Assembly: GCF_001723605.1 (NCBI RefSeq)
Contig: NZ_CP017111.1
Location: 1,054,001-1,118,000 of the forward strand
Source of the DNA: Sulfurospirillum halorespirans DSM 13726
GTDB taxonomy: Bacteria; Campylobacterota; Campylobacteria; Campylobacterales; Sulfurospirillaceae
Direction: 5' to 3'
Length of the DNA stretch: 64,000 nt
The notes under the pieces were generated by a model that did not search any database, was not told the origin of the DNA, and saw nothing but the letters and a program-made list of their open reading frames with translations. Of the stretch, positions 1 through 64,000 are shown piece after piece. How positions within the stretch are numbered: the first letter of the stretch is position 1; every line of letters starts with the position of its first letter. The position numbers were made by a program, and so were the translations under genes.

Positions 1-968
1 TCTGTCAGTTCAAAGCGAATCTTGGTTGCATCACATTGAAACGATTGCAGTAATTCTTGAACCATAGATATAAAATCGTCTCGTTCAAATTGTTTAATGC
101 TGATGTTAATAGAAAGTTGCCAATGGCGTTTTTGAGGGTCATCTTGCCACGATTTTAATTGCGTAAACGCCTCTTTGAGTATCCACTCCCCTAAGGGAAT
201 AATAGACCCGCTCTTTTCGGCTAAAGGGATGAATTTATCGGGTGTGATCATGCCATGCACGGGGTCAATCCAGCGAATCAGGGCTTCAGCACCTATCTCG
301 TGAACGTCCTGAGTAAGCGGATTGAGCGCCCACTGTTTTTGATAATGAAGCGACATCTGCTGCTGATGAATCGCATGGTGCAAACGCTCTAGCATCACGG
401 CTTCTTCTTCTAGTTTTTGTTGGAGTAGGGGACTGAAAAAATGCAGGGTATTGCGTCCTGATTTTTTTGCTTCGTATAGCGCGCTATCTGCGTATTGCAC
501 CATTTTTTCATGGGAATATTCATGTGCCAAAAAGAGCACAATTCCCATACTGGCTGTAAGCCTGATGGAATGGTGTGCCATCACAAAAGGCTCTTGCAAC
601 GCTTTTAAGATCATGTAAGCGAGCGCTTTCATCCCCTCTTTGGCGTGGTCGTAACATGAAGAAGTTGTACACAGCGTTATGGCGTATTCATCGCCCTGCA
701 AATAGTTTACATGTAAAGGTGAAACGGTGTGGGATAAACGTTGATAGATTTGATGTAAAACTTCATTGCCAAGGGCATGACCTTTGGTGTGATTGAGCGT
801 TTTAAAGTCATCTATATCTAGGAGTAAAAGCGCTCCGTACCGAGAGGTTTTATGGCTTTTAGCGATGATCTTATCGATCTTTTTAGATAACGACACCAAA
901 CGCTTTGAAAAGGGCGTTTGGCGAGAGTACGCTAAAGAGGTAGCATCCTCATGAAAACAGTGTGACAT
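1..968 (-). CDS. GGDEF-EAL domain protein, partial (C-terminus outside window)
   Basis: The minus-strand frame opens with ATG at 968 and stays open to the left edge, so the C-terminus is missing. The product begins MSHCFHEDATSL and has a diguanylate cyclase-like domain at about residues 30-185. Its signature loop reads QGDEY instead of GGDEF, so cyclase activity is doubtful. The EAL domain follows from about residue 200 and contains EALIRW and, near the window edge, FELTE, both typical of an EAL phosphodiesterase core. No membrane segment is visible. The start lies 4 nt after the stop of the upstream chemoreceptor gene, so the two are probably co-transcribed and the chemoreceptor may feed into c-di-GMP turnover. 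Whether the EAL domain is active cannot be decided because the later catalytic motifs lie outside the window. Confidence 0.85.
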   Translation of the reverse strand, partial: MSHCFHEDATSLAYSRQTPFSKRLVSLSKKIDKIIAKSHKTSRYGALLLLDIDDFKTLNHTKGHALGNEVLHQIYQRLSHTVSPLHVNYLQGDEYAITLCTTSSCYDHAKEGMKALAYMILKALQEPFVMAHHSIRLTASMGIVLFLAHEYSHEKMVQYADSALYEAKKSGRNTLHFFSPLLQQKLEEEAVMLERLHHAIHQQQMSLHYQKQWALNPLTQDVHEIGAEALIRWIDPVHGMITPDKFIPLAEKSGSIIPLGEWILKEAFTQLKSWQDDPQKRHWQLSINISIKQFERDDFISMVQELLQSFQCDATKIRFELT

Positions 969-972
969 CGCA

Positions 973-2574
973 TTAAACGGTTTTAAAGATGGCAAGGGTT
1001 GCGCTCAGTCCCTCGGAGAGCCGTGCGAGGTGTTCAGCAGCGGATGCGACCTCTTCGACACTGCGCGCATTGGTATTTGAGAGTTGGCTAATGTTTTGAA
1101 TGCGCTCTATGACCTCTGAGGTTTTGACTCGGCCTGCTTTGGTGTCTTGCGCCGTTTGACTTGCCATCTCTTGAGCTTGGTTCATATTGTCCACCGTTGT
1201 GCGCATTAAGGTTTGGGTGACTTGCGCGCGCTGTCCTAGGTCTTGGATTTGATGCGCACTTGTTTTCATCATCTCTGCGGTGGTGTTGACCGACTGGACG
1301 ATGACCGCAACCGTGGCATTGCTCTCTATAAGGCTTTTTTGCGTCCGCTCTGCCAGTTTACGCACTTCATCCGCAACAACGGCAAACCCTCGTCCATGTT
1401 CCCCCGCGCGTGCTGCTTCAATGGCGGCATTGAGCGCTAAAAGGTTGGTTTGCTCTGCAATATCAGCAATGACGGCTAAGATTTGTTTGACTTGTTCCAC
1501 ATCTTGATCCAGTTGAACCAACCTTGTTGAAAGTTCTGTTTGCTGAATCACCACCTCTTGCAAGTCTGAGGAAACAACCAAAACCTCTTCAGCAGCGCCG
1601 TTTAACTCTGTCGCAACTTGAGAAATAAGAAGACCTGATTGGTTGGAGCTCACTTCGCTTTTATGTAAAATTTCGGCAACGATTTGGGTCGTTTGGGTAG
1701 TCTCTTCAACCTCTTTGGCAGCATTTTCGATGCGAATACCAATTTGCATCGAAGTACTCGATAGCTCTTCAGAAACTGCCGCATTTTCGATGGCTGTCTT
1801 TTTAGCATCATCGAGTGCTTGTGCCAACTGGGCAAGCAGTCCGTTCATCACATGGGTGATTTGCGCGATCTCATCGTGGCTTCCTGTTTGAATGACGTAG
1901 TGCAGATCTTTATGTTCTGAGATGTATTGGCATCCGATGATGGCTTTATGAATGGCATTACGAATGGATTGGTTGATGAATATAAAGATACCAACAGCAA
2001 GGATAAAAATCACCGCTGCAAGCAGTAATCCTGTCATTTTTGCTTTTTCAAGCATCGCAAATTCATGGCTTTCCAGTGTTTCGGTAAGCGTGCTCACCAA
2101 CGATTCAATTTGAAAATAATTTTTGGTGGCTTCTGCGTTTAACTGTGCTAATTTTTGACCATCGCTAGAGTTTTTAAATTCAGGCGAGACAATCGCCTCT
2201 TTGTGGTGTTTGAGTATATCAAAACGTGCAACGCTAGCAGTATGGTACGCCTCAATTTCCCTAAACGCTTGCTCCAACAAGACTCTGCTCTCTTCCGTTT
2301 TTAAAACGGGGCGTAGCTCGGTGATCAGCTTGGAGATGGTTGTGTACGTTGTAAAGTAACTCTCCAAGATGCGCGGATCAAAGAAAAGCTGATAGCCTCT
2401 TGTATGGACACCCAGTTGAGAGCTGAGTGAACGGATGTGACCTGCATTTTTAATTTGATTGGCAGCATTTTTGGCATCATTGGTGTTAATGGTGAGCAGA
2501 TACCCAAGTCCTATAATGGCGAAAAGAAACACACACAATAAGAAGAGTAATTTAGCACGAATGGTCTGTAACAT
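973..2574 (-). CDS. methyl-accepting chemotaxis protein
   Basis: This 533-residue chemoreceptor has an N-terminal membrane segment (about residues 8-28), a helical periplasmic sensor region to about residue 185, a second membrane segment (about 183-203), a HAMP-like linker and a long cytoplasmic coiled coil. The CheA/CheW-binding hairpin tip is unmistakable at about residues 375-415 ([20 protein letters not shown], then [15 protein letters not shown]). The sensor region looks like an all-helical four-helix bundle rather than a Cache fold, and its ligand cannot be predicted. It is the first gene of a likely two-gene unit with the GGDEF-EAL gene that starts 4 nt downstream. The ATG at 2574 is preceded by an AGGATTCTC-like stretch. 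Confidence 0.93.
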
Positions 2575-2750
2575 GAGAATCCTTTATTTGAAGCGTAGGC
2601 TGATGGTATTTTTAAATGAAAAGGCTTATTTTAAGGCTGTTGTTAACAGAGTTTCATAATCGAAACATATCGTGAGTATTTTACATGTAAGGTTAGATTT
2701 TGAAGGTCATATCCTTAGGCTTAGAATATGACTTTGATATGACCATGGCA

Positions 2751-2780
2751 TGCTATAATTTAGTCCTTTCCTCCTATAAT
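2751..2780 (+). promoter_or_regulatory. tandem -10 elements upstream of the response regulator
   Basis: An extended -10 box, TGC-TATAAT, lies at 2751-2759 and a second TATAAT at 2775-2780. Both precede the TTG start at 2813. No good -35 box is visible, which is normal for the principal sigma factor promoters of Campylobacterota. The predicted leader is roughly 25-50 nt. Confidence 0.5.
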
Positions 2781-2812
2781 AACTTCACAATATTTGCCTT
2801 TAAGGACTTCAA

Positions 2813-3559
2813 TTGAATAGTAGCCTTTTGGTTTTAAAAAGTAAGTGCATCTTGTTTGCTGAAGATGACACCATCACGCGAACGCAAATTACCAGTACGC
2901 TGAAGCTACTGTTTAAAGCGGTCTATTGTGCAAAAGACGGAGAAGAGGCGTTTAGTGTGTATGAAGATGAACATCCTGATATTATTCTCACCGATATACG
3001 CATGCCTAAAAAAGATGGCATCAAATTAACACGCCAAATTAGACAACTTGATTATGCGATACCTATTATTATCTTGACCAGTTTTGATGATAGAAATTCA
3101 CTCTTAAATGCCGCGAATTTAGCGATTGATGGGTATTTGCTGAAACCCATTGAGTTTCACGCATTGGTTCAAATATTGTCCAAAGCGATTCGTAGAACCC
3201 ATAGCACACCCAATTTAATTACCTTCAATAAAAACTTGGTTTTTAACTACGATACCAAAGAGTTTTACCATTACAATCAGATCAAAACCTTAGGCAATAA
3301 AGAGTTGGAGTTGATTGAGCTTTTGCTCGATAATTGCCATAAAACCATCTCAAAAGAGCTCATTGAAGCGAAATTATGGAATTATGAGATACAGTGTAAT
3401 TCAGCCGTAAAAAATCTTGTGCTTCGCATTCGTAAAAAGCTTGGAGACTCGATTATCTCGTCCATCAGAGGGGTTGGGTATCGTATTAACATTGATGATC
3501 TGTCTTTAAAAAATTGCACAGGAGCTAGGGACATACCGTCACTATTACATTTGGGATAA
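2813..3559 (+). CDS. OmpR/PhoB-family two-component response regulator
   Basis: The 248-residue product has an N-terminal receiver domain (acidic pair in FAEDD, phospho-acceptor Asp in ILTDIRMPKKDG, conserved Lys in LLKP) and a C-terminal winged-helix DNA-binding domain (about 135-232, ending SSIRGVGYRIN). It is complete and all receiver catalytic residues are present. The start is a TTG codon, chosen because AAGGA lies 6 nt upstream and the receiver beta-1 strand begins soon after; no ATG precedes the receiver. The cognate kinase starts 6 nt downstream, so the pair forms an operon. The regulated genes are not evident, though the Lap adhesin operon next door is a reasonable candidate. Confidence 0.93.
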   Translation: MNSSLLVLKSKCILFAEDDTITRTQITSTLKLLFKAVYCAKDGEEAFSVYEDEHPDIILTDIRMPKKDGIKLTRQIRQLDYAIPIIILTSFDDRNSLLNAANLAIDGYLLKPIEFHALVQILSKAIRRTHSTPNLITFNKNLVFNYDTKEFYHYNQIKTLGNKELELIELLLDNCHKTISKELIEAKLWNYEIQCNSAVKNLVLRIRKKLGDSIISSIRGVGYRINIDDLSLKNCTGARDIPSLLHLG

Positions 3560-3565
3560 AATAAA

Positions 3566-5455
3566 ATGAGGTGTTTTATTTTTCTCTTCTTTTTTGCTTC
3601 TTTCTCATGTGCTGTTGACTCCTTGCGCCTTTCGCCTTCGCTTGATTCCTTTATCCTTCTTGATCAAGCCAAAGTGTTCAAAGACAGACACAGTGTAACG
3701 CTTGAGCAAGCCTACGCACTGCTAAAAGAAGGTCGTTTTGAACCTCTCTCTCCTCGCGTTAAAAGTTTTGGGGTCAGTGATGCGACGTATTGGATGGCGT
3801 TGAAGCTTCAAAATACCGCACATGAGAAGCTCTTTTTAGAATTTCAATACGATCAACTGGCTTACGTCGATTGCTATATTTTTCACAAAGATCAGCTTTT
3901 AGATGTAATGCATAATGGCAATGCGGTTGCCTTTAAAAAAAGAGAGGTAGAGCATTTTTTCGTTCGATTTGCGCTGTTACACTCCGATGAGCCGCTAACG
4001 TATCTGTTTAAAATCGTCTCCGATCGTCCTATTTTGATTGCAATGAATATAGGAACAAAATCCGAACTTGATTACGATAAGCTCATGACGATTCTACCAA
4101 CTACGTTTTTTACAGGCTTCTTACTGCTTCTTTTGGTGTTGAATATGATGATTTACGGACTCTTTAAAAGTAGGGAATATCTTTATTATAGTATGTATTT
4201 AGTGAGTTTTTTTGTTTTTATTATGTATATCAATAATTACATCTTTTTTCTAACACAAGAGCATTTAGGAATCAACACCTTCATCAAAGTCGTAAGCGCG
4301 CAAGGATTTCATATTGCACTTTTACTCTTTACGCTTTCATGCTTAGAGATTCACCGTTTTTCACTGTTTTTAGTGCATTTAACCTACTGTCTCTGTGTTT
4401 GTTGCTTTGTTGCTTTTTTATGTTTAAGTCTTCACGGTGCGTATCAAACCATTGCGATTCTAGCAGGGCTGATCGTTCCTTTGTATTGCCTTTTTTTGTC
4501 GTTTTATGCGTGGAGGAAAAAAGTTGAGTATGCGAGATTATACGCTGTAGGGTTGGTGGGTTTTTGCATAGGATCGCTGCTGTTTTGGTTGATGCAATTA
4601 GGTCTTATCGATGTTCTTGATATGGGTAAAAACACCCTTTTAGTGGGAAGTTTATGGGAAATGATTCTTTTTGCAGCGATTTTACTTTTAAAAATCAAAT
4701 CAATCAAAACCCAATACAGCGTGATGAAATTTCATATGGATGAGAATGAACAAGAGCGATTGCATCAGTCCAAATACATCTCAATAGGCAGAAGCATCGG
4801 AAATGTTGCACACCAATGGAAGCAGCCTCTTAACGCGCTTGGCGCCATTTTGACGCACATGAAAGGCACACTGCTTTTGGAGCAGAGAATTCGAAAGAGT
4901 AACTTGGTGAAATCTTTGGATATGAGTTTTGATATTTTAAAGCATCTCTCCGAAACCATTGATACTTTTTACAATTTTCTGTTAAAACCGTATGCGCACA
5001 AAAGTCAGTTCAATGTTATGGAGGAGTTAGAATCGATCCAAAAAATGTTAGCGTTCTCTTTCAAAAATTCTGGCATTACGCTACGGTTTTTTACGAATAC
5101 TAATAGTAGCATTGTTGGAAATCCCAATGAGTTTATACAGGTTGTTTTAAATATCTTGCTCAATGCCCAAGATCAGTTCAATACATGCGATCACTCCAAC
5201 GCGTTGATAGATATTTCTATCAATGAAGTCAACGATACGTGCATCATTACGATCCAAGACAATGCGGGTGGCGTTACAATAGAACCTATTGAGCAGATAT
5301 TTGATTTACATGTAAGCACCAAAAGTGCAGGGGCTGGTATAGGGTTGTTTATCTGTAAAAGTATCATTGAGAAACGTTTTAATGGCACAATCGAAGTTCT
5401 AAATCAACACAATGGAGCCTGTTTTAAGATTTTTATACCTTTAAATGTGGCTTAA
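3566..5455 (+). CDS. sensor histidine kinase with 7TMR-DISM extracellular and membrane domains
   Basis: The 629-residue product starts with a signal peptide (MRCFIFLFFFASFSCA), followed by a 7TMR-DISM extracellular sensory domain (about 25-170), a bundle of about seven membrane segments (about 178-395), a HisKA-like dimerisation helix and a HATPase domain. The phospho-accepting His lies in NVAHQWKQPLNALGA (about residue 415), a form of H-box common in Campylobacterota. ATP-lid motifs are present (NILLNAQD as N-box, DNAGG as G1, GAGIGLFI as G2). The 7TMR-DISM class is often linked to carbohydrate or small-molecule sensing, but the ligand is unknown here. It partners the response regulator 6 nt upstream. 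A copy of the TTACATGTAA palindrome at 5306 is read as LHV in the ATPase domain. Confidence 0.93.
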   Translation: MRCFIFLFFFASFSCAVDSLRLSPSLDSFILLDQAKVFKDRHSVTLEQAYALLKEGRFEPLSPRVKSFGVSDATYWMALKLQNTAHEKLFLEFQYDQLAYVDCYIFHKDQLLDVMHNGNAVAFKKREVEHFFVRFALLHSDEPLTYLFKIVSDRPILIAMNIGTKSELDYDKLMTILPTTFFTGFLLLLLVLNMMIYGLFKSREYLYYSMYLVSFFVFIMYINNYIFFLTQEHLGINTFIKVVSAQGFHIALLLFTLSCLEIHRFSLFLVHLTYCLCVCCFVAFLCLSLHGAYQTIAILAGLIVPLYCLFLSFYAWRKKVEYARLYAVGLVGFCIGSLLFWLMQLGLIDVLDMGKNTLLVGSLWEMILFAAILLLKIKSIKTQYSVMKFHMDENEQERLHQSKYISIGRSIGNVAHQWKQPLNALGAILTHMKGTLLLEQRIRKSNLVKSLDMSFDILKHLSETIDTFYNFLLKPYAHKSQFNVMEELESIQKMLAFSFKNSGITLRFFTNTNSSIVGNPNEFIQVVLNILLNAQDQFNTCDHSNALIDISINEVNDTCIITIQDNAGGVTIEPIEQIFDLHVSTKSAGAGIGLFICKSIIEKRFNGTIEVLNQHNGACFKIFIPLNVA

Positions 5456-5776
5456 AGGGAAGTAGAAAAGACAAAATTAGGTAAGATAGTAACGTTTTTG
5501 TGGGCGACAAAATAGCGAAATAAGACCTAGTTTAAAAAGAGATTTAAATCATCTTTTAATAAAAATAGTGAAGAATATTACAAAAAGATTACAGCATTAT
5601 TTTTATTTGCAAAAGGCTTTAAATAGGGCTTTCGGCAGAGAATTGTCACACATAAATACTTTTAAGACTTATAATCCTCATTTTCTATTGCACTTGGAAA
5701 AATAATATGATACAATTGCTCAATCGATGAATAGGGTTCTGTATTATTTTGGTAAGATCAAACAAAGGGGGAGATT
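5456..5776 (+). promoter_or_regulatory. gene-free region upstream of the Lap adhesin operon, with a candidate -10
   Basis: This is a 321-nt AT-rich stretch without a credible gene on either strand. TATAAT at 5670-5675, preceded by T-rich sequence, is the best promoter candidate for the operon that begins at 5777 and would give a leader of about 95 nt. A strong ribosome-binding site (GGGGGAG, about 5766-5772) precedes the first gene. I see no clear terminator for the kinase gene. Confidence 0.4.
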
Positions 5777-7105
5777 ATGAATCTCACAAAAGTATTATCT
5801 TTGGCAACTATTTGTTTTCCAGTGTTCGCTTTTTCTTTAACATTAGAAGAAGGCGCAACATCTATCCTTTCTTCCAACCCTACGTTTAAAGAGAGTGTTG
5901 AAGTTTATAATGGTGTACTTAAAGAGTACAATATAGCAGAAAATGGCTACCTTCCAACATTGGATTTAGTGGGTTCATACGGGTACCAAGATGTCAAGAC
6001 TCCATCTACCAATCAAGATAGAGTTGATGGTGCCATGAATGAGACCTCTTTGGTGCTAACGGAGAATATCTTCAACGGGTTTTTAACGGAAAATACCATC
6101 AAACAACAAAAAAATAGACTCGATGCGGCTGCATTTGGTGTTGCTGAAAGGGCTGATCGAACCCTTTTAAAATACGTCAATGCGTATATTATGCTTCTGA
6201 AACAAAAAGAACTTCTCGTGTTATCTCAAGAAAATGTCAAAACACATGAAGCCATTTTTAAACAGATTAAAGAGCGTTCAGATTCAGGGTTCGGTAGACT
6301 TTCTGAAACGCAACAAGCAGGGAGTAGGTACACTCTAGCGCAATCAAACATGATTGCACAAGAAAACGACTATAAAGATGCGGTTTCAACGTTTGAAAAA
6401 CTATACGGTCAAAAACTGGATGCTGATGATTTGGCAAAACCTCTGTTTACATCAACACTCCCTGTTAACTTTGATAAAATCAAAGACAAGAGCCTTTCAT
6501 GCAATCCGTCTGTCAGAGTTCAACAAGCCAATGTGCTCTTAGCCGATGCGCTGTATGAAGGTAGTAAAGCCGCTTTTTATCCAAAAATCGACGCTGAACT
6601 TGCAGCGACAAAGGGAAATGATCTTGATGGTATTGATGGAAGAACAGAAAAATATACGGCACTTATAAAACTTCGCTATAATCTTTACAACAAAGGGTCT
6701 GACCTTTTAACCAAAGAGAAATACAGTGTTTTAAAACTTAAAGAGAATGAGACATTGGGAAATATCGAGCGTGAATTGAACGAGAGTATAAAATTCTCTT
6801 GGGAAAATTACCAATCAACCCAACAACGTATCAAGCTTTTAAAAGAGCATACGGATTACAGTAAAAAAACATTGGATTCATATCAACAAGAGTTTTCTAT
6901 TGGTAAACGTGATCTAATTAACTTGCTCGATGCTGAGGGTGAATACTACTCTGCACGACAAGCGTTAGCAACAGCAGAAGCAACGTTACTGTATGCAAAA
7001 TATCGTCTTTTGGATAACATGGGTGTCTTGACAGACTCTTTTGATCCTGATTTTGCGCAAAATTACCATGTTCAAACATGTTCAAGTAAAAGTGTTGAAT
7101 TTTAG
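5777..7105 (+). CDS. TolC-family outer membrane channel of the adhesin type I secretion system (LapE-like)
   Basis: The 442-residue product has a signal peptide (cleavage probably after FPVFAFS) and the repeated long helices of the outer membrane efflux protein family, ending GEYYSARQALATAEATLLYAKYRL. TolC proteins form the outer membrane exit duct for type I secretion. It is the first gene of a contiguous plus-strand set containing LapG, LapD, the ABC transporter and the membrane fusion protein, so its cargo is very probably the giant RTX adhesin at 14003. Size fits the AggA/LapE subgroup. The ATG at 5777 is fixed by GGGGGAG 5-7 nt upstream and by the signal peptide. Confidence 0.9.
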   Translation: MNLTKVLSLATICFPVFAFSLTLEEGATSILSSNPTFKESVEVYNGVLKEYNIAENGYLPTLDLVGSYGYQDVKTPSTNQDRVDGAMNETSLVLTENIFNGFLTENTIKQQKNRLDAAAFGVAERADRTLLKYVNAYIMLLKQKELLVLSQENVKTHEAIFKQIKERSDSGFGRLSETQQAGSRYTLAQSNMIAQENDYKDAVSTFEKLYGQKLDADDLAKPLFTSTLPVNFDKIKDKSLSCNPSVRVQQANVLLADALYEGSKAAFYPKIDAELAATKGNDLDGIDGRTEKYTALIKLRYNLYNKGSDLLTKEKYSVLKLKENETLGNIERELNESIKFSWENYQSTQQRIKLLKEHTDYSKKTLDSYQQEFSIGKRDLINLLDAEGEYYSARQALATAEATLLYAKYRLLDNMGVLTDSFDPDFAQNYHVQTCSSKSVEF

Positions 7106-7144
7106 TTAGTTACTTTAACGTCATGAGGGATTGAGCTGAGAAGA

Positions 7145-7786
7145 ATGCGTAAAAAAATAGTTATTTTCATAACGCTAATAGCTCTAGCTCTTTATGCTGG
7201 GCAAGAGTTTTTTACGCAGGAAATACTCAAAAAAGTTGAAACAAAGTATGGAGGAGCTGCGAAGCGAAGAGTTGAGGTATTAAATACGCTGATGCTCTCG
7301 CTTCAAACCTCTGGGGAATCTGAAAAGCTTGAAAAAGTGAATGCCTTTTTTAATCAGATGCGATTTGCCTCCGATGAAGAGATTTGGCACCAAAAAGATT
7401 ATTGGGCAACGCGTATGGAGTTCATTGGTATGGGTGCTGGAGATTGTGAAGATTTTGTCATTGCAAAATATTTTACATTGAAGCAACTGGGCATTTCCAC
7501 TGACAAGCTTTTTTTTACCTATGTTAAAGCGATTAAGTATCAACAGGCGCATATGGTCTTGACCTATTTTGAGACACCCACTTCTGTTCCTCTTGTTTTA
7601 GATAATATCAATTTTAAAATTTTACCAGCAACATACAGGAACGATCTCGTTCCTGTATACAGCTTTAATGGTGATGCATTGTACCTTGCCAAACAGCAAG
7701 GGCTGGGCCAAGTTGTCCCTTCGGGGATGCAGAAAAATAAAAAATGGTTTGATCTGATAGATAAAATTAGGAGAGAAGAGCAATGA
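7145..7786 (+). CDS. lapG: LapG-type periplasmic cysteine protease (BTLCP family), first copy
   Basis: The 213-residue bacterial transglutaminase-like cysteine proteinase has an N-terminal signal or anchor (residues 4-20). The catalytic triad is visible: Cys101 in GDCED, His136 in AHMVL and Asp153 in VLDN. The acidic residues flanking the Cys match the calcium-binding position known in LapG. In Pseudomonas and Legionella, LapG cuts the N-terminal retention module off a giant RTX adhesin and so releases biofilm cells. The gene overlaps the LapD-like gene by ATGA (7783-7786), indicating translational coupling of protease and its inhibitory receptor. A paralogue lies directly after the adhesin at 23338. 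Confidence 0.93.
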   Translation: MRKKIVIFITLIALALYAGQEFFTQEILKKVETKYGGAAKRRVEVLNTLMLSLQTSGESEKLEKVNAFFNQMRFASDEEIWHQKDYWATRMEFIGMGAGDCEDFVIAKYFTLKQLGISTDKLFFTYVKAIKYQQAHMVLTYFETPTSVPLVLDNINFKILPATYRNDLVPVYSFNGDALYLAKQQGLGQVVPSGMQKNKKWFDLIDKIRREEQ

Positions 7787-9744
7787 CGCTTTTTAAACAG
7801 ATAATTATTGTTTTGTCCATTTTTCAGACAGTGATTTTTGGTGCTGTTATGTGGTTCAATTTTAACAGCTCGAATGAATATGTCAAGCAACAAGCCTACA
7901 CAGATGCCCTTCACACTGCAAATTCACTGGGGTTATCTATTAGTTCTGTCGCAACGGAAGATGACACTTCTATGGCTGAAACAATGATTAATTCTGTCTT
8001 TGACAGTGGGTATTATGAAAAAATCACGCTCGAAGACATGCACAAAGAGGTTCTTGTTGAAAAAGTACAAGAGGTTGTTGTAGCAGATGTGCCTGCGTGG
8101 TTTGTTAAAAATATCAAAGTCGAAACGCCTGTTGCTAGTTCGCAAATTATGTTAGGCTGGACACCGTATGGTGTTATCTCAGTACAGCTCAACAGTGGAC
8201 ATGCTTACCGCCAATTATGGACGATTTTTAAAGAGGTTTTATCTGTTTTTATCGTCGCATCTTTTATCGGCTTCTTTTGTCTGCAACTCATCTTAAGTAT
8301 CATTTTGCAACCCCTCAAACGGGTTAAAGAGCAAGCGGAAGCCATTTTGGAGAGTGATTTTATCATTCAGCATGACATTCCCTTTACCAAAGAGCTCAAA
8401 AACGTTGTGTTTGCGATGAACAGTATGGTGAAAAAAGTGAAAGAGATTTTTGAAAAAGAGGCGGATGCGGTTCGTCGTTACCATGAAATTCTTTACCAAG
8501 ACACGGTCACGAAGATGTACAACCGTCGCTATTTTAACATCAAACTCCAAGAGTACCTCTCCAGCGAAGCTAAAAATGCGCAAGGGGCGTTGATTTTAGT
8601 CTCTTTGAATGATTTTGAACGTCTGAAAGGAAAGTTGGGCTATCAAAAAAGTGAAGCGTTTATCAAAGAAATTGCTTCGTGCATCACAACCGCCATTGAT
8701 AACCAAAAAGAGTATGTCAGTGCAAAACTGAGTGACACGGACTTTGCGATTCTTGCACCCGCCACATCGCAACGCTCTTTTGAGCTTTTATGCGAAGAGA
8801 TCAATGCGATGGTTAAAAGCTTGACTAAAAATTATGACCTCAATGAAAAAGAGCATTTTATCAATATCGGTTATGCCAAATATTTTGCCAAATCTGACTC
8901 CAAAGAGCTCTTTTCCAAAGCCGATTTTGCGCTTACTTCCTCTAAAGCAAAAGGTGCGTTTAGCATTAACAGCTTTGTTGAGCAAACAGGCGATTCTCAG
9001 CTTGTTCTTGGCAAAGAGGCGTGGACACAAGAGCTTAAAAATGCCATGGAGCAAAAACGTTTCAAACTTGCGTATCAAAATGTGGTCTCGATTAATGCCC
9101 TCACCTCTGAGTTTCACAGTGAACTCTTCTTGCGCTTGGAAGATTACAATGGGCATCTGCACAATGCAGGCTATTTTATGCCAATGGTCATGGAGCTTAA
9201 ACTCGGTGCCCAGTTGGATCATTATGTTATCCAACGCATCATTGAAATTTTGGGTGAAAAACACTTTACATGTAAAGCGGTTTGTATCAATCTTGGAAAA
9301 GATATTTTTATGCAAAGTAACGACTGGGCGTGGTTAGAAGATAGTGTTGAAAGCTTTAAAAAACTGAGCATTGAAGGGCTTTATTTCGAGATGCCAAGTT
9401 CACTTGACATGCCGATTGAAATTCTGATCAAATTTTCTAAGTATTTGAGAAGTTTTGGATACGGCTTTGGTATTGATAATTTTGCGATCAACAGCGAGAG
9501 CTTAGCCGCAATTCAGCAGATCAATCCTGATTACATTAAAATACAAGCTTCCTATATGATTGACCTTTTTGGCGACAATGGACTGGATGCTCCAAACCGA
9601 AGCCTTGGAATTATCACCGATAGTATGGAGATCAAGATAATTGCAACCAATGTTGAAAATGGCGCGCAAAAAGAGAAGTTAGAGAAAATGGGCATTAAAT
9701 ACATCCAAGGCAGTTTCATTGCCGAACCTAAGATTATAGGATAA
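7783..9744 (+). CDS. lapD: LapD-like c-di-GMP receptor (LapD_MoxY_N, HAMP, degenerate GGDEF and EAL)
   Basis: The 653-residue inner membrane protein has membrane segments at about residues 5-22 and 150-172 that enclose a periplasmic domain ending in GWTPYGVISVQLNSG, like the LapD/MoxY N-terminal domain. A HAMP linker, GGDEF domain (about 235-400) and EAL domain (about 410-650) follow. The GGDEF signature is replaced by SDTDF and the EAL signature region reads SELFLRLED, so it is probably a receptor rather than an enzyme, as known for LapD. c-di-GMP-bound LapD recruits LapG to its periplasmic domain and protects the adhesin. ATGA overlap with lapG and only 2 nt to the ABC gene place it in the operon. 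A palindrome copy at 9266 is read in the rarer frame as FTCK. Confidence 0.92.
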   Translation: MTLFKQIIIVLSIFQTVIFGAVMWFNFNSSNEYVKQQAYTDALHTANSLGLSISSVATEDDTSMAETMINSVFDSGYYEKITLEDMHKEVLVEKVQEVVVADVPAWFVKNIKVETPVASSQIMLGWTPYGVISVQLNSGHAYRQLWTIFKEVLSVFIVASFIGFFCLQLILSIILQPLKRVKEQAEAILESDFIIQHDIPFTKELKNVVFAMNSMVKKVKEIFEKEADAVRRYHEILYQDTVTKMYNRRYFNIKLQEYLSSEAKNAQGALILVSLNDFERLKGKLGYQKSEAFIKEIASCITTAIDNQKEYVSAKLSDTDFAILAPATSQRSFELLCEEINAMVKSLTKNYDLNEKEHFINIGYAKYFAKSDSKELFSKADFALTSSKAKGAFSINSFVEQTGDSQLVLGKEAWTQELKNAMEQKRFKLAYQNVVSINALTSEFHSELFLRLEDYNGHLHNAGYFMPMVMELKLGAQLDHYVIQRIIEILGEKHFTCKAVCINLGKDIFMQSNDWAWLEDSVESFKKLSIEGLYFEMPSSLDMPIEILIKFSKYLRSFGYGFGIDNFAINSESLAAIQQINPDYIKIQASYMIDLFGDNGLDAPNRSLGIITDSMEIKIIATNVENGAQKEKLEKMGIKYIQGSFIAEPKIIG

Positions 9745-9746
9745 TT

Positions 9747-11912
9747 ATGCAAACAGATACGATTTATCGCTTATCGGAAGATCCACTCTTATCATGTTTG
9801 GTTCTTTTTACAAAGCTTTATAATATTCCTTACAGTGCCGAAGCCCTGGTTGCTGGACTTCCGATTGAAAAAGGAGTTGGTTCAGTAGAGCTCTTCTCCT
9901 TGAAAGGTGGATCAAAATCGCTCTTCTCGCGTGCGGCGAAACGAGCAGGATTCATTACTAAACTTTCGCACAAATCTTTGAGCGAACTCTCCCCTTTAGT
10001 CTTGCCCTGTATTATCATTCTTAAAGATCGTTCGGCGTGTATTTTGGAGAGTTTTGTGGATGATCGTAGAAAAGAAGTCAAGATTATTCACCCTGATATT
10101 CCTGATGGTGAACATATTATCACGTTAGAAGAGCTTGAAAAAGAGTACATCGGTTACTGTTTTTTACTCAAAAAAGAGTTTATCGCCGATACCAATCGAA
10201 ATCAAATACTTGAAAACAGTGGTTCTAGCTGGTTTTGGGGAACGGTGAAACGCTCAAAACAGATCTATATCGATGTTATTCTTGCCTCATTGGTTGTCAA
10301 TCTTTTTGTGCTTGCAAGTCCACTGTTTACGATGAATGTCTACGATCGCGTTATCCCCAATAATGCCGTTGAGACCTTATGGGTTTTAGCTCTAGGTCTT
10401 TTTGTCGTCTATGTGTTAGACATTGTGTTGAAATTTTTGCGTTCCTATTTTCTTGAAATCGCGGGTAAAAAGAGTGATGTCATTATGTCATCGATCATTT
10501 TTGAAAAAGTGATGGATCTCAAAATGGCAGTGCGCCCCAAATCTGTTGGCTCTTTTGCCAGCAATTTACGCGATTTTGACTCCATTCGCAATTTCTTGAC
10601 CTCTTCGACGTTGGCAACATTGATTGATTTACCGTTTGCTTTTATTTTCTTAATCACGATACATTTTATCGCAAGCTACATGGTTTTGGTTCCCTTTGTG
10701 CTGATGCTCGCTATTTTGGCGTATACGCTCAGCATTAAAAAGTCTTTGCAAGAGAGCATTGAAAGCACCTACCAAGCCTCTGCGATTAAAAATGGTATTT
10801 TGATCGAAAGCCTTAATGCCATGGAGACGATCAAAACGCTCTCCGCAGGAGGACATGCGCAGTGGAAATGGGAAGAGGCGAGCGGTGAAATCGCCCAACG
10901 AAGTTTAAAATCGAAAATTTTATCGAACTCTATTACCACAATTACCTCTTTTTTCGTTCAACTCAATACCATTGTTGTCGTGGTTTTGGGTGTGTACATG
11001 ATCAAAGAGATGGAGTTGACGATGGGTGGATTGATCGCTGCGGTCATTCTCTCTTCACGTGCGATTGCGCCTATGGGACAAGTGGCTGCGCTGATCGCGA
11101 GCTTTGAGCAGACCCGTACGGCTTACAAAGCTATCGATGATATTATGAAACTGCCCAGCGAGCGTCCTAGCGGTAAAAAATTTGTGAGGCGTGAGCACTT
11201 TTTAGGGAAAATAGAGTTTAAAAATGTCACCTTTTCTTATCCTGAGAGCAACAAAAAAGCATTGGATAATGTCTCTTTTGTCATCAAAGCAGGCGAGCGA
11301 GTCGGTGTTTTGGGACGCAATGGCTCTGGTAAAACGACCATTGAAAAACTCATCTTAGGACTTTATGCTCCCGATGATGGCTCGGTGCTCATTGATGGGA
11401 TCGATATCAACCAAATTGATCCGGTGGATTTGCGTAAAAACATTGGATATGTTCCTCAAGATGTTGTACTTTTTCAAGGAAGCGTGAGAGATAACATCGT
11501 CTACAAAGCGCCGTATGTGGATGATGAAACGATTTTAAAAGCGGCTAAAATGGGAGGTGTCGACGAATTTGTTGATAGCCATCCTTTGGGCTATGATATG
11601 CCAGTACTTGAACGAGGAGATGGTGTTTCAGGTGGACAGAGGCAAAGCATTGCTATTTCGAGGGCTTTTTTGGTTGATGCGCCTATTATGCTTCTGGATG
11701 AGCCGACCAATTCTTTGGACAATACGTCAGAAAACCATATTAAAAAGCTTTTAGAAGCGAGTATTGAAGGAAGGACAACGCTTTTGGTTACGCATAAAAT
11801 GTCACTTTTGGATATGGTAGAGCGCTTGCTTGTTATCGATAACGGGCGGGTTATTTTAGATGGAAAAAAAGAAGATGTTCTTGCAACATTACAAGGTGTG
11901 CGACCCCAATGA
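9747..11912 (+). CDS. lapB: type I secretion ABC transporter, LapB-like, with peptidase-like N-terminal domain
   Basis: The 721-residue product has an N-terminal C39-peptidase-like domain (about 1-145) without the catalytic Cys motif near its start, as in other RTX exporters. Six membrane segments (about 170-440) and an ATPase domain follow. Walker A is GRNGSGKTT (about 522-530), the signature is VSGGQRQ (about 627-633) and Walker B ends LLDEPT (about 648). It energises export of the RTX adhesin through the inner membrane together with the fusion protein encoded immediately downstream, which it overlaps by ATGA. The order and pairing match the lapEBC export genes of Pseudomonas. Confidence 0.94.
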   Translation: MQTDTIYRLSEDPLLSCLVLFTKLYNIPYSAEALVAGLPIEKGVGSVELFSLKGGSKSLFSRAAKRAGFITKLSHKSLSELSPLVLPCIIILKDRSACILESFVDDRRKEVKIIHPDIPDGEHIITLEELEKEYIGYCFLLKKEFIADTNRNQILENSGSSWFWGTVKRSKQIYIDVILASLVVNLFVLASPLFTMNVYDRVIPNNAVETLWVLALGLFVVYVLDIVLKFLRSYFLEIAGKKSDVIMSSIIFEKVMDLKMAVRPKSVGSFASNLRDFDSIRNFLTSSTLATLIDLPFAFIFLITIHFIASYMVLVPFVLMLAILAYTLSIKKSLQESIESTYQASAIKNGILIESLNAMETIKTLSAGGHAQWKWEEASGEIAQRSLKSKILSNSITTITSFFVQLNTIVVVVLGVYMIKEMELTMGGLIAAVILSSRAIAPMGQVAALIASFEQTRTAYKAIDDIMKLPSERPSGKKFVRREHFLGKIEFKNVTFSYPESNKKALDNVSFVIKAGERVGVLGRNGSGKTTIEKLILGLYAPDDGSVLIDGIDINQIDPVDLRKNIGYVPQDVVLFQGSVRDNIVYKAPYVDDETILKAAKMGGVDEFVDSHPLGYDMPVLERGDGVSGGQRQSIAISRAFLVDAPIMLLDEPTNSLDNTSENHIKKLLEASIEGRTTLLVTHKMSLLDMVERLLVIDNGRVILDGKKEDVLATLQGVRPQ

Positions 11913-13234
11913 AACACAATTACACTGAAAAAGATTTAGCTTTTATGTCCAGCCTCAGTGAGGCAGTACTTCAAAAAGTTCCAAACTCATCGCGTAGAAT
12001 GCTCTGGGTGATTGTTATAGCGATGTTTTGGTTGATTGTCTGGGCGAGTGTTGCCGAAATTGATGAATTAACACGCGGTGAGGGTAAAGTCATTCCTTCG
12101 CAACAGCTCCAAGTGATTCAGAATTTGGAAGGTGGCATTGTCTCTGAAATCATGGTTAAAGAGGGTGCACATGTTACAAAAGGGCAAGTACTCCTCAAAA
12201 TCGATGACAAAGGGTTTGCAAGCTCTTTTGGTGAGAGCCGCCTAAGGTATATTGAGCTCAAAGCCAAATCGCTAAGACTTGCAGCAGAGTCCAGTGGACA
12301 GCCTTTTGATAGTACGGAAACCACCAACGAAGATATGAAGCGTCAAATTGTCTATGAGAAGAGTTTGCATGAATCCAATCAAGAGCAACTCAAGCAAACC
12401 CTTCAAGTGTTTCAAGAACAACTCTACCAAAAAAGCAATGAGCTTAAAGAGCTGACCTCTAAAGTGGCTCAATTGCAAAATGGGAATGATTTGGTTAAAA
12501 AAGAGCTTGATATCATGGGTCCTTTAGCCAAAAAAGGGTTGGTTTCTGAAATGGAACTTCTCCAACTCAAACGCCAATCCAGTTCCATTCAAGGGGATTT
12601 AGATGCCGCAAGGCTTTCCATTCCTCGTGTGCAGTCTGCGATTCAAGAGGCAAAAAATAAATTATCGGGTGCCGAGCTTGATTTTCAAAATAAAGCCAAA
12701 AAAGACCTGAATGAAGCGGTTGCAGAGATGTCCAGACTTCAAGAGGTACAAACAAGCCTTGAAGATCGCGTGCAGCGAACACTGGTTCGAGCCCCAGTGG
12801 ATGGTACGATTAAACAGCTTTTGGTCAACACTGTCTCAGGTGTTGTTAAGCCGGGTATGGACATTTTAGAGATTGTTCCAACCGAAGATACGCTCCTTAT
12901 TGAAGCGAAAGTCAAACCCTCCGATGTGGCTTTTTTGCGTTTAGGGTTGGATTCAATGGTTAAATTTACCGCATACGATTTTTCCATCTATGGCGGACTC
13001 AAAGGAAAACTGGTCTTTATTAGTGCCGATACTATCACAAATGAAAAAGGGGAGAGTTACTATTTGGTGCATATCAAAACCGATAAAAACCACTTAGGAA
13101 CGGTTGAAAAACCTCTAGAACTTATGGTGGGAATGACAACTACCGTTGATATTTTAACAGGAAAGAAAACGGTTCTTGATTATCTACTCAAACCTATTTT
13201 GAAAGCAAAAAATAACGCATTTAGGGAGCGCTGA
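11909..13234 (+). CDS. lapC: type I secretion membrane fusion protein (HlyD/LapC family)
   Basis: The 441-residue adaptor has a short cytosolic N-terminus, one membrane segment (about residues 28-46), a lipoyl half-motif (GEGKVIPS, then NLEGGIVSEIMVKEG), a long coiled-coil hairpin (about 110-270) and a beta-barrel domain with RAPVDGTI. This is the usual HlyD architecture linking the inner membrane ABC transporter to TolC. It starts inside the stop codon of the ABC gene (ATGA overlap), so the two are translationally coupled. The stop is 1 nt before the next gene, indicating that the regulator is also in this transcript. Confidence 0.94.
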   Translation: MKHNYTEKDLAFMSSLSEAVLQKVPNSSRRMLWVIVIAMFWLIVWASVAEIDELTRGEGKVIPSQQLQVIQNLEGGIVSEIMVKEGAHVTKGQVLLKIDDKGFASSFGESRLRYIELKAKSLRLAAESSGQPFDSTETTNEDMKRQIVYEKSLHESNQEQLKQTLQVFQEQLYQKSNELKELTSKVAQLQNGNDLVKKELDIMGPLAKKGLVSEMELLQLKRQSSSIQGDLDAARLSIPRVQSAIQEAKNKLSGAELDFQNKAKKDLNEAVAEMSRLQEVQTSLEDRVQRTLVRAPVDGTIKQLLVNTVSGVVKPGMDILEIVPTEDTLLIEAKVKPSDVAFLRLGLDSMVKFTAYDFSIYGGLKGKLVFISADTITNEKGESYYLVHIKTDKNHLGTVEKPLELMVGMTTTVDILTGKKTVLDYLLKPILKAKNNAFRER

Positions 13235-13235
13235 T

Positions 13236-13847
13236 ATGATTATTCTCTACGCATCGAATAGCGAAATTTTTGAACATTGGCATAGTAGTTTACAAGCAGA
13301 AGAGATTCATCGTTGTCGCCATGAAAAAGAGCTTTTGAGCTTTTTAAATTCTTTACATGTAAAGAGTGTTTTGCTGTTTGATGAGCACTGTTGTGGCGAT
13401 GCAATTGAAGGTTTTCTAGATCTTTTGCAGAGTGAGTATTCGCTTGTTCGCATCATACTTTTGAGTCAAAAACCAAGTTTTGTCCAAGGCTCACTCTTTT
13501 TAAAATACGGCGTTAAAGCCTATGGCAATACCTATATGGATCCCATCCATCTTCAAGAGGCATTAGAGGTTGTAAAACACGGTGATACATGGCTTTACCC
13601 TGAGTTTATTCAAACGATGATCCAGACACTTCTGACACCTAAAACATCGTTACATGTAAAGAGTAATTTGCTTGAAAAACTCTCAACAAAAGAGCGCGAT
13701 GTTGCCCTGTTAATCAGAGAAGGTCTCAGCAATAAAGAGATCGCCTTGCGTGTTGGAACCACGGAGCGCACCGTCAAAGCACACCTCAGTTCCATTTATG
13801 AAAAAATAGGCGTTAAAGACCGCCTCACTTTAGCCATTCTGCTTTAG
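13236..13847 (+). CDS. LuxR/NarL-type regulator with atypical receiver domain
   Basis: The 203-residue product has a receiver-like N-terminal domain (about 1-120) and a LuxR helix-turn-helix (about 143-203, LSTKERDVALLIREGLSNKE). The receiver appears degenerate: the acidic pair after beta-1 is missing (ILYASNSE), the beta-5 Lys position reads AYGNTY, and only an Asp in LLFDEH remains. CsgD and VpsT, which control biofilm matrix genes, share this kind of non-canonical receiver, so a phosphorylation-independent role in adhesin control is plausible but inferred. It sits between the secretion genes and the adhesin. Two palindrome copies (13353, 13650) are read as LHVK. GGAG lies 8 nt before the ATG. 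Confidence 0.85.
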   Translation: MIILYASNSEIFEHWHSSLQAEEIHRCRHEKELLSFLNSLHVKSVLLFDEHCCGDAIEGFLDLLQSEYSLVRIILLSQKPSFVQGSLFLKYGVKAYGNTYMDPIHLQEALEVVKHGDTWLYPEFIQTMIQTLLTPKTSLHVKSNLLEKLSTKERDVALLIREGLSNKEIALRVGTTERTVKAHLSSIYEKIGVKDRLTLAILL

Positions 13848-13942
13848 TGGATTGAGGCATTTAGACGCGTCAAACCACACTTTCCTCTCTTTACATGTAA
13901 CCATAATTTCACACTACTTTTTTCATTAGTACCAAAGTACAA

Positions 13943-13971
13943 TAGTCACGCTTTTGTAATTGCGTTATGAT
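13943..13971 (+). promoter_or_regulatory. candidate promoter of the adhesin gene
   Basis: TAGTCA (13943-13948) and TATGAT (13966-13971) are spaced by 17 nt in the 155-nt gap before the adhesin gene. The match is moderate. A TTACATGTAA palindrome at 13891 lies upstream and a ribosome-binding site (TAGGAGC) precedes the ATG at 14003. Confidence 0.33.
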
Positions 13972-14002
13972 CACATCATAAAATTCTAATAGGAGCATCA
14001 TC

Positions 14003-17000
14003 ATGGCACATTCAATCGGAACAATCAGAGAAGTCAGTGGTATTGTTATTGCGCGAAACGCAACAGGCGAAGAGCGAGTCTTACATGTAGGCGATAAAGT
14101 CAACTTTGAAGACACGATCAGCACTATCGGTGCAGGCTCTCACGTCACGCTATCTTTGGCAGATGGCAGAGAGATCGTTCTCGCGGGCAATGATGGTGTT
14201 CTTTTAGATCAAAGTGTCTATGCCGCAGGTGCAGGATTTGGACACGACGCGGTTGTCGCAGGACAGACAATGGACGCGCTAAACTCCAATCAAAGTGTTG
14301 AAGACATTCAAGCCGCCTTGCTTGCCGGTAAAGACATCAACCAATTAGAAGCCACTGCCGCTGGTGATACCGCAGCTGGTGGTGCGGGTGGAGGCAATCT
14401 CATCTCAGGTTTTGCAACCGCTCAGTATGCGACAGGTGGTGATGAAAGTACCGTTCTTGCCGATCAACGTGCGCTTGATGATGGTGGAGCTGAGACAGCC
14501 TTGTTTGCTGCAACCAATGCAGCCCTTAATCCAAATGATTCACCAGTTATTAGCGATGTTGCCGCTTTACAACTCGAAGCACTTGATGGTCAAAACACGT
14601 TTAATGGAAGCCTTGTCACTGCAACCGATGCAGATGGCGATACCGTTACATACGCACTTGTCACAGATAGCGTCAGTGTAAATACTGAACTTGCATCAGG
14701 CGTAACCGTTACCGTTAACGCTGATGGCACCTACACCGTTACCGGCGACTTCAACGCCCTTGCTGCAGGCGAGAGCGCAACTATCACCTTCCAATATACG
14801 GCGAATGATGGACAAGGTTTTGATGGCACCGATGGCAATAATGCAAGTTCTACGAGCGCACCTGCCGCAGTTACCCTTACGATTACAGGAACGAATGACC
14901 AACCGGTAGTCAGTGACGTTACCGTTGGAAGTGATGAGAGTGTTACATCATGGTTACTCGGTACATCTGTTAATTCAAATAATGATGATGAAAGTAAGAT
15001 GAGTAGTACAGATGGTGTTGACCTAGCTACAATCAATGCGTTTATCAGTCCAGAAGGTCTGGTTGAAATCGGAAATCTCTTTACAGAAGGAGATGGTACT
15101 AACCCAACTGATGGTTCTGCGATTAAATTTACCGTTAATACCATTGCCGGTGAGACTGTAACCTTTAACTGGATCTTTAACGATGAAGAAGGCGATGAAG
15201 CTCCTTATAATGACTTTTCATTTGTTGTCATTGATGGACAAACAATTTCGCTCCTTGCTAGCGTTTCTGATGAAGGCGATACGAATAGTGGCGTCTTTAC
15301 CTACACATTTACAACAGCAGGAGCCCATGAAATCACATTTGGCGTCATGAACGATGATGACACTGATGTGGATTCAAACTTACAAATTACCTATGTGTCG
15401 GGTGGTGAAATTACGAATGTTGAAACCATCGGATATGTAGAACCGCTTGCAACAAATGCTGTTTATGAGTCAACAGACGCAGTAACATCTGTAGAAGATG
15501 TGACAACACTCTTTGAAGGTACCCTTCCTGAGGTTCAAGATGACGATGTCAGTGATAGCCATACTTACGCACTAGCACCCGATAGCAATGTAACACTATC
15601 TTCTACCGATATTGATACGACTAAAATTACAAATCTTGGAGTTAGCATTGACCCAACGACAGGTGATTATTCCGTCAGTGGAAATTTCAATGCCCTTGCT
15701 GCAGGTGAAACTGTCACGATTACATTCCAATATGTGGCGATAGATGATAGCATCAACCAAACCAATGGTGAGTCCAACACGTCTGCCCCTGCAACCGTTA
15801 CGCTTACCATTACAGGAACCAATGACCAACCTGTTGTAAGCGCTGTTGAAGTGAGTGCAACAGAAACAAATGGTACAGAAACCTTTACATTTGAAGGTGA
15901 TCTCAAACTTGTAGCAACGGATGCTGACGTCAATGATGGACATAAGTTCTATGCCGTAACTGGCGGTGGCGATATGGGAGACCACGTTATCTACAATGTG
16001 GAATCCGATGCGGAGATTACTATCGAGAACATTAGTGTCAATCCCAATGGAACTTACAGTATCACGGGTGACTTCAATGCCTTAGCCGTAGGCGAAACCG
16101 CAATAATTACATTCCAATACTATGCCGTTGATGATAGTTCCACACAAGCCAATGGCGAATCCAATACCTCTGAAATTAAAAAGGTCACGATTACGGTCAC
16201 AGGCACCAATGATGCTGTTCTCATTACAGATGCGACTATTACAGGTAGTGTTATAGAGGATGCTGAAGTAACGACAGCGACAGGAAACGTAGCCTTCTCA
16301 GATTTAGATTCAAGTGATACCCATACGGTATCTGTTACTTCACCATCAGCACCAACGTTAGGAACATTAACCGCTGTTATCTCTGATGACAGTACAGATG
16401 ATGGCGCTGGTAGTGTTACATGGACATACAGTCTGGATAATGCTTCTGCTCAATACCTTGCAGTAGGTCAAATTGTTACAGAAACATATACTATTATGCT
16501 TAATGATGGTAAGGGAAGTACTGTAACCCAAGATGTTACGATTACGATTACAGGAACAAACGATAACGTTATCATCGCAACTGCGGATACTGTAGGTAGT
16601 GTTACAGAAGATGCTGCAGTAACAACAGCAACAGGAAGCGTAGCGTTTACAGATGTAGACTTAACCGATGAACATAGTGTAACTTCTACTCTCAAATCAA
16701 CAGACAATTCTAGTACTATATTTGGCACATTTACAGTAGTCGCAACAGCAGACACAACAGGAAGTGGCACAGGTGGCTCCGTTAGTTGGACATATACCAT
16801 TGATAATACAGCAGCACAACAACTTGCAGCAAATGAGACTGTTACCGAAGTTTATACCATCACCATTAATGATGGTAATAGTACTGTAACCCAAGATGTT
16901 ACGATTACGATCACAGGAACCAACGACGCGCCTGTAGCAGTTGCCGATACAAACAGTGTCACAGAGCTCGGGGATGATATCTCGAAAATTTTTGCAACAG

Positions 17001-20000
17001 GAAATCTCCTTGCCAATGATACCGATGTCGACAATGGTGCAGATTTGGACGTTGTTTCTATTAATGGCGTTCAAACACCGGGCGGACACATTTACGTTGC
17101 GGGAGAGTATGGTTATTTATCTGTAAATAAAGAGACGGGTGACTATACCTATACATTGTATAAACTATTCGATGAAAATGCCAACACGAAAATTGAAGGT
17201 CTTGATGATGGTGAAACGTTGACAGATACGTTTAACTATACCATTAAAGATGAGTATGGAGCTACCTCGACATCAACACTGACTATTACAGTTAATGGAA
17301 CAAACGATGCTCCAACCATTTCTATTAATACAGGGAATTGGTTTAATGCCAATGATACGGTGTATGAAGCAGGATTACCTAACGGAACGAATGCGTCTTC
17401 TAGCTCAGAAATTGCAAAAGGAACCTTTACAATTGGTGATGCAGATGGCTTAGATGATATTAAATCGATTCAAATAGTCACTCAAATATTTGTCATCGAT
17501 GAAACACATCCTCTATCCTCTCTTATGAATCAAACAATTGATACAACCTATGGCGAAGTAACAATTACAGGCTATAGCAATGGCACTTTTAGTTATACGT
17601 ATACATTAAAGGACCCTGTAAACAATGTTTTTCCAGTCGATGATAAAACTGGTAAAGACTCTTTTATAGTTACCGTTTCCGATGGTGATAAAACAGATAG
17701 TGCAACGGTTACAATTAATATTAAGGATGATGCCCCAATTGCAAAAGCAGATGCTCAAACTGTCAACGAAGATGTCCTAGAAGGATACATTACTGGCAAT
17801 GTTCTTGGTAATGACAAAGTGGGTGCGGATGGCATCGGTTCTGTAACGTTTAAAGATGCAACAAATAATGAAGTTGTTGGAACATACGGCACACTCTCTT
17901 ACGACAGTGCAACAGGCGCTTATACCTATACGCTTAATGAGAATGCTCAAACATTAACGCCAAATGACCATCCACAAGAAATATTTACCTATAGCATTAC
18001 AGATAAAGATGGCGATACCAGTAAGACGTCTACTTTGACCATTACCGTTGATGGCATCAACGACGCACCTGTTGCTACGGTAGAAGATAATTTGAGCGTA
18101 CATGAAGATGATAGCACTGTTCATGGTCAATTGGTTGCAGATGATATCGACAATGACGATAACAGCGCAACACTTATCTACTCATTGGTCGATGGAAAAT
18201 CTGTACCCGCAGGATTTATGCTTAATCCAGATGGAAGTTACACCTTTGATGCAACCAATAGCGCGTATCAATCACTCGCTGCTGGTGATAAACAAGATGT
18301 TACATTTACATGGATCGCTACAGATAGCCATGGTGCAATGACAACAGAACAAACAGTCACTATTACTGTCACCGGAACCAATGACGCGCCAGTAGCAGTT
18401 GCAGATGTCAACAGTGTTAAAGAAGCTCTTTCTGGCGATCATACTACCAAAACAGGTATCGAGGGAAATGTCATTACAGGAACGAATGGTGCAGGCGCTG
18501 ATAGCGATGTTGACAATGGCACAACCCTTACGATCATCAAATTGGTCGATGAAAATACGGGCACAACCCTTACTGACACGAACTATACATGGAAGGGCGA
18601 AGGTTTCCACATCGAAGGTGAATATGGCAATATCATGCTATGGCCAGATGGAAAATATCTCTACAACCTCTATAACGACAGAGATGCTACCAATGAGCTA
18701 AAAGAAGGTGAAGAAGTCACCGAAACATTTACCTACACCGTTTCAGATGGAGATGGTAGTAAAGCAGAGACAACGCTTACTATTACCATTACAGGAACCA
18801 ATGATGCGCCAGTGTTGACCTCTTCTGATGCCCTTGACTTTAGTGTTGCAGAAGATGCCGCTGAAGCGGATGCGGATAAAACTTATAATGGCGATATTGG
18901 CATTGCTTCTTTAGCAACCGATGTTGATCATAATGCCGTACTTCATATCAGTCAAGTCAACGATGAAGCTGTTTCGACAAGCGGTTATGACACAACCGTA
19001 ACATTTAAGTACATCGATAAAGATGAAAATGAAGCAAGCTTTGAATCAAGCTTACATGTAAACCAAGATGGTACCTACACCATTACCAATGAGAGCGATC
19101 TCAATCCTCTTCCAGGCGGTGTTAATGCAACTGCAACCTTGAACTTTACGATTGCCGATGAGTATGGCGCAGAAACAGCAGCTAAAATAGTCAATTTGAC
19201 AATTACGGGCAATAATGATGCTCCAGTAGCAACACCAAGCACATCAAGTGGCAATGAAGATACTTCCATTGCAGTAAGCTTAGGAGGAACCGACGTAGAT
19301 GGTACGATTGTCTCTGTGAGCGTAACTACTTTACCAACGGCAGATCAAGGCGTACTTTACTTTATGAATGGTACAACACTAACAGAGGTTTCTACTACCA
19401 CAGTGTTGACACCAGAGCAAGCAGCAAACTTGACCTTTGTGCCAACAGCAAATTTCAATGGTGAAGTGACTATAAGTTTTACAGTAACGGACGATACAGG
19501 GGCAACTTCAATATCTGCTAATGAGGTTATTACGGTTATCCCTGTGAATGATGCACCTATTACATCCACAGTCACGCTAACTCCTATTGCAGAAGACAGT
19601 GGGGCATATATTATTACCCAAGCCAACTTACTTGCCAAGGCAAGTGATCCTGTGGAGCATGATTCTTTAGTTGCAACCGATCTCGTGATTTCCAGTGGAA
19701 AAGGTACATTGGTTGATAATCATAATGGTACATGGACGTATACACCAGCGGCTAATGATGATACGGGCGTAACTTTCAGCTATAAAATCACAGACAATGG
19801 TACTACCAATGGTGTATCCGATCCAAAATCGGTCACAGGCACGGCAACACTAGACGTCACTTCAGTCAATGATGCTCCTGACGCAGTGGACAATACCTAT
19901 GTCCTTAGCGGACTTAGCGGGCAATACTATGCTTATCATGAAGGTACGACCCTTGATGGCTCTAACTTACTTCATGTTAGTCAAGTGGAAAGCTTTATTG

Positions 20001-23000
20001 CTAAAACAACGCCTGATGCAACCTTTACTGCAACAACACTTAGCTATGGATTGGCAAGTAATGGGGTCTCATCGTTGTTTAGTAATAGTTTGGGAACCAC
20101 TGGCAATCTAGCGAAATTTTTAGGTACCAATGCGAGTGATTTAAGTGTTAATAGTGACAAAGGTTCGGATGCCATTATTAAACTTAGCGGTTCTATTGAA
20201 CTTGAAGCCGGTAGCACGTATAAATTTAAAGTCTATTCTGATGATGGCTATGCGATTTATATTGATGGTCATTTGGTCTCCTCTTATGATAATATTCGAG
20301 CTCCAGGTTCAACGACCAGTGCAAGTTTTACCGTTGCAACAAGCGGTACACACGATATTAGCATTGTGTACTGGGATCAAGGTGGACAAGCCGTCTTAAA
20401 AGTGGAACTCAGCAATGACAATGGCGCTACATACCATGTCCTTTCAGGAACATCCGATGGTCTCTCTTCTTTAGTTACCAATGAAGACACACCGTTGATT
20501 ATTGCTCCAAGTACACTGCTTGCCAATGACAGCGATGTCGATGGCGATACTCTAAGCATTGTTAGTGTGGCAACAACTGATAACACCCATGGTACGGTAG
20601 AGATTGTAAATGGTCAAATCGTCTTTACACCTGATGCAAATTACAATGGTGATGCAACGTTCACTTATACTATTAGCGATGAAAGCCTTACCGATACGGC
20701 AACGGTAACATTACATGTAAACTCTGTTAATGATGCACCCGTTGCTATTAATGATATCCTTTCTGCATCAGAAGATACCCCAATTATCTACACTGCATCT
20801 CAATTGTTGGGGAATGATACTGATGCCGATAGTACCTCTTTGAGTATTGCAAGCGTTACAAGCGGTAGTAATGGTACCGTTGTACTTAATCCTGATGGTA
20901 CAGTAACCTTTACACCGAATGCAAACTTTAGTGGGACGGCAGATTTTACCTATACTACGACGGATGGCACAGCGACGTCAAATTCAGCGACTGTTACTGT
21001 TAATGTCACCGCAGTAGCTGATACACCAACGGTAAGCATTTCAGGAACAGGTGTTGTTTCTCAAACCATTGATACCACTAATGCTACAACAATAGGAAAT
21101 GGTTTCACGATTACGGCGCTCCATGCGGATGGTACGGCTAGCACTATTAGCACCAATAGTTCACCTAATGGATTTGGTGTTGCGGGTGCTTCTTCGGGTG
21201 CTGACAGTGAAATTGGTTACTTGAATGGAACAGGATCTGAAAAATTGGATGTCTTATTTGATAATGCTGTGACATCCATTAGCGTTTCCATTGCGTATTT
21301 AAATTCGACTGAAACGTATGGTGTTTATTTTTACCTCAATGGTGTTCTTGTGGGTTCGACGACACATACGGGGGGAAGTGATAGTGTTGAGGCTGCTGTT
21401 ACGCTTTCTCCTTCTTCTGGCTCTGCATTTGATGAAGTCGTGTTCTATGCACCTAGCGCGAATGATGATTATTTGATTAATTCTATTACCTTTGATAAAG
21501 AGGTTGCTTCCTCAACGGTCACAGTCGATGATACGACAAGGTCAACCGAACTTCATGTCTCTTCTGCTTTGAGCGATACTGATGGTTCAGAAACATTGAA
21601 CACAAGCATTAGTGGTTTAGGCGAAGGATTTGTCTTAACCGATGGTACCCATACAGCTACAGCGGGAAGTACAGGAATCGTCGATGTTACTGGGTGGACG
21701 CTAAGCTCATTAACGCTCACCGCTCCGATTTTAGCTGAGGGAAATTATGTCTTGACAGTGACTGCAACATCGACAGAGGGGTCTAATAATGCTCAGGCTT
21801 CTGCAAGAGCAACAATCACAGTATCAGTTCCAGATAGCAGTGAAGTAACCGCAGTCGACGATACGGTGGCAGTTGTTACGACAACATCGACATCAATTGC
21901 GGAAGTATCGAAAACATGGAATGATAATGATGGCAATGGCAGTCATGTAAAACTTTCTTCTAGTGATTCAAAAGTAACGTTGTACACAGATGACTCGGGT
22001 ATCAATAAGACTGTAAAAACAACTTCAAAGAGCTTTAGTGTAGAAGATGACAGTAGTGCAAGTGTCAGCGTTAAAATTACTCAACACAATGCAGAAACGG
22101 GAGATACCTATACTGTTAAATTGCTCAACACTGTAGGGGATACAGTAGCATTTGTTACAATTAATAAGTCCTTAAATGTAACGGCTTCTTCGGGTGATTA
22201 TAGTTGGGATAGCTATACAAAAACCCTATCGTTTACAAATGTTGGCTCAGGAACGTATAACTTAGAAGTTTCTGCAACGAATGTATATAACCAGAATAGC
22301 AGCAGTGCGATATCCGTTGATTTTTCGGGTTTAACTATCAAATCTACAACAACAGTTACATCTACTGAAGCTTGGAATACTGTAGGCGCAGAAATAGCAA
22401 CGCTTGCGGCAGGTGTTGTTGCTATTGTTGGTAGTGTTCTCACCAATGATGCAGTAGGCTCAGAAGGTGCGACGATCACACAAGTAGGTGCTGAAACTTC
22501 TAGTGTCAATAATATAATGACACTAGTGGGAGCTCATGGAACATTAGAAATTAACACTGTATCAGGAGATTATACCTATAAGGTGACAGATACTACCGTT
22601 CCAACAACTGGAAGTGAGACCTTTTGTTATACCCTTGCACAAGCTGATGGCGATACTGCGACCGCTAATTTGACCTTCAATTTTGCAAGTGGTAGCACTG
22701 CAACGACAGGTACACATGGTACAACAGGTGCCGATACCTTGGTCGCAGCGTCTGATGATGGTGTTACACTTTACGGTGGAAAAGGCAACGACACACTTTA
22801 CGGTGGCGCTGGCAATGATACGCTTTATGGTGAAGATGGCAATGATAAGCTTTATGGCGGAGCAGGCAATGACACGCTTTACGGCGGAAAAAGCGATGAC
22901 TATCTCAATGGTGGAACAGGCTCTGATAAGCTTTATGGTGACGCAGGTAACGATACCCTTGTTTACGATGCAAATGATAGCATCATCGATGGAGGAGCGG

Positions 23001-23338
23001 GTACCGATACGCTTCTTATCAACACCGATAGCTCTGTAGATTTGAGCAATGTTGCAGCCATTGCAACGAGCATCGAAGTGATTGACCTTACCCAAGCGAG
23101 TGTTGCAGTCACCAATATTAACGTGGATGATGTCATTAGTTTAACGGAAGATAGCACAACGCATGTTCTTAAAATTACAGGCGATGCGAATGATAGCGTC
23201 TCAGGTACAGGATTGACAGCATCATCCGATACAACCAATCTCGATGCTGGCTACACACGTTATGAAGGTACCGCCACCGATGGTACAAAAGCGTATGTTG
23301 ATGTACAAGACACCATTGTGCATACTGACTTTCATTAA
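14003..23338 (+). CDS. giant RTX adhesin with N-terminal retention module (LapA-like)
   Basis: The 3111-residue protein has no Sec signal, as expected for type I secretion. The N-terminal retention module (about 1-115) is followed by a Gly-rich linker containing TAAGDTAAG (residues 118-126), a duplicated LapG-type cleavage motif. A jelly-roll-like domain follows at about 310-490, then many VCBS/cadherin-like repeats of about 100 residues ending in TITGTND(A/Q)PV, a PA14-like domain (about 1970-2150, with [11 protein letters not shown]), a further beta domain (about 2350-2510), RTX nonapeptides GGxGNDTLY (about 2922-2990) and a C-terminal secretion region ending [13 protein letters not shown]. 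It probably mediates surface attachment or cell aggregation; PA14 domains in similar adhesins bind glycans. Repeats are partly conserved in DNA too, for example at 16519-16562 and 16881-16926. The stop overlaps the next start (TAATG). Confidence 0.95.
14354..14380 (+). other. duplicated LapG cleavage-site motif in the adhesin
   Basis: These codons encode TAAGDTAAG, residues 118-126. In LapA of Pseudomonas fluorescens the protease cuts between the two alanines of a TAAG motif near residue 108, so position and sequence agree closely. Here the motif occurs twice, separated by one Asp, and precedes a glycine-rich flexible stretch. Confidence 0.75.
22765..22970 (+). repeat. RTX calcium-binding nonapeptide repeats
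   Basis: This segment encodes seven or so consecutive GGxGxDxLx units ([27 protein letters not shown] and so on). The DNA shows matching imperfect tandem repeats of about 27 nt. Such repeats bind calcium and fold outside the cell during type I secretion. Confidence 0.93.
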
Positions 23339-23973
23339 TGGTTTTTAAAGTCATCCTTGGCTTTATGCTTTTACATGTAAGCCTTTTTGGAGGGGAGTTT
23401 AAGCTCTCCTCCTCTTTTTTTGCTTCCCTTCACACTGCCAAATCCAAAGCAATTCTTCACGATTACGAGCGTTTTATGAATGAAACCAGCTCCAAACCGT
23501 TACATGTAAAGCTTGACGCGGTCAATTTTTACATTAATGCCTTTGTGGGTGCGTATGATGAACAGACCTATCGCAGCGAAGATTATTGGGCGAGTCGTTG
23601 GGAATTTTTGGAAAATGGTGGAGGGGATTGCGAAGATTATGTGATTGCCAAGTTTTACACGCTTAAAGATTTGGGCATCGACCCTAAAAAAATGGCACTC
23701 TGCATTGTTCAAGACATGGACAATGGAAGTTACCATATGGTGCTTCTCTTTTTTGAAAAACCCCATACTGAGCCACTCGTGCTTGATAATCTCAGCTTCA
23801 AGATCTTGCCACTTAGCAAACGTTATGATTTGAAAGTGAAAGAATGCATGAACGAAGAGGGCTATTTTAAACTCGAAAACAGTGAACTTGTGCGCAATCC
23901 ATCACGCAGAGGGATTAAAAATTATGTTGAGATGCTCACGCGAAACCAAAAAGAGTCGCTTTGGCAGCATTAA
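23338..23973 (+). CDS. LapG-type periplasmic cysteine protease, second copy
   Basis: The 211-residue paralogue of the protease at 7145 has a signal peptide (about 1-18) and an intact triad: Cys98 in GDCED, His133 in YHMVL and Asp150 in VLDN. Core segments (EDYWA.R.EF, DLGI, LVLDN..FKILP) align with the first copy without gaps. Its ATG shares a base with the adhesin stop (TAATG at 23336-23340), so it is translationally coupled to the adhesin rather than to LapD. That suggests synthesis in step with its substrate, or a different specificity. Two palindrome copies (23371 in the signal peptide, 23500) are both read as LHV. A further copy follows 4 nt after the stop. Confidence 0.93.
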   Translation: MVFKVILGFMLLHVSLFGGEFKLSSSFFASLHTAKSKAILHDYERFMNETSSKPLHVKLDAVNFYINAFVGAYDEQTYRSEDYWASRWEFLENGGGDCEDYVIAKFYTLKDLGIDPKKMALCIVQDMDNGSYHMVLLFFEKPHTEPLVLDNLSFKILPLSKRYDLKVKECMNEEGYFKLENSELVRNPSRRGIKNYVEMLTRNQKESLWQH

Positions 23974-24064
23974 TGCTTACATGTAAAGTACCCACGCGTT
24001 AAAGCAAGACTGAAGAATACTGCTTAATACATAGCCAAACTCCTCACTCAAACCCCTCACTTCA

Positions 24065-24087
24065 TGCTATAATATTTTTACATGTAA
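24065..24087 (+). promoter_or_regulatory. extended -10 promoter with palindrome at the predicted start site
   Basis: TGC-TATAAT (24065-24073) is a strong extended -10. The predicted transcription start, about 7 nt downstream, falls in a TTACATGTAA copy at 24078-24087. This should drive the transglutaminase-DUF2126 cluster that starts at 24119 (AAAGGAT ribosome-binding site). Confidence 0.55.
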
Positions 24088-24118
24088 AGATTTTTACTTT
24101 CTGTTTTAAAGGATTAGT

Positions 24119-27100
24119 ATGTCACTTAAAGTTGTTCTCTCGCATAAAACAGAATACCACTACGACCGCTACGTAGCGCTCTCACCGCACATCATCCGTT
24201 TGCGCCCTGCACCGCATAGTCGCACACCCATCGAGGCGTACTCCCTTAAAATAAAACCTGACAACCATTTTATCAACTGGCAGCAAGACCCGTTTGGCAA
24301 TTACCTCGCGCGCATCGTGTTTCCTGAAAAAACGAAAGAGTTGTGCATCGATGTCGAGATCATCGCTGATCTCATTACGATCAATCCGTTTGATTTTTTT
24401 GTCGATGAGTACGCCAGTGAGTTTCCTTTCTTTTACACCAAAGAGCTTCAAAAAGAGCTGATACCCTACCTCGAAGAGAGCGAAGATGGTGAGCTGTTGC
24501 GCTCTTTTGTACGCTCACTCGATTGCAAAAAACGCCCCATCATTGACTTTTTGGTCTATCTCAACTCTGCGATCAATCAACATTTAAACTACACCATAAG
24601 GTTAGAGCCGGGTGTGCAAAGCTGCGAAGTGACGCTGGGCAATAAACTGGGCAGTTGTCGCGATTTCGCGTGGTTGTTTGTGCAAGTGCTTCGTCATTTG
24701 GGGCTTGCGGCACGCTTTGTCTCTGGCTATTTGGTGCAACTCAAAGCCGATGTCACCTCTCTCGATGGCCCCAGTGGTCCTGAAGCGGACTTTACCGACC
24801 TTCACGCGTGGACAGAAGTCTACATTCCCGGAGCTGGCTGGGTTGGACTGGATTCGACCAGTGGACTGTTTGCAGGCGAAGGGCACATACCGCTTGCCTG
24901 CACGCCTTCATATGAAAGTGCGTACGCGATAGAGGGGCTGAGCGACCAATGCGAAACTGAATTTGTGTACGACAACACCGTCACACGCATCTTTGAGTCA
25001 CCGCGCGTCACCAAACCGTACCGTGATGACCAGTGGAATGCTATTTATAACTTGGGCTTTGCAGTGGACAAAGCCTTGGAAGAGGGCGATGTACGGCTTT
25101 CCATGGGTGGCGAGCCGACCTTTGTCTCCATCGACGACATGGAAGGCGATGAGTGGAACACCACAGCCGATGGCGAGCACAAACGCGCCCTTGCTGACAC
25201 CCTTTCACGAAAATTACTGAACTCGTTTGCCAAAGGCGGCATGCTCCATTACGCCCAAGGAAAATGGTACCCCGGAGAGCCGCTTCCAAGATGGCAAACC
25301 TCCATCATTTGGCGTAAAGATGACAAACCCATCTGGTACAATCCTGAGCTTTTTGCCGATATGAACGAAACGTATACCTACACCAACGAAGACGCCAAAC
25401 GCTTTTTAGCCAAGCTTTCACTCACCCTTGGCATCAGCGATCAAAACATCGTCGAAGCTTATGAAGATCCACTCTATTACATCGTCAAAGAGTCTGAACT
25501 GCCCATCGACATTGACCCGATGAAGTCTGATCTCTCTGATTCGTTAGAGCGAAGAACCATCGCTAAAGTACTCTCACAAGGGCTCAACAAGCCTGTGGGT
25601 TATGTGCTTCCACTCAATTATGGCGAGCGTGAATGGATGACATCAACATGGGAATTGCGTAGAGGTTATGTCTATCTGAGTGCAGGAAATTCACCGATGG
25701 GACTGAGACTTCCGCTGAGCTCCTTGCCTGAAAAACCCATAGATGCGTTGGCATTGCACCTTGAGCCAGACCTTTTCGCCCCGTATGCAGAGCTTAGTGA
25801 CTACACAGAAGCGGCAAAAAAGCGTTGTGCAGGAGCAGGAAAAACGAGCATTGAAGCGACGCATCACCGTGAGAAGTTTGTACGCACCGCCCTTTGTACG
25901 GAAGTACGCGATGGAAAGCTTTATGTTTTCCTTCCACCGCTCAATCATACAGAATCTTTTTTAGAGCTGATTGCAAGCATTGAAGCCGTGGCGGAATCTT
26001 TACATGTAAAGGTTGTTTTGGAAGGCTATGAACCTGCGCATGACCTCAGACTCGATCGCATCAAAGTCACACCAGACCCGGGCGTCATCGAGGTGAACAT
26101 CCAACCAGCAACCTCATGGAAAATGCTCAGCGATAATCTTTTACTACTCTACAAAGACGCGCGAGAGTCACGTTTGGGCACCGAAAAATTTATGCTAGAT
26201 GGCAAGCATACGGGCACAGGTGGGGGTAATCACGTCACCATCGGAGCGCTCAAACCCGAAGACAGTCCACTGCTTCGCCGTCCTGATCTGCTTCGCAGTC
26301 TCATCACCTTTTGGCAACATCATCCGGGGCTTTCATACCTTTTTTCAGGTGCGTTTATCGGTCCAACTTCGCAAGCACCACGCGTGGATGAGGGGAGAGT
26401 GGAAAATCTTTACGAGCTTGAGATCGCTTTTTCGCAAATTGGTGATGATGAAGAGGTGCCATTTTGGCTGACCGATCGCCTTTTTCGTCATATGCTGACC
26501 GACATCACAGGCAACACGCACCGAAGTGAATTTTGCATCGACAAGCTTTACTCCCCTGATTCGTCCAGTGGACGACTAGGTATCTTAGAACTTCGAGCGT
26601 TTGATATGCCACCTCATGCCCAAATGGCGCTGTTGCAGATGCTTTTAGTACGAACCTTAATCGCAGTATTTTGGAAAAAACCGTACAAACACAAGCTGGT
26701 TCGTTGGGGCACACAGCTTCACGATAAATTTTTGCTAGAGCATTACGTCAAAGAAGATTTGCGTGACATCGTAGAATTCTTACAAGCGGAAGGCTATGCG
26801 TTTGAGTTAAACTGGTTTGATCCTTTCTTTGAGTTTCGTTTTCCACTCTACGGCATGACGACGATCGCAAATATGAACTTAGAGCTTCGTGCCGCCATCG
26901 AGCCATGGAATGTCTTGGGCGAGGAGAGCAGTTCGCAAGGCACAGCGCGTTATGTGGACTCTTCCTTGGAGCGCGTGCAGGTCAAAGTGCAAAACTTTAC
27001 ACCCGAACGCTACACGCTTACATGTAACGCAGTGGCGATTCCTCTAGCACCTACAGGCATGGAAGGTGAGTTTGTCGCTGGCGTGAAGTACAAAGCGTGG

Positions 27101-27490
27101 GAGCCATACTCCGCGCTTCATCCAACCATCGGTGCGGACACGCCTTTGGTCTTTGATGTGGTCGATACATGGAATAAACGTTCCATCGGGGGGATGACCT
27201 ACTTTGTAGCGCATCCAGGTGGGCGCAATTACGACACTTTCCCTGTGAACAGCTACGAAGCAGAATCGCGTCGCATCAACCGTTTTTGGGACTTCAACCA
27301 CACCCAAGGTGAGGTCGAGTACCAAAGCAGTTCGGTAGTTACGCAACACGCAAATTCAGCAGAAGGCAGTGAGCGCACGGTTGTTGTGCATAAACCCAAA
27401 GCGCTTAAACAGTTTGTGTTTCAAGAACTGCCGATCAGCAGTGAATTTCCACATACACTCGATCTTAGACGAAAACGGAATACGAAATAG
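24119..27490 (+). CDS. transglutaminase-like / DUF2126 fusion protein of an amidoligase-type cluster
   Basis: The 1123-residue cytoplasmic protein has an N-terminal transglutaminase N-domain and core (about 1-290) with an intact triad: Cys180 in GSCRDF, His229 in LHAWTE, Asp245 in GLDSTSG. The long remainder matches the DUF2126 family (SMGGEPTFVSIDDMEG, KYTGTGGGNHVTIGA-like and GRLGILELRAFDMPPHAQM blocks), which is regularly fused or adjacent to transglutaminases. In the literature these genes travel with circularly permuted ATP-grasp and alpha-E proteins, and the set is predicted to make or process peptide or amide linkages; no biochemical product is known to me. The stop is directly followed by the ATG of the ATP-grasp gene, so translation is coupled. 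Palindrome copies at 26000 (LHVK) and 27018 (LTCN). Confidence 0.9.
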   Translation: MSLKVVLSHKTEYHYDRYVALSPHIIRLRPAPHSRTPIEAYSLKIKPDNHFINWQQDPFGNYLARIVFPEKTKELCIDVEIIADLITINPFDFFVDEYASEFPFFYTKELQKELIPYLEESEDGELLRSFVRSLDCKKRPIIDFLVYLNSAINQHLNYTIRLEPGVQSCEVTLGNKLGSCRDFAWLFVQVLRHLGLAARFVSGYLVQLKADVTSLDGPSGPEADFTDLHAWTEVYIPGAGWVGLDSTSGLFAGEGHIPLACTPSYESAYAIEGLSDQCETEFVYDNTVTRIFESPRVTKPYRDDQWNAIYNLGFAVDKALEEGDVRLSMGGEPTFVSIDDMEGDEWNTTADGEHKRALADTLSRKLLNSFAKGGMLHYAQGKWYPGEPLPRWQTSIIWRKDDKPIWYNPELFADMNETYTYTNEDAKRFLAKLSLTLGISDQNIVEAYEDPLYYIVKESELPIDIDPMKSDLSDSLERRTIAKVLSQGLNKPVGYVLPLNYGEREWMTSTWELRRGYVYLSAGNSPMGLRLPLSSLPEKPIDALALHLEPDLFAPYAELSDYTEAAKKRCAGAGKTSIEATHHREKFVRTALCTEVRDGKLYVFLPPLNHTESFLELIASIEAVAESLHVKVVLEGYEPAHDLRLDRIKVTPDPGVIEVNIQPATSWKMLSDNLLLLYKDARESRLGTEKFMLDGKHTGTGGGNHVTIGALKPEDSPLLRRPDLLRSLITFWQHHPGLSYLFSGAFIGPTSQAPRVDEGRVENLYELEIAFSQIGDDEEVPFWLTDRLFRHMLTDITGNTHRSEFCIDKLYSPDSSSGRLGILELRAFDMPPHAQMALLQMLLVRTLIAVFWKKPYKHKLVRWGTQLHDKFLLEHYVKEDLRDIVEFLQAEGYAFELNWFDPFFEFRFPLYGMTTIANMNLELRAAIEPWNVLGEESSSQGTARYVDSSLERVQVKVQNFTPERYTLTCNAVAIPLAPTGMEGEFVAGVKYKAWEPYSALHPTIGADTPLVFDVVDTWNKRSIGGMTYFVAHPGGRNYDTFPVNSYEAESRRINRFWDFNHTQGEVEYQSSSVVTQHANSAEGSERTVVVHKPKALKQFVFQELPISSEFPHTLDLRRKRNTK

Positions 27491-29971
27491 ATGAATTTTT
27501 TAGATAATTACAGTTCGGCTTCCCAGTTTGATGAGATGCTCGATGAGCAGTTGAGGGTTAGGGAACATTGGCAACCGCTTCTTGCACGCCTTGAATCGAT
27601 CAGCGCTGAAGAACTTGCCAATAAACAAGCCGAAATCACGTGGCATTTAGAAGACAACGGTGTGACGTACAACGTTTACAACGACCCAGAGGGTAATGGT
27701 AACCGTCCTTGGAGTTTAGACCCGATTCCGTTTGTCATCACCAAAACGGAATGGAAAACGATCAAACAAGGGATTAAACAGCGCGCTAAACTGTTCAATC
27801 TGATCTTAAAAGACCTCTACGGCGAGCAGAAACTCTTAAAAGAGAACATCATCCCTGCCGAGGTGATTTACGGGCATAAAGGGTTTATTCCTGCTGTTCA
27901 CTCGTTGGGCTTGATGGAGGATTTTCAGCTCCACTTTTACGCGCTTGACATGGCAAGGGGTCCTGATGGAAAAATGTGGGTCATCAATGATCGCACTCAA
28001 GCGCCCTCTGGTCTTGGCTACGCCGTTGAAAATCGCTTGACGATGAACATCGTCTCCAAAGATCTCTATCCCGAACACGCAATCAAAAAATTGCTTCCGT
28101 TCATCGATGAGTTTAAAAAATTGTTGAAAAAACTCTCCAAAGGCGACATCACCAAAGCAGCACTGCTAACTCCCGGACCTTTGAGCGAGACCTACTTTGA
28201 ACATGCCTATTTGAGCTCGTTTTTGGAGATCAACTTGGTCGAAGGCGATGATTTGCTCTCCAAAAATGGTGCGTTATGGCTGAAAAGTTTGAGTGGGCTG
28301 AAGCCTATTAACACTCTTTTAAGACGTTTGGATGACCGATTTTGTGACCCACTTGAACTTCGCAGTGACTCAAAACTGGGCGTTGCAGGCTTGGTCGATA
28401 GCTTAAGGCAAGGCAATCTTGCGATGATCAATCCCATCGGCAGTGCCATTGTTGAAAACATCGGGCTGAACCCTTTTATGGAGCGCATCTGTCACTATTT
28501 TTTAAACGAAGAGCTTTTGCTGCCACAGATCGCGACATGGTGGTGTGGACAGAGCCATGAACTGGAGTATGTGTTGGAGCATTTTGACACGCTCATCATC
28601 AAAAAGATTGACCGCACGGAAGCGATTCAGACGCATTTGGTGAAAAAACTCTCCAATGAGATGAAGCAGCAACTTAAAAATAGTATCCTGCAAAACCCTC
28701 ACCAGTACGTCGCGCAAGAGGAGATCAGCTTTTCAACGACTCCTTTTTACGCCAACGGAAGAATCGAGCCTCGCAACGCCGTTGTGCGTGCGTATGCCTT
28801 GAAAAAAAGTGAGAATTACACGGTGATGAACGGAGGACTGGTTCGCGTTTCTGCCTCCAAAGATGCACTCTTGGTCTCCTCACAAAAGGGTGGAACGAGT
28901 AAAGATTTGTGGATTTTGGGTGAAGATGACACGGTCGATATGAGCTCTATTTTTAACACATTGCCGTATGTGGATGTCTCGATTCAGACGATGCCCACGC
29001 GCAAAGCGGAAAACCTTTTTTGGTTGGGACGCTACCTTTGCCGTACCATCACAACCATTCGCCTTATTCGTTATGTGGTGAAAAAAATGACCAATTTTAG
29101 CCGTTATGAAGGGGCTTTGTCGCAGGAATCGCAACTGATTTTAGAAAAATCCTTGACCCATTTAACGATGACGTATCCGGGCTTTTTAGATGAAAAAATT
29201 GCGTACAATCAAATGAGTGAAATCGAGTCGCTCATCAAAGACAAGAGCAAACAAGGCGGACTCTCCTTTACGATGGAGATGCTTTTTAGCGCGAATGTCT
29301 CGATCAAAAGTCTGCTTGCGATCGAGGCATGGAAACTCTTTGATAAGATGCAAAAGGAGTGGAAAGTGTTTAATCGTAAAATCAACTCTCCGACACAAAC
29401 GATTTTAAGCGAGCTCGATAAATTTTTGCTCTACCTCGTTGCGTACAAAGAGTTGGTTGAAGAGAGCATGTACAAAGAGCAGGGGTTGATTTTGTATGAC
29501 ATCGGCTACAAGCTGGAATCGGCTCTTTTGACGATTTCCAAAGCGCGCTCGATGCTTTGTGTCAAACATGAAAAGTCCGCAAGCTACGACATTTTAGAAG
29601 GCATGCTCAATTCGTGTGAGAGTTTTAATGCGTATAGGACGCAGTATAAAAGCTCACTCCAACTGGACAATGTTTTGGAGTTTTTGATTTTAAGCCCGCA
29701 ATTTCCAAAGTCGATTGCGTACCTGACGAACGAGCTTTTGGAAGATCTCAAAGCGCTTCCTAAAAGCAAAAAGTATCTCAGTAGCTACGAAGAACCAGCG
29801 TTTCAAGCGTTTTCATCGCTTAAACTGACCAATGTTGCAAGCCTAATGCAGATAGAAGAGGGTGGAACGGTGTATCAAAAACTCGATGAATTTTTAGCAA
29901 AACTGACGGCGCATTTTTCGCTCTGTTCGATGGAGCTTTCCAAAACCTATTTTTCACACTACGATGAGTAA
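27491..29971 (+). CDS. circularly permuted ATP-grasp / alpha-E fusion protein
   Basis: The 826-residue protein fuses two modules that are separate genes in the cluster at 35011-37043. Residues 1 to about 490 are a circularly permuted ATP-grasp domain (COG2308 type), with the blocks WVINDRTQAPSGLGYAVENR, LLTPG.LSETYFEH and LLRRLDDRFCDPLELRSDS. The rest is an all-helical alpha-E domain starting KAENLFWLGRYLCRT. ATP-grasp enzymes activate a carboxylate as acyl-phosphate for attack by an amine; here a peptide-ligase role is predicted from family context only. It begins at the base after the previous stop and the next gene starts 3 nt after its own stop, so this is a three-gene operon. Confidence 0.9.
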   Translation: MNFLDNYSSASQFDEMLDEQLRVREHWQPLLARLESISAEELANKQAEITWHLEDNGVTYNVYNDPEGNGNRPWSLDPIPFVITKTEWKTIKQGIKQRAKLFNLILKDLYGEQKLLKENIIPAEVIYGHKGFIPAVHSLGLMEDFQLHFYALDMARGPDGKMWVINDRTQAPSGLGYAVENRLTMNIVSKDLYPEHAIKKLLPFIDEFKKLLKKLSKGDITKAALLTPGPLSETYFEHAYLSSFLEINLVEGDDLLSKNGALWLKSLSGLKPINTLLRRLDDRFCDPLELRSDSKLGVAGLVDSLRQGNLAMINPIGSAIVENIGLNPFMERICHYFLNEELLLPQIATWWCGQSHELEYVLEHFDTLIIKKIDRTEAIQTHLVKKLSNEMKQQLKNSILQNPHQYVAQEEISFSTTPFYANGRIEPRNAVVRAYALKKSENYTVMNGGLVRVSASKDALLVSSQKGGTSKDLWILGEDDTVDMSSIFNTLPYVDVSIQTMPTRKAENLFWLGRYLCRTITTIRLIRYVVKKMTNFSRYEGALSQESQLILEKSLTHLTMTYPGFLDEKIAYNQMSEIESLIKDKSKQGGLSFTMEMLFSANVSIKSLLAIEAWKLFDKMQKEWKVFNRKINSPTQTILSELDKFLLYLVAYKELVEESMYKEQGLILYDIGYKLESALLTISKARSMLCVKHEKSASYDILEGMLNSCESFNAYRTQYKSSLQLDNVLEFLILSPQFPKSIAYLTNELLEDLKALPKSKKYLSSYEEPAFQAFSSLKLTNVASLMQIEEGGTVYQKLDEFLAKLTAHFSLCSMELSKTYFSHYDE

Positions 29972-29974
29972 GTC

Positions 29975-30865
29975 ATGATGTACGAAATCTACCACAAAAC
30001 CGCCTTCAAATACGAAAGTATCGTCACGTTTAGCCACAACATCGCACGCCTAAAACCCAAAGACACGCCTTTTCAACGCGTGATGGATTTTGGCATGGAG
30101 ATCACGCCCATGCCGTATGAACAAAGCGAATTTGATGATATGTTTGGCAACCACACGACGCACCTTTTAATCCGAGAAGCGCATGAGTCACTTTCCGTCA
30201 TCGGTAAGTCTCATGTTGATCTCAATGGTGACGCAATGCGTTTACATGTAAACAATCTTCGCGCGCAAAGCACCTCGTACGAGGCATCTTTAGGCTTGTT
30301 GCAACAGTTTGACCTGAACGATCTGGTTGCGAAGCCATTTATGTTTGACTCAGCACTCATTCCCAAAGCGTCTCGTGGCATTGTCGAGTATGCAAAGCGT
30401 TCATTCACACCACAACGTAACCTTGTGGACGCCGCACAAGAATTCATGAACCGCATTTTTCAAGACTTCCAATTTGTCGCAGGTTTTAGCGATGTGACCA
30501 CGCCGATTGAAGAGATTTTCGAGGCGAAAAAGGGTGTCTGTCAAGACTTCGCACAGTTCGCCATCGCTGCCCTTCGCTCCATCGGTCTACCTGCAAAATA
30601 CATGAGCGGCTACATCGAAACCATCCCAGCAGTGGGCATGCCCAAACTCTTTGGTGCCGACGCATCCCACGCATGGTTTGCACTCCACATTCCTCGCCTT
30701 GGCTGGCTAGAACTCGACCCCACCAACAATATCATCCCTGAAGATCAACACATTTTACTAGGGAGTGGCAGAGACTACAACGACGTCGCACCCCTTAAAG
30801 GTGTCGTATTAAGCAGCGGACAGAGTGAACTCTCCATCGAAGTGAACGTGCAAAAGATGTTTTAA
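29975..30865 (+). CDS. transglutaminase-like protease-fold protein
   Basis: The 296-residue soluble protein has a bacterial transglutaminase N-terminal domain (about 1-90) and a core domain with an intact triad: Cys189 in GVCQDFA, His232 in SHAWFA, Asp248 in ELDPTNN. It begins MMYEIYHKTAFKYE, typical of the family found beside ATP-grasp/alpha-E genes. In such clusters the transglutaminase is thought to hydrolyse or transfer peptide bonds. It closes the plus-strand cluster; a palindrome (30871) starts 6 nt after the stop and could act as a hairpin. Another copy at 30242 is read LHVN. The first of two ATGs is taken because the spacing from the previous stop is 3 nt; the second is equally possible. 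Confidence 0.9.
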   Translation: MMYEIYHKTAFKYESIVTFSHNIARLKPKDTPFQRVMDFGMEITPMPYEQSEFDDMFGNHTTHLLIREAHESLSVIGKSHVDLNGDAMRLHVNNLRAQSTSYEASLGLLQQFDLNDLVAKPFMFDSALIPKASRGIVEYAKRSFTPQRNLVDAAQEFMNRIFQDFQFVAGFSDVTTPIEEIFEAKKGVCQDFAQFAIAALRSIGLPAKYMSGYIETIPAVGMPKLFGADASHAWFALHIPRLGWLELDPTNNIIPEDQHILLGSGRDYNDVAPLKGVVLSSGQSELSIEVNVQKMF

Positions 30866-30902
30866 GAGCTTTACATGTAAAGCCCTTCCTTCATTTCTCC
30901 AA

Positions 30903-30934
30903 GTGTTGCATCGTATGCAACACTGTGCTATAAT
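30903..30934 (+). promoter_or_regulatory. higBA promoter and inverted-repeat operator
   Basis: An inverted repeat GTGTTGCAT-cgt-ATGCAACAC lies at 30903-30923. It overlaps the -35 box TTGCAT (30906-30911), which is 17 nt from the extended -10 TGC-TATAAT (30926-30934). The ATG of higB is at 30941, the expected transcription start, so the message is probably leaderless. The arrangement suggests autorepression by the HigA antitoxin. Confidence 0.72.
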
Positions 30935-30940
30935 TCTCTC

Positions 30941-31213
30941 ATGATAAAGTCATTTAAACATAAAGGTCTTCAACTTTTTTTTGAATCAGGGAGTCTCAAA
31001 GGTATTCAGGCTGATCATGCAAAAAAACTGAAAATGAGATTAGCGGCACTTGATACGGCAATGCTTATTGAAGATTTAAAGTTGCCTGGATTTGATTTGC
31101 ATGAACTTGAGGGCACTAAAAAAGGGATTTGGTCTATTTGGGTCAATGGAAATTGGAGACTCACGTTTACCTTTGAAAATGGCGATGTCTGTATTTTAAA
31201 TTACGAGGATTAG
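30941..31213 (+). CDS. higB: HigB-type toxin (RelE superfamily mRNA interferase)
   Basis: The 90-residue product has the standard HigB form, beginning MIKSFKHKGL and continuing with LKLPGFDLHELEG, WSIWVNGNWRLTF and the C-terminal LNYED. HigB toxins are ribosome-dependent mRNA endonucleases neutralised by HigA. Toxin first and antitoxin second is the usual hig order, and the two genes are 5 nt apart. No ribosome-binding site precedes the ATG; the promoter position predicts a leaderless transcript. The module lies in the gap between two convergent amidoligase-type clusters, a typical landing place for mobile toxin-antitoxin genes, although base composition is not strikingly different. Confidence 0.92.
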   Translation: MIKSFKHKGLQLFFESGSLKGIQADHAKKLKMRLAALDTAMLIEDLKLPGFDLHELEGTKKGIWSIWVNGNWRLTFTFENGDVCILNYED

Positions 31214-31218
31214 CACTA

Positions 31219-31509
31219 ATGACCATGCACAATCCGCCCCATCCTGGGCAATTTATCAAAGAGGTTTACCTTGATGACCTTCATATCAGTGAGCGAGAAG
31301 TAGCGCATAAACTAAGCGTTGCACCTTCTACCTTTCATCGCCTTATTGCAGGCAAAACCAATGTAACGCCTGAAATGGCACTGCGTCTTTCGATAACGTT
31401 AGGGCGAACGCCTGAGAGTTGGCTTGTGATGCAGGATAAATACAGTCTATGGATTCTTGGACGCTCGCTTAATCTTGATGCTGTTGAAAAGCTGGATGTA
31501 CCTGCATAA
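31219..31509 (+). CDS. higA: HigA-type antitoxin (XRE-family HTH)
   Basis: The 96-residue antitoxin has an N-terminal segment MHNPPHPGQFIKE and an XRE helix-turn-helix (about 22-75: SEREVAHKLSVAPSTFHRLIAGK.NVTPEMALRL) followed by the family ending TPESWLVMQDKYSLW. It should bind HigB and the inverted repeat upstream of higB. The start at 31219 is supported by GAGG about 10 nt upstream; the second ATG at 31225 is an alternative. Confidence 0.93.
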   Translation: MTMHNPPHPGQFIKEVYLDDLHISEREVAHKLSVAPSTFHRLIAGKTNVTPEMALRLSITLGRTPESWLVMQDKYSLWILGRSLNLDAVEKLDVPA

Positions 31510-31537
31510 GCTAAGCAAGGAAAATAAAGGACGATTA

Positions 31538-32305
31538 TTGAAAAAGTATCTGCTCAGAGGATTTGGATTTTTGGGGATTTTGGTGTTTGTTCCTCTTTTT
31601 CTTTTGACATTTTCCGATTCTCAAATGGTTGAAAAATCAGCCAAGCATTTTATAGAGTGGAAGCTTCAAAATGAAATCAATACAAAAATAGATTCGATTC
31701 AACTGCCTCAATCAAAAATAGTTGAAAAAGTTTTTGGTGCCAAAAGTGAGATGTTGGCGGTCGTTAAACAGAAGCTCAAAGAGGATGCTCCAACCATTTT
31801 GACAACGCAACTGGCAAAAATGGCCGATCTGAATTGTGAGTGTCGAACCAAATGGAAAGAACGCTTAAGCGCTTTTGTTGAAGTTGAAATGGCATCATTG
31901 GAAAAAGCAAAAGAAAAACTGACTGATTTTATGAGCGGAAAATACATGGAAACCGTTGAAAAACTCACACGAGACATGAGAATTTTCCTCGGACTGAATG
32001 GGCTTTGCTTTATCTTTTTATTGCTCATATCGTTTTTGAAACCGCAAGCAACAGAGCATCTCTTTTTACCCAGTTCTCTTCTGTTACTTTCTTCTGCAAT
32101 ATGCTCTTATGTTTATCTTTTTCAGCAAAATTGGTTTTATACCATACTTTATAATGATTATATGGGATTTGGGTATTTAGCCTATTTTATCATCGTTTTT
32201 GCACTTTTATGCGACATTGTTTTCAATAGGGCAAAAGTGACAAGCAGGATTGTAAATTTCTTGGCAAATGCGCTAGGAAGCGCATTTACTCTCCCAACAT
32301 GCTAA
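31538..32305 (+). CDS. membrane protein of unknown function
   Basis: I do not recognise this protein. The start is taken as TTG at 31538, with AAAGGA 7 nt upstream, giving about 255 residues and beginning MKKYLLRGFGFLG. Visible features are an N-terminal membrane segment (about 8-26), a charged helical region (about 30-145) with a CEC pair (NCECRTKW, near residue 95), then three membrane segments (about 150-170, 180-205, 215-240). It follows the antitoxin gene by 28 nt on the same strand and converges with the AstE-like genes, separated by a strong inverted repeat. A role with the flanking clusters cannot be claimed. Confidence 0.72.
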   Translation: MKKYLLRGFGFLGILVFVPLFLLTFSDSQMVEKSAKHFIEWKLQNEINTKIDSIQLPQSKIVEKVFGAKSEMLAVVKQKLKEDAPTILTTQLAKMADLNCECRTKWKERLSAFVEVEMASLEKAKEKLTDFMSGKYMETVEKLTRDMRIFLGLNGLCFIFLLLISFLKPQATEHLFLPSSLLLLSSAICSYVYLFQQNWFYTILYNDYMGFGYLAYFIIVFALLCDIVFNRAKVTSRIVNFLANALGSAFTLPTC

Positions 32306-32311
32306 GCAATC

Positions 32312-32351
32312 AAGCTTTACATGTAAACCAAAAACGTTTACATGTAAGCTT
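32312..32351. terminator. nested palindrome pair forming a bidirectional hairpin between convergent genes
   Basis: AAGCTTTACATGTAAAC (32312-32328) and GTTTACATGTAAGCTT (32336-32351) are near-perfect inverted repeats with one extra T, around a 7-nt loop. Each arm itself contains a TTACATGTAA palindrome. It fills the 45-nt gap between two convergent genes and is the obvious terminator for both. Confidence 0.62.
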
Positions 32352-33304
32352 TAAAGAGTGTTCTGTGCGGATTCGACTTTGACGATGCGGTAGGCGATGG
32401 CGTTTTGGAAGATGAGCGAATAGTCGTATTTACAGGAGATGATGCCATCGCACGGTGAGATGATCGTCTGGATGAGTGTGCCATCGAGTGAGTTAAAAAT
32501 GCGCGCTAAGGGTTGACCATGCACGACAGAGTCACCGATGTTGGCGAGGGTGTCAAAGAGTCCTGCAGCACTACTTTTGATCGCTTCGATGTCGTTTGGC
32601 ATGACAAGATTGCCATGTGAGCCTTCAAAGGTTGAGAAGTCGATGAGCTCTTTTTTGACTAAAAAGCGCACGATTGCGTCAAACACTTTGTTCGCTTCAT
32701 GCTTGCGCAAGACACCTTTTTTGCCTGATATAAGAGAAAATGCTTTGGCATTCCAAACATTCCAGTTATACGTTAAAGAGACCGTGTCATTGGGCGTCTC
32801 TTCTTTGACGTGAATAAAATCAAGCCCAAAAGCTCTTGCATCCTCGATGTAGCTCATACCCGATTCGAGCACCTCGACATAAGGAATGCACTCGACGTGA
32901 TCTTTTCTCGCTTCGAGTAAAATCGCGTAGTCGTAGTTATTGGTTTTTTCAAACAAGCGTGAAGCGATGCGTTGAGTTGTTTCACCTTTGTCATAGCCTG
33001 GGAACATCACATCGATGTCGGTGTTATCGAGCGGCCAGAAGTTTTTCCCCATGTTAAAGGAGTAGGGATTGACGGTGGGGATGACGAGAATTTCACCTTT
33101 GACAAAGGCGGCATTGGCAAGTTCGTGTTGACGTAAAAAGCGCACCAATTGCGATGCTATCCAAAGCTGATCGATAGCCGTGCCCATCATAGGTCCTACG
33201 ATGACGCAACTAGGCGTCGTGCCCTCTCTTCCAAAACGAAACCCTTTGACTTTGAGAGGATTGCGACTGAGCGAGCTGATCTCAAATAAAACTTCTTCTT
33301 TCAT
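32351..33304 (-). CDS. AstE/AspA-like protein that has lost its zinc site (second of tandem pair)
   Basis: The 317-residue member of the succinylglutamate desuccinylase/aspartoacylase (M14-like) family shares its fold and C-terminal biotinyl-like ending (SPCDGIISCKYDYSLI) with the neighbour at 33301. The usual HxxE zinc motif is replaced by PMMGTA: Met40 stands where His and Ala43 where Glu should be. The third ligand position is Glu131 (AILLEARKD in place of AIDIHASN). It is therefore probably catalytically dead and may be a regulatory or binding partner of the intact paralogue. Start overlaps the previous stop by ATGA (33301-33304). It is the last gene of the five-gene minus-strand cluster. 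Confidence 0.85.
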   Translation of the reverse strand: MKEEVLFEISSLSRNPLKVKGFRFGREGTTPSCVIVGPMMGTAIDQLWIASQLVRFLRQHELANAAFVKGEILVIPTVNPYSFNMGKNFWPLDNTDIDVMFPGYDKGETTQRIASRLFEKTNNYDYAILLEARKDHVECIPYVEVLESGMSYIEDARAFGLDFIHVKEETPNDTVSLTYNWNVWNAKAFSLISGKKGVLRKHEANKVFDAIVRFLVKKELIDFSTFEGSHGNLVMPNDIEAIKSSAAGLFDTLANIGDSVVHGQPLARIFNSLDGTLIQTIISPCDGIISCKYDYSLIFQNAIAYRIVKVESAQNTL

Positions 33305-34254
33305 AGGGCGGTGTCCTCTTTGGGGTCTTCAAGTATGCGCGCAAGAAGGGAGCCTTCGTACACGACGGGGTATTCGCGAATGGTAAATAACAAGCCATTG
33401 CAGGGGCTAATGAGTGTTTCTTGAATGCGCCCTGAAAGCGGATCGATGATTTCCCCGAGTTTTTCACCTTTTAAAACAGTGACATTGTGCTCTAAAATAG
33501 GAATGAAAATCCCTGATTTGGAAGCGTTAACAAAAAAGACTTCCGAATGCAGGTTTGAAACGGTCGTTTTGGTTGTCGGCAGTACGGCTCTTTCGATGAT
33601 GCCCACGTGTGCGAGCAGGTTTAAAATACCTTTGGTGAGGCTTTGCCCATACTCTTTAGTAATACGCATTCCAACACCCATCTCCACGACCAGCGTTTTG
33701 GTGCCAAGGGAGTTCATCGCATGCGCAAAGGTAGACTCCAAAACAGTCACTGCGTCGTGCACCCAAATAAACTCAATGTCGAGTTTTTCCGCTAAGGGGA
33801 TGAGTTCATCAGCGGTTGAACGACTGATGCGCACTTGGGGAAGTTCACGTAAAAAAATGTTGCTTGCATGAATATCGATGGCAAAGTCACTGCCTCTGAC
33901 GGTATCGACGATAGCATTTGCCACTTGTGAAGGCAAAAAATCAGCGGTATTGCCAGGGAAATTGCGGTTGAGATCGACATCGTAAAAAGGAAAGCCCCTT
34001 GTGATGCTGTCGATGCCCATCGGATTCATAGAGGGGTAAATGTCCACAATGCCTTTGATGCAGTGTTGGTTAGCGTTCAGCCATTTTGCAAGCAGATAAC
34101 AGACGTATTGTCCTTCGATCTCATCGCCGTGAATGCCCGTGACGATCGAGATGCGTTTGGTTGAGGTGGCAATGTCCTCAGGCGAAAAGCGGTTGCGTCT
34201 GAGCGTTAAGGTTTCATTGACAGGTAAGTTGACGTTAAAGACCTCTTCAATCAT
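33301..34254 (-). CDS. succinylglutamate desuccinylase/aspartoacylase-family zinc hydrolase
   Basis: The 317-residue M14-like metallohydrolase has an intact zinc site: His42 and Glu45 in GIHGDEIEG and His129 in AIDIHASN; the catalytic Glu is likely in LVVEMGVG. Family members remove acyl groups or cleave amide bonds next to a carboxylate (AstE, AspA); several are found beside ATP-grasp/alpha-E clusters, where they may trim the peptide product. It overlaps the transglutaminase-like gene upstream and the degenerate paralogue downstream by 4 nt each, so all are translationally coupled. The real substrate is unknown. Confidence 0.88.
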   Translation of the reverse strand: MIEEVFNVNLPVNETLTLRRNRFSPEDIATSTKRISIVTGIHGDEIEGQYVCYLLAKWLNANQHCIKGIVDIYPSMNPMGIDSITRGFPFYDVDLNRNFPGNTADFLPSQVANAIVDTVRGSDFAIDIHASNIFLRELPQVRISRSTADELIPLAEKLDIEFIWVHDAVTVLESTFAHAMNSLGTKTLVVEMGVGMRITKEYGQSLTKGILNLLAHVGIIERAVLPTTKTTVSNLHSEVFFVNASKSGIFIPILEHNVTVLKGEKLGEIIDPLSGRIQETLISPCNGLLFTIREYPVVYEGSLLARILEDPKEDTAL

Positions 34255-35021
34255 TGTTCATTCCTCTCAATTCTACCCATGATTTCTAAAATATGCTGAC
34301 GCTTACCGATGTAACTGCCTCTGTGAATCTGACACTCTGAAAAATCACGCCCATGAGCGATCTTGATGTAAGGCTCATCATGGATGAAGATGCCGCTTTG
34401 CGGATCAAGTCCTCTCCAATCTCCATCCATAAACGCTTCCACCCAAGTATGTGTTTTATTGACACCATCAATAAAGCCATTGACAAAACGTGCAGGAATG
34501 CCGTTGCTGCGCAGGAGTGCAATCAGCAAATGGCTAAAATCTTGACTGATGCCCTCTTTGTAGAGCAAAAACGTCTCAAGGCCTTTGGCTTTAGGCTCTT
34601 CTATGGGTTTAAATTGCTCATAGAGCAGTTGGGTTAAAAAATGTGCTTTGCGAAAGTCCGTTATAGGAAGCTTGAGTGAACGGGAAAAGTCGCGCACATC
34701 TTCGCACAAAGGTGCCAATGTAGAGTGTGGCAGATAAAGCTCCACGGGCTCTTTGTCGTGATACACATAAGGAGAGAGTTCTATCTCACCTTCGATGTTG
34801 GCTTTAAGCGCACGGTGCGGTTTCCCAAAATAGCCATACACCAAATGGTTTTCAAATCCATCACGTGTTTGGTAATAGGGTATGCCATCGTTAAGACTGA
34901 GTTTCCACTCAAGAAGCGTTTGTATGGCATTGGTGTACGGTACCATGCGCAGACAAAAGTGATGGTTGCGTACGGGCTCATCAAACGTGAGCGTAAAATC
35001 GTAAGAAAAATTAACTTTCAT
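34251..35021 (-). CDS. transglutaminase-like protein lacking the catalytic cysteine
   Basis: The 256-residue protein aligns with the transglutaminase at 29975, but the catalytic Cys is Ser159 (EGISQDFS versus KGVCQDFA). His191 (THTWVEAF) and Asp206 (GLDPQSG) of the triad are kept. The AGT codon is clear in the sequence. The protein may be inactive, may use Ser as a weak nucleophile, or may bind substrate only. The intact copy in the other cluster makes this an active/inactive pair. It overlaps the alpha-E gene by 11 nt and the hydrolase gene by ATGA, so it sits mid-operon. Confidence 0.88.
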   Translation of the reverse strand: MKVNFSYDFTLTFDEPVRNHHFCLRMVPYTNAIQTLLEWKLSLNDGIPYYQTRDGFENHLVYGYFGKPHRALKANIEGEIELSPYVYHDKEPVELYLPHSTLAPLCEDVRDFSRSLKLPITDFRKAHFLTQLLYEQFKPIEEPKAKGLETFLLYKEGISQDFSHLLIALLRSNGIPARFVNGFIDGVNKTHTWVEAFMDGDWRGLDPQSGIFIHDEPYIKIAHGRDFSECQIHRGSYIGKRQHILEIMGRIERNEQ

Positions 35022-35694
35022 GCTTTGTGGTCAATGCCTCGAATACTGAATTTATGGTTTGTAATGTTTTAGGTTTATTGCTTGACGAGAGTGTAACACG
35101 TTTATGATTTGGGCGAACTTTTTCAGCAATACTGTTAAGCTTTTCCACATCCATCAAAGCCGCTTCAATGCTGTCATAAAGGCGAATATTAAGATCCATT
35201 CGCTCTACCACTTTGCCCAATTGAATCAAGGGAGACTCTTTGGCTTCAACGAGTGAAAGCTCCAAATTGCCCCAAATCGCATCAAGCTCTTTGAGCGTAC
35301 TCTCTAACCAATAGAGCGAAACAGTGCGTTCCTCTTTAGCTTCTTGGTAGGCTAAATAGAGCGCATTGATACGGCTAAACATACGGTTTGAAAGGTGTGA
35401 GCGTGTCAAAATGGCATTTTCACGCGCTGCGTTGATCGTGTTGCATAAGCTCGCATATTCTAAATTAAAGACACTTTCTCTCAAAAACATTTGTGCAGAG
35501 TCGTACGCAAGTTCGATGCCAAGTTTGGCGTAAAACGCCTTTGCATCATCAAAATCTTCATCTAAAATTTTGTCAAAAAGAGCAATGACCAGACGTGTCA
35601 TACTCTCGGAGCGTTGAATGTACCTGCCCATCCAGTAAAGATGTTCTGCCGCTTGTGGTGGTATGAGAATCATCTGTGCTCCTTTAAAACCCAT
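35011..35694 (-). CDS. alpha-E domain protein
   Basis: The 227-residue all-helical protein of the alpha-E family (COG2307 type) has its diagnostic start at AAEHLYWMGRYIQRSESMTRL and continues as amphipathic helices to the end. It corresponds to the C-terminal part of the fusion protein at 27491 (KAENLFWLGRYL). Its function is unknown; it always accompanies circularly permuted ATP-grasp proteins and may be a scaffold or a second catalytic unit. The frame overlaps the ATP-grasp gene by 25 nt, so the true start may be the second Met (MILIPPQAAEH), which still overlaps. Confidence 0.88.
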   Translation of the reverse strand: MGFKGAQMILIPPQAAEHLYWMGRYIQRSESMTRLVIALFDKILDEDFDDAKAFYAKLGIELAYDSAQMFLRESVFNLEYASLCNTINAARENAILTRSHLSNRMFSRINALYLAYQEAKEERTVSLYWLESTLKELDAIWGNLELSLVEAKESPLIQLGKVVERMDLNIRLYDSIEAALMDVEKLNSIAEKVRPNHKRVTLSSSNKPKTLQTINSVFEALTTKHES

Positions 35695-37043
35695 GTATCT
35701 TTAAATCCGCCACCTTGGGAAGAATTGACGATGTAACTGGTCGGGTCCATCGCAAAACGTGTAAGACCTCCAGGCCAGACAAAAATATCTTCACCGTAAA
35801 TCGAGAACATCCGAAGGTCGGCTTTGCGAGGTGAAAAGGTACCTGCTTCATCCAAACATTCGATGTCGTAAAACTCAATTACCTCTTGCGCGATGAAGCG
35901 TCTAGGCTCTGCGATAATAGCATCTTTGAGCTTTTCACGTTCACTCTTAGTCAGTTGTGAGCCAAACACAACGCCATACCCTCCCGCTTCGGCAACATCT
36001 TTGATGACGAGGGTTCGCATATTTTGTAAAATATGGTTGCGATCTTTCTCAAAAAACGCTAAGAAGGTTGGTGCATTTTGCAAGATCGGCTCTTCATTCA
36101 TGTAATACTTAATCATTGCAGGCACGAAGTAGTAAATGCCCTTATCGTCTGCGATGCCGTTTCCAATGCTGTTCATGAGTGCTACATTACCTGCACGGTA
36201 CGCTTGCGTGATGTTGGAAACTCCGATCAAAGAGTCTGGATGAAACTCGACTGGATCAAGCGCATCATCATCCAAACGACGGTAAATAGCGCCCACGCGT
36301 GCTTTTTTGCCATTGTACGTTTTAAGATAGACTTTGTCTTTCTCCACCACCAAGTCTTCACCATTGGCAAGAATCGCGCCGCTCTCTTTGGCTAAGTAAG
36401 AGTGCTCGTAAAACGCAGAATTATAACGACCCGGTGTTAAGATGACATTGATGCCACCCGTGTTGACGTAGTTCATCGCCGCTTCGAGTTTTTTCGGGTA
36501 ATCTCTTACGTCTTGAATCGGCAGTTTCTCAAAAAATTCAGGAAACACTTTGCGTGTCAGCATACGAAGTGAAAGTGGATAACTCACGCCACTGGGCACT
36601 CGTATGTTGTCTTCAAGCACAACCCAACCATCTCCAACGCTGTTTTTCACAAGGTCGATACCGCTGATGTGCACGCGAATGTTTTTCGCCACAGGCGTGT
36701 TGGCAAATGCGGGCAGATAAGCTTTGGATGAGAAGACGAATTCACTAGGGATGATGCCATCTTTGAGAATTTTCTGTGCTCCGTAAATGTCTTCTAAAAA
36801 AAGATTGAGTGCGTAGATGCGCTGTTGTATCCCTTTTTCAAGGTAGGCAAATTCTGAGGGTGAGACGATTCTAGGAATAATGTCAAAGGGAAATTTGCGC
36901 TCTATAAAAGCGTTGTTTTTAAAAAGGTTGAAGTTGATCGCTTCGGTATTCATGTAAGTGAGCAACTCTTGGACGCGGTTTTTATCGATCGTGTTTAAGA
37001 TGCCTTTAAACGCATCATAGAATGGACTGTTTGACTCAATCAT
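35670..37043 (-). CDS. circularly permuted ATP-grasp protein (COG2308 type)
   Basis: The 457-residue enzyme is equivalent to the N-terminal half of the 27491 fusion, with shared blocks WVVLEDNIRVPSGVSYPL, ILTPGRYNSAFYEHSYLA, RRLDDDALDPVEFHPDSL and SQGGGFKDTWVL. The family is predicted to ligate amines to carboxylates with ATP. It heads a minus-strand operon of five overlapping genes: ATP-grasp, alpha-E, transglutaminase-like, AstE-like and degenerate AstE-like. AAAGG lies before the ATG at 37043. Having a split version here and a fused version in the other cluster suggests separate ancestry rather than recent duplication. Confidence 0.9.
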   Translation of the reverse strand: MIESNSPFYDAFKGILNTIDKNRVQELLTYMNTEAINFNLFKNNAFIERKFPFDIIPRIVSPSEFAYLEKGIQQRIYALNLFLEDIYGAQKILKDGIIPSEFVFSSKAYLPAFANTPVAKNIRVHISGIDLVKNSVGDGWVVLEDNIRVPSGVSYPLSLRMLTRKVFPEFFEKLPIQDVRDYPKKLEAAMNYVNTGGINVILTPGRYNSAFYEHSYLAKESGAILANGEDLVVEKDKVYLKTYNGKKARVGAIYRRLDDDALDPVEFHPDSLIGVSNITQAYRAGNVALMNSIGNGIADDKGIYYFVPAMIKYYMNEEPILQNAPTFLAFFEKDRNHILQNMRTLVIKDVAEAGGYGVVFGSQLTKSEREKLKDAIIAEPRRFIAQEVIEFYDIECLDEAGTFSPRKADLRMFSIYGEDIFVWPGGLTRFAMDPTSYIVNSSQGGGFKDTWVLKEHR

Positions 37044-37175
37044 AGTGTACCTTTTGCCCTTTCACCTAAATGTGATGTAAGCAGTTTAGCACAAAATTAA
37101 GCATAGGAAGAGGATAAAAGCGTAATTTTTTGATTATTTTTTAAACACCAACAAAAGTGTGACAAAAGTTTAATC

Positions 37176-38537
37176 TTACCCCTGCCAAAGATAGGCAAAA
37201 ACCAGCCCTTCAACCAGAAAGAGACTGCAAAAAAGTAGGTTCCATTTCAAAGAGACTTCCAACGGTGTTACATGTAAAAATTTGGCGGTCATCAGTGACA
37301 TGCCCGCAAACGGTGAGATGATAAAGGAGATAGCCGCCGATAGAAGCAAAATAAGCGCGATAGAAACGGAGGAGAGTGGAAGTGAAACGGAGAGTAAAAT
37401 CTTGCCAAACATCACTGCTAGCACCAAAGGATGGATGCCGCATAAAGCGATAAAGATAAATAAAAGAGGAATGACAAGGATGGAGAAAATGCCAAGGTGA
37501 TTGACGCTCTCTTGCAAAAGAGGTTGAATGTAGCTCAAAATACCACTATGATCGACCGCACCTGCAAACAGCCCCACCGCAATGAAAAAAACTGAAAAAT
37601 CGGTCGCTTGCATAATGCCACTCTCCCCGTAGTTTTTCAACACCGTTTTGAATTCTGGTTTTTTTCGGTAATAAGCGATCCAAATCGTTGAGACGATGAG
37701 TCCTGCGAGTAAAATTCGCCCTGTTCCTGTTGCAATCGAAAACCTTTCCAAAAATCCTATACCCACAATAAGGCTGATAATCACAAGGATAATATGCGCG
37801 GTCTGTTTGGGTGCGTTTTTAGCGATACTTGAAGAGGTAGACAGCATCTCAGACATCGTAACGATGGGTTTGTTCAGGCGTGTAAAGTGCTCTAAGGCAT
37901 ACGACGTCAACATCCCTATGAGACTCAAAAGAAGACCCGGCACAAACAGCTGTGACCACGAAACATGGGTCACTTGCATCACCAAAAGAATGATAATCGC
38001 CCCCGGCGCCCAAAAGAGGGCAAGGGTGTACCCTCGCATAATGGCGGTTGCAAAAAAGCGCTGGTACTGCGAGACGCTGTTTTTGAGCGCTTTGTTAAAG
38101 AGTGAAACCATCACAGGAACCGTTCCAAAGAGCAAAAAACTCGCAAAAAGATTGGTCACAATCATGGCAAAAAGGTAGAGCGAACTCTCTTTTTTAAAGA
38201 GCTTTTTGAGCCAATACTCAACGGTATCGCTGTAATGCCCAACTTCGATCGGAATGGAGAAAAGCTGCATCACCACGATGATCGCGATGATGTTGGTCAT
38301 GGAAGTGAGTGATTGCATCCCAATGGAAAAGGGAAGTTTATAGTAGATAAGTATGAGCGTACCCAACGTAAAAAAGAACAGAGTGATGGTGCGAAAACCA
38401 CTCTTTTGTATAAAAAGACCCACACCAAACAAAAGCGCTGTAAAAAACGTTAAAAGCTCCAAACTCACGGGCATAAAAAGCTGCGTTACATGTAAAAGTG
38501 TAATGACCAAAAGCGCCATTTTACAGATGTTGTTCAT
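37176..38537 (-). CDS. multi-pass inner membrane transporter, family uncertain
   Basis: The 453-residue, very hydrophobic protein has about 10-12 membrane segments and two similar halves. Half-ends such as FGTVPVMVSL and IISPFAGMSL resemble the discontinuous-helix signature regions of ion-transporter superfamily carriers (dicarboxylate, arsenite or Na+/H+ types), but I cannot name the substrate. Two palindrome copies (37268, 38486) are read as LHVT. It is transcribed away from the AT-rich gene at 38741 and ends about 130 nt past the start of the ATP-grasp gene on the same strand, so it is not clearly part of that operon. Confidence 0.72.
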   Translation of the reverse strand: MNNICKMALLVITLLHVTQLFMPVSLELLTFFTALLFGVGLFIQKSGFRTITLFFFTLGTLILIYYKLPFSIGMQSLTSMTNIIAIIVVMQLFSIPIEVGHYSDTVEYWLKKLFKKESSLYLFAMIVTNLFASFLLFGTVPVMVSLFNKALKNSVSQYQRFFATAIMRGYTLALFWAPGAIIILLVMQVTHVSWSQLFVPGLLLSLIGMLTSYALEHFTRLNKPIVTMSEMLSTSSSIAKNAPKQTAHIILVIISLIVGIGFLERFSIATGTGRILLAGLIVSTIWIAYYRKKPEFKTVLKNYGESGIMQATDFSVFFIAVGLFAGAVDHSGILSYIQPLLQESVNHLGIFSILVIPLLFIFIALCGIHPLVLAVMFGKILLSVSLPLSSVSIALILLLSAAISFIISPFAGMSLMTAKFLHVTPLEVSLKWNLLFCSLFLVEGLVFAYLWQG

Positions 38538-38607
38538 CTAAATTCCAAAATTAAAGTGTGCTATTGTAGCGAAAGGAAGGTTAGAAATATAAAAAGGTTT
38601 GGAAGGT

Positions 38608-38629
38608 AACTCTTTACATGTAAAGAGTT
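38608..38629. repeat. 22-nt perfect palindrome around TTACATGTAA
   Basis: The arms extend the core palindrome on both sides to a perfect 22-nt inverted repeat (arm AACTCTTTACA), followed by TTTTAG. It lies between two divergent genes, so if it forms a hairpin it is more likely an operator or dispersed genomic element than a needed terminator. Confidence 0.6.
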
Positions 38630-38740
38630 TTAGATGGAATTTAGCTAATATTTTATATTTGAAATAGGTGTTCTAGCGGGGAAAAGTTAAAAATTTAGCC
38701 CTATATCCTATAGAAAATAATCAAAAACTAAAGAGTTAAA

Positions 38741-39262
38741 ATGTTAAGTTATGTAGGAGCAAATCCATTTGAGTTATTTGAAAATTTGAATGATGATGTA
38801 GTAAAAAGCTTACAAATGTTAGAAGATGATAAAGAAAGTCAATTTTTAAGACGATGCTTTGTAAAGAGTGCTTTTTCTTATATTGAATCTATTCCGTATT
38901 ATTTAAAATATCATTTAAGAAGAAAATTGCATAAAGTATCCTATGAATTAAATGAAAAAGAAAGAACATTATTATATGAGGATAACGATTATAAAATAAC
39001 TCTCCTAGATAATTTTAAACAAACATTTAAATTAGCAAAAAAAATGTTGAATAAAGAAAAATTTGATTTAAAGACTTCAGGAAAAGAATTTAAATTATTA
39101 AGGGAATCAATTTATGTTAGAGACAGAATAACTCATCCAAAAAGATTTAGAGATATTCAAATATCTGATAAAGAAATATACTATATATTAACATCCGTCA
39201 ACTATATTGAACAAATTTTTTTAGATTTTCTAAGTTATAAAAATATAAATTTAAGTGATTAG
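38741..39262 (+). CDS. AT-rich hypothetical protein with HEPN-like RxxxxH motif
   Basis: The 173-residue, wholly helical, lysine-rich protein has base composition clearly lower in GC than its neighbours, with codons such as aaa, tta and ata dominating. Near the C-terminus it has YVRDRITHPKRFRDIQIS, in which Arg127 and His132 form the Rx4H pattern of HEPN-type ribonuclease or nucleotide-binding domains. HEPN proteins are common in toxin-antitoxin and phage-defence loci. No nucleotidyltransferase partner or other defence gene is adjacent, so this is a solitary candidate. Low GC and isolation suggest horizontal transfer. I do not recognise a named family. Confidence 0.7.
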   Translation: MLSYVGANPFELFENLNDDVVKSLQMLEDDKESQFLRRCFVKSAFSYIESIPYYLKYHLRRKLHKVSYELNEKERTLLYEDNDYKITLLDNFKQTFKLAKKMLNKEKFDLKTSGKEFKLLRESIYVRDRITHPKRFRDIQISDKEIYYILTSVNYIEQIFLDFLSYKNINLSD

Positions 39263-39447
39263 AATTAAATTCTTAACCTTTACATGTAAAGCCAAAAAAT
39301 GAAGTAATTGCATCAAAAAATAGTCTATACATTTTAATTTCAACCTATTTTAACTATGATTCTACCCATAGAACGCAAAAAGGATTTCCCACGATCTCGA
39401 AGGAAGAACAAACCAGAATCACCACTGTTGTTGTCAGAGTTGCGGCG

Positions 39448-40158
39448 ATGCTTCTTGAGTACGGTGCTGAGAGCCGTTTGATAGAGCAACTTTCCTCTCG
39501 TTTGGGCATTGCGCTTGGGTGTACGTCCATTGAGATTTCGCTGATTCCCTCTGCTATTGTTTTGACCACACTCATTGGCGACTCTTCGGTTACGACGACG
39601 AGACGCGCACATGAACAGCCGATCAATATGTCCATTGTGCATCAAATTGTCGCTATTTGCATTGCGGCGGAGCAAAATCCTCGTAACATTATGATGGTTG
39701 AGCGCTCCCTTGCCAACATCCACGCCAATCCTTATCCTGCATGGTTGATTGTGCCCATTATCGGGCTTTCATGTGCGGCGTTTAGCCATTTACAAGGGGC
39801 GGACTGGCCGGGATTTTGGATCACATTTTTGGCGGCATCGGTGGGCATGATGGTGCGAAGAGAACTCTCCTCTCGCAAGTACTCTTTACTGATCGTGTTT
39901 GCCTTTACCGCGTTTGTCTGCACCCTGATCGGCAGTCTTGCTTTTTACCATGATCTTAGCAGCACGGGGCGCATTGTGCTCTCCTCCAGTGTCTTACTCC
40001 TTGTCCCAGGATTTCCTTATATCAACTCCATGCTGGACGCATTTAAGGGCTACATCAGTATGGGTTGGGGGCGCTGGACGCAAGCGACGCTTTTGACACT
40101 GATGTCTTCCCTTGGTATTATGCTCGCCATGGGGCTTTTGGACATAAAAGGATGGTAA
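39448..40158 (+). CDS. yjjP: YjjP-like ThrE-family exporter subunit, apparently frameshifted at the N-terminus
   Basis: The 236-residue open part (MLLEYGAESRLIEQLSSRLG onwards) matches the DUF1212 half of ThrE-type exporters and resembles E. coli YjjP (AIVLTT, GLSCA, LLVPGFP, DAFKGY, ending GW). YjjPB exports succinate in E. coli. Codons upstream of the ATG in the same frame encode EEQTRITTVVVRVAAM, the expected family N-terminus, but contain no start codon. A start exists in the other frame at 39356 (MILPIERKKDFP). One missing base, probably in the A5 run at 39377-39381, or a -1 slip at T-TTC-CCA (39385-39391), would join them into about 267 residues. The yjjB gene overlaps its stop. Confidence 0.85.
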   Translation: MLLEYGAESRLIEQLSSRLGIALGCTSIEISLIPSAIVLTTLIGDSSVTTTRRAHEQPINMSIVHQIVAICIAAEQNPRNIMMVERSLANIHANPYPAWLIVPIIGLSCAAFSHLQGADWPGFWITFLAASVGMMVRRELSSRKYSLLIVFAFTAFVCTLIGSLAFYHDLSSTGRIVLSSSVLLLVPGFPYINSMLDAFKGYISMGWGRWTQATLLTLMSSLGIMLAMGLLDIKGW

Positions 40159-40625
40159 TGATGGAATGGGTGAGTCTTTTATTGGACGCTTTGTGGGCGG
40201 CGATTCCTGCTGTGGGATTTGGAATGATTTTCAATGTCCCGCGCTCTGCGCTGCCATTGTGTGCTTTGGGAGGTGCGCTGACGTATGGTCTTCGAGAAGT
40301 CTTGTTGCACCACCATTTTTCCATCGAACTCTCAACGTTTATCGCCGCGACAGCCATTGGCATTATCGGTGTATTTTGGTCACGCCGTTATGTGATGCCC
40401 AGACCCGTTTACACGGTTCCCTCCATCATTCCGATGATCCCTGGAACGTACGCATATGAGATGATGATAAGCCTTGTGAGCATGAACACGGATGGCGTCA
40501 CCGATGCGCTGCTTTCAAGTTTCATCGAAAATGGACTGCACGCAGTCAGCATTTTATTTGCGATTGCCTTTGGTTTGGTGTTGCCTTCGATGTATTATAC
40601 TAAGCGTAAGCAGCCGATTATTTAG
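40158..40625 (+). CDS. yjjB: YjjB-like ThrE-family exporter subunit
   Basis: The 155-residue membrane protein corresponds to the DUF3815 half of ThrE exporters and to E. coli YjjB (AIPAVGFGMIFNVPRSAL, VIPMIPGTYAYEMM-type blocks, about four to five membrane segments). It works with YjjP as a split organic-acid exporter. The ATG at 40158 shares its A with the TAA of yjjP (TAATG), hence translational coupling; a second ATG follows at 40161. A longer upstream frame exists but only shadows yjjP. A palindrome copy lies 12 nt after the stop. Confidence 0.9.
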   Translation: MMEWVSLLLDALWAAIPAVGFGMIFNVPRSALPLCALGGALTYGLREVLLHHHFSIELSTFIAATAIGIIGVFWSRRYVMPRPVYTVPSIIPMIPGTYAYEMMISLVSMNTDGVTDALLSSFIENGLHAVSILFAIAFGLVLPSMYYTKRKQPII

Positions 40626-40715
40626 GGGTTTGGTGTTTACATGTAAAAGCTAAAAAACGAGATAAACGCAGTCTATTCTGTCACGATAAATCCCCCTTTT
40701 TTGCCTCTGTGTTTA

Positions 40716-40724
40716 TGTTATAAT
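40716..40724 (+). promoter_or_regulatory. extended -10 upstream of bacteriohemerythrin
   Basis: TGT-TATAAT (40716-40724) lies about 25 nt before the start codon at 40749. No -35 box is obvious. AAAGGA at 40737-40742 is the ribosome-binding site. Confidence 0.5.
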
Positions 40725-40748
40725 TTACAAAACTTCAAAGGAATGGCA

Positions 40749-41207
40749 ATGTCGTATTGGAAATGGGAGCCTGCTTTTTCGGTAGGAATCGCTGTGATTG
40801 ACGATCAGCATAAACGCATCATTGCATATATTAATGAACTCGGTACGATTTCAATCTATCACGATAAAGAAAAGGTGCGTACGGTGCTTTTAGCATTGAT
40901 GGATTATACGGTGTCTCATCTTGCCTTTGAAGAGCGTTTGATGGAAGAAGCGGGGTATCCTAAACTGGAAGCCCATAAGCAGATTCATCTCTCTTTTATT
41001 GAGCGCATTCATTTCTTTCAAGAACGCTATGAGAACGGTGAAGATATTTCAAAACAGCTGATGACGGAACTTCAAATGTGGCTTATCAATCATATTCAAA
41101 ACGACGATACAGACTATAAAGAGGTCGTTCAAGCGATGCTTCACAAAAAAGAAGGTCAAATGAACGATGGATGGCTCACAACGTTGATCGATAAATTTTT
41201 TAAATAA
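40749..41207 (+). CDS. bacteriohemerythrin
   Basis: The 152-residue single-domain hemerythrin begins MSYWKWEPAFSVGIAVIDDQHKRI. The di-iron ligands are visible: His in DDQHKR, His and Glu in SHLAFEERL, His in LEAHKQIHLSF, and His/Asp in INHIQNDDTDY. Such proteins bind oxygen reversibly and serve oxygen storage, sensing or delivery in microaerobic bacteria. ATG at 40749 is chosen over 40743 because of the 6-nt spacing from AAAGGA and the conserved WxP start. Monocistronic, with a hairpin terminator after it. Confidence 0.93.
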   Translation: MSYWKWEPAFSVGIAVIDDQHKRIIAYINELGTISIYHDKEKVRTVLLALMDYTVSHLAFEERLMEEAGYPKLEAHKQIHLSFIERIHFFQERYENGEDISKQLMTELQMWLINHIQNDDTDYKEVVQAMLHKKEGQMNDGWLTTLIDKFFK

Positions 41208-41235
41208 CCACACGTTTAATGTTTACATGTAAGAA

Positions 41236-41264
41236 AAAACGCTCCTCGTTTTGAAGAGCGTTTT
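41236..41264. terminator. bidirectional intrinsic terminator
   Basis: AAAACGCTC (41236-41244) pairs with GAGCGTTTT (41256-41264), with T-rich sequence on one side and A-rich on the other. It separates the convergent hemerythrin and P-type ATPase genes and should serve both. Confidence 0.75.
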
Positions 41265-41270
41265 GTGTGT

Positions 41271-43256
41271 TTATTTATGCGTTAAAACACGAGTAGCGTT
41301 GAGGACAGCAATGAGTGCAACGCCCACATCGCCAAAGACGGCTTCCCACATCGTGGCAATTCCCATCGCTCCCATGATCAAAATAATCCCTTTAACACCC
41401 AGTGCAAAGATGATATTTTGCCAGACGATGGCGTGGGTTTTATGGGCGATTTTAAGCGCGGTGGCGACTTTACTGATCTCGTCGGTCATGATGACAATGT
41501 CAGCCGCTTCAATCGCCGCGTCTGAGCCAACCCCGCCCATCGCGATGCCGATGTCTGCGCGTGCGAGTACGGGTGCATCGTTGATGCCATCTCCCACAAA
41601 GACGGTTTTGCCTTTGCCACTTTTGCGCGCCATGATCTCTTCAAGCTTTTCGACTTTTTGATGCGGTAAAAGTTCCGCCTCAACGTGGGTGATGCCTAGC
41701 TCAAGAGCGACCTTTTCAGCGGTTGCTTTAGTGTCCCCTGTGAGCATCACGATGTCTTTGATACCCAGCGCATGGAGTGCTAAAATGGCTTGTTTGCTAT
41801 CCACTTTTGGTGTATCGGCGATGATGAGGTAGCCTGCTAAGACGCCCTCCACCACGACATAAACGACGGTGTCGGGCGTGTCGAGTCGCTCATGAGTGAT
41901 GGTATGCTCAAGGAGGAGTTTATCGTTGCCTGCCAGAACGGTTTTGCCTTCAATGGTCGCTTTGACACCATAGCCTGCAAGCTCTTCATAGTTGCTCACA
42001 ACCGCTTCCAACGGCTCTATGTACGCGCGTTTGATGGAGAGTGCGATGGGATGGCTTGAGTGCATCTCAGCTAGTGCGGCAAGGCGCAAGACATCCACTT
42101 CACTGTAACCGTGTAGCGCGGTGATAGATGTCACACTGAAAAATCCTTTGGTAAGCGTACCTGTCTTGTCCAAAACAACCGTATCAACACTATTAAGCGC
42201 TTCAAGGAAGTTGCCACCTTTGACCAAAATGCCGTTTTTAGACGCACCACCGATGCCTCCAAAAAAGCTCAGCGGAATGGAAACGACCAGTGCGCACGGG
42301 CATGAGACAACAAGGAAAACTAAGGATCGTCTAAACCAGTCGCTTAAAAGCGCGTCTTGCATCAAAAGCGGTGGCACAAATGCGAGTAGGGCGGCGGAGA
42401 TGACGACAATGGGCGTATAGTATTTGGCAAATGTGGTGATAAATTGCTCTGTTTTGGCTTTTTTAGCGCCTGCATTTTGCACAAGGTCTAAGATTTTCGA
42501 GACGGTAGATTCAGAAAAAAGTTTAGTCGTTTCGATGATAATCACACCCGTTTTATTGATGGTTCCAGAGAGCACATCGTGTCCTACCGCAACCTCTTTT
42601 GGCAACGATTCGCCCGTAAGTGCAGAAGTATCGAGTGTTGAGCGTCCTTCGATGATGATGCCATCCAATGGGATTTTCTCCCCCGGTCTGACGATAATGC
42701 GACTGCCCAGTGTAACATCACTTGGGTTTACTTTTTGCTCGCCAATTTCACTTTGCAGGTTCGCAAAATCGGGTCGGATGTCCATCAGTTTCGTGATGGA
42801 TTTGCGAGAGCGATCTACGGCTAAGTCTTGGAAAAATTCACCGATGCGGAAGAAAAGCATTACCGCAACGCCCTCAGGATACTCGCCGATGCTAAACGCT
42901 CCGACGGTGGCAAGTCCCATCAAAAAGTTTTCATCGAAAACATGCCCTTTGAAAAGGTTGGTGACCGCCATGTAGAGAATTTCTCCACCGACGAGGAAAA
43001 AGCTGATCAGATAGGTCCAAAACATGAGAGGATTGCTCTCATCCATCACAATAGCGGAGACGAAGAGCACCGCGCCGATGCAAAAGGTGAAGAAATGCCA
43101 CGATTTGAACATCTCCATCGCGCTAGAATCGCCTAAACCGTGATGGTGTTCATGTTCGTGGTGCGCGTGGGCATCTGGCACAATGGGTTGGCATCTACTG
43201 CAACAACTTCCCGTTGTCGCGTCGCATGTTTGGGGTGCGGTCTCATGAAATTGCAT
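41271..43256 (-). CDS. heavy-metal translocating P-type ATPase (Zn/Cd/Pb type)
   Basis: The 661-residue P1B-type ATPase has an N-terminal Cys/His-rich tail (CDATTGSCCSRC, then HAHHEHEHHHG), eight membrane segments, the CPC metal site in SCPCALV (about residue 320), the phosphorylation motif DKTGTLTKG (about 362) and the hinge GDGINDAP. It lacks a ferredoxin-like metal-binding domain; the Cys/His tail probably replaces it. The neighbouring CadC-like repressor points to Zn, Cd or Pb export. The ATG at 43256 (AGGA 8 nt upstream) is preferred over TTG at 43262. It overlaps the repressor gene by about 14 nt. Confidence 0.93.
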   Translation of the reverse strand: MQFHETAPQTCDATTGSCCSRCQPIVPDAHAHHEHEHHHGLGDSSAMEMFKSWHFFTFCIGAVLFVSAIVMDESNPLMFWTYLISFFLVGGEILYMAVTNLFKGHVFDENFLMGLATVGAFSIGEYPEGVAVMLFFRIGEFFQDLAVDRSRKSITKLMDIRPDFANLQSEIGEQKVNPSDVTLGSRIIVRPGEKIPLDGIIIEGRSTLDTSALTGESLPKEVAVGHDVLSGTINKTGVIIIETTKLFSESTVSKILDLVQNAGAKKAKTEQFITTFAKYYTPIVVISAALLAFVPPLLMQDALLSDWFRRSLVFLVVSCPCALVVSIPLSFFGGIGGASKNGILVKGGNFLEALNSVDTVVLDKTGTLTKGFFSVTSITALHGYSEVDVLRLAALAEMHSSHPIALSIKRAYIEPLEAVVSNYEELAGYGVKATIEGKTVLAGNDKLLLEHTITHERLDTPDTVVYVVVEGVLAGYLIIADTPKVDSKQAILALHALGIKDIVMLTGDTKATAEKVALELGITHVEAELLPHQKVEKLEEIMARKSGKGKTVFVGDGINDAPVLARADIGIAMGGVGSDAAIEAADIVIMTDEISKVATALKIAHKTHAIVWQNIIFALGVKGIILIMGAMGIATMWEAVFGDVGVALIAVLNATRVLTHK

Positions 43257-43620
43257 ACTCAAATCCTCGTGGTTCTAAAATGTGTTCTAAGCCTTGGTTA
43301 AAAATAGTTTTAATGTGTTCGTCATCGAGTGAATAAAAGACGACTTTTCCCTCTTTGCGATGCTTGACAAGCCTCGCTTGACGCAAAACACGAAGCTGGT
43401 GAGAGATGGCGGATTGGGTCATGTGTAGGAGTTCTGCGATGTCGCAAACACACATCTCTGCTTCAAAAAGCGCTGAGATGATCTTCACGCGCGTCGTGTC
43501 GCCAAAGACTTTAAAGAGTTCGGCAAGGTCGTAAAGCTTCTCCTCTTGAGGCATCTTTTTTCTGACCATTTCGATGACATTTTCATGCACAATGTCGCAA
43601 CTGCAAAATTCATCGCTCAT
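43243..43620 (-). CDS. ArsR/SmtB-family metal-responsive repressor, CadC-like
   Basis: The 125-residue winged-helix repressor carries CVC at residues 57-59 (EMCVCDIAELL) and an N-terminal CSC at residues 6-8, the two sites that form the Cd/Pb pocket in CadC. The recognition helix reads MTQSAISHQLRVLRQARLV. It should release DNA on binding Cd, Pb or Zn and so induce the ATPase gene it overlaps. Start 43620 is chosen because GGAGG precedes it; a longer frame to 43671 would run through the ribosome-binding site. Confidence 0.92.
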   Translation of the reverse strand: MSDEFCSCDIVHENVIEMVRKKMPQEEKLYDLAELFKVFGDTTRVKIISALFEAEMCVCDIAELLHMTQSAISHQLRVLRQARLVKHRKEGKVVFYSLDDEHIKTIFNQGLEHILEPRGFEYAIS

Positions 43621-43653
43621 CGGTTCCTCCTCTAAAATGATGTACAAATGCTC

Positions 43654-43673
43654 ATATGAACAATTGCTCATAT
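43654..43673 (-). promoter_or_regulatory. operator for the ArsR-type repressor
   Basis: ATATGA-a-CAATTG-c-TCATAT is an inverted repeat with a palindromic centre, 34 nt before the repressor start codon. The form resembles the 12-2-12 operators of SmtB/CadC proteins. TGCTCATAT also occurs as a direct repeat (43649 and 43665). Confidence 0.65.
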
Positions 43674-43858
43674 ATTAAAACAACTCAAATTAGAGAAAGC
43701 TTAAAATGATAGGCAAACTCAAAAAGTTTTTACATGTAAAGAAAAGGGGAGAGGGCACAAGCTAAAATAAAAGCCCCTAATTTCTTTTTTAACCTAATAT
43801 ATGTTATGTTTTTACTTAAATTAAATAATAATTTAGATTGATAAATAAAGAGGCTTAT

Positions 43859-44200
43859 ATGGCTAGAGGATTTCTTGGTACTATTATCAAAGTATCTAAA
43901 GCAATAGATGCAGCTAATAAAAGAGCTGCAAGAGAAGCACAAAAACGACATAATCAAGCATTACGAATACAAAAAGCTACTGAAAGAGAGTATTTTTCTG
44001 AACTTAAAAAGCAACAACAAGAGAACGACAGACGATTTAAAGAAGAGCAACTATTAGAAAAAAAACTTAGTAAAGCTGAAGAAGTACGCCGAAAAGAACA
44101 ATTCAATAATCATATACAAAAATCAAAAGAAAATTATAATAATAGATGCGATACCCGCCAATCACTTCGTGAATCCTACATTAGAAAAATACTCAAATAA
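43859..44200 (+). CDS. small basic coiled-coil protein, AT-rich cassette
   Basis: The product, about 113 residues, starts at the ATG at 43859 (AAAGAGG upstream) as MARGFLGTIIKVSKAIDAANKRAAREAQK. It is almost entirely a charged, Gln/Lys/Glu-rich helix from about residue 12, likely a coiled coil. I do not recognise a family. It lies 8 nt before a gene with a GIY-YIG domain and shares its low GC content, so the two probably form one transferred unit and may act together. Confidence 0.72.
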   Translation: MARGFLGTIIKVSKAIDAANKRAAREAQKRHNQALRIQKATEREYFSELKKQQQENDRRFKEEQLLEKKLSKAEEVRRKEQFNNHIQKSKENYNNRCDTRQSLRESYIRKILK

Positions 44201-44208
44201 GGTTTTCA

Positions 44209-45675
44209 ATGACACCAGAATTATTTATATTCCTAGCAGTAGTTATTTTTGGACTCTATCTTATGTATACAAGACACAAAGAGCGTTTAGAGAGAACAAA
44301 GAACAATGTTAATTCTTTAGATGAGCTCAGAGATCAAATAAAGATTGCAAAAGATGACTTCAACAATTTAAAAGCTTCAATACAACAAAAAAGAGATGAA
44401 AAACTGGACATAGAAAATATTTTATTATCTATTGAAGGGAAAATAAAGATTGCTAAGGAAGAGTTCGATGCTTTAGATTCTAAAACAAAAGAGCTTCAAA
44501 AAATACAAAAAGAAGCAGATAAAACAGTTGCTTTACTTGAAAAAGCAAAATTTGAAATTCCAGAAAAACAGCTTCAAATAGATGAGTTATCTAGCGAATT
44601 GCATGATCTTCAAAGTAAATTAGATTTGTATTCAAGAGTGGATGAGTTCGTAGAATTTGGACATTTTAAGATGCCTGCTTATTTATACGAAACATCATAT
44701 CGATTTGCAGAAGAGATAAAAATTGTGAGAGATCAACAGAAAAAAATACTTGATAATGGTGATGCTATTACATGCCCAGCAAAAAATATTGTTACAACTT
44801 ATAGTAGTCTAAGTGATAGCATACTCAAAAATGCTTCTAAACTCATGCTACGCATCTTTAATATAGAGTGTGATTTTCTTATTGGAAATGTAACTCCTGC
44901 AAGTTATACTAGAACACTTGAACGTATAGAAAAATTAGCGAATGATATTGAAAGGCTATCGTTGACTTTAGAATGTGGTTTCAATATAAATTATATAAAA
45001 CTAAAATTTGATGAATGTACTTTGCAATATCAATATAAACTCAAAAAACAAGAAGAGCAAGAAGAACAAAAAGCCATTAAAGAGCAAATGAGAGAAGAGC
45101 AAAAAGCAATACAAGAATATGAAAGAGCTATAAGAGACGCGGAAAAAGAAGAAAAACTTTATGAGAATTTATTAGAAAAAGCTAAATTAGAATTGGCAAA
45201 AGCTTCAGAAAGTGAAAAAGCCATTATGAGTGCAAGAGTTGCTCAGCTAGAGGCAGATTTAGCAGAAGCACTTGCAAAAAGTGAACGTGCAAAAAGCATG
45301 GCAGAACAAACTAGAAAAGGTTATATCTACGTGATAAGCAATATTGGCTCTTTTGGAGAAGATGTTTACAAAATAGGTATGACTAGACGGCTAGATCCAA
45401 TGGATCGTGTCAGAGAACTTGGTGATGCTTCTGTACCGTTTCCATTTGATGTTCATGCTATGATATATTATGAAGATGCGCCAAAATTAGAAAATCAACT
45501 GCACAAAGAGTTTAATAATAACCGTGTAAATGCTGTAAATTTACGCAAAGAGTTTTTTAGAGTAGAGCTTGATAAAGTAAGAAATACAGTAGAAAAATTA
45601 ACTAATAATGAAGCTGATTTTAAAATGACAGTTTTGGCTGAACAATATAATGAAACATTGAGACTGCTTAGCTAA
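44209..45675 (+). CDS. DUF4041/T5orf172-type protein: membrane-anchored coiled coil with C-terminal GIY-YIG domain
   Basis: The 488-residue protein has an N-terminal membrane segment (about 5-20), a long coiled coil (about 25-150), a helical middle region resembling DUF4041 (about 150-280), a second Glu/Lys-rich coiled coil (about 280-365) and a C-terminal T5orf172/MUG113-type GIY-YIG nuclease-like domain (about 370-455: GYIYVISNIG, VYKIGMTRRLDP, DRVRELG, ENQLHKEF). Proteins of this design are found on phages and mobile elements and near restriction genes. The AT-rich codon use of this gene and the one before it suggests acquisition. A role in defence against foreign DNA is an inference. Confidence 0.85.
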   Translation: MTPELFIFLAVVIFGLYLMYTRHKERLERTKNNVNSLDELRDQIKIAKDDFNNLKASIQQKRDEKLDIENILLSIEGKIKIAKEEFDALDSKTKELQKIQKEADKTVALLEKAKFEIPEKQLQIDELSSELHDLQSKLDLYSRVDEFVEFGHFKMPAYLYETSYRFAEEIKIVRDQQKKILDNGDAITCPAKNIVTTYSSLSDSILKNASKLMLRIFNIECDFLIGNVTPASYTRTLERIEKLANDIERLSLTLECGFNINYIKLKFDECTLQYQYKLKKQEEQEEQKAIKEQMREEQKAIQEYERAIRDAEKEEKLYENLLEKAKLELAKASESEKAIMSARVAQLEADLAEALAKSERAKSMAEQTRKGYIYVISNIGSFGEDVYKIGMTRRLDPMDRVRELGDASVPFPFDVHAMIYYEDAPKLENQLHKEFNNNRVNAVNLRKEFFRVELDKVRNTVEKLTNNEADFKMTVLAEQYNETLRLLS

Positions 45676-45733
45676 GAAGAGATAATTTACTTCAAAGAAG
45701 TCTTTAGAAGGTAGTAAAGTAGTAAAAGTGACG

Positions 45734-45790
45734 AGGCTACTTTACTGAAATTTAGAAATAAATCTTTTACATGTAAAGACAAAGTAGCCT
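45734..45790. terminator. long inverted repeat after the GIY-YIG gene
   Basis: AGGCTACTTT (45734-45743) and AAAGTAGCCT (45781-45790) are perfect inverted repeats. The 37-nt loop contains a TTACATGTAA palindrome (45767), so a branched hairpin is possible. It is followed by a T-rich stretch at 45801-45808. Confidence 0.5.
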
Positions 45791-45827
45791 AGTTCTCCAC
45801 TTTTTCTCTCAGGTATTGACTCTATTA

Positions 45828-45850
45828 TTAAGCCCTAAAATAGGGCTTAA
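45828..45850. terminator. hairpin TTAAGCCCTA-AAA-TAGGGCTTAA
   Basis: A perfect 10-bp stem with a 3-nt loop in the 454-nt gap between the GIY-YIG gene and glyA. There is no long T-run, so it could be a weak terminator or another structured element. The rest of the gap is AT-rich, with palindrome copies at 45896 and 45972 and no credible gene. Confidence 0.5.
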
Positions 45851-46030
45851 TTGAATTACGCTAGAAAACAAGGGGCAGAGCTAAATTTTTAACTTTTACA
45901 TGTAAAAAATTTAAATAAACTTTTGCACAAAATTGACTGTAAATAGCCTGCTACATTATTCCTAAAAAGTTTTACATGTAAAGAAAAAAGAAGAAAAAAG
46001 TTGAAAGATTTGCCTCTTTTGCAAGGAGAA

Positions 46031-46072
46031 TCCAAAAATTGCTCCAATGAAACTAAGTTGGCAATTTTTGGA
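46031..46072 (+). promoter_or_regulatory. leader hairpin upstream of glyA
   Basis: TCCAAAAATTGC (46031-46042) pairs perfectly with GCAATTTTTGGA (46061-46072) around an 18-nt loop, about 58 nt before the glyA start. No T-run follows. It may affect message stability or expression; it does not match a glycine or folate riboswitch that I can recognise. Confidence 0.5.
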
Positions 46073-46129
46073 TTGAGTGAAAGGATATTTATGGCTAAAC
46101 TGTCTTCAATTAACCATAAAGGAGATCAG

Positions 46130-47392
46130 ATGAGTTTTATCAACAATGATCGTTTAGCCACAGCCGATGATGCTGTTTTTAGGATTCTTCACAATGAGTT
46201 TGAGAGGCAAGCCACGCATCTTGAGATGATCGCGAGTGAGAATTTTACCTCGCGTGCGGTTATGGAAGCAACGGGAAGCATTTTTACCAATAAATATGCC
46301 GAGGGTTATCCACAAAAGCGGTATTACAACGGTTGTGAATGTGCCGATGAGATCGAGCAACTTGCCATTGACAGGCTCTGTGAGATTTTTGGATGCACCT
46401 ATGCCAATGTTCAACCTCACTCGGGTAGCCAAGCCAATGGTGCGGTGTATGCGGCACTTTTGAATGCAAACGATAAATTATTGGGTATGGATTTACAGCA
46501 AGGCGGTCACTTAACGCACGGTGCGAAAGTGAGTTTTTCGGGTAAAAATTATCAATCGTTTAGCTATGGCGTGGATGCAAATGGTTATATTGATTATGCC
46601 AAGGTTCTGGAGATTGCGAAGATCGTTAAACCTAAGATGATCGTCTGCGGTGCTTCGGCGTATGCGCGTGAGCTTGATTTTGCTAAGTTTCGAGAGATTG
46701 CGGACGCGGTGGGTGCGATCTTATTTGCCGACATCGCGCACATTGCAGGACTTGTTGCCGCGGGTGAGCATAGGAGCCCGTTTCCTTACGCGCATGTGGT
46801 GACGTCTACGACGCATAAAACATTGCGTGGTCCTAGAGGCGGTGTTATTATGACAAACGATGAAGCACTGGTAAAGAAGATCAATTCTGCCGTTTTCCCT
46901 GCATTGCAAGGCGGTCCATTGTTACATGTAATTGCTGCAAAAGCAGTGGCATTTGGTGAAGTTTTAAAGCCAGAGTGGAAAGAGTATGCGAAACAAGTCA
47001 AACGTAATGCCAGCGTTTTGGGCGAGGTTATGCTTGAGAGAGGCTTTGATTTGGTCAGTGGTGGAACCGATAACCATCTGATTTTGGTATCATTACTGAA
47101 CAAAGATTATTCTGGCGAAGAGGCGAGCACCGCTTTGGAAAATGCAGGTATAACCGTGAATAAAAACAGTGTTCCAGGCGATACCAGAAGTGCGAAATTA
47201 ACCTCAGGTATTCGCATTGGTTCTGCTGCATTAACGACACTGGGTATGAAAGAAAAAGAGTTTGAGTTGATCGCGCATCGTATTTGTGATGTTTTGAAAA
47301 ATATTCACGATTTAGCGTTACATGTAAAGATAAAAAAAGAGCTAGTGGTACTTTTGCAAAACTTCCAAGTGTACAAAAGTGCGACGTATTAA
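46130..47392 (+). CDS. glyA: serine hydroxymethyltransferase
   Basis: The 420-residue PLP enzyme interconverts serine and glycine with tetrahydrofolate. Motifs include [44 protein letters not shown] and the PLP-binding Lys230 in [13 protein letters not shown]. The start at 46130 is set by AAAGGAG 6 nt upstream and by the family N-terminus; the frame opens further upstream at 46001 but that part is the leader. Palindromes at 46922 and 47318 are read as LHVI and LHVK, the latter in a C-terminal tail. Monocistronic or with the following gene, 27 nt downstream. Confidence 0.95.
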
Positions 47393-47419
47393 ATGAAAAA
47401 ATGACGAAGGAGGGGTGAA

Positions 47420-48700
47420 ATGAGAGAGATGGAAGTGTTGCATACCAATTATCAGCTGATTGAAAAAGCGATCAAGTACATTGATGCACATTTTAAAGAA
47501 CAGCCCTCCATTGATGTGATTGCCAGCAGTATCGGCATGAGCAAATACCATTTTATCAGGGTCTTTAAAGAGTATGTGGGCGTGACACCCAAACAGTTTT
47601 TGCACTCGGTGACGCTCAATTACGCCAAAGAGCATATTAAAGAGTCCAAGTCTATTTTAGATAGTACACTGGACATTGGGCTCTCGAGTGTCAGCAGGCT
47701 GCATGAACTCTTTGTCAATTTGATCGGTGTGACACCCAAAGAATGGCGCGAAAAGGGCAGGGATGTCATCATCACGTATGGTTTTGGCATCACGCCGTTT
47801 GGTGAAGCACTGATCGCTTACACCGATAAAGGCATCTGCTATTTAGGGTTTATTGACCAAAATAAAGAAGCGATTTTTACACGGTTTAAGGAGCTTTGGG
47901 AAAATGCCAATCTGATCCATGATGATCTCAAAGCGCAGACCTATTTGGAAAATATTTTCATCAACAATCAAAAATACAATCTTTTGGTCAAAGGCACCAA
48001 CCTTCAGATCAATGTCTGGAAAGCACTTCTCAATCTTCCCAATGGAGCCGTGACGACGTACCAAGACATTGCCAATTTCATTGAACAGCCTAAAGCCGTA
48101 CGAGCCGTTGCCAGTGCCATCGGGAAAAATCACATCGGCTATCTCATTCCGTGTCACCGTGTCATTGCCAAAAGTGGTGCGATGAGTGGGTACAGTTGGG
48201 GCATTGAGCGTAAAAAAATCCTGATTGCGTATGAATCCGCTTACAAAGAAAATGTCACGCAGTTTAGAACAGCCAGAGCAGAAGATATATCCGATATATG
48301 CGAACTCCATCACCAGTTTTTCCCCCACGAACAGGAGTCTCTATCAAAGGATCAAACTCAAAGGAATACACTGCTGAAGATCATTCAAGATGCAACTGTG
48401 GGCGATGTATTCGTTGCATTGTACGAAAATAAAATCATAGGGATGGCAAGTGTTTTCTATACACTCTCGATGGCATGTGGAGGAAAAATGGCGATCGTGG
48501 AAGAGGTGATGGTGGATGAACGGTACCACGAGGGTGACATCGAATCCTCTTTTGTGAACCATATTCTTTCTTTGTGCAAAGAAAAAGGATGTCAAAAAAT
48601 CACCTTGCTTGCAGATAAAAACAACCTGCACTCGCACATCGTGTACGAAAAAATGGGATTTAAAAAATCCACGATTACGCCGTTTCATAAGGACGGGTAA
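47420..48700 (+). CDS. AraC-type HTH / methylated-DNA-cysteine methyltransferase / GNAT fusion
   Basis: The 426-residue protein has three parts. Residues about 10-110 are an AraC-type double helix-turn-helix (IDVIASSIGMSKYHFIRVFKEYVGVTPKQ). Residues about 125-272 are an O6-alkylguanine DNA methyltransferase with acceptor Cys245 in IPCHRVIAKSG. Residues about 285-420 are a GNAT acetyltransferase-like domain (VEEVMVDERYHEGD, VYEKMGFKKS). The Ada N-terminal zinc domain is absent. The first two domains are an Ada-like repair and regulatory protein; the added GNAT domain is unusual and its acetyl-CoA loop looks degenerate. GGAGG lies 7 nt before the ATG. Confidence 0.9.
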   Translation: MREMEVLHTNYQLIEKAIKYIDAHFKEQPSIDVIASSIGMSKYHFIRVFKEYVGVTPKQFLHSVTLNYAKEHIKESKSILDSTLDIGLSSVSRLHELFVNLIGVTPKEWREKGRDVIITYGFGITPFGEALIAYTDKGICYLGFIDQNKEAIFTRFKELWENANLIHDDLKAQTYLENIFINNQKYNLLVKGTNLQINVWKALLNLPNGAVTTYQDIANFIEQPKAVRAVASAIGKNHIGYLIPCHRVIAKSGAMSGYSWGIERKKILIAYESAYKENVTQFRTARAEDISDICELHHQFFPHEQESLSKDQTQRNTLLKIIQDATVGDVFVALYENKIIGMASVFYTLSMACGGKMAIVEEVMVDERYHEGDIESSFVNHILSLCKEKGCQKITLLADKNNLHSHIVYEKMGFKKSTITPFHKDG

Positions 48701-48774
48701 CTTCACAGAACACAGGGTTTCTTAAACGTTTTCATACCTACTAAGCCGTAAAATAAGATAAAATTTTACAAAGT

Positions 48775-49662
48775 ATGGACAATGAGAATCACATGATGAC
48801 GACACTAACCTTACCCAATTATCTTCTTCATAACCCCACATTGTATGAATGTATTTTCGATCACACGTTTATTACCTCCAAATCGGTTCTGTACAAGCAA
48901 GGAAAATTATCTGTGCGTATTGGTATGCACATGGTTATTTTACTGTTAGAGGGGCAAAAAATCGTGCATTTACCCAAGGGTGATCTTTTGGTGGATGCCA
49001 GTGAAATTATTTATACGGCGCAAGGGAATTATTTTATGACAGAGATTGTTGGTGCCCAGAACCGCTATCAATCTATTTTAATATGTTTTGATGACCAATT
49101 TGTTTTGAATTTTATTCAAAAGTATGCTATTTCTTTTGATAAAAAAGAGAGGAGTAACCCCATTGCTATCGTGAAAAAAAGTCCTTTCTTACACTCCTGT
49201 GTCGAGACCATTAATGCTTTTTATACGGAGAAACGCGACAACACGCTCTCTCTTATAAAGCTAAAGACGGAAGAGCTTTTTTTGTATTCACTTTGGGCGG
49301 ATCAAAAAGGTTTTTTAGCCTTTTTAAAATGTATCGTTGAGACAGAATCTTCACGCATCAAATACATTCTCGAATCTAACACCGATGTGATTCAGACTCC
49401 TAAAGATATGGGTGATCTTACGCGTCTTAATGAGCGGTTGCTTCGAAAAGAGATGGCAAGGCTGTATCACATGACGCCAAAAAAATGGCTGGATCATGTC
49501 AGGCTACAAAAAGCTCAACTACTTCTAAAAAATACAGACGATTCTATCTCACAGATCGCAACAACCTGTGGATACGCAAATGTATCGTGGTTTATTACAC
49601 AATTTAAAAAACACTATAACGCAACTCCTTTTTTATACCGTCAAGAAAACTTGCATCAATAG
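48775..49662 (+). CDS. AraC-family transcriptional regulator
   Basis: The 295-residue regulator has an N-terminal cupin-like effector domain (about 20-170) and a C-terminal AraC double helix-turn-helix (about 200-292: LNERLLRKEMARLYHMTPKKWLDHVRLQKA, then ISQIATTCGYANVSWFITQFKKHY). The effector is unknown. It precedes the carboxymuconolactone-decarboxylase-like and NHL-type genes on the same strand by 68 nt and may control them. The start is uncertain: ATGs at 48775 and 48793 are in frame and neither has a strong ribosome-binding site. Confidence 0.88.
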   Translation: MDNENHMMTTLTLPNYLLHNPTLYECIFDHTFITSKSVLYKQGKLSVRIGMHMVILLLEGQKIVHLPKGDLLVDASEIIYTAQGNYFMTEIVGAQNRYQSILICFDDQFVLNFIQKYAISFDKKERSNPIAIVKKSPFLHSCVETINAFYTEKRDNTLSLIKLKTEELFLYSLWADQKGFLAFLKCIVETESSRIKYILESNTDVIQTPKDMGDLTRLNERLLRKEMARLYHMTPKKWLDHVRLQKAQLLLKNTDDSISQIATTCGYANVSWFITQFKKHYNATPFLYRQENLHQ

Positions 49663-49730
49663 CCTTTTTTCTTGTACCTTTCTTTTTTTTCAAGCGTTAA
49701 AATGATGCTATTGAATTAAAGGAGATTGTT

Positions 49731-50117
49731 ATGAAATCAGAGCGTTATACCAAAGGTTGGGAAAAACTAAAAGAGGTTGATGGGGAAGCTGGCGAAAAAG
49801 TGATAGAGGCACTTAAAGATGTCGCTCCTGATTTGGCGCGTTATACCATAGAGTATCCTTTTGGGGATATTTATTCACGCGAAGGTTTGAGTCTTAGAGA
49901 TAGAGAAATAGCCACTATCGCCGCTTTGATCGCACTTGGTAATGCCAGTTCTCAGTTAAAAGTGCATATTAAAGCAGGACTCAATGTAGGACTGAGCCAA
50001 AAAGAGATTACCGAGATTATTATTCAGATGTCAGTCTATGCGGGTTTTCCTGCGGCGTTGAATGGAGCCTTTGCTGCAAAAGAGGTCTTTGCAGGGGATC
50101 AAAAAGATGAAAAATAA
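49731..50117 (+). CDS. carboxymuconolactone decarboxylase-family protein
   Basis: The 128-residue protein of the CMD/AhpD-like family has the core SLRDREIATIAALIALGNASSQLKVH. The CxxC pair of AhpD is absent, so it is more like the decarboxylase branch, but many members have unknown roles. The ribosome-binding site AAAGGAG is 6 nt before the ATG. It overlaps the following exported NHL-type protein by 11 nt, indicating co-translation and perhaps a shared stress or detoxification role. Confidence 0.9.
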   Translation: MKSERYTKGWEKLKEVDGEAGEKVIEALKDVAPDLARYTIEYPFGDIYSREGLSLRDREIATIAALIALGNASSQLKVHIKAGLNVGLSQKEITEIIIQMSVYAGFPAALNGAFAAKEVFAGDQKDEK

Positions 50118-50886
50118 AAAAATCATCTTAGCCTCAATGCTCGCTTGCAACGTCTTATGGGCAGAGAGCGACATACTCAAAGTATTTGATGGCGTGAGTA
50201 CTCCTGTGGGTATGGCGTTTAATCACAACAATGAACTGATCGTTGCCGAATGGTCTGCTAGTAGGGTTAGCGTGTTTGGCAAAGAGGGTCATAAAAGAGT
50301 GTTGAGTGATCAAATCAAGAGCCCATCAGGAATCGCAGTGGACAAGGAGGATAACGTGTATGTTGCGTCGTATTCGACCGATACACTCTACAAAATAGAA
50401 CCCAATGGAAACGTATCGATTATTGCGGATGAATTAGCCACGCCAGCAGGGGTCAGTATCGATCAAAATGGCAATATCATGGTTGCGAGCAAGGCGTCAA
50501 ACGCCATTATCTTCATCGATCAAAAAGGCACTAAAAGCAACCTTTTTAAAGATTTGCAGACACCTGTGGGAATCGTAGCATTAGAGCATGGTTATGCCAT
50601 ATCCAATATCAACGGTGATGTCTCACTGTATGACAAAGAAAAACGAAAAACGGGTTCATATAAAGGGTTTAAAAGCCCTGCTGTTGGGATCGTGGGAAGT
50701 CAAGAGGGTAATGTCTATGCCGTGGATTATGGTGGAAATGACGTGGTCGAGATACAAAAAAATGGTAACGCTAGGGTGCTCGCAAGCTCCCTAAGCTCAC
50801 CCGTAGGTGTTGCTATCAATCCCCAAGGCGAACTCTTTATCGGCACATGGGGAGATAGCGCGATTTATAAACTAACGATTAAGTAG
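50107..50886 (+). CDS. periplasmic NHL/SMP-30-like beta-propeller protein
   Basis: The 259-residue protein has a signal peptide (MKNKKIILASMLACNVLWA) followed by about six repeats of the form G(V/I)A(V/F)(D/N)..(N/G)..(V/I)A, typical of NHL or strictosidine-synthase-like propellers. Such proteins bind ligands or act as lactonases; no catalytic metal site can be identified with confidence. The start at 50107 is chosen because it begins the signal peptide; the frame is open further upstream inside the previous gene. A 16-nt palindrome (50888-50903) fills the gap to the convergent chemoreceptor gene. Confidence 0.88.
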   Translation: MKNKKIILASMLACNVLWAESDILKVFDGVSTPVGMAFNHNNELIVAEWSASRVSVFGKEGHKRVLSDQIKSPSGIAVDKEDNVYVASYSTDTLYKIEPNGNVSIIADELATPAGVSIDQNGNIMVASKASNAIIFIDQKGTKSNLFKDLQTPVGIVALEHGYAISNINGDVSLYDKEKRKTGSYKGFKSPAVGIVGSQEGNVYAVDYGGNDVVEIQKNGNARVLASSLSSPVGVAINPQGELFIGTWGDSAIYKLTIK

Positions 50887-50887
50887 G

Positions 50888-50903
50888 GCTTTACATGTAA
50901 AGC
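50888..50903. terminator. palindrome GCTTTACATGTAAAGC between convergent genes
   Basis: The 18-nt gap between the stop codons of two convergent genes consists almost entirely of this 16-nt perfect palindrome. It is the only candidate terminator for either gene, though no T-run is present. Confidence 0.45.
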
Positions 50904-50904
50904 G

Positions 50905-52719
50905 TTACGCGGCGAGTTTTAACCGCTCTTTTTTCTCTTCCAGTTCGATAGTTACGCTCTCTTGGTGCAAAAACTTGGAGAGGAGTTTGGTGAGGGTATG
51001 TGAAATCCCAAACAGCTCTTCGGCAACACTGGCGACGGCTTGTCCATTGCCACGGTTGGTTACGCTGAGTGCCAAAGTCTCTTGCATTTGTGCTATCAGG
51101 GTGTTGACGTTGTTGGACACGGTGTGTGAGAGACTGACGGCTTTGTTGGCAACGCTGAGAGAATGGGTGATCTCTTGTTGCGTGTCGGTTGCAATTTTCC
51201 CGAGTGACGCCATGCGCACACTGGTGTCTTCCATCAAACTTGCCACATGGTTGAGCCGTTTGGTGTTGCTACCTACGCCTCCAATGATCTGCTTGACGAT
51301 CCCATCGATGCTTCCTAAACTCTCTTGGGTTCTCTCCGCCAATTTTCGTACTTCATCCGCAACCACGGCAAAACCGAGCCCATGCTCACCCGCACGTGCC
51401 GCTTCAATGGCAGCATTGAGGGCTAAAAGGTTGGTTTGGTCTGCGATCTCATCGATGAGGTTAAAGACATTTTTCATCTCATCCACGCGTTTGGTCAGCT
51501 CTATCATTTGTTGATTGACCGCATGTTGCTCTTTTTTGCTCTCTTGCACATCGTTGTGAAGGGCTTCAAGGTCTTGCATAAAATGACCCATAACGCCCAT
51601 ATTTTGCTTGAGCACATCTCTGGTTTGCACGCTCACTCCTTCGGATTCACTGAGCGTTTGTTTCAGTGAAGAGATAGGCTTTTGCATCGTTTCGATGTTG
51701 CTCTCTTGCGCATGAATCGTTCCTAAAAGGGTTTGTGAGGTTGTTTGCAAGCTTTGCGCGGAGTGATGAGCATCGTTTGAAATGGTCGCTATGCGTGAAA
51801 TCGTCTGTGCAACGTTGGTAAAGACGGTGTCAATGGTACGCGTGATGCCATCGAGCTCATCTTTGGTATTTTCACCGACTTTTTTGAGTTTATGACGAAA
51901 ATCGATATGATGCGGGGCGAAAATTACCTTTTGTAAAAAGGCATAAATCTGCACCGTTTCAAGCACCACCAAGCGAATCATCAACGATAAAAAGAGCAAC
52001 GTCGCTATAAAAAGCAGCGAAGCGACACAGAGATAAAACGTGTTGTTTTCGTTGGATTGATGCAAGGAGGTAAGCACGAGATGATTGTGCTCTAGTGTGT
52101 TTGAATCGCGCGTCAGATTGGTATTGAGATGGGTCAGATTGGTATTGACCTTTGCCATGGTTGTTTCAGTTTTTTGGTTAAACGCTAACGCCTCTTCGAT
52201 AATTTTTCCTGTAATATCTTCGATCACCAACGCGATGTCTCGCACACCATCTTCACTCGGTTCTCTGCGCATGCGCTCTGCTAAAATGGTAAATTGCCCA
52301 GCATAAGGGGCGATGAACGGGTGTTTCCCCGCACTGCTGTTTTGCCACGCGATAAGATCATCCAAAAGTCGTTCGAGTTTTCGTTGTTGGGAAGGTTTGA
52401 AATTAAGCGTGGTGAGTTCATTGCGAATATTCCGCAAATTGGCAAGATCGCTGTACCAAATGCCCACTTCTTTGGCTTGATGTTCTAAGGAACTAAACTC
52501 TGTGATGGTGCGCGAATTGGCATTCGTTGTCTCTTGAAGGTTGCTTTTGAGGATTTCGCTCTGTTCTATCTGCGCATGAAAAAAGTCTTGATTTTGAAAA
52601 TAACCAACACCATAAAGGATGCCCATAATCACAAAGGCAACAAACAGTGTCAAAAATCCTAGATAAAAACGATGCGCAATGCTCAGTTGTTTGATAAGGG
52701 TACTTACAAATTGCGGCAT
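50905..52719 (-). CDS. methyl-accepting chemotaxis protein
   Basis: The 604-residue chemoreceptor has a membrane segment at about residues 20-42, a helical periplasmic sensor domain to about 230, a second membrane segment (about 232-255), a HAMP-like region and the cytoplasmic signalling coil. The conserved hairpin is at about 420-460 ([21 protein letters not shown]). The start at 52719 ([12 protein letters not shown]) is chosen because GGAG lies 6-7 nt upstream; an upstream in-frame ATG at 52812 lacks a ribosome-binding site. The sensor is helical, of unknown ligand. It is divergent from the next chemoreceptor gene. Confidence 0.92.
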
Positions 52720-52839
52720 AAAAGGCTCCACTATAAAAAATTTAGTATGAAGTGTACGATAAGTTGATTGCAAAAGGATTACTAAAGTTTTGGATAAAAA
52801 ACATGCAAACATTGTAATGATCTTGGAATATTTTAAGCG

Positions 52840-52845
52840 TATAAT
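52840..52845 (+). promoter_or_regulatory. -10 element upstream of the dCache chemoreceptor
   Basis: TATAAT lies 27 nt before the ATG at 52872 (GGGGG ribosome-binding site at about 52862). No clear -35 box. Confidence 0.4.
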
Positions 52846-52871
52846 GTCACACAGCTTTTTAAGGGGGAATT

Positions 52872-54752
52872 ATGTCATTTAAAGGAAAAATCATCGGAAC
52901 ACTCTGCGTTTTGATGTTTTTAAGTCTCAGTATTTTTAGCTTTATCAGCTATTTTGATACGAAAAAAAACAGCGTTATTCAAACGGAAAATAGTTTAAAA
53001 ATGGCATCACGTGCGCTGAGCGATTATATTGATGTTTGGCTTACTGGTAAAAAAAGTGGCATCGAAAGCAGTGCGAGGTATCTTACCAACGTTCAGTCCA
53101 TGGAAAAACCAGAGATCATCGCTATTTTGCAAGAGACTACCAAAACACTCGGAGGGTTTGATACCACCGTTGGGCTGGAAGATGGCAGTGCGATCACCGG
53201 CACAGGAACGCCGTTGTCGGCTGGGTATGATCCTCGTGTAAGAGGCTGGTATAAAACCATCAAAGCTTCAGGAAAAGTCGGTGTCACCGATGCTTACATC
53301 GATGCAACAACTAATAAATTGATCGTTTCGATTATGGCTCCGATCATGAAAGAGGGCAAATTTTTAGGCGGTGTGATTTTAGATATTGCGCTGGATACAC
53401 TCACTAAAGCGACCGCCGATGTCAATTTTAATGGCGGCTATGGGATGCTTTTTGATACTGCAGGCATTGTGATCGCTCACCCCAATAAAGAGATGTACGG
53501 AAAAGAGCTTTCAAACTTTTTACCTGAACTGACCAATCAAATCAAAGGCAAAAGCGATGGTTTGGTCGAGTATCAGTTCAATAATGAGAGTAAAATTTTT
53601 GCGTTTAAAGTTTCCAAAGAGAGCGGCTGGACCCCTGGCATCACCTTCGATAAAGAGGTTGCGTATGCCTTTTTAAAGACCCAAATGAGCGAGTTGTTTT
53701 TGGCGGGTATCGTCATGCTTATTATCTCCATTAGCATCATGATCTTCCTCATTAAAGCCTTGTTAAAACCACTTGATAATCTCAACCGTGTTGTCAAAGA
53801 GCTTTCCAGTAATGAGGGCGATCTTAGACACCGTCTTGCAACAACCTCCAATGATGAGTTTGCGCAAGTCTCGGGCAATATCAACAAATTCATCGAGAAA
53901 CTGCATGAGATTGTTAAAAGTTCCAAAATCATCAGCAATGAAAATGCGTCGATCTCCGAAGAGCTTTCACGCACCGCTTCTGAGGTTGTCCGCAATGTGG
54001 ACAGTGAGTCTCGCATCATGAACACGACCAAAGAAGAGGGAATCGCCTTAGTAAAAAGTCTTGAAACCTCAGTGGTCAAAGCCAAAGGCTCCCAAGAAGC
54101 ACTGAGTCGTACACAACATGACATCGTCGAAGTCAAAAGCAAAGTTGAACAACTGGAATCCACGATGCAAGCAACCGCGATTAAAGAGCAGAGTTTAGCC
54201 CAAAGACTTGATAATGTCAGTCACAATGCTAATGAAGTCAAAGATGTGCTCGGCGTCATTCGTGATATCGCCGATCAAACGAACCTTTTAGCACTTAATG
54301 CGGCGATAGAAGCAGCGCGTGCGGGAGAGCACGGACGTGGTTTTGCTGTCGTTGCCGATGAAGTACGAAAACTAGCCGAACGTACCCAAAAAGGATTGGT
54401 TGAGATCGATGCGACGATCAATGTCGTCGTACAATCCATCATGGATGCCAATAATGACATCACGCAAAATGTCCAAGAGGTGCAAGCCTTAGCATCCATT
54501 ACGGCGGATCTTCAAAAGGGGATGAACAATGTGGCGAACATCATTCATTCCACGATTGATGAAAGTCATTACACCGTAAGTGATTTCATCGATACTTCGA
54601 CTAAAATTAAAAAAATCGTAGATGCGATTGAGCAAATTGATGGTATTTCTAAAGAGAACGTTGGAAGCATCGACAATGTCTCTCAGGCAAGTGAGCATTT
54701 GCATGTCATGACGGAAAATCTCAACAACGAACTGGGAAAATTTAAGTCCTAA
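52872..54752 (+). CDS. methyl-accepting chemotaxis protein with dCache sensor
   Basis: The 626-residue chemoreceptor has membrane segments at about 8-28 and 277-300 enclosing a double-Cache periplasmic domain. The distal Cache contains YDPRVRGWY and, later, an Asp in VILDIAL; the combination of Arg, Trp, Tyr and Asp is that described for amino-acid-binding dCache domains, so amino-acid sensing is a reasonable guess. HAMP follows, then the signalling coil with the hairpin at about 465-505 ([21 protein letters not shown]). The protein ends LNNELGKFKS, without a CheB/CheR tether. Confidence 0.94.
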   Translation: MSFKGKIIGTLCVLMFLSLSIFSFISYFDTKKNSVIQTENSLKMASRALSDYIDVWLTGKKSGIESSARYLTNVQSMEKPEIIAILQETTKTLGGFDTTVGLEDGSAITGTGTPLSAGYDPRVRGWYKTIKASGKVGVTDAYIDATTNKLIVSIMAPIMKEGKFLGGVILDIALDTLTKATADVNFNGGYGMLFDTAGIVIAHPNKEMYGKELSNFLPELTNQIKGKSDGLVEYQFNNESKIFAFKVSKESGWTPGITFDKEVAYAFLKTQMSELFLAGIVMLIISISIMIFLIKALLKPLDNLNRVVKELSSNEGDLRHRLATTSNDEFAQVSGNINKFIEKLHEIVKSSKIISNENASISEELSRTASEVVRNVDSESRIMNTTKEEGIALVKSLETSVVKAKGSQEALSRTQHDIVEVKSKVEQLESTMQATAIKEQSLAQRLDNVSHNANEVKDVLGVIRDIADQTNLLALNAAIEAARAGEHGRGFAVVADEVRKLAERTQKGLVEIDATINVVVQSIMDANNDITQNVQEVQALASITADLQKGMNNVANIIHSTIDESHYTVSDFIDTSTKIKKIVDAIEQIDGISKENVGSIDNVSQASEHLHVMTENLNNELGKFKS

Positions 54753-54768
54753 CCGCACGTTTTTCCCT

Positions 54769-54805
54769 AAATTGCCCATGCTGCGTTACATTGCGTGGGC
54801 AATTT
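54769..54805. terminator. hairpin after the chemoreceptor gene
   Basis: AAATTGCCCA (54769-54778) pairs perfectly with TGGGCAATTT (54796-54805), with a 17-nt loop, 17 nt after the stop. The downstream sequence is not a clean T-run. Confidence 0.55.
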
Positions 54806-54853
54806 AAGCTTTGAGTCTGTAAAATCTTTGTTAAAAAAAAACAGAGAGTATTC

Positions 54854-55480
54854 ATGCTAAACAAAGAACTCCTCAAAGGACTCTATGTCCTCACCGACGC
54901 AACCCTAACGCCAGATGAAATCATGCTTGAACAAGTAGAACGTGTTTTAAAAAGCGGTGTTCGCGTTATCCAGTACCGCGACAAATATACGAGCAGTGAA
55001 GAGGCTGAGAAGCAGTGTATCAGACTTCAAGCCTTGTGCGATGTGTATGAAGCCATTTTTATCATCGATGATCGCTTGGATATTGCGTATCGCATCCATG
55101 CCGATGGTTTACATGTAGGCGAAGATGATGTGAGTTATGAAGAGGCGCGCGCCCTACTAGGGGATGATAAAATCATCGGCGTATCCTGTTATGGCGACAT
55201 CGAACGCGCGAAAAAATACGCAAATCTAGGAGCCGACTATGTCGCGTTTGGCTCCTTTTTTCCTTCTCCAACCAAACCCCATGCCAAAATCGTAGACCCT
55301 GAAATTTTAAAACAAGCTAAAGAGCAACTCAGTGTGCCTATTTGTGCCATCGGGGGCATTACGGAAGAAACTATAGAGCTGCTTTCATGCTACGACATTG
55401 CGATGTACTCGCTTATTAGTGCGGTGTATAAAGACGATGCAATCGAGGAAAATTTAGAAAGATTACACGCTAAAATTTAG
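54854..55480 (+). CDS. thiE: thiamine phosphate synthase
   Basis: The 208-residue TIM-barrel enzyme joins HMP-pyrophosphate and thiazole phosphate to thiamine phosphate. Motifs: YVLTD near the start, VIQYRDK, FIIDDRLDIA, ADGLHVGEDD, GVSCY, YVAFGSFFPSPTKP and AIGGI. The LHVG segment is encoded by a one-base variant of the window's palindrome (TTACATGTAG, about 55109), but LHVGQ/E is native to ThiE. No TPP riboswitch is visible upstream. The next gene starts 8 nt downstream. Confidence 0.95.
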   Translation: MLNKELLKGLYVLTDATLTPDEIMLEQVERVLKSGVRVIQYRDKYTSSEEAEKQCIRLQALCDVYEAIFIIDDRLDIAYRIHADGLHVGEDDVSYEEARALLGDDKIIGVSCYGDIERAKKYANLGADYVAFGSFFPSPTKPHAKIVDPEILKQAKEQLSVPICAIGGITEETIELLSCYDIAMYSLISAVYKDDAIEENLERLHAKI

Positions 55481-55488
55481 GAGCGGGC

Positions 55489-56475
55489 ATGGTTTTAGAA
55501 AAGTTTGATGTCTCCATCACCAATGCGAGTAAAGGAATGGCGCTGATGCTGATTTTGTGGCATCATCTTTTCTATGAAAAGCCTGAAATGGGCTTTATTG
55601 TCTTTCAAACAGCGCTTCTTGCCAAAGTTTGTGTGGGCATTTATGTGGTGCTTAGCGGGTATGGTTTGGCAGAGTCGGTTAAGAAAAAAGGGCTGGAACT
55701 TGGCGTTTTTTACAAGCGACGTTTGCTAAAACTGTACATGAATTATTGGTTGATCGCACTTATTTTTGTGCCGATTGGCGTATGGTTTATGGAGCGATCG
55801 CTTTCAAGTGTGTATGGCGAGCATGTTTTTCAAGGCTTTATGCTTCAAATGCTAGGCATCCATATGTTCACGTGGGTCGGTTATGGTTATAACGCGACAT
55901 GGTGGTTTATGAGCCTGATCATCGTGCTGTACGCTATTTTCCCCTTGGTGAATCTCTTAACGAAAAAATACCATCTTTGGTTTTTAGCCTTTTGTGCGTG
56001 GCTTCTCTTTTTTCCGATTCCCTTGGTCAATGACTGGATCTTCCCCTTTGCCGTGGGCGTGTACCTTTCGCAAAAAGATGGCTTTATCAAACTGCTCATT
56101 TGGCTCGATAAGCAAGGCAAAGCACGCTTTATCACGCTTACGATTTTAACCGTGTGCGTGGCGTGGTACAGGCAAAATGGCTGGCTTTTTGACAGTGTCC
56201 GTGCCGATACGTTTTTTGCGATTTTACTGATTCTTTGGACAACGGAACTGGTTGTTTTTTCACCCTTGGCAAAAAAAGCGTTTGAGTTTGTGGGCGTGCA
56301 TTCGTTTAATATCTTCTTATTTCACACGTTCATTTATTACTATTATTTTCCTGATTTTATCTACAGTTTTCACTATCCTGTGATGATTTTTGCAATACTT
56401 TTGGGGGGTTGTTTGGTGGTCTCCGTAGGAATCGAGAGCTTTAAGAAGAAAATTGGATTTGATAAATTGATCTAA
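55489..56475 (+). CDS. acyltransferase-3 family membrane protein
   Basis: The 328-residue protein has about nine to ten membrane segments. The family His lies near the start (LMLILWHHLFYE) and the Arg-rich loop YKRRLLKLYMNYW follows. Such proteins O-acetylate or O-acylate surface polysaccharides or other envelope molecules. The acceptor is unknown; no polysaccharide genes are nearby. It follows thiE by 8 nt, probably as a passenger on that transcript. Confidence 0.88.
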   Translation: MVLEKFDVSITNASKGMALMLILWHHLFYEKPEMGFIVFQTALLAKVCVGIYVVLSGYGLAESVKKKGLELGVFYKRRLLKLYMNYWLIALIFVPIGVWFMERSLSSVYGEHVFQGFMLQMLGIHMFTWVGYGYNATWWFMSLIIVLYAIFPLVNLLTKKYHLWFLAFCAWLLFFPIPLVNDWIFPFAVGVYLSQKDGFIKLLIWLDKQGKARFITLTILTVCVAWYRQNGWLFDSVRADTFFAILLILWTTELVVFSPLAKKAFEFVGVHSFNIFLFHTFIYYYYFPDFIYSFHYPVMIFAILLGGCLVVSVGIESFKKKIGFDKLI

Positions 56476-56482
56476 AAATAGC

Positions 56483-56513
56483 TTCCAAACCCACTTGTTT
56501 TACGGGTTTGGAA
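56483..56513. terminator. bidirectional intrinsic terminator
   Basis: TTCCAAACCC (56483-56492) pairs with GGGTTTGGAA (56504-56513). On the minus strand it is followed by a T-run (GCTATTTTTAG), giving a good terminator for the rubrerythrin-like gene; a TTACATGTAA copy (56517) abuts it. Confidence 0.7.
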
Positions 56514-56531
56514 ACTTTACATGTAAAGCGT

Positions 56532-57044
56532 CTAAATCAGTGCTGATTTTTGCACAAACTTTTCACTTAAGTGGTTGAACTCAGCGCTCTCCACCCATGT
56601 TTCGGGTGCGCTTACATACTCGACGATATTTTCCAAAAGCACATAATGGGCATGCTCTTCTTCGGCAATGCGTAAAAATGCCTTTTTTTGTTCACCATCT
56701 TCAATCATCAACGCTTTTTCAGTGTAGAATTTGTAACTGCTCTCTTCAGAGCGCAAAGCATTTTTGTAGAGATTGACGTGATCTTCGGTAAAACAGGGTA
56801 CTTGATTTGATTTTTGCATCTTTTCAAAGATGTTTTTGGTGTATTTAAACAGATCGACACTGGGAACCGTTGGAATGGCTCTGTTTTGGTTCATATGTTC
56901 AAAAATATGGTAGTGTTTGACCTCTTCTTCAGCGAGCATCGTCCATATAGACTTTAAGCCTGCATCATCGGTTTTCGTCGCGAGCTCTCGGTAGTAGCGC
57001 TCACCATCTTTCTCAGCTTTCATTGCATATTCATAAACGTTCAT
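56532..57044 (-). CDS. rubrerythrin-like ferritin-family protein
   Basis: The 170-residue protein has two ferritin-like helical halves. Each carries a di-iron type motif: EKDGERYYREL with AEEEVKHYHIFEH in the first, and EESSYKFYTEKA with AEEEHAHYVLLENI in the second. There is no rubredoxin CxxC domain. It probably handles peroxide or iron in the cytoplasm, in keeping with a microaerobic life style. Monocistronic with its own terminator. Confidence 0.9.
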   Translation of the reverse strand: MNVYEYAMKAEKDGERYYRELATKTDDAGLKSIWTMLAEEEVKHYHIFEHMNQNRAIPTVPSVDLFKYTKNIFEKMQKSNQVPCFTEDHVNLYKNALRSEESSYKFYTEKALMIEDGEQKKAFLRIAEEEHAHYVLLENIVEYVSAPETWVESAEFNHLSEKFVQKSALI

Positions 57045-57132
57045 CGTACACCCCTTTTGTGATAGTTTGATAAAGTAAATCTCTACCCATTTTATAAGAA
57101 ATCTATGATAAAAGTCTGATAAAGAATCAAGC

Positions 57133-57789
57133 TTAATTCATTATCAGTAATAAAACCATAAAAAAGTGAAAACTAGAACCACCCAAGACGAAAAAATGCC
57201 AAATAGCGTGGTTAAGATAGAGCTTTCTCCAGACATAAAAAATAACACCAACGGTGTACGTAACGCCACCTGCGATGAGGAGTGCAAGTGTCAGGGTATC
57301 TAGATTGACGATCAGTGTTTTGAACACACCTACCACCATCCATCCCATTAAAATATACAAGATGACGGCAGGGCGATGAAAACGGTGGGGGAAAAAAAGA
57401 TTGAGGCTGACCCCAATGGCTGCAATCGCCCAAGCAATGCCAAAAAGCACCCATCCCGTAACGCCTTGAATGCCTAGCAAGCTAATCGGTGTGTAGGTTC
57501 CTGCAATGAGAATGTAAATGGCACAATGGTCAATTTGTTGTAAAATAGATTTTGTTTTAGGTGCGCAAATAGCGTGGTAAAGGGTAGAGGCTCCATACAT
57601 AAAAATCAAAGAGAGTCCAAAAACAACAGCACTCGCGATCTTCGCACCATCACCACTTTGCCCTGCAAAAACGCACAAAATGCTCAGTGCACTTACACTC
57701 AGTAAGAGCCCAAGTCCATGGATGCTACTGTGCCAAATCTCTTCACTTAAAGAGTAGTCGTGTGATGTTTCGATGGTATCTCCTTTCAA
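57133..57789 (-). CDS. hemolysin III / PAQR-family membrane protein
   Basis: The 218-residue protein has seven membrane segments and the PAQR pattern: EEIWHSSIHGLG, STLYHAICAPK, DHCAIYILIAGTYTPI, and NHAIWHFFVLGGSSFHF with the conserved His residues for a metal site. The bacterial members are named hemolysin III (YqfA/TrhA) and are linked to membrane lipid balance; haemolysis is not their proven role. No operon partner. Confidence 0.92.
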   Translation of the reverse strand: MKGDTIETSHDYSLSEEIWHSSIHGLGLLLSVSALSILCVFAGQSGDGAKIASAVVFGLSLIFMYGASTLYHAICAPKTKSILQQIDHCAIYILIAGTYTPISLLGIQGVTGWVLFGIAWAIAAIGVSLNLFFPHRFHRPAVILYILMGWMVVGVFKTLIVNLDTLTLALLIAGGVTYTVGVIFYVWRKLYLNHAIWHFFVLGGSSFHFFMVLLLIMN

Positions 57790-57869
57790 AATTTTTTACA
57801 AGAGATAGATTTTATTATACTGCGATTTTGCCGATTTAGGTCTTATACGCTATTTGGGGGCAAAAAGCT

Positions 57870-58862
57870 ATGTACATCGAATCATCATCACTCACATTAC
57901 AGTCAAATCATGAGGAGCTGGAAAACAGTACAGCTTATAGGCGCACAACCGACACAGACGTGCAGACACTCACGCGTATCAGCGAAGCAGAAACGCTCAA
58001 ACTTCAAGCAACAGGAAGTGTCACGACACAAGAAGGTGATGTGCTGGATATTACCTTGCAGAGTGCTTTGGCGCGTTATGATCGTTATGAGACATTTACA
58101 TCCCAGTCTATTGCTTCTTTGATGGATCCTTTGGTGATCAATCTGAGTGGCGGACTCGCCGACGTCGACGCATCGAAAAACTTTTTGTTTGATCTAAACA
58201 GCGATGGCTCAGCAGATGAAATGTCGCTGCTGGGGCAAAATAACGGGTTTTTAGCGCTCGATAAAAACGAAAATGGCATCATTGATGATGGCAGTGAACT
58301 CTTTGGCACGCAAAGTGGCGATGGGTTTGCGGATTTAGCGCAGTACGATGATGATGGCAATGGTTGGATTGATGAGAACGATAGCATTTTTTCCAAGCTG
58401 AAAATTTGGCAAAAAAGTGCCTTGGAAGACAACCTGATCTCCCTAAGCCAAGCCCAAGTGGGAGCGCTTTTGCTGGAGAGTGTGGACTCTTCGTTTAGCT
58501 ACAAAAAGGGTGCCGATACCAATGCGCTGCTTCAAGAAAGCAGTGTCGTCCTCTTTGAAAATGGCAGAGCAGGGTGGGTGTCGCATGTGGATTTTGCGAT
58601 CACTTCGACGCAAGAAGAAAGTGCTCAAACAAGCACTCCAAGTCTCTCCGCCAGTACGAGTAGCGTTTTAAGTGCATCGCTTGGGAAAATAAAACAATCT
58701 TCCTCCACGGAAGATCTTAACGAAAGTCTGCTCTCTTCGCTTAAAAGTAAACTCAAAGCTTTAAACAGTAAGCTTGGGAAGACACATGATTCAAGTGAAA
58801 AAAGTGGCATTATCATGCAAATCCTCAAAATCTCCATGCAAATTGCGCAACTGGGTGGTTAA
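57870..58862 (+). CDS. protein with EF-hand-like calcium-binding segment
   Basis: The 330-residue protein has no signal peptide. Its centre (about 101-178) is rich in Asp/Asn/Gly loops of EF-hand or dockerin type: DLNSDGSADE, DKNENGIIDDGSELFG, YDDDGNGWIDENDSIF. This block is often seen inside large RTX-type surface proteins but here it stands in a small protein. The C-terminus is Ser-rich then an amphipathic helix (about 285-330). I do not recognise a named function; a calcium-dependent surface or secreted role is possible. It lies alone between the hemolysin III and LysE genes. Confidence 0.82.
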   Translation: MYIESSSLTLQSNHEELENSTAYRRTTDTDVQTLTRISEAETLKLQATGSVTTQEGDVLDITLQSALARYDRYETFTSQSIASLMDPLVINLSGGLADVDASKNFLFDLNSDGSADEMSLLGQNNGFLALDKNENGIIDDGSELFGTQSGDGFADLAQYDDDGNGWIDENDSIFSKLKIWQKSALEDNLISLSQAQVGALLLESVDSSFSYKKGADTNALLQESSVVLFENGRAGWVSHVDFAITSTQEESAQTSTPSLSASTSSVLSASLGKIKQSSSTEDLNESLLSSLKSKLKALNSKLGKTHDSSEKSGIIMQILKISMQIAQLGG

Positions 58863-58916
58863 CCTAAAGCTTTAGGCGGTACAATTTTACATCTTTACAT
58901 GTAAAAGGAGATTGCG

Positions 58917-59543
58917 ATGCTTGAGCTTCAAACCATTGTAATGTTTGTAACCGCTTCAACGCTTTTGGCACTTGCCCCCGGACCTGACATCCTCTTTGTT
59001 TTAACCCAATCCATGAGTAAGGGAAGTCGCTCTGGCATCGTCATAGCCTTAGGACTTTGCAGTGGGCTTATTTTTCATACAACCGCCGTTGCTTTGGGTG
59101 TTGCGGTCATTTTTCAAACCTCGGCTTTAGCCTTTAGTCTTCTCAAATTCGTGGGAGCTGCGTATCTTTTGTACCTTGCATTTATGGCATTTAAAGACGC
59201 CAGTAAGAGTAAACTGGAATCTTCCAAAAGCCGCCTCAGTCTCATTTCACTTTACAAACGTGGCATTTTGATGAACATCACCAACCCAAAAGTGTCCATC
59301 TTTTTTCTAGCGTTTTTACCCCAATTCACCAACCCTGAAGTGGGCAATGTCACAGGACAAATTTTCACATTGGGAGCTTTGTTTATGCTCTGTGCTTTTG
59401 TCGTTTTTACGCTGATTTCGCTTCTAGCAGGACGTGTGGGCGCATGGTTTTCAAAAACCAAAAACGGCGAGAAAATCCTTAACCGCGTTTCTGGGACCAT
59501 CTTTGCAGCGTTGGCTGTTAAATTAGCCTTTACATCCAAATAG
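58917..59543 (+). CDS. LysE/RhtB-family amino acid exporter
   Basis: The 208-residue, six-segment membrane protein begins MLELQTIVMFVTASTLLALAPGPDILFVL, with the APGPD motif of LysE/RhtB exporters, and has the central MNITNPKVSIFFLAFLPQF block. The substrate is probably an amino acid or derivative but cannot be specified. The ribosome-binding site AAAGGAG directly adjoins a TTACATGTAA copy (58895-58904), so the palindrome could influence translation. Confidence 0.93.
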   Translation: MLELQTIVMFVTASTLLALAPGPDILFVLTQSMSKGSRSGIVIALGLCSGLIFHTTAVALGVAVIFQTSALAFSLLKFVGAAYLLYLAFMAFKDASKSKLESSKSRLSLISLYKRGILMNITNPKVSIFFLAFLPQFTNPEVGNVTGQIFTLGALFMLCAFVVFTLISLLAGRVGAWFSKTKNGEKILNRVSGTIFAALAVKLAFTSK

Positions 59544-59553
59544 GGCTTACACG

Positions 59554-59646
59554 ATGAAAAAAAGTCAACTCTTAGCCGTCATTCTTGCGCTCTTTGCAGG
59601 AGTGTTACTTATTGAAATCATTTTACAAAATATGCTAGGCTCGTAA
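59554..59646 (+). CDS. 30-residue single-pass membrane protein
   Basis: A very small frame starting 10 nt after the LysE stop encodes MKKSQLLAVILALFAGVLLI followed by EIILQNMLGS. It has a positively charged N-terminus and one hydrophobic helix, as in small membrane proteins. The ribosome-binding site is weak, and there is no comparative support, so it is a candidate only. Confidence 0.5.
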   Translation: MKKSQLLAVILALFAGVLLIEIILQNMLGS

Positions 59647-59682
59647 AAAATATCATACGTTTGTGTGACATAGTTGTTACGA

Positions 59683-59688
59683 TATAAT
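59683..59688 (+). promoter_or_regulatory. -10 element upstream of lutABC
   Basis: TATAAT lies 27 nt before the lutA ATG; TTGTGT at 59661-59666, 16 nt upstream, is a possible -35. Confidence 0.5.
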
Positions 59689-59714
59689 GAAAAATTTAGA
59701 ATAATGGAGCATCA

Positions 59715-60458
59715 ATGAAAATAGGTCTATTTATCCCCTGTTTTATGAACGAGTTATACCCTGAAGCCTCCATGGCAACACTCAAAGTGCTAGAGAATTT
59801 GGGGTTAGATGTGGAGTATCCGCTGGAACAAACCTGTTGCGGACAAGCCCAAGCTAACACGGGTTGTGCGAAAGAGACCGCCGTTTTAGCAGAGCGCTTC
59901 TTAAAAATCTTCAAAGACTATGACTACATCGTAGCCCCTAGTGGAAGCTGTGTGAGCATGGTGCGTCATAACTATGCCCAGTTTTTAGAAGGACGTGAAG
60001 GGTTTGAGCGTATGCGTTCACATACTTATGAACTCATCGAGTTTTTGCATGATGTGATCAAACCAACTTCGATGAATGCGACGTTTGCACACAAAGTGGG
60101 CATTCACAACAGCTGTCATGCGCACAGAGAACTGGGCTTAGCGAGCATGAGTGAAAAAAATGTACCCGAATTTTCCAAAATCAAAAATTTGCTCGACAAA
60201 GTAGGCGGCATCAGTTACTCAGAACTCACCCGCAAAGATGAGTGCTGTGGTTTTGGTGGAACCTTTGCCGTTTCAGAAGAGGCGATGAGCGTAGCGATGG
60301 GACGCGCACGACTGCAAGATCATCTCGATGCTGGCAGTGAGTACATCACTGCTGTGGATATGTCCTGTTTGATGCACATGCAAGGCGTGATTGACCGTGA
60401 AAAGATGCCCCTTAAAACGATTTATATCGCCCAAATTTTAGCAGGAGACCTCCAATGA
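59715..60458 (+). CDS. lutA: LutA: Fe-S oxidoreductase subunit of L-lactate utilisation complex
   Basis: The 247-residue protein has two cysteine-rich CCG domains: CCGQAQANTGC in the first half, and NSCHAHRELG with DECCGFGGTF in the second, ligands for Fe-S centres. With LutB and LutC it oxidises L-lactate to pyruvate in the cytoplasm. The three genes overlap by ATGA (60455-60458 and 61825-61828), so they form a coupled operon. No lactate permease gene is in the window. A related glycolate oxidase subunit is the main alternative, but the LutBC partners decide the call. Confidence 0.93.
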   Translation: MKIGLFIPCFMNELYPEASMATLKVLENLGLDVEYPLEQTCCGQAQANTGCAKETAVLAERFLKIFKDYDYIVAPSGSCVSMVRHNYAQFLEGREGFERMRSHTYELIEFLHDVIKPTSMNATFAHKVGIHNSCHAHRELGLASMSEKNVPEFSKIKNLLDKVGGISYSELTRKDECCGFGGTFAVSEEAMSVAMGRARLQDHLDAGSEYITAVDMSCLMHMQGVIDREKMPLKTIYIAQILAGDLQ

Positions 60459-61828
60459 GCCACAACCATTCAGAACTTGCCGATAAATTTGCAAGCAACG
60501 TAGAGCGTATGAAATGGCACGACAAAGCATTGTGGTTTGTCCGTGTTAAACGCGACACACAAGCCAAAAGTTTAGACGAATGGGAAGAGCTTCGCAACAC
60601 CGCCGATAAGATCAAATCGCACACGCTCTCTCATTTGGATGAATATCTTGAACAGTTTGAAAAAAATGCTTTGGCACGAGGCATTCGTGTGCATTGGGCG
60701 AAAGATGCGAAAGAGCACAACGAGATCGTTTTAGATTTACTCCGTTCTCACAACGCCAAAATGATCGTGAAAAGCAAATCCATGCTCACCGAAGAGTGTC
60801 ATCTGAATCCTTACTTGGAAGAACACGGCATTGAAGTGGTTGATACCGACCTTGGGGAACGCATCGTACAACTTCGCCAAGAGCCACCTTCACACATCGT
60901 TCTTCCTGCGATTCACCTCAAAAAAGAGGACGTTGGAACAACCTTTGAGAAGTTTTTAAACACCCAAAAAGGCAATGCCGATCCAACCTACCTCACACGT
61001 GCCGCACGGGCGCATTTGCGTGAAAAATTTGTGAGTGCGGACGCGGCAATGACCGGTGTGAACTTCGCCATCGCTGAAACAGGTGGCATCGTGGTCTGTA
61101 CCAATGAGGGCAATGCCGATTTGGGTGCTAGTTTGCCAAAGCTTCATATCGCGTGTATGGGCATTGAGAAAATCATCCCTCGCCTCAAAGATCTCAGCAT
61201 CTTTACGCGCCTTTTGGCACGAAGTGCAACAGGTCAACCTGTGACAACCTACACATCACATTACCATGGTGCCGTGGAAGGTGGCGAGATGCACGTGGTT
61301 ATCGTGGACAATGGCAGGAGCAAAATCCTTGCCGATAAACGTTACGTCAAATCGCTTCAGTGTATTCGTTGTGGGGCGTGTTTGAACACCTGCCCGATTT
61401 ACCGCAGAAGCGGTGGGTACAGTTACGGTTACGTCATCCCAGGACCCATTGGTTCAACGCTGGCACCGAGTCGAGATCTGAAAAAATACTACAGCTTGCC
61501 ATTTGCCTGCTCGCTCTGTTTTTCATGCTCAAATATCTGTCCTGTCAAAGTAGACTTGGCAGAACAGCTCTACTTAAAACGCCAAGACGTGGTGGATGCT
61601 GGGTATCTAAGCCCAATAAAACTGAATGCACTGAAAATGGCAACATGGTTGATGTGCCGTCCAAAATTGATGGATTTTGCAGGATTGATGGCACGCAAAA
61701 TGGTTCCCATTTTGCCTCGCGTACTGCTGTATTCAAAATTCAACCTCTGGGGAAAAAATAGAGAGTTACCGCCATTCCCTAAAAACAGTTTTAAAGAACT
61801 TTACAAAGCAAAAAAGGGTATCAAATGA
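60455..61828 (+). CDS. lutB: LutB: iron-sulfur subunit of L-lactate utilisation complex
   Basis: The 457-residue protein has an N-terminal DUF162/LUD domain (about 60-290, with ETGGIVVCTNEGNADL) and two 4Fe-4S clusters, CIRCGACLNTCP (about 300) and CSLCFSCSNICP (about 352), then a LutB C-terminal region. It transfers electrons from lactate oxidation, presumably to the quinone pool through LutA. The start overlaps lutA by ATGA. Length and motif order match LutB/YkgF. Confidence 0.95.
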   Translation: MSHNHSELADKFASNVERMKWHDKALWFVRVKRDTQAKSLDEWEELRNTADKIKSHTLSHLDEYLEQFEKNALARGIRVHWAKDAKEHNEIVLDLLRSHNAKMIVKSKSMLTEECHLNPYLEEHGIEVVDTDLGERIVQLRQEPPSHIVLPAIHLKKEDVGTTFEKFLNTQKGNADPTYLTRAARAHLREKFVSADAAMTGVNFAIAETGGIVVCTNEGNADLGASLPKLHIACMGIEKIIPRLKDLSIFTRLLARSATGQPVTTYTSHYHGAVEGGEMHVVIVDNGRSKILADKRYVKSLQCIRCGACLNTCPIYRRSGGYSYGYVIPGPIGSTLAPSRDLKKYYSLPFACSLCFSCSNICPVKVDLAEQLYLKRQDVVDAGYLSPIKLNALKMATWLMCRPKLMDFAGLMARKMVPILPRVLLYSKFNLWGKNRELPPFPKNSFKELYKAKKGIK

Positions 61829-62415
61829 GTTCACGCGAAGCCATTTTAAAAGCAATCAAAGAGGCAAAACCTCATAACAGCGAAAGTGCACTGCCTGAGG
61901 TGAATATTCTTCATACGACCTATGAGGATTTGGATACGAAGTTTGCCACAACGCTCGCAGGTGTGGGTGGAAATGCCATTCATTTGGACTCTTTAACAGC
62001 AGTTGATAGCTACATTAAAGAGCATTATAAAGAAGCAACGGTCATTGTCTCAACCGTGGAAGGTTTACATGTAAACACGAAAGAGCTAGGTGCAACGGAC
62101 GATCCGCATACGCTTAAAGATGTGGATTTGGCGATCATCAAAGGCGAATTTGCCGTGGCTGAAAACGGCGCCGTGTGGATCAAAGAGGCAGATGCAAGGC
62201 ACCGAGCTCTTTATTTTATCACTCAAAAATTGATGATTATCGTCCCAAAAGGCGAAATTGTCCACAGCATGCACGAAGCGTATACGAGGGTGCATTTTGG
62301 TGATAAAGACGTCTTTGGTCTTTTCATCAGTGGCCCATCCAAAACCGCTGACATCGAGCAGTCTTTGGTCATCGGAGCGCATGGTGCGACTGAGGCGTGC
62401 GTGGTGTTTATTTAA
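61825..62415 (+). CDS. lutC: LutC: LUD-domain subunit of L-lactate utilisation complex
   Basis: The 196-residue LUD-domain protein has the typical KGEFAVAENGAVWIKE and FISGPSKTADIEQSLVIGAHGA motifs, the latter near the C-terminus as in LutC/YkgG. It is the third, coupled gene of the lut operon. The palindrome at 62065 is read LHVN. A Cys- and repeat-containing spacer and the palindrome at 62510 separate it from the convergent EamA gene. Confidence 0.93.
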   Translation: MSSREAILKAIKEAKPHNSESALPEVNILHTTYEDLDTKFATTLAGVGGNAIHLDSLTAVDSYIKEHYKEATVIVSTVEGLHVNTKELGATDDPHTLKDVDLAIIKGEFAVAENGAVWIKEADARHRALYFITQKLMIIVPKGEIVHSMHEAYTRVHFGDKDVFGLFISGPSKTADIEQSLVIGAHGATEACVVFI

Positions 62416-62509
62416 TTTTGATACGCTTAAGGGCAAAGCCCCCAGAGTTACGCTAGGCGCTGTGCTGCTGAAGCTTGCCCCTTTGGGGCAGAATGTGTAT
62501 CGGTATTTG

Positions 62510-62527
62510 GGCTTTACATGTAAAGCC
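62510..62527. terminator. palindrome GGCTTTACATGTAAAGCC between convergent genes
   Basis: A perfect 18-nt palindrome lies between the convergent lutC and EamA genes and touches the EamA stop codon. The preceding sequence also holds a GC-rich potential hairpin, TGCCCCtttGGGGCA (62477-62491), which may be the actual lut terminator. Confidence 0.45.
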
Positions 62528-63432
62528 TAAAGCAATCTCTCTTTGGCTCTAAAACGTGGCAGTTGCGAGACGATAATGCCTCCAAAAATGACAAAGCTTG
62601 CCATCATCTCTGTTTGGCTGAGTACTTCACCTAAGAAAATGTAGGCAAGTAGAACCGTGAAAACGGGGATGAGATTGACAAAGACGGAGGCGCGTGAGGC
62701 TTCGATGCGACTGAGTGCGAGGTTGAACATGCCGTATCCTCCCAGCGTCACGATGACGCCCAAATAACACAACCATCCGAGCGCTTCCCATGAGAGATTG
62801 ATCGGCACACCCCATGATTCCCAAACGGCTAATGGAAAGAAGAAGAGCGTTCCGACAAACGCTTGAACAGCGGTCAGGAAGAGGGCGGAGAATCGTTGGC
62901 TGAGGTAACGCACCGAGATGGCGTACCATGTTCCGCAGACCATCGCGCAAAATTCTAAGAAATTTCCTAAAAGGGGATTGCTCGCGTGTTCACTGCTTTG
63001 TGCGCCAAGGCTCAGCCAAACAGCTCCTGCTACGGCTAAAATGGAGCCTACGACGATGCGTTTGCTCAGGTACTCTTTGAGCACAAAACTTGCCGCGATT
63101 GCTGTCATGAGTGGCATCATAGAGGTGATCATGCCTGCTTGGGAGGCGGTGGTGAGTTGCAAGGCTTTGGCTTCAAAAATGAAGTAGAGACAAGGTTCAA
63201 AAAACGTCAAGAGTAAGATGTACTTCACATCTCTTTTTGTAAATTCAAGTTTGGAAAATTGCTTGATAAAATAGACAAAACAGAGGCTCGCAATTACCAT
63301 ACGACCGAACATTGCGCTCATGGGTCCAAGGATGCCAAGGACGGCTTTGAGGGCAATAAAAGAGCTTGCCCAGGTGAGCATAGCGATAAGTAAAAATACA
63401 ATGCCTATCAAATCGATGCGTTCTTGCTTCAT
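62527..63432 (-). CDS. EamA/DMT-family transporter
   Basis: The 301-residue protein has ten membrane segments in two EamA repeats (about 10-145 and 155-295), with WASSFIALKAVLG, EASRASVFVNLIPVFTVLLAYIFLGE and similar family signatures. DMT carriers of this size export amino acids or other metabolites; the substrate is unknown. Monocistronic, facing lutC. Confidence 0.93.
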   Translation of the reverse strand: MKQERIDLIGIVFLLIAMLTWASSFIALKAVLGILGPMSAMFGRMVIASLCFVYFIKQFSKLEFTKRDVKYILLLTFFEPCLYFIFEAKALQLTTASQAGMITSMMPLMTAIAASFVLKEYLSKRIVVGSILAVAGAVWLSLGAQSSEHASNPLLGNFLEFCAMVCGTWYAISVRYLSQRFSALFLTAVQAFVGTLFFFPLAVWESWGVPINLSWEALGWLCYLGVIVTLGGYGMFNLALSRIEASRASVFVNLIPVFTVLLAYIFLGEVLSQTEMMASFVIFGGIIVSQLPRFRAKERLL

Positions 63433-63512
63433 TCCGTAATCTCTTTATGAAAAATTGTGTGCCATTGTATCTTTTGTTTGCTAAAACGAGTGGTATAGTG
63501 TACAATGAAGCC

Positions 63513-64000
63513 ATGGAACTCTTTAACGTACGCAATCTCATTCTTATCATTCTGCTTATCGTTGGCATCAACTATTACAGGAGCACGCAAGAGATCAATG
63601 CTCAAAGCCTCTCGTTGCCGCTTGATACCAAAATCCTTGCCTTTGGCGATAGCCTTACCTACGGTTATGGTGTCACGCGTGATAAAAATTACCCAACGGT
63701 TTTAGGCGATCTTTTACATGTAAACGTTATCAATGAAGGGGTGAATGGAGAGCTTAGCGAGCAAGGTCTCGCACGACTCGCCTCTGTTTTAGCACGCCAC
63801 AAGCCTGACATCTTGGTGTTGTGTCATGGAGGGAATGATATTTTACGCAAAAAAGATTTGACGCAAACCCAAAATAATCTTTCTCAAATGGTTAAAATGG
63901 CAAAAGAGAAGGGCGTTTATGTTCTTTTAGTGGGCGTGCCGACCTTTGACATCTTAACGTTTAACGTGCCTTCGTTTTACTATGAAGTCGCGAAAGAAAA
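63513..64000 (+). CDS. GDSL/SGNH-family esterase (TesA-like), partial
   Basis: The frame opens at ATG 63513 and continues past the right edge. The first 22 or so residues form a membrane anchor or signal (FNVRNLILIILLIVGINYY). The SGNH blocks are present: catalytic Ser47 in FGDSLTYGYG, Gly in NEGVNGE and Asn in HGGND; the catalytic Asp/His block is outside the window. TesA-type enzymes are periplasmic lysophospholipases or arylesterases. A palindrome copy at 63714 is read LHVN. Confidence 0.9.
   Translation, partial: MELFNVRNLILIILLIVGINYYRSTQEINAQSLSLPLDTKILAFGDSLTYGYGVTRDKNYPTVLGDLLHVNVINEGVNGELSEQGLARLASVLARHKPDILVLCHGGNDILRKKDLTQTQNNLSQMVKMAKEKGVYVLLVGVPTFDILTFNVPSFYYEVAKE

Follow-up and report, generated by a model that had tools for sequence, protein, structure and literature searches.

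Why is the gene for a predicted zinc-dependent amidohydrolase followed directly by a homologous gene whose product has lost the residues of the active site, and what might the second protein do? The question is raised by an operon of Sulfurospirillum halorespirans DSM 13726 (GCF_001723605.1, contig NZ_CP017111.1) that lies within the window analyzed here, a stretch of 64,000 nt corresponding to positions 1,054,001-1,118,000 of the forward strand. We call the two proteins AstE-A and AstE-B and use A and B for the respective homologues in other genomes. The features of the operon, in window coordinates, are as follows.

35670..37043, minus strand: circularly permuted (CP) ATP-grasp, first gene of the operon (PF14403, E=1e-136)
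35011..35694, minus strand: short Alpha-E protein, 227 aa (PF04168, E=6.8e-23)
34251..35021, minus strand: transglutaminase-like protein, with Ser159 (codon 34545-34547) in place of the Cys nucleophile but with His and Asp retained (PF01841/PF08379)
33301..34254, minus strand: AstE-A, predicted AstE/AspA-type M14-fold metallo-amidohydrolase with intact active site, 317 aa (PF24827, PDB matches, invariant site)
34129..34131, minus strand: codon of AstE-A His42, predicted zinc ligand; counterpart AstE-B Met40 at 33185-33187 (sequence, BLASTP, MAFFT)
34120..34122, minus strand: codon of AstE-A Glu45, predicted zinc ligand; counterpart AstE-B Ala43 at 33176-33178 (sequence, BLASTP, MAFFT)
33868..33870, minus strand: codon of AstE-A His129, predicted zinc ligand; counterpart AstE-B Glu131 at 32912-32914
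33682..33684, minus strand: codon of AstE-A Glu191, predicted general base (alignments with relatives)
33301..33304, minus strand: 4-nt stop/start overlap ATGA between the AstE-A and AstE-B genes (sequence)
32351..33304, minus strand: AstE-B, 317-aa paralogue of AstE-A predicted to be catalytically dead (PF24827, predicted fold, ligand loss in homologues)

The active sites of AstE-A and AstE-B

AstE-A matched PF24827 (AstE_AspA_cat) with E=5.8e-20 and 72.1 bits against a curated cut-off of 25, and its best sequence matches in the PDB were AstE/AspA-family entries including DoeB. None of the specific NCBIfam equivalog cut-offs was reached by AstE-A, and a PF04952 profile search of the window's genome gave no matches, as this model represents a different part of the AstE/AspA family. 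The zinc site residues His42, Glu45, and His129 were present in 99/99 A sequences covering these positions and Glu191 in 100/100. Among 65 dereplicated A sequences the HxxE...H site, the Asn-Arg pair, and the catalytic Glu were invariant, except that Arg97 was found in 63 of the 65. These matches identify AstE-A as an AstE/AspA-type M14-fold amidohydrolase with a predicted working active site.

AstE-B also exceeded the PF24827 cut-off, although weakly (29.9 bits versus 25, E=5.1e-7). BLASTP aligned the two proteins end to end (E = 5e-20, 21% identity across 314 positions, C-terminal domain included) and paired His42 with Met40, Glu45 with Ala43, and His129 with Glu131. The same pairing was given by MAFFT, by alignments with 22 and with about 100 relatives, and by hhalign profile-profile alignment (99.8%). 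The original prediction of two tandem proteins of equal length, overlapping by 4 nt and sharing the C-terminal domain, with an intact zinc site in one and exactly these substitutions in the other, was thus borne out. What it missed is that Glu191, which has a hydrophobic residue as its counterpart, and the substrate-binding Asn96-Arg97 are also replaced in AstE-B of the window, which by alignment has neither the zinc ligands nor the catalytic Glu of an active enzyme.

The predicted structure of AstE-B (mean pLDDT 87.6) matched AstE/AspA-family structures with Z scores of 25-27 over 281-298 residues (Z 27.4 to 3cdx and 6twm). This match covers nearly the full chain and indicates that AstE-B folds as a member of the family while lacking the site; by sequence and predicted fold AstE-B belongs to the AstE/AspA fold family. 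In its homologues His was found at position 42 in 0/101 sequences and at position 129 in 0/102, and Glu at position 191 in 0/102. The loss is therefore conserved among relatives, with about 102 B proteins lacking both His ligands and the catalytic Glu, and B is a genuine conserved pseudo-hydrolase.

The loss has taken two forms. The B sequences were dereplicated at 90%, giving 32 sequences from Campylobacterota and 38 from elsewhere. Outside Campylobacterota the residues found were Arg42 (37/37), Glu45 (37/37), Asn96 and Arg97 (both 38/38), Ala129 (33/38), and Tyr191 (36/38); judged from the alignment, both His and the catalytic Glu have been lost there, whereas Glu45 and the Asn-Arg pair have been retained. 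In Campylobacterota the loop 42-45 is variable and Arg97 has been replaced by Met, Val, Thr, or Ala, but a motif E131-x-R133-x-D135, to which Glu131 of AstE-B belongs, is conserved (Glu131 32/32, Arg133 32/32, Asp135 31/32). C139 is a further conserved polar residue of this group. Constraint thus acts on the dead site too: it is invariant outside Campylobacterota, whereas in Campylobacterota it has changed further, to ExRxD. The statement that all ligands are lost thus holds for nearly all Campylobacterota B proteins but not for those elsewhere, which keep Glu45; as Campylobacterota B has lost more, the state seen in the window is a later stage. With two lineages that fixed two different replacements, the B series is well suited to the study of how lost metal sites are re-used.

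Distribution, selection, and history of the pair

Of 298 Campylobacterota genomes, 22 carried full-length B; orthologous A was present in all of these 22 and in no others, with the two genes adjacent in every case. When a B profile was run against 84,980 species genomes, at least 578 confirmed relatives were obtained; the best 80 of them, together with later additions, included Clostridia (Ruminococcus, Oscillospiraceae, Lachnospiraceae), Desulfovibrionaceae, and a few Bacteroidales MAGs. As MAGs may be contaminated, Bacteroidales were checked separately and the pair was present in 5/149 genomes. Among Desulfovibrionaceae it was present in 8/149 genomes, counting one partial B. In the family of Ruminococcus flavefaciens full-length B was found in about 20 of 148 genomes, and the search for A returned those same genomes. 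The asymmetry of one active and one dead protein holds for 22/22 Campylobacterota pairs and about 100 pairs over four phyla, which is far beyond chance, and the pair is more general than is visible from the window alone.

A conserved paralogous partner without metal ligands hence accompanies active A, the exceptions being two Ruminococcus-family genomes in which additional A or B genes stand alone; both genomes also carry the full operon. The adjacency of A and B is thus not absolute. The solitary A genes lie at L161:5298-6242 and L163:4858-5814 and the solitary B gene at L162:2675-3619; in the A of L161 Arg97 is replaced by Lys and the FPG motif is lost. In another genome (G323) A stands beside a truncated B in an operon that looks broken.

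The gene order CP-ATP-grasp, Alpha-E, (transglutaminase), A, B was kept in Campylobacterota, Clostridia, Desulfovibrionaceae, and Bacteroidales. Among homologous A-B junctions 57/108 have a 4-nt overlap and 8 more have a 1-nt overlap, and the ATGA overlap of the AstE-A and AstE-B genes suggests translational coupling. Anbu was sought in the genomes tested: the only PF00227 protein of the window's genome is a 181-aa HslV beside HslU, and no pair-bearing genome tested had a second proteasome-type gene, each having at most one PF00227 match.

Between pairs of Sulfurospirillum genomes, B gave dN/dS values of 0.026-0.061 and A values of 0.022-0.073, and B is under purifying selection as is A. In a joint tree, which does not resolve the root against other AstE proteins, A was monophyletic (support 0.92), as was B (0.999), and each split into Campylobacterota versus the rest. 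The matching two-group splits mean that the duplication predates the split or that the operon moved as a unit. As read from the alignments and the tree, the loss of catalytic residues in B is old and conserved.

Possible roles for AstE-B

From the sequence comparisons the role of B is most likely either in a heteromer with A or in the control of A. The preferred reading, to which we assign a probability of about 0.6, is that AstE-A and AstE-B are products of an ancient duplication and form an obligate pair in which B is a dedicated non-catalytic partner of active A, by a logic like that of TldD/TldE and in the place of Anbu. Within the AstE/AspA branch of M14-fold metallo-amidohydrolases, the duplication would have given A, which kept the zinc site, and B, which would have lost it before Campylobacterota parted from the lineage of Clostridia, Desulfovibrionaceae, and Bacteroidales and would then have been kept as a non-catalytic partner. 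Translational coupling would supply the two proteins in matched amounts, and A and B would most likely join in a heteromer, with A as the cutting subunit and B shaping the substrate channel, stabilizing A, or holding substrate or product. The pair, sitting where the Anbu peptidase sits in related operons of other bacteria, would hydrolyze an amide or peptide that the CP-ATP-grasp, Alpha-E, and transglutaminase enzymes make or handle. The heterodimers put forward in the original prediction are a reasonable idea, and the peptide trimming it proposed is plausible from the family to which the proteins belong. As B has been kept beside A in at least four bacterial phyla, its gene is probably not a broken one but encodes a partner subunit without catalytic activity.

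A bolder form of this proposal, which we hold only tentatively and at somewhat below even odds, is that a two-subunit, half-dead amidohydrolase has replaced Anbu in the amide-forming Alpha-E/ATP-grasp system over four phyla and that B outside Campylobacterota, as part of this enzyme, holds the substrate for active A. The substrate-holding role is drawn from the invariant Arg-Glu at the place of the zinc and the carboxylate-binding Asn-Arg in that group of B proteins.

The same residues would also serve a B protein that forms no lasting complex with A. Such a B could act as a regulator or scaffold that binds a ligand: the former pocket would take up substrate or product and thereby control the ATP-grasp/Alpha-E machinery or A, a reading we regard as rather unlikely. 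The retained Asn-Arg and the fixed Arg-Glu replacing the metal outside Campylobacterota would fit it, as would the solitary copy of B away from A. Coevolution gives it some support as well: the A-B distance correlation was 0.92, with similar values for CP and Alpha-E, and in the whole-set mirror-tree comparison, which does not pick out A-B, B correlated with CP and Alpha-E as highly as with A (0.954, 0.952, 0.934). Only the within-group partial correlations therefore hint at more than a shared operon history. With CP and Alpha-E controlled, the A-B partial correlation, which speaks for the preferred pairing of A with B, was 0.64 outside and 0.53 inside Campylobacterota, but inside Campylobacterota the correlations of A with CP (0.56) and with Alpha-E (0.64) were at least as strong. 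Against the regulator reading, the replacement of Arg97 by Met, Val, Thr, or Ala means that carboxylate binding by the pocket has not been conserved in Campylobacterota B. Moreover, B vanishes together with A rather than with CP. Three Campylobacterota genomes of three families, each family also containing pair-bearing members, keep CP-ATP-grasp and the short Alpha-E but lack A, B, and transglutaminase, and none of the three has A or B alone.

That B is still an enzyme, with another metal site or with chemistry that needs no metal, seems to us quite improbable. The newly conserved polar residues E131, R133, D135, and C139 of Campylobacterota B and the invariant set of the other group could be taken for the makings of a new site, but those residues are not common to the two groups, neither group offers two conserved His, and the general-base position is never acidic. 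Other His or Glu ligands, the finding named at the outset as the one that would speak against a dead AstE-B, were sought by profile alignment and by a survey of conserved His in each column of both B groups. The only mostly-His columns were H165 (91%) in the 32 dereplicated Campylobacterota sequences and H142 in the 38 others, at differing positions; as there is no conserved two-His site, this objection to the loss fails.

The original prediction had also linked dead AstE-B to the Cys-less transglutaminase as two pseudoenzymes of one operon, and a joint control layer formed by the two is very improbable. Both do stand in one operon here, and the transglutaminase is still constrained, with dN/dS of 0.05-0.085 between Ser-bearing genomes. 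It reads GISQDF where active relatives read GVCQDF, retaining His and Asp. The Ser form is confined to five sampled Sulfurospirillum genomes (the subclade of the window), and two close relatives read GLRNDF, with Arg-Asn instead of Cys-Gln. Cys is intact in seven other Campylobacterota loci (five other Sulfurospirillum and two further loci) and in 55/55 loci outside Campylobacterota. Of the 28 Campylobacterota operons in which CP and Alpha-E are full-length, 22 lack the gene. Nearly everywhere else that dead B occurs, the transglutaminase of the operon is therefore intact or absent, and the link does not stand. Loss of the nucleophile is a recent and separate event in a gene still under purifying selection; being restricted, and in a gene often absent, it differs in age from the loss in B and is not part of one co-evolved scheme. 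The census of Cys contradicts a joint layer as a general scheme, which could hold only in a few Sulfurospirillum.

Finally, that B is a decaying, functionless duplicate is scarcely credible: the catalytic residues are lost and one Ruminococcus-family genome (G331) has stop codons in both A and B, but dN/dS of 0.03-0.06, an ORF intact in essentially all loci, many invariant positions, and conservation over four phyla contradict pseudogene status.

Operon context and comparison with known systems

To our knowledge, no product is known for Alpha-E/CP-ATP-grasp systems, and tests of Anbu reportedly revealed neither activity nor a partner. AstE-A, as a hydrolase with a predicted working site, offers a handle for finding the amide that such systems make. 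A second amide-forming cluster lies at 24119-30865 on the plus strand and is composed of a transglutaminase-DUF2126 fusion, a CP-ATP-grasp/Alpha-E fusion, and a transglutaminase whose Cys is intact. This cluster adjoins the A/B operon in many Campylobacterota, an adjacency which suggests a shared pathway. Between the two clusters (30941-31509) is a small unit of two genes that by eye resembles a HigB/HigA-type toxin-antitoxin pair. Peptidase C26 (gamma-glutamyl hydrolase type) genes were found near eleven Ruminococcus-type loci, directly after B in three (L096:6574-8022, L104:8936-9643, and L109:3728-5076), and give a weak hint of gamma-glutamyl amides. A RelA/SpoT-domain protein comes after B in ten other Ruminococcus operons, and in two genomes (G287 and G191) an extra, longer Alpha-E-like gene lies just upstream of the CP-ATP-grasp gene (L047:6149-6970 and L048:6214-7035).

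The Anbu operon is composed of ATP-grasp, Alpha-E, transglutaminase, and Anbu (PMC6376114, PMC5666114). The operon in the window begins with these three gene families in identical order, although most Campylobacterota lack the transglutaminase, and a hydrolase again follows, but the hydrolase slot is filled by AstE-A and AstE-B and the genomes tested have no Anbu. Pull-downs of Anbu gave no complex with its operon partners (PMC6376114), which counts against the heteromer reading of AstE-A/AstE-B. Anbu rises in nitrogen-limited Pseudomonas putida (PMC5666114). As a DUF404/DUF407/DUF403/transglutaminase cluster of Burkholderia is controlled by NtrC under nitrogen control (PMC5491218), sigma-54 sites were sought in the window; matches were at chance level, with none ahead of the operon.

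The closest solved members by fold, DoeB/EutE (6TWM) and CphZ (8EIN), have the fold of AstE-B and the full zinc-site pattern of AstE-A. Our literature search found no description of a conserved dead partner for AstE/AspA-family members. Inactive M14-fold homologues are known from vertebrates and yeast (AEBP1, CPXM1, CPXM2, CPD domain III, and Ecm14), the review of which names no AstE/AspA-type case (PMC11266112). In AEBP1, CPXM2, and CPD domain III the catalytic Glu has become Tyr, as in B outside Campylobacterota (PMC11266112), a parallel that carries no evidence of relationship. Unlike B, the eukaryotic pseudopeptidases are extracellular and have no operon pairing with an active twin.

The nearest likeness is to E. 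coli TldD/TldE, in which an active subunit is likewise joined by a homologous subunit that retains none of the metal ligands; the authors infer that the catalytic center was lost from one copy of TldD to give TldE, and it was demonstrated that the two proteins form a complex and that neither is dispensable (PMC5810440). The two systems are not homologous: the fold of TldD is unrelated and its metal motif is HExxxH, whereas Pfam gives only PF24827 for the AstE pair and the site of A is HxxE...H. The complex demonstrated for TldD/TldE is one that AstE-A and AstE-B may form. Pairing of an active with a dead enzyme is thus a known kind of arrangement, of which AstE-A/AstE-B is a variant and, if the preferred reading is true, the AstE/AspA branch would join the small number of metallopeptidase families in which such a pairing is conserved.
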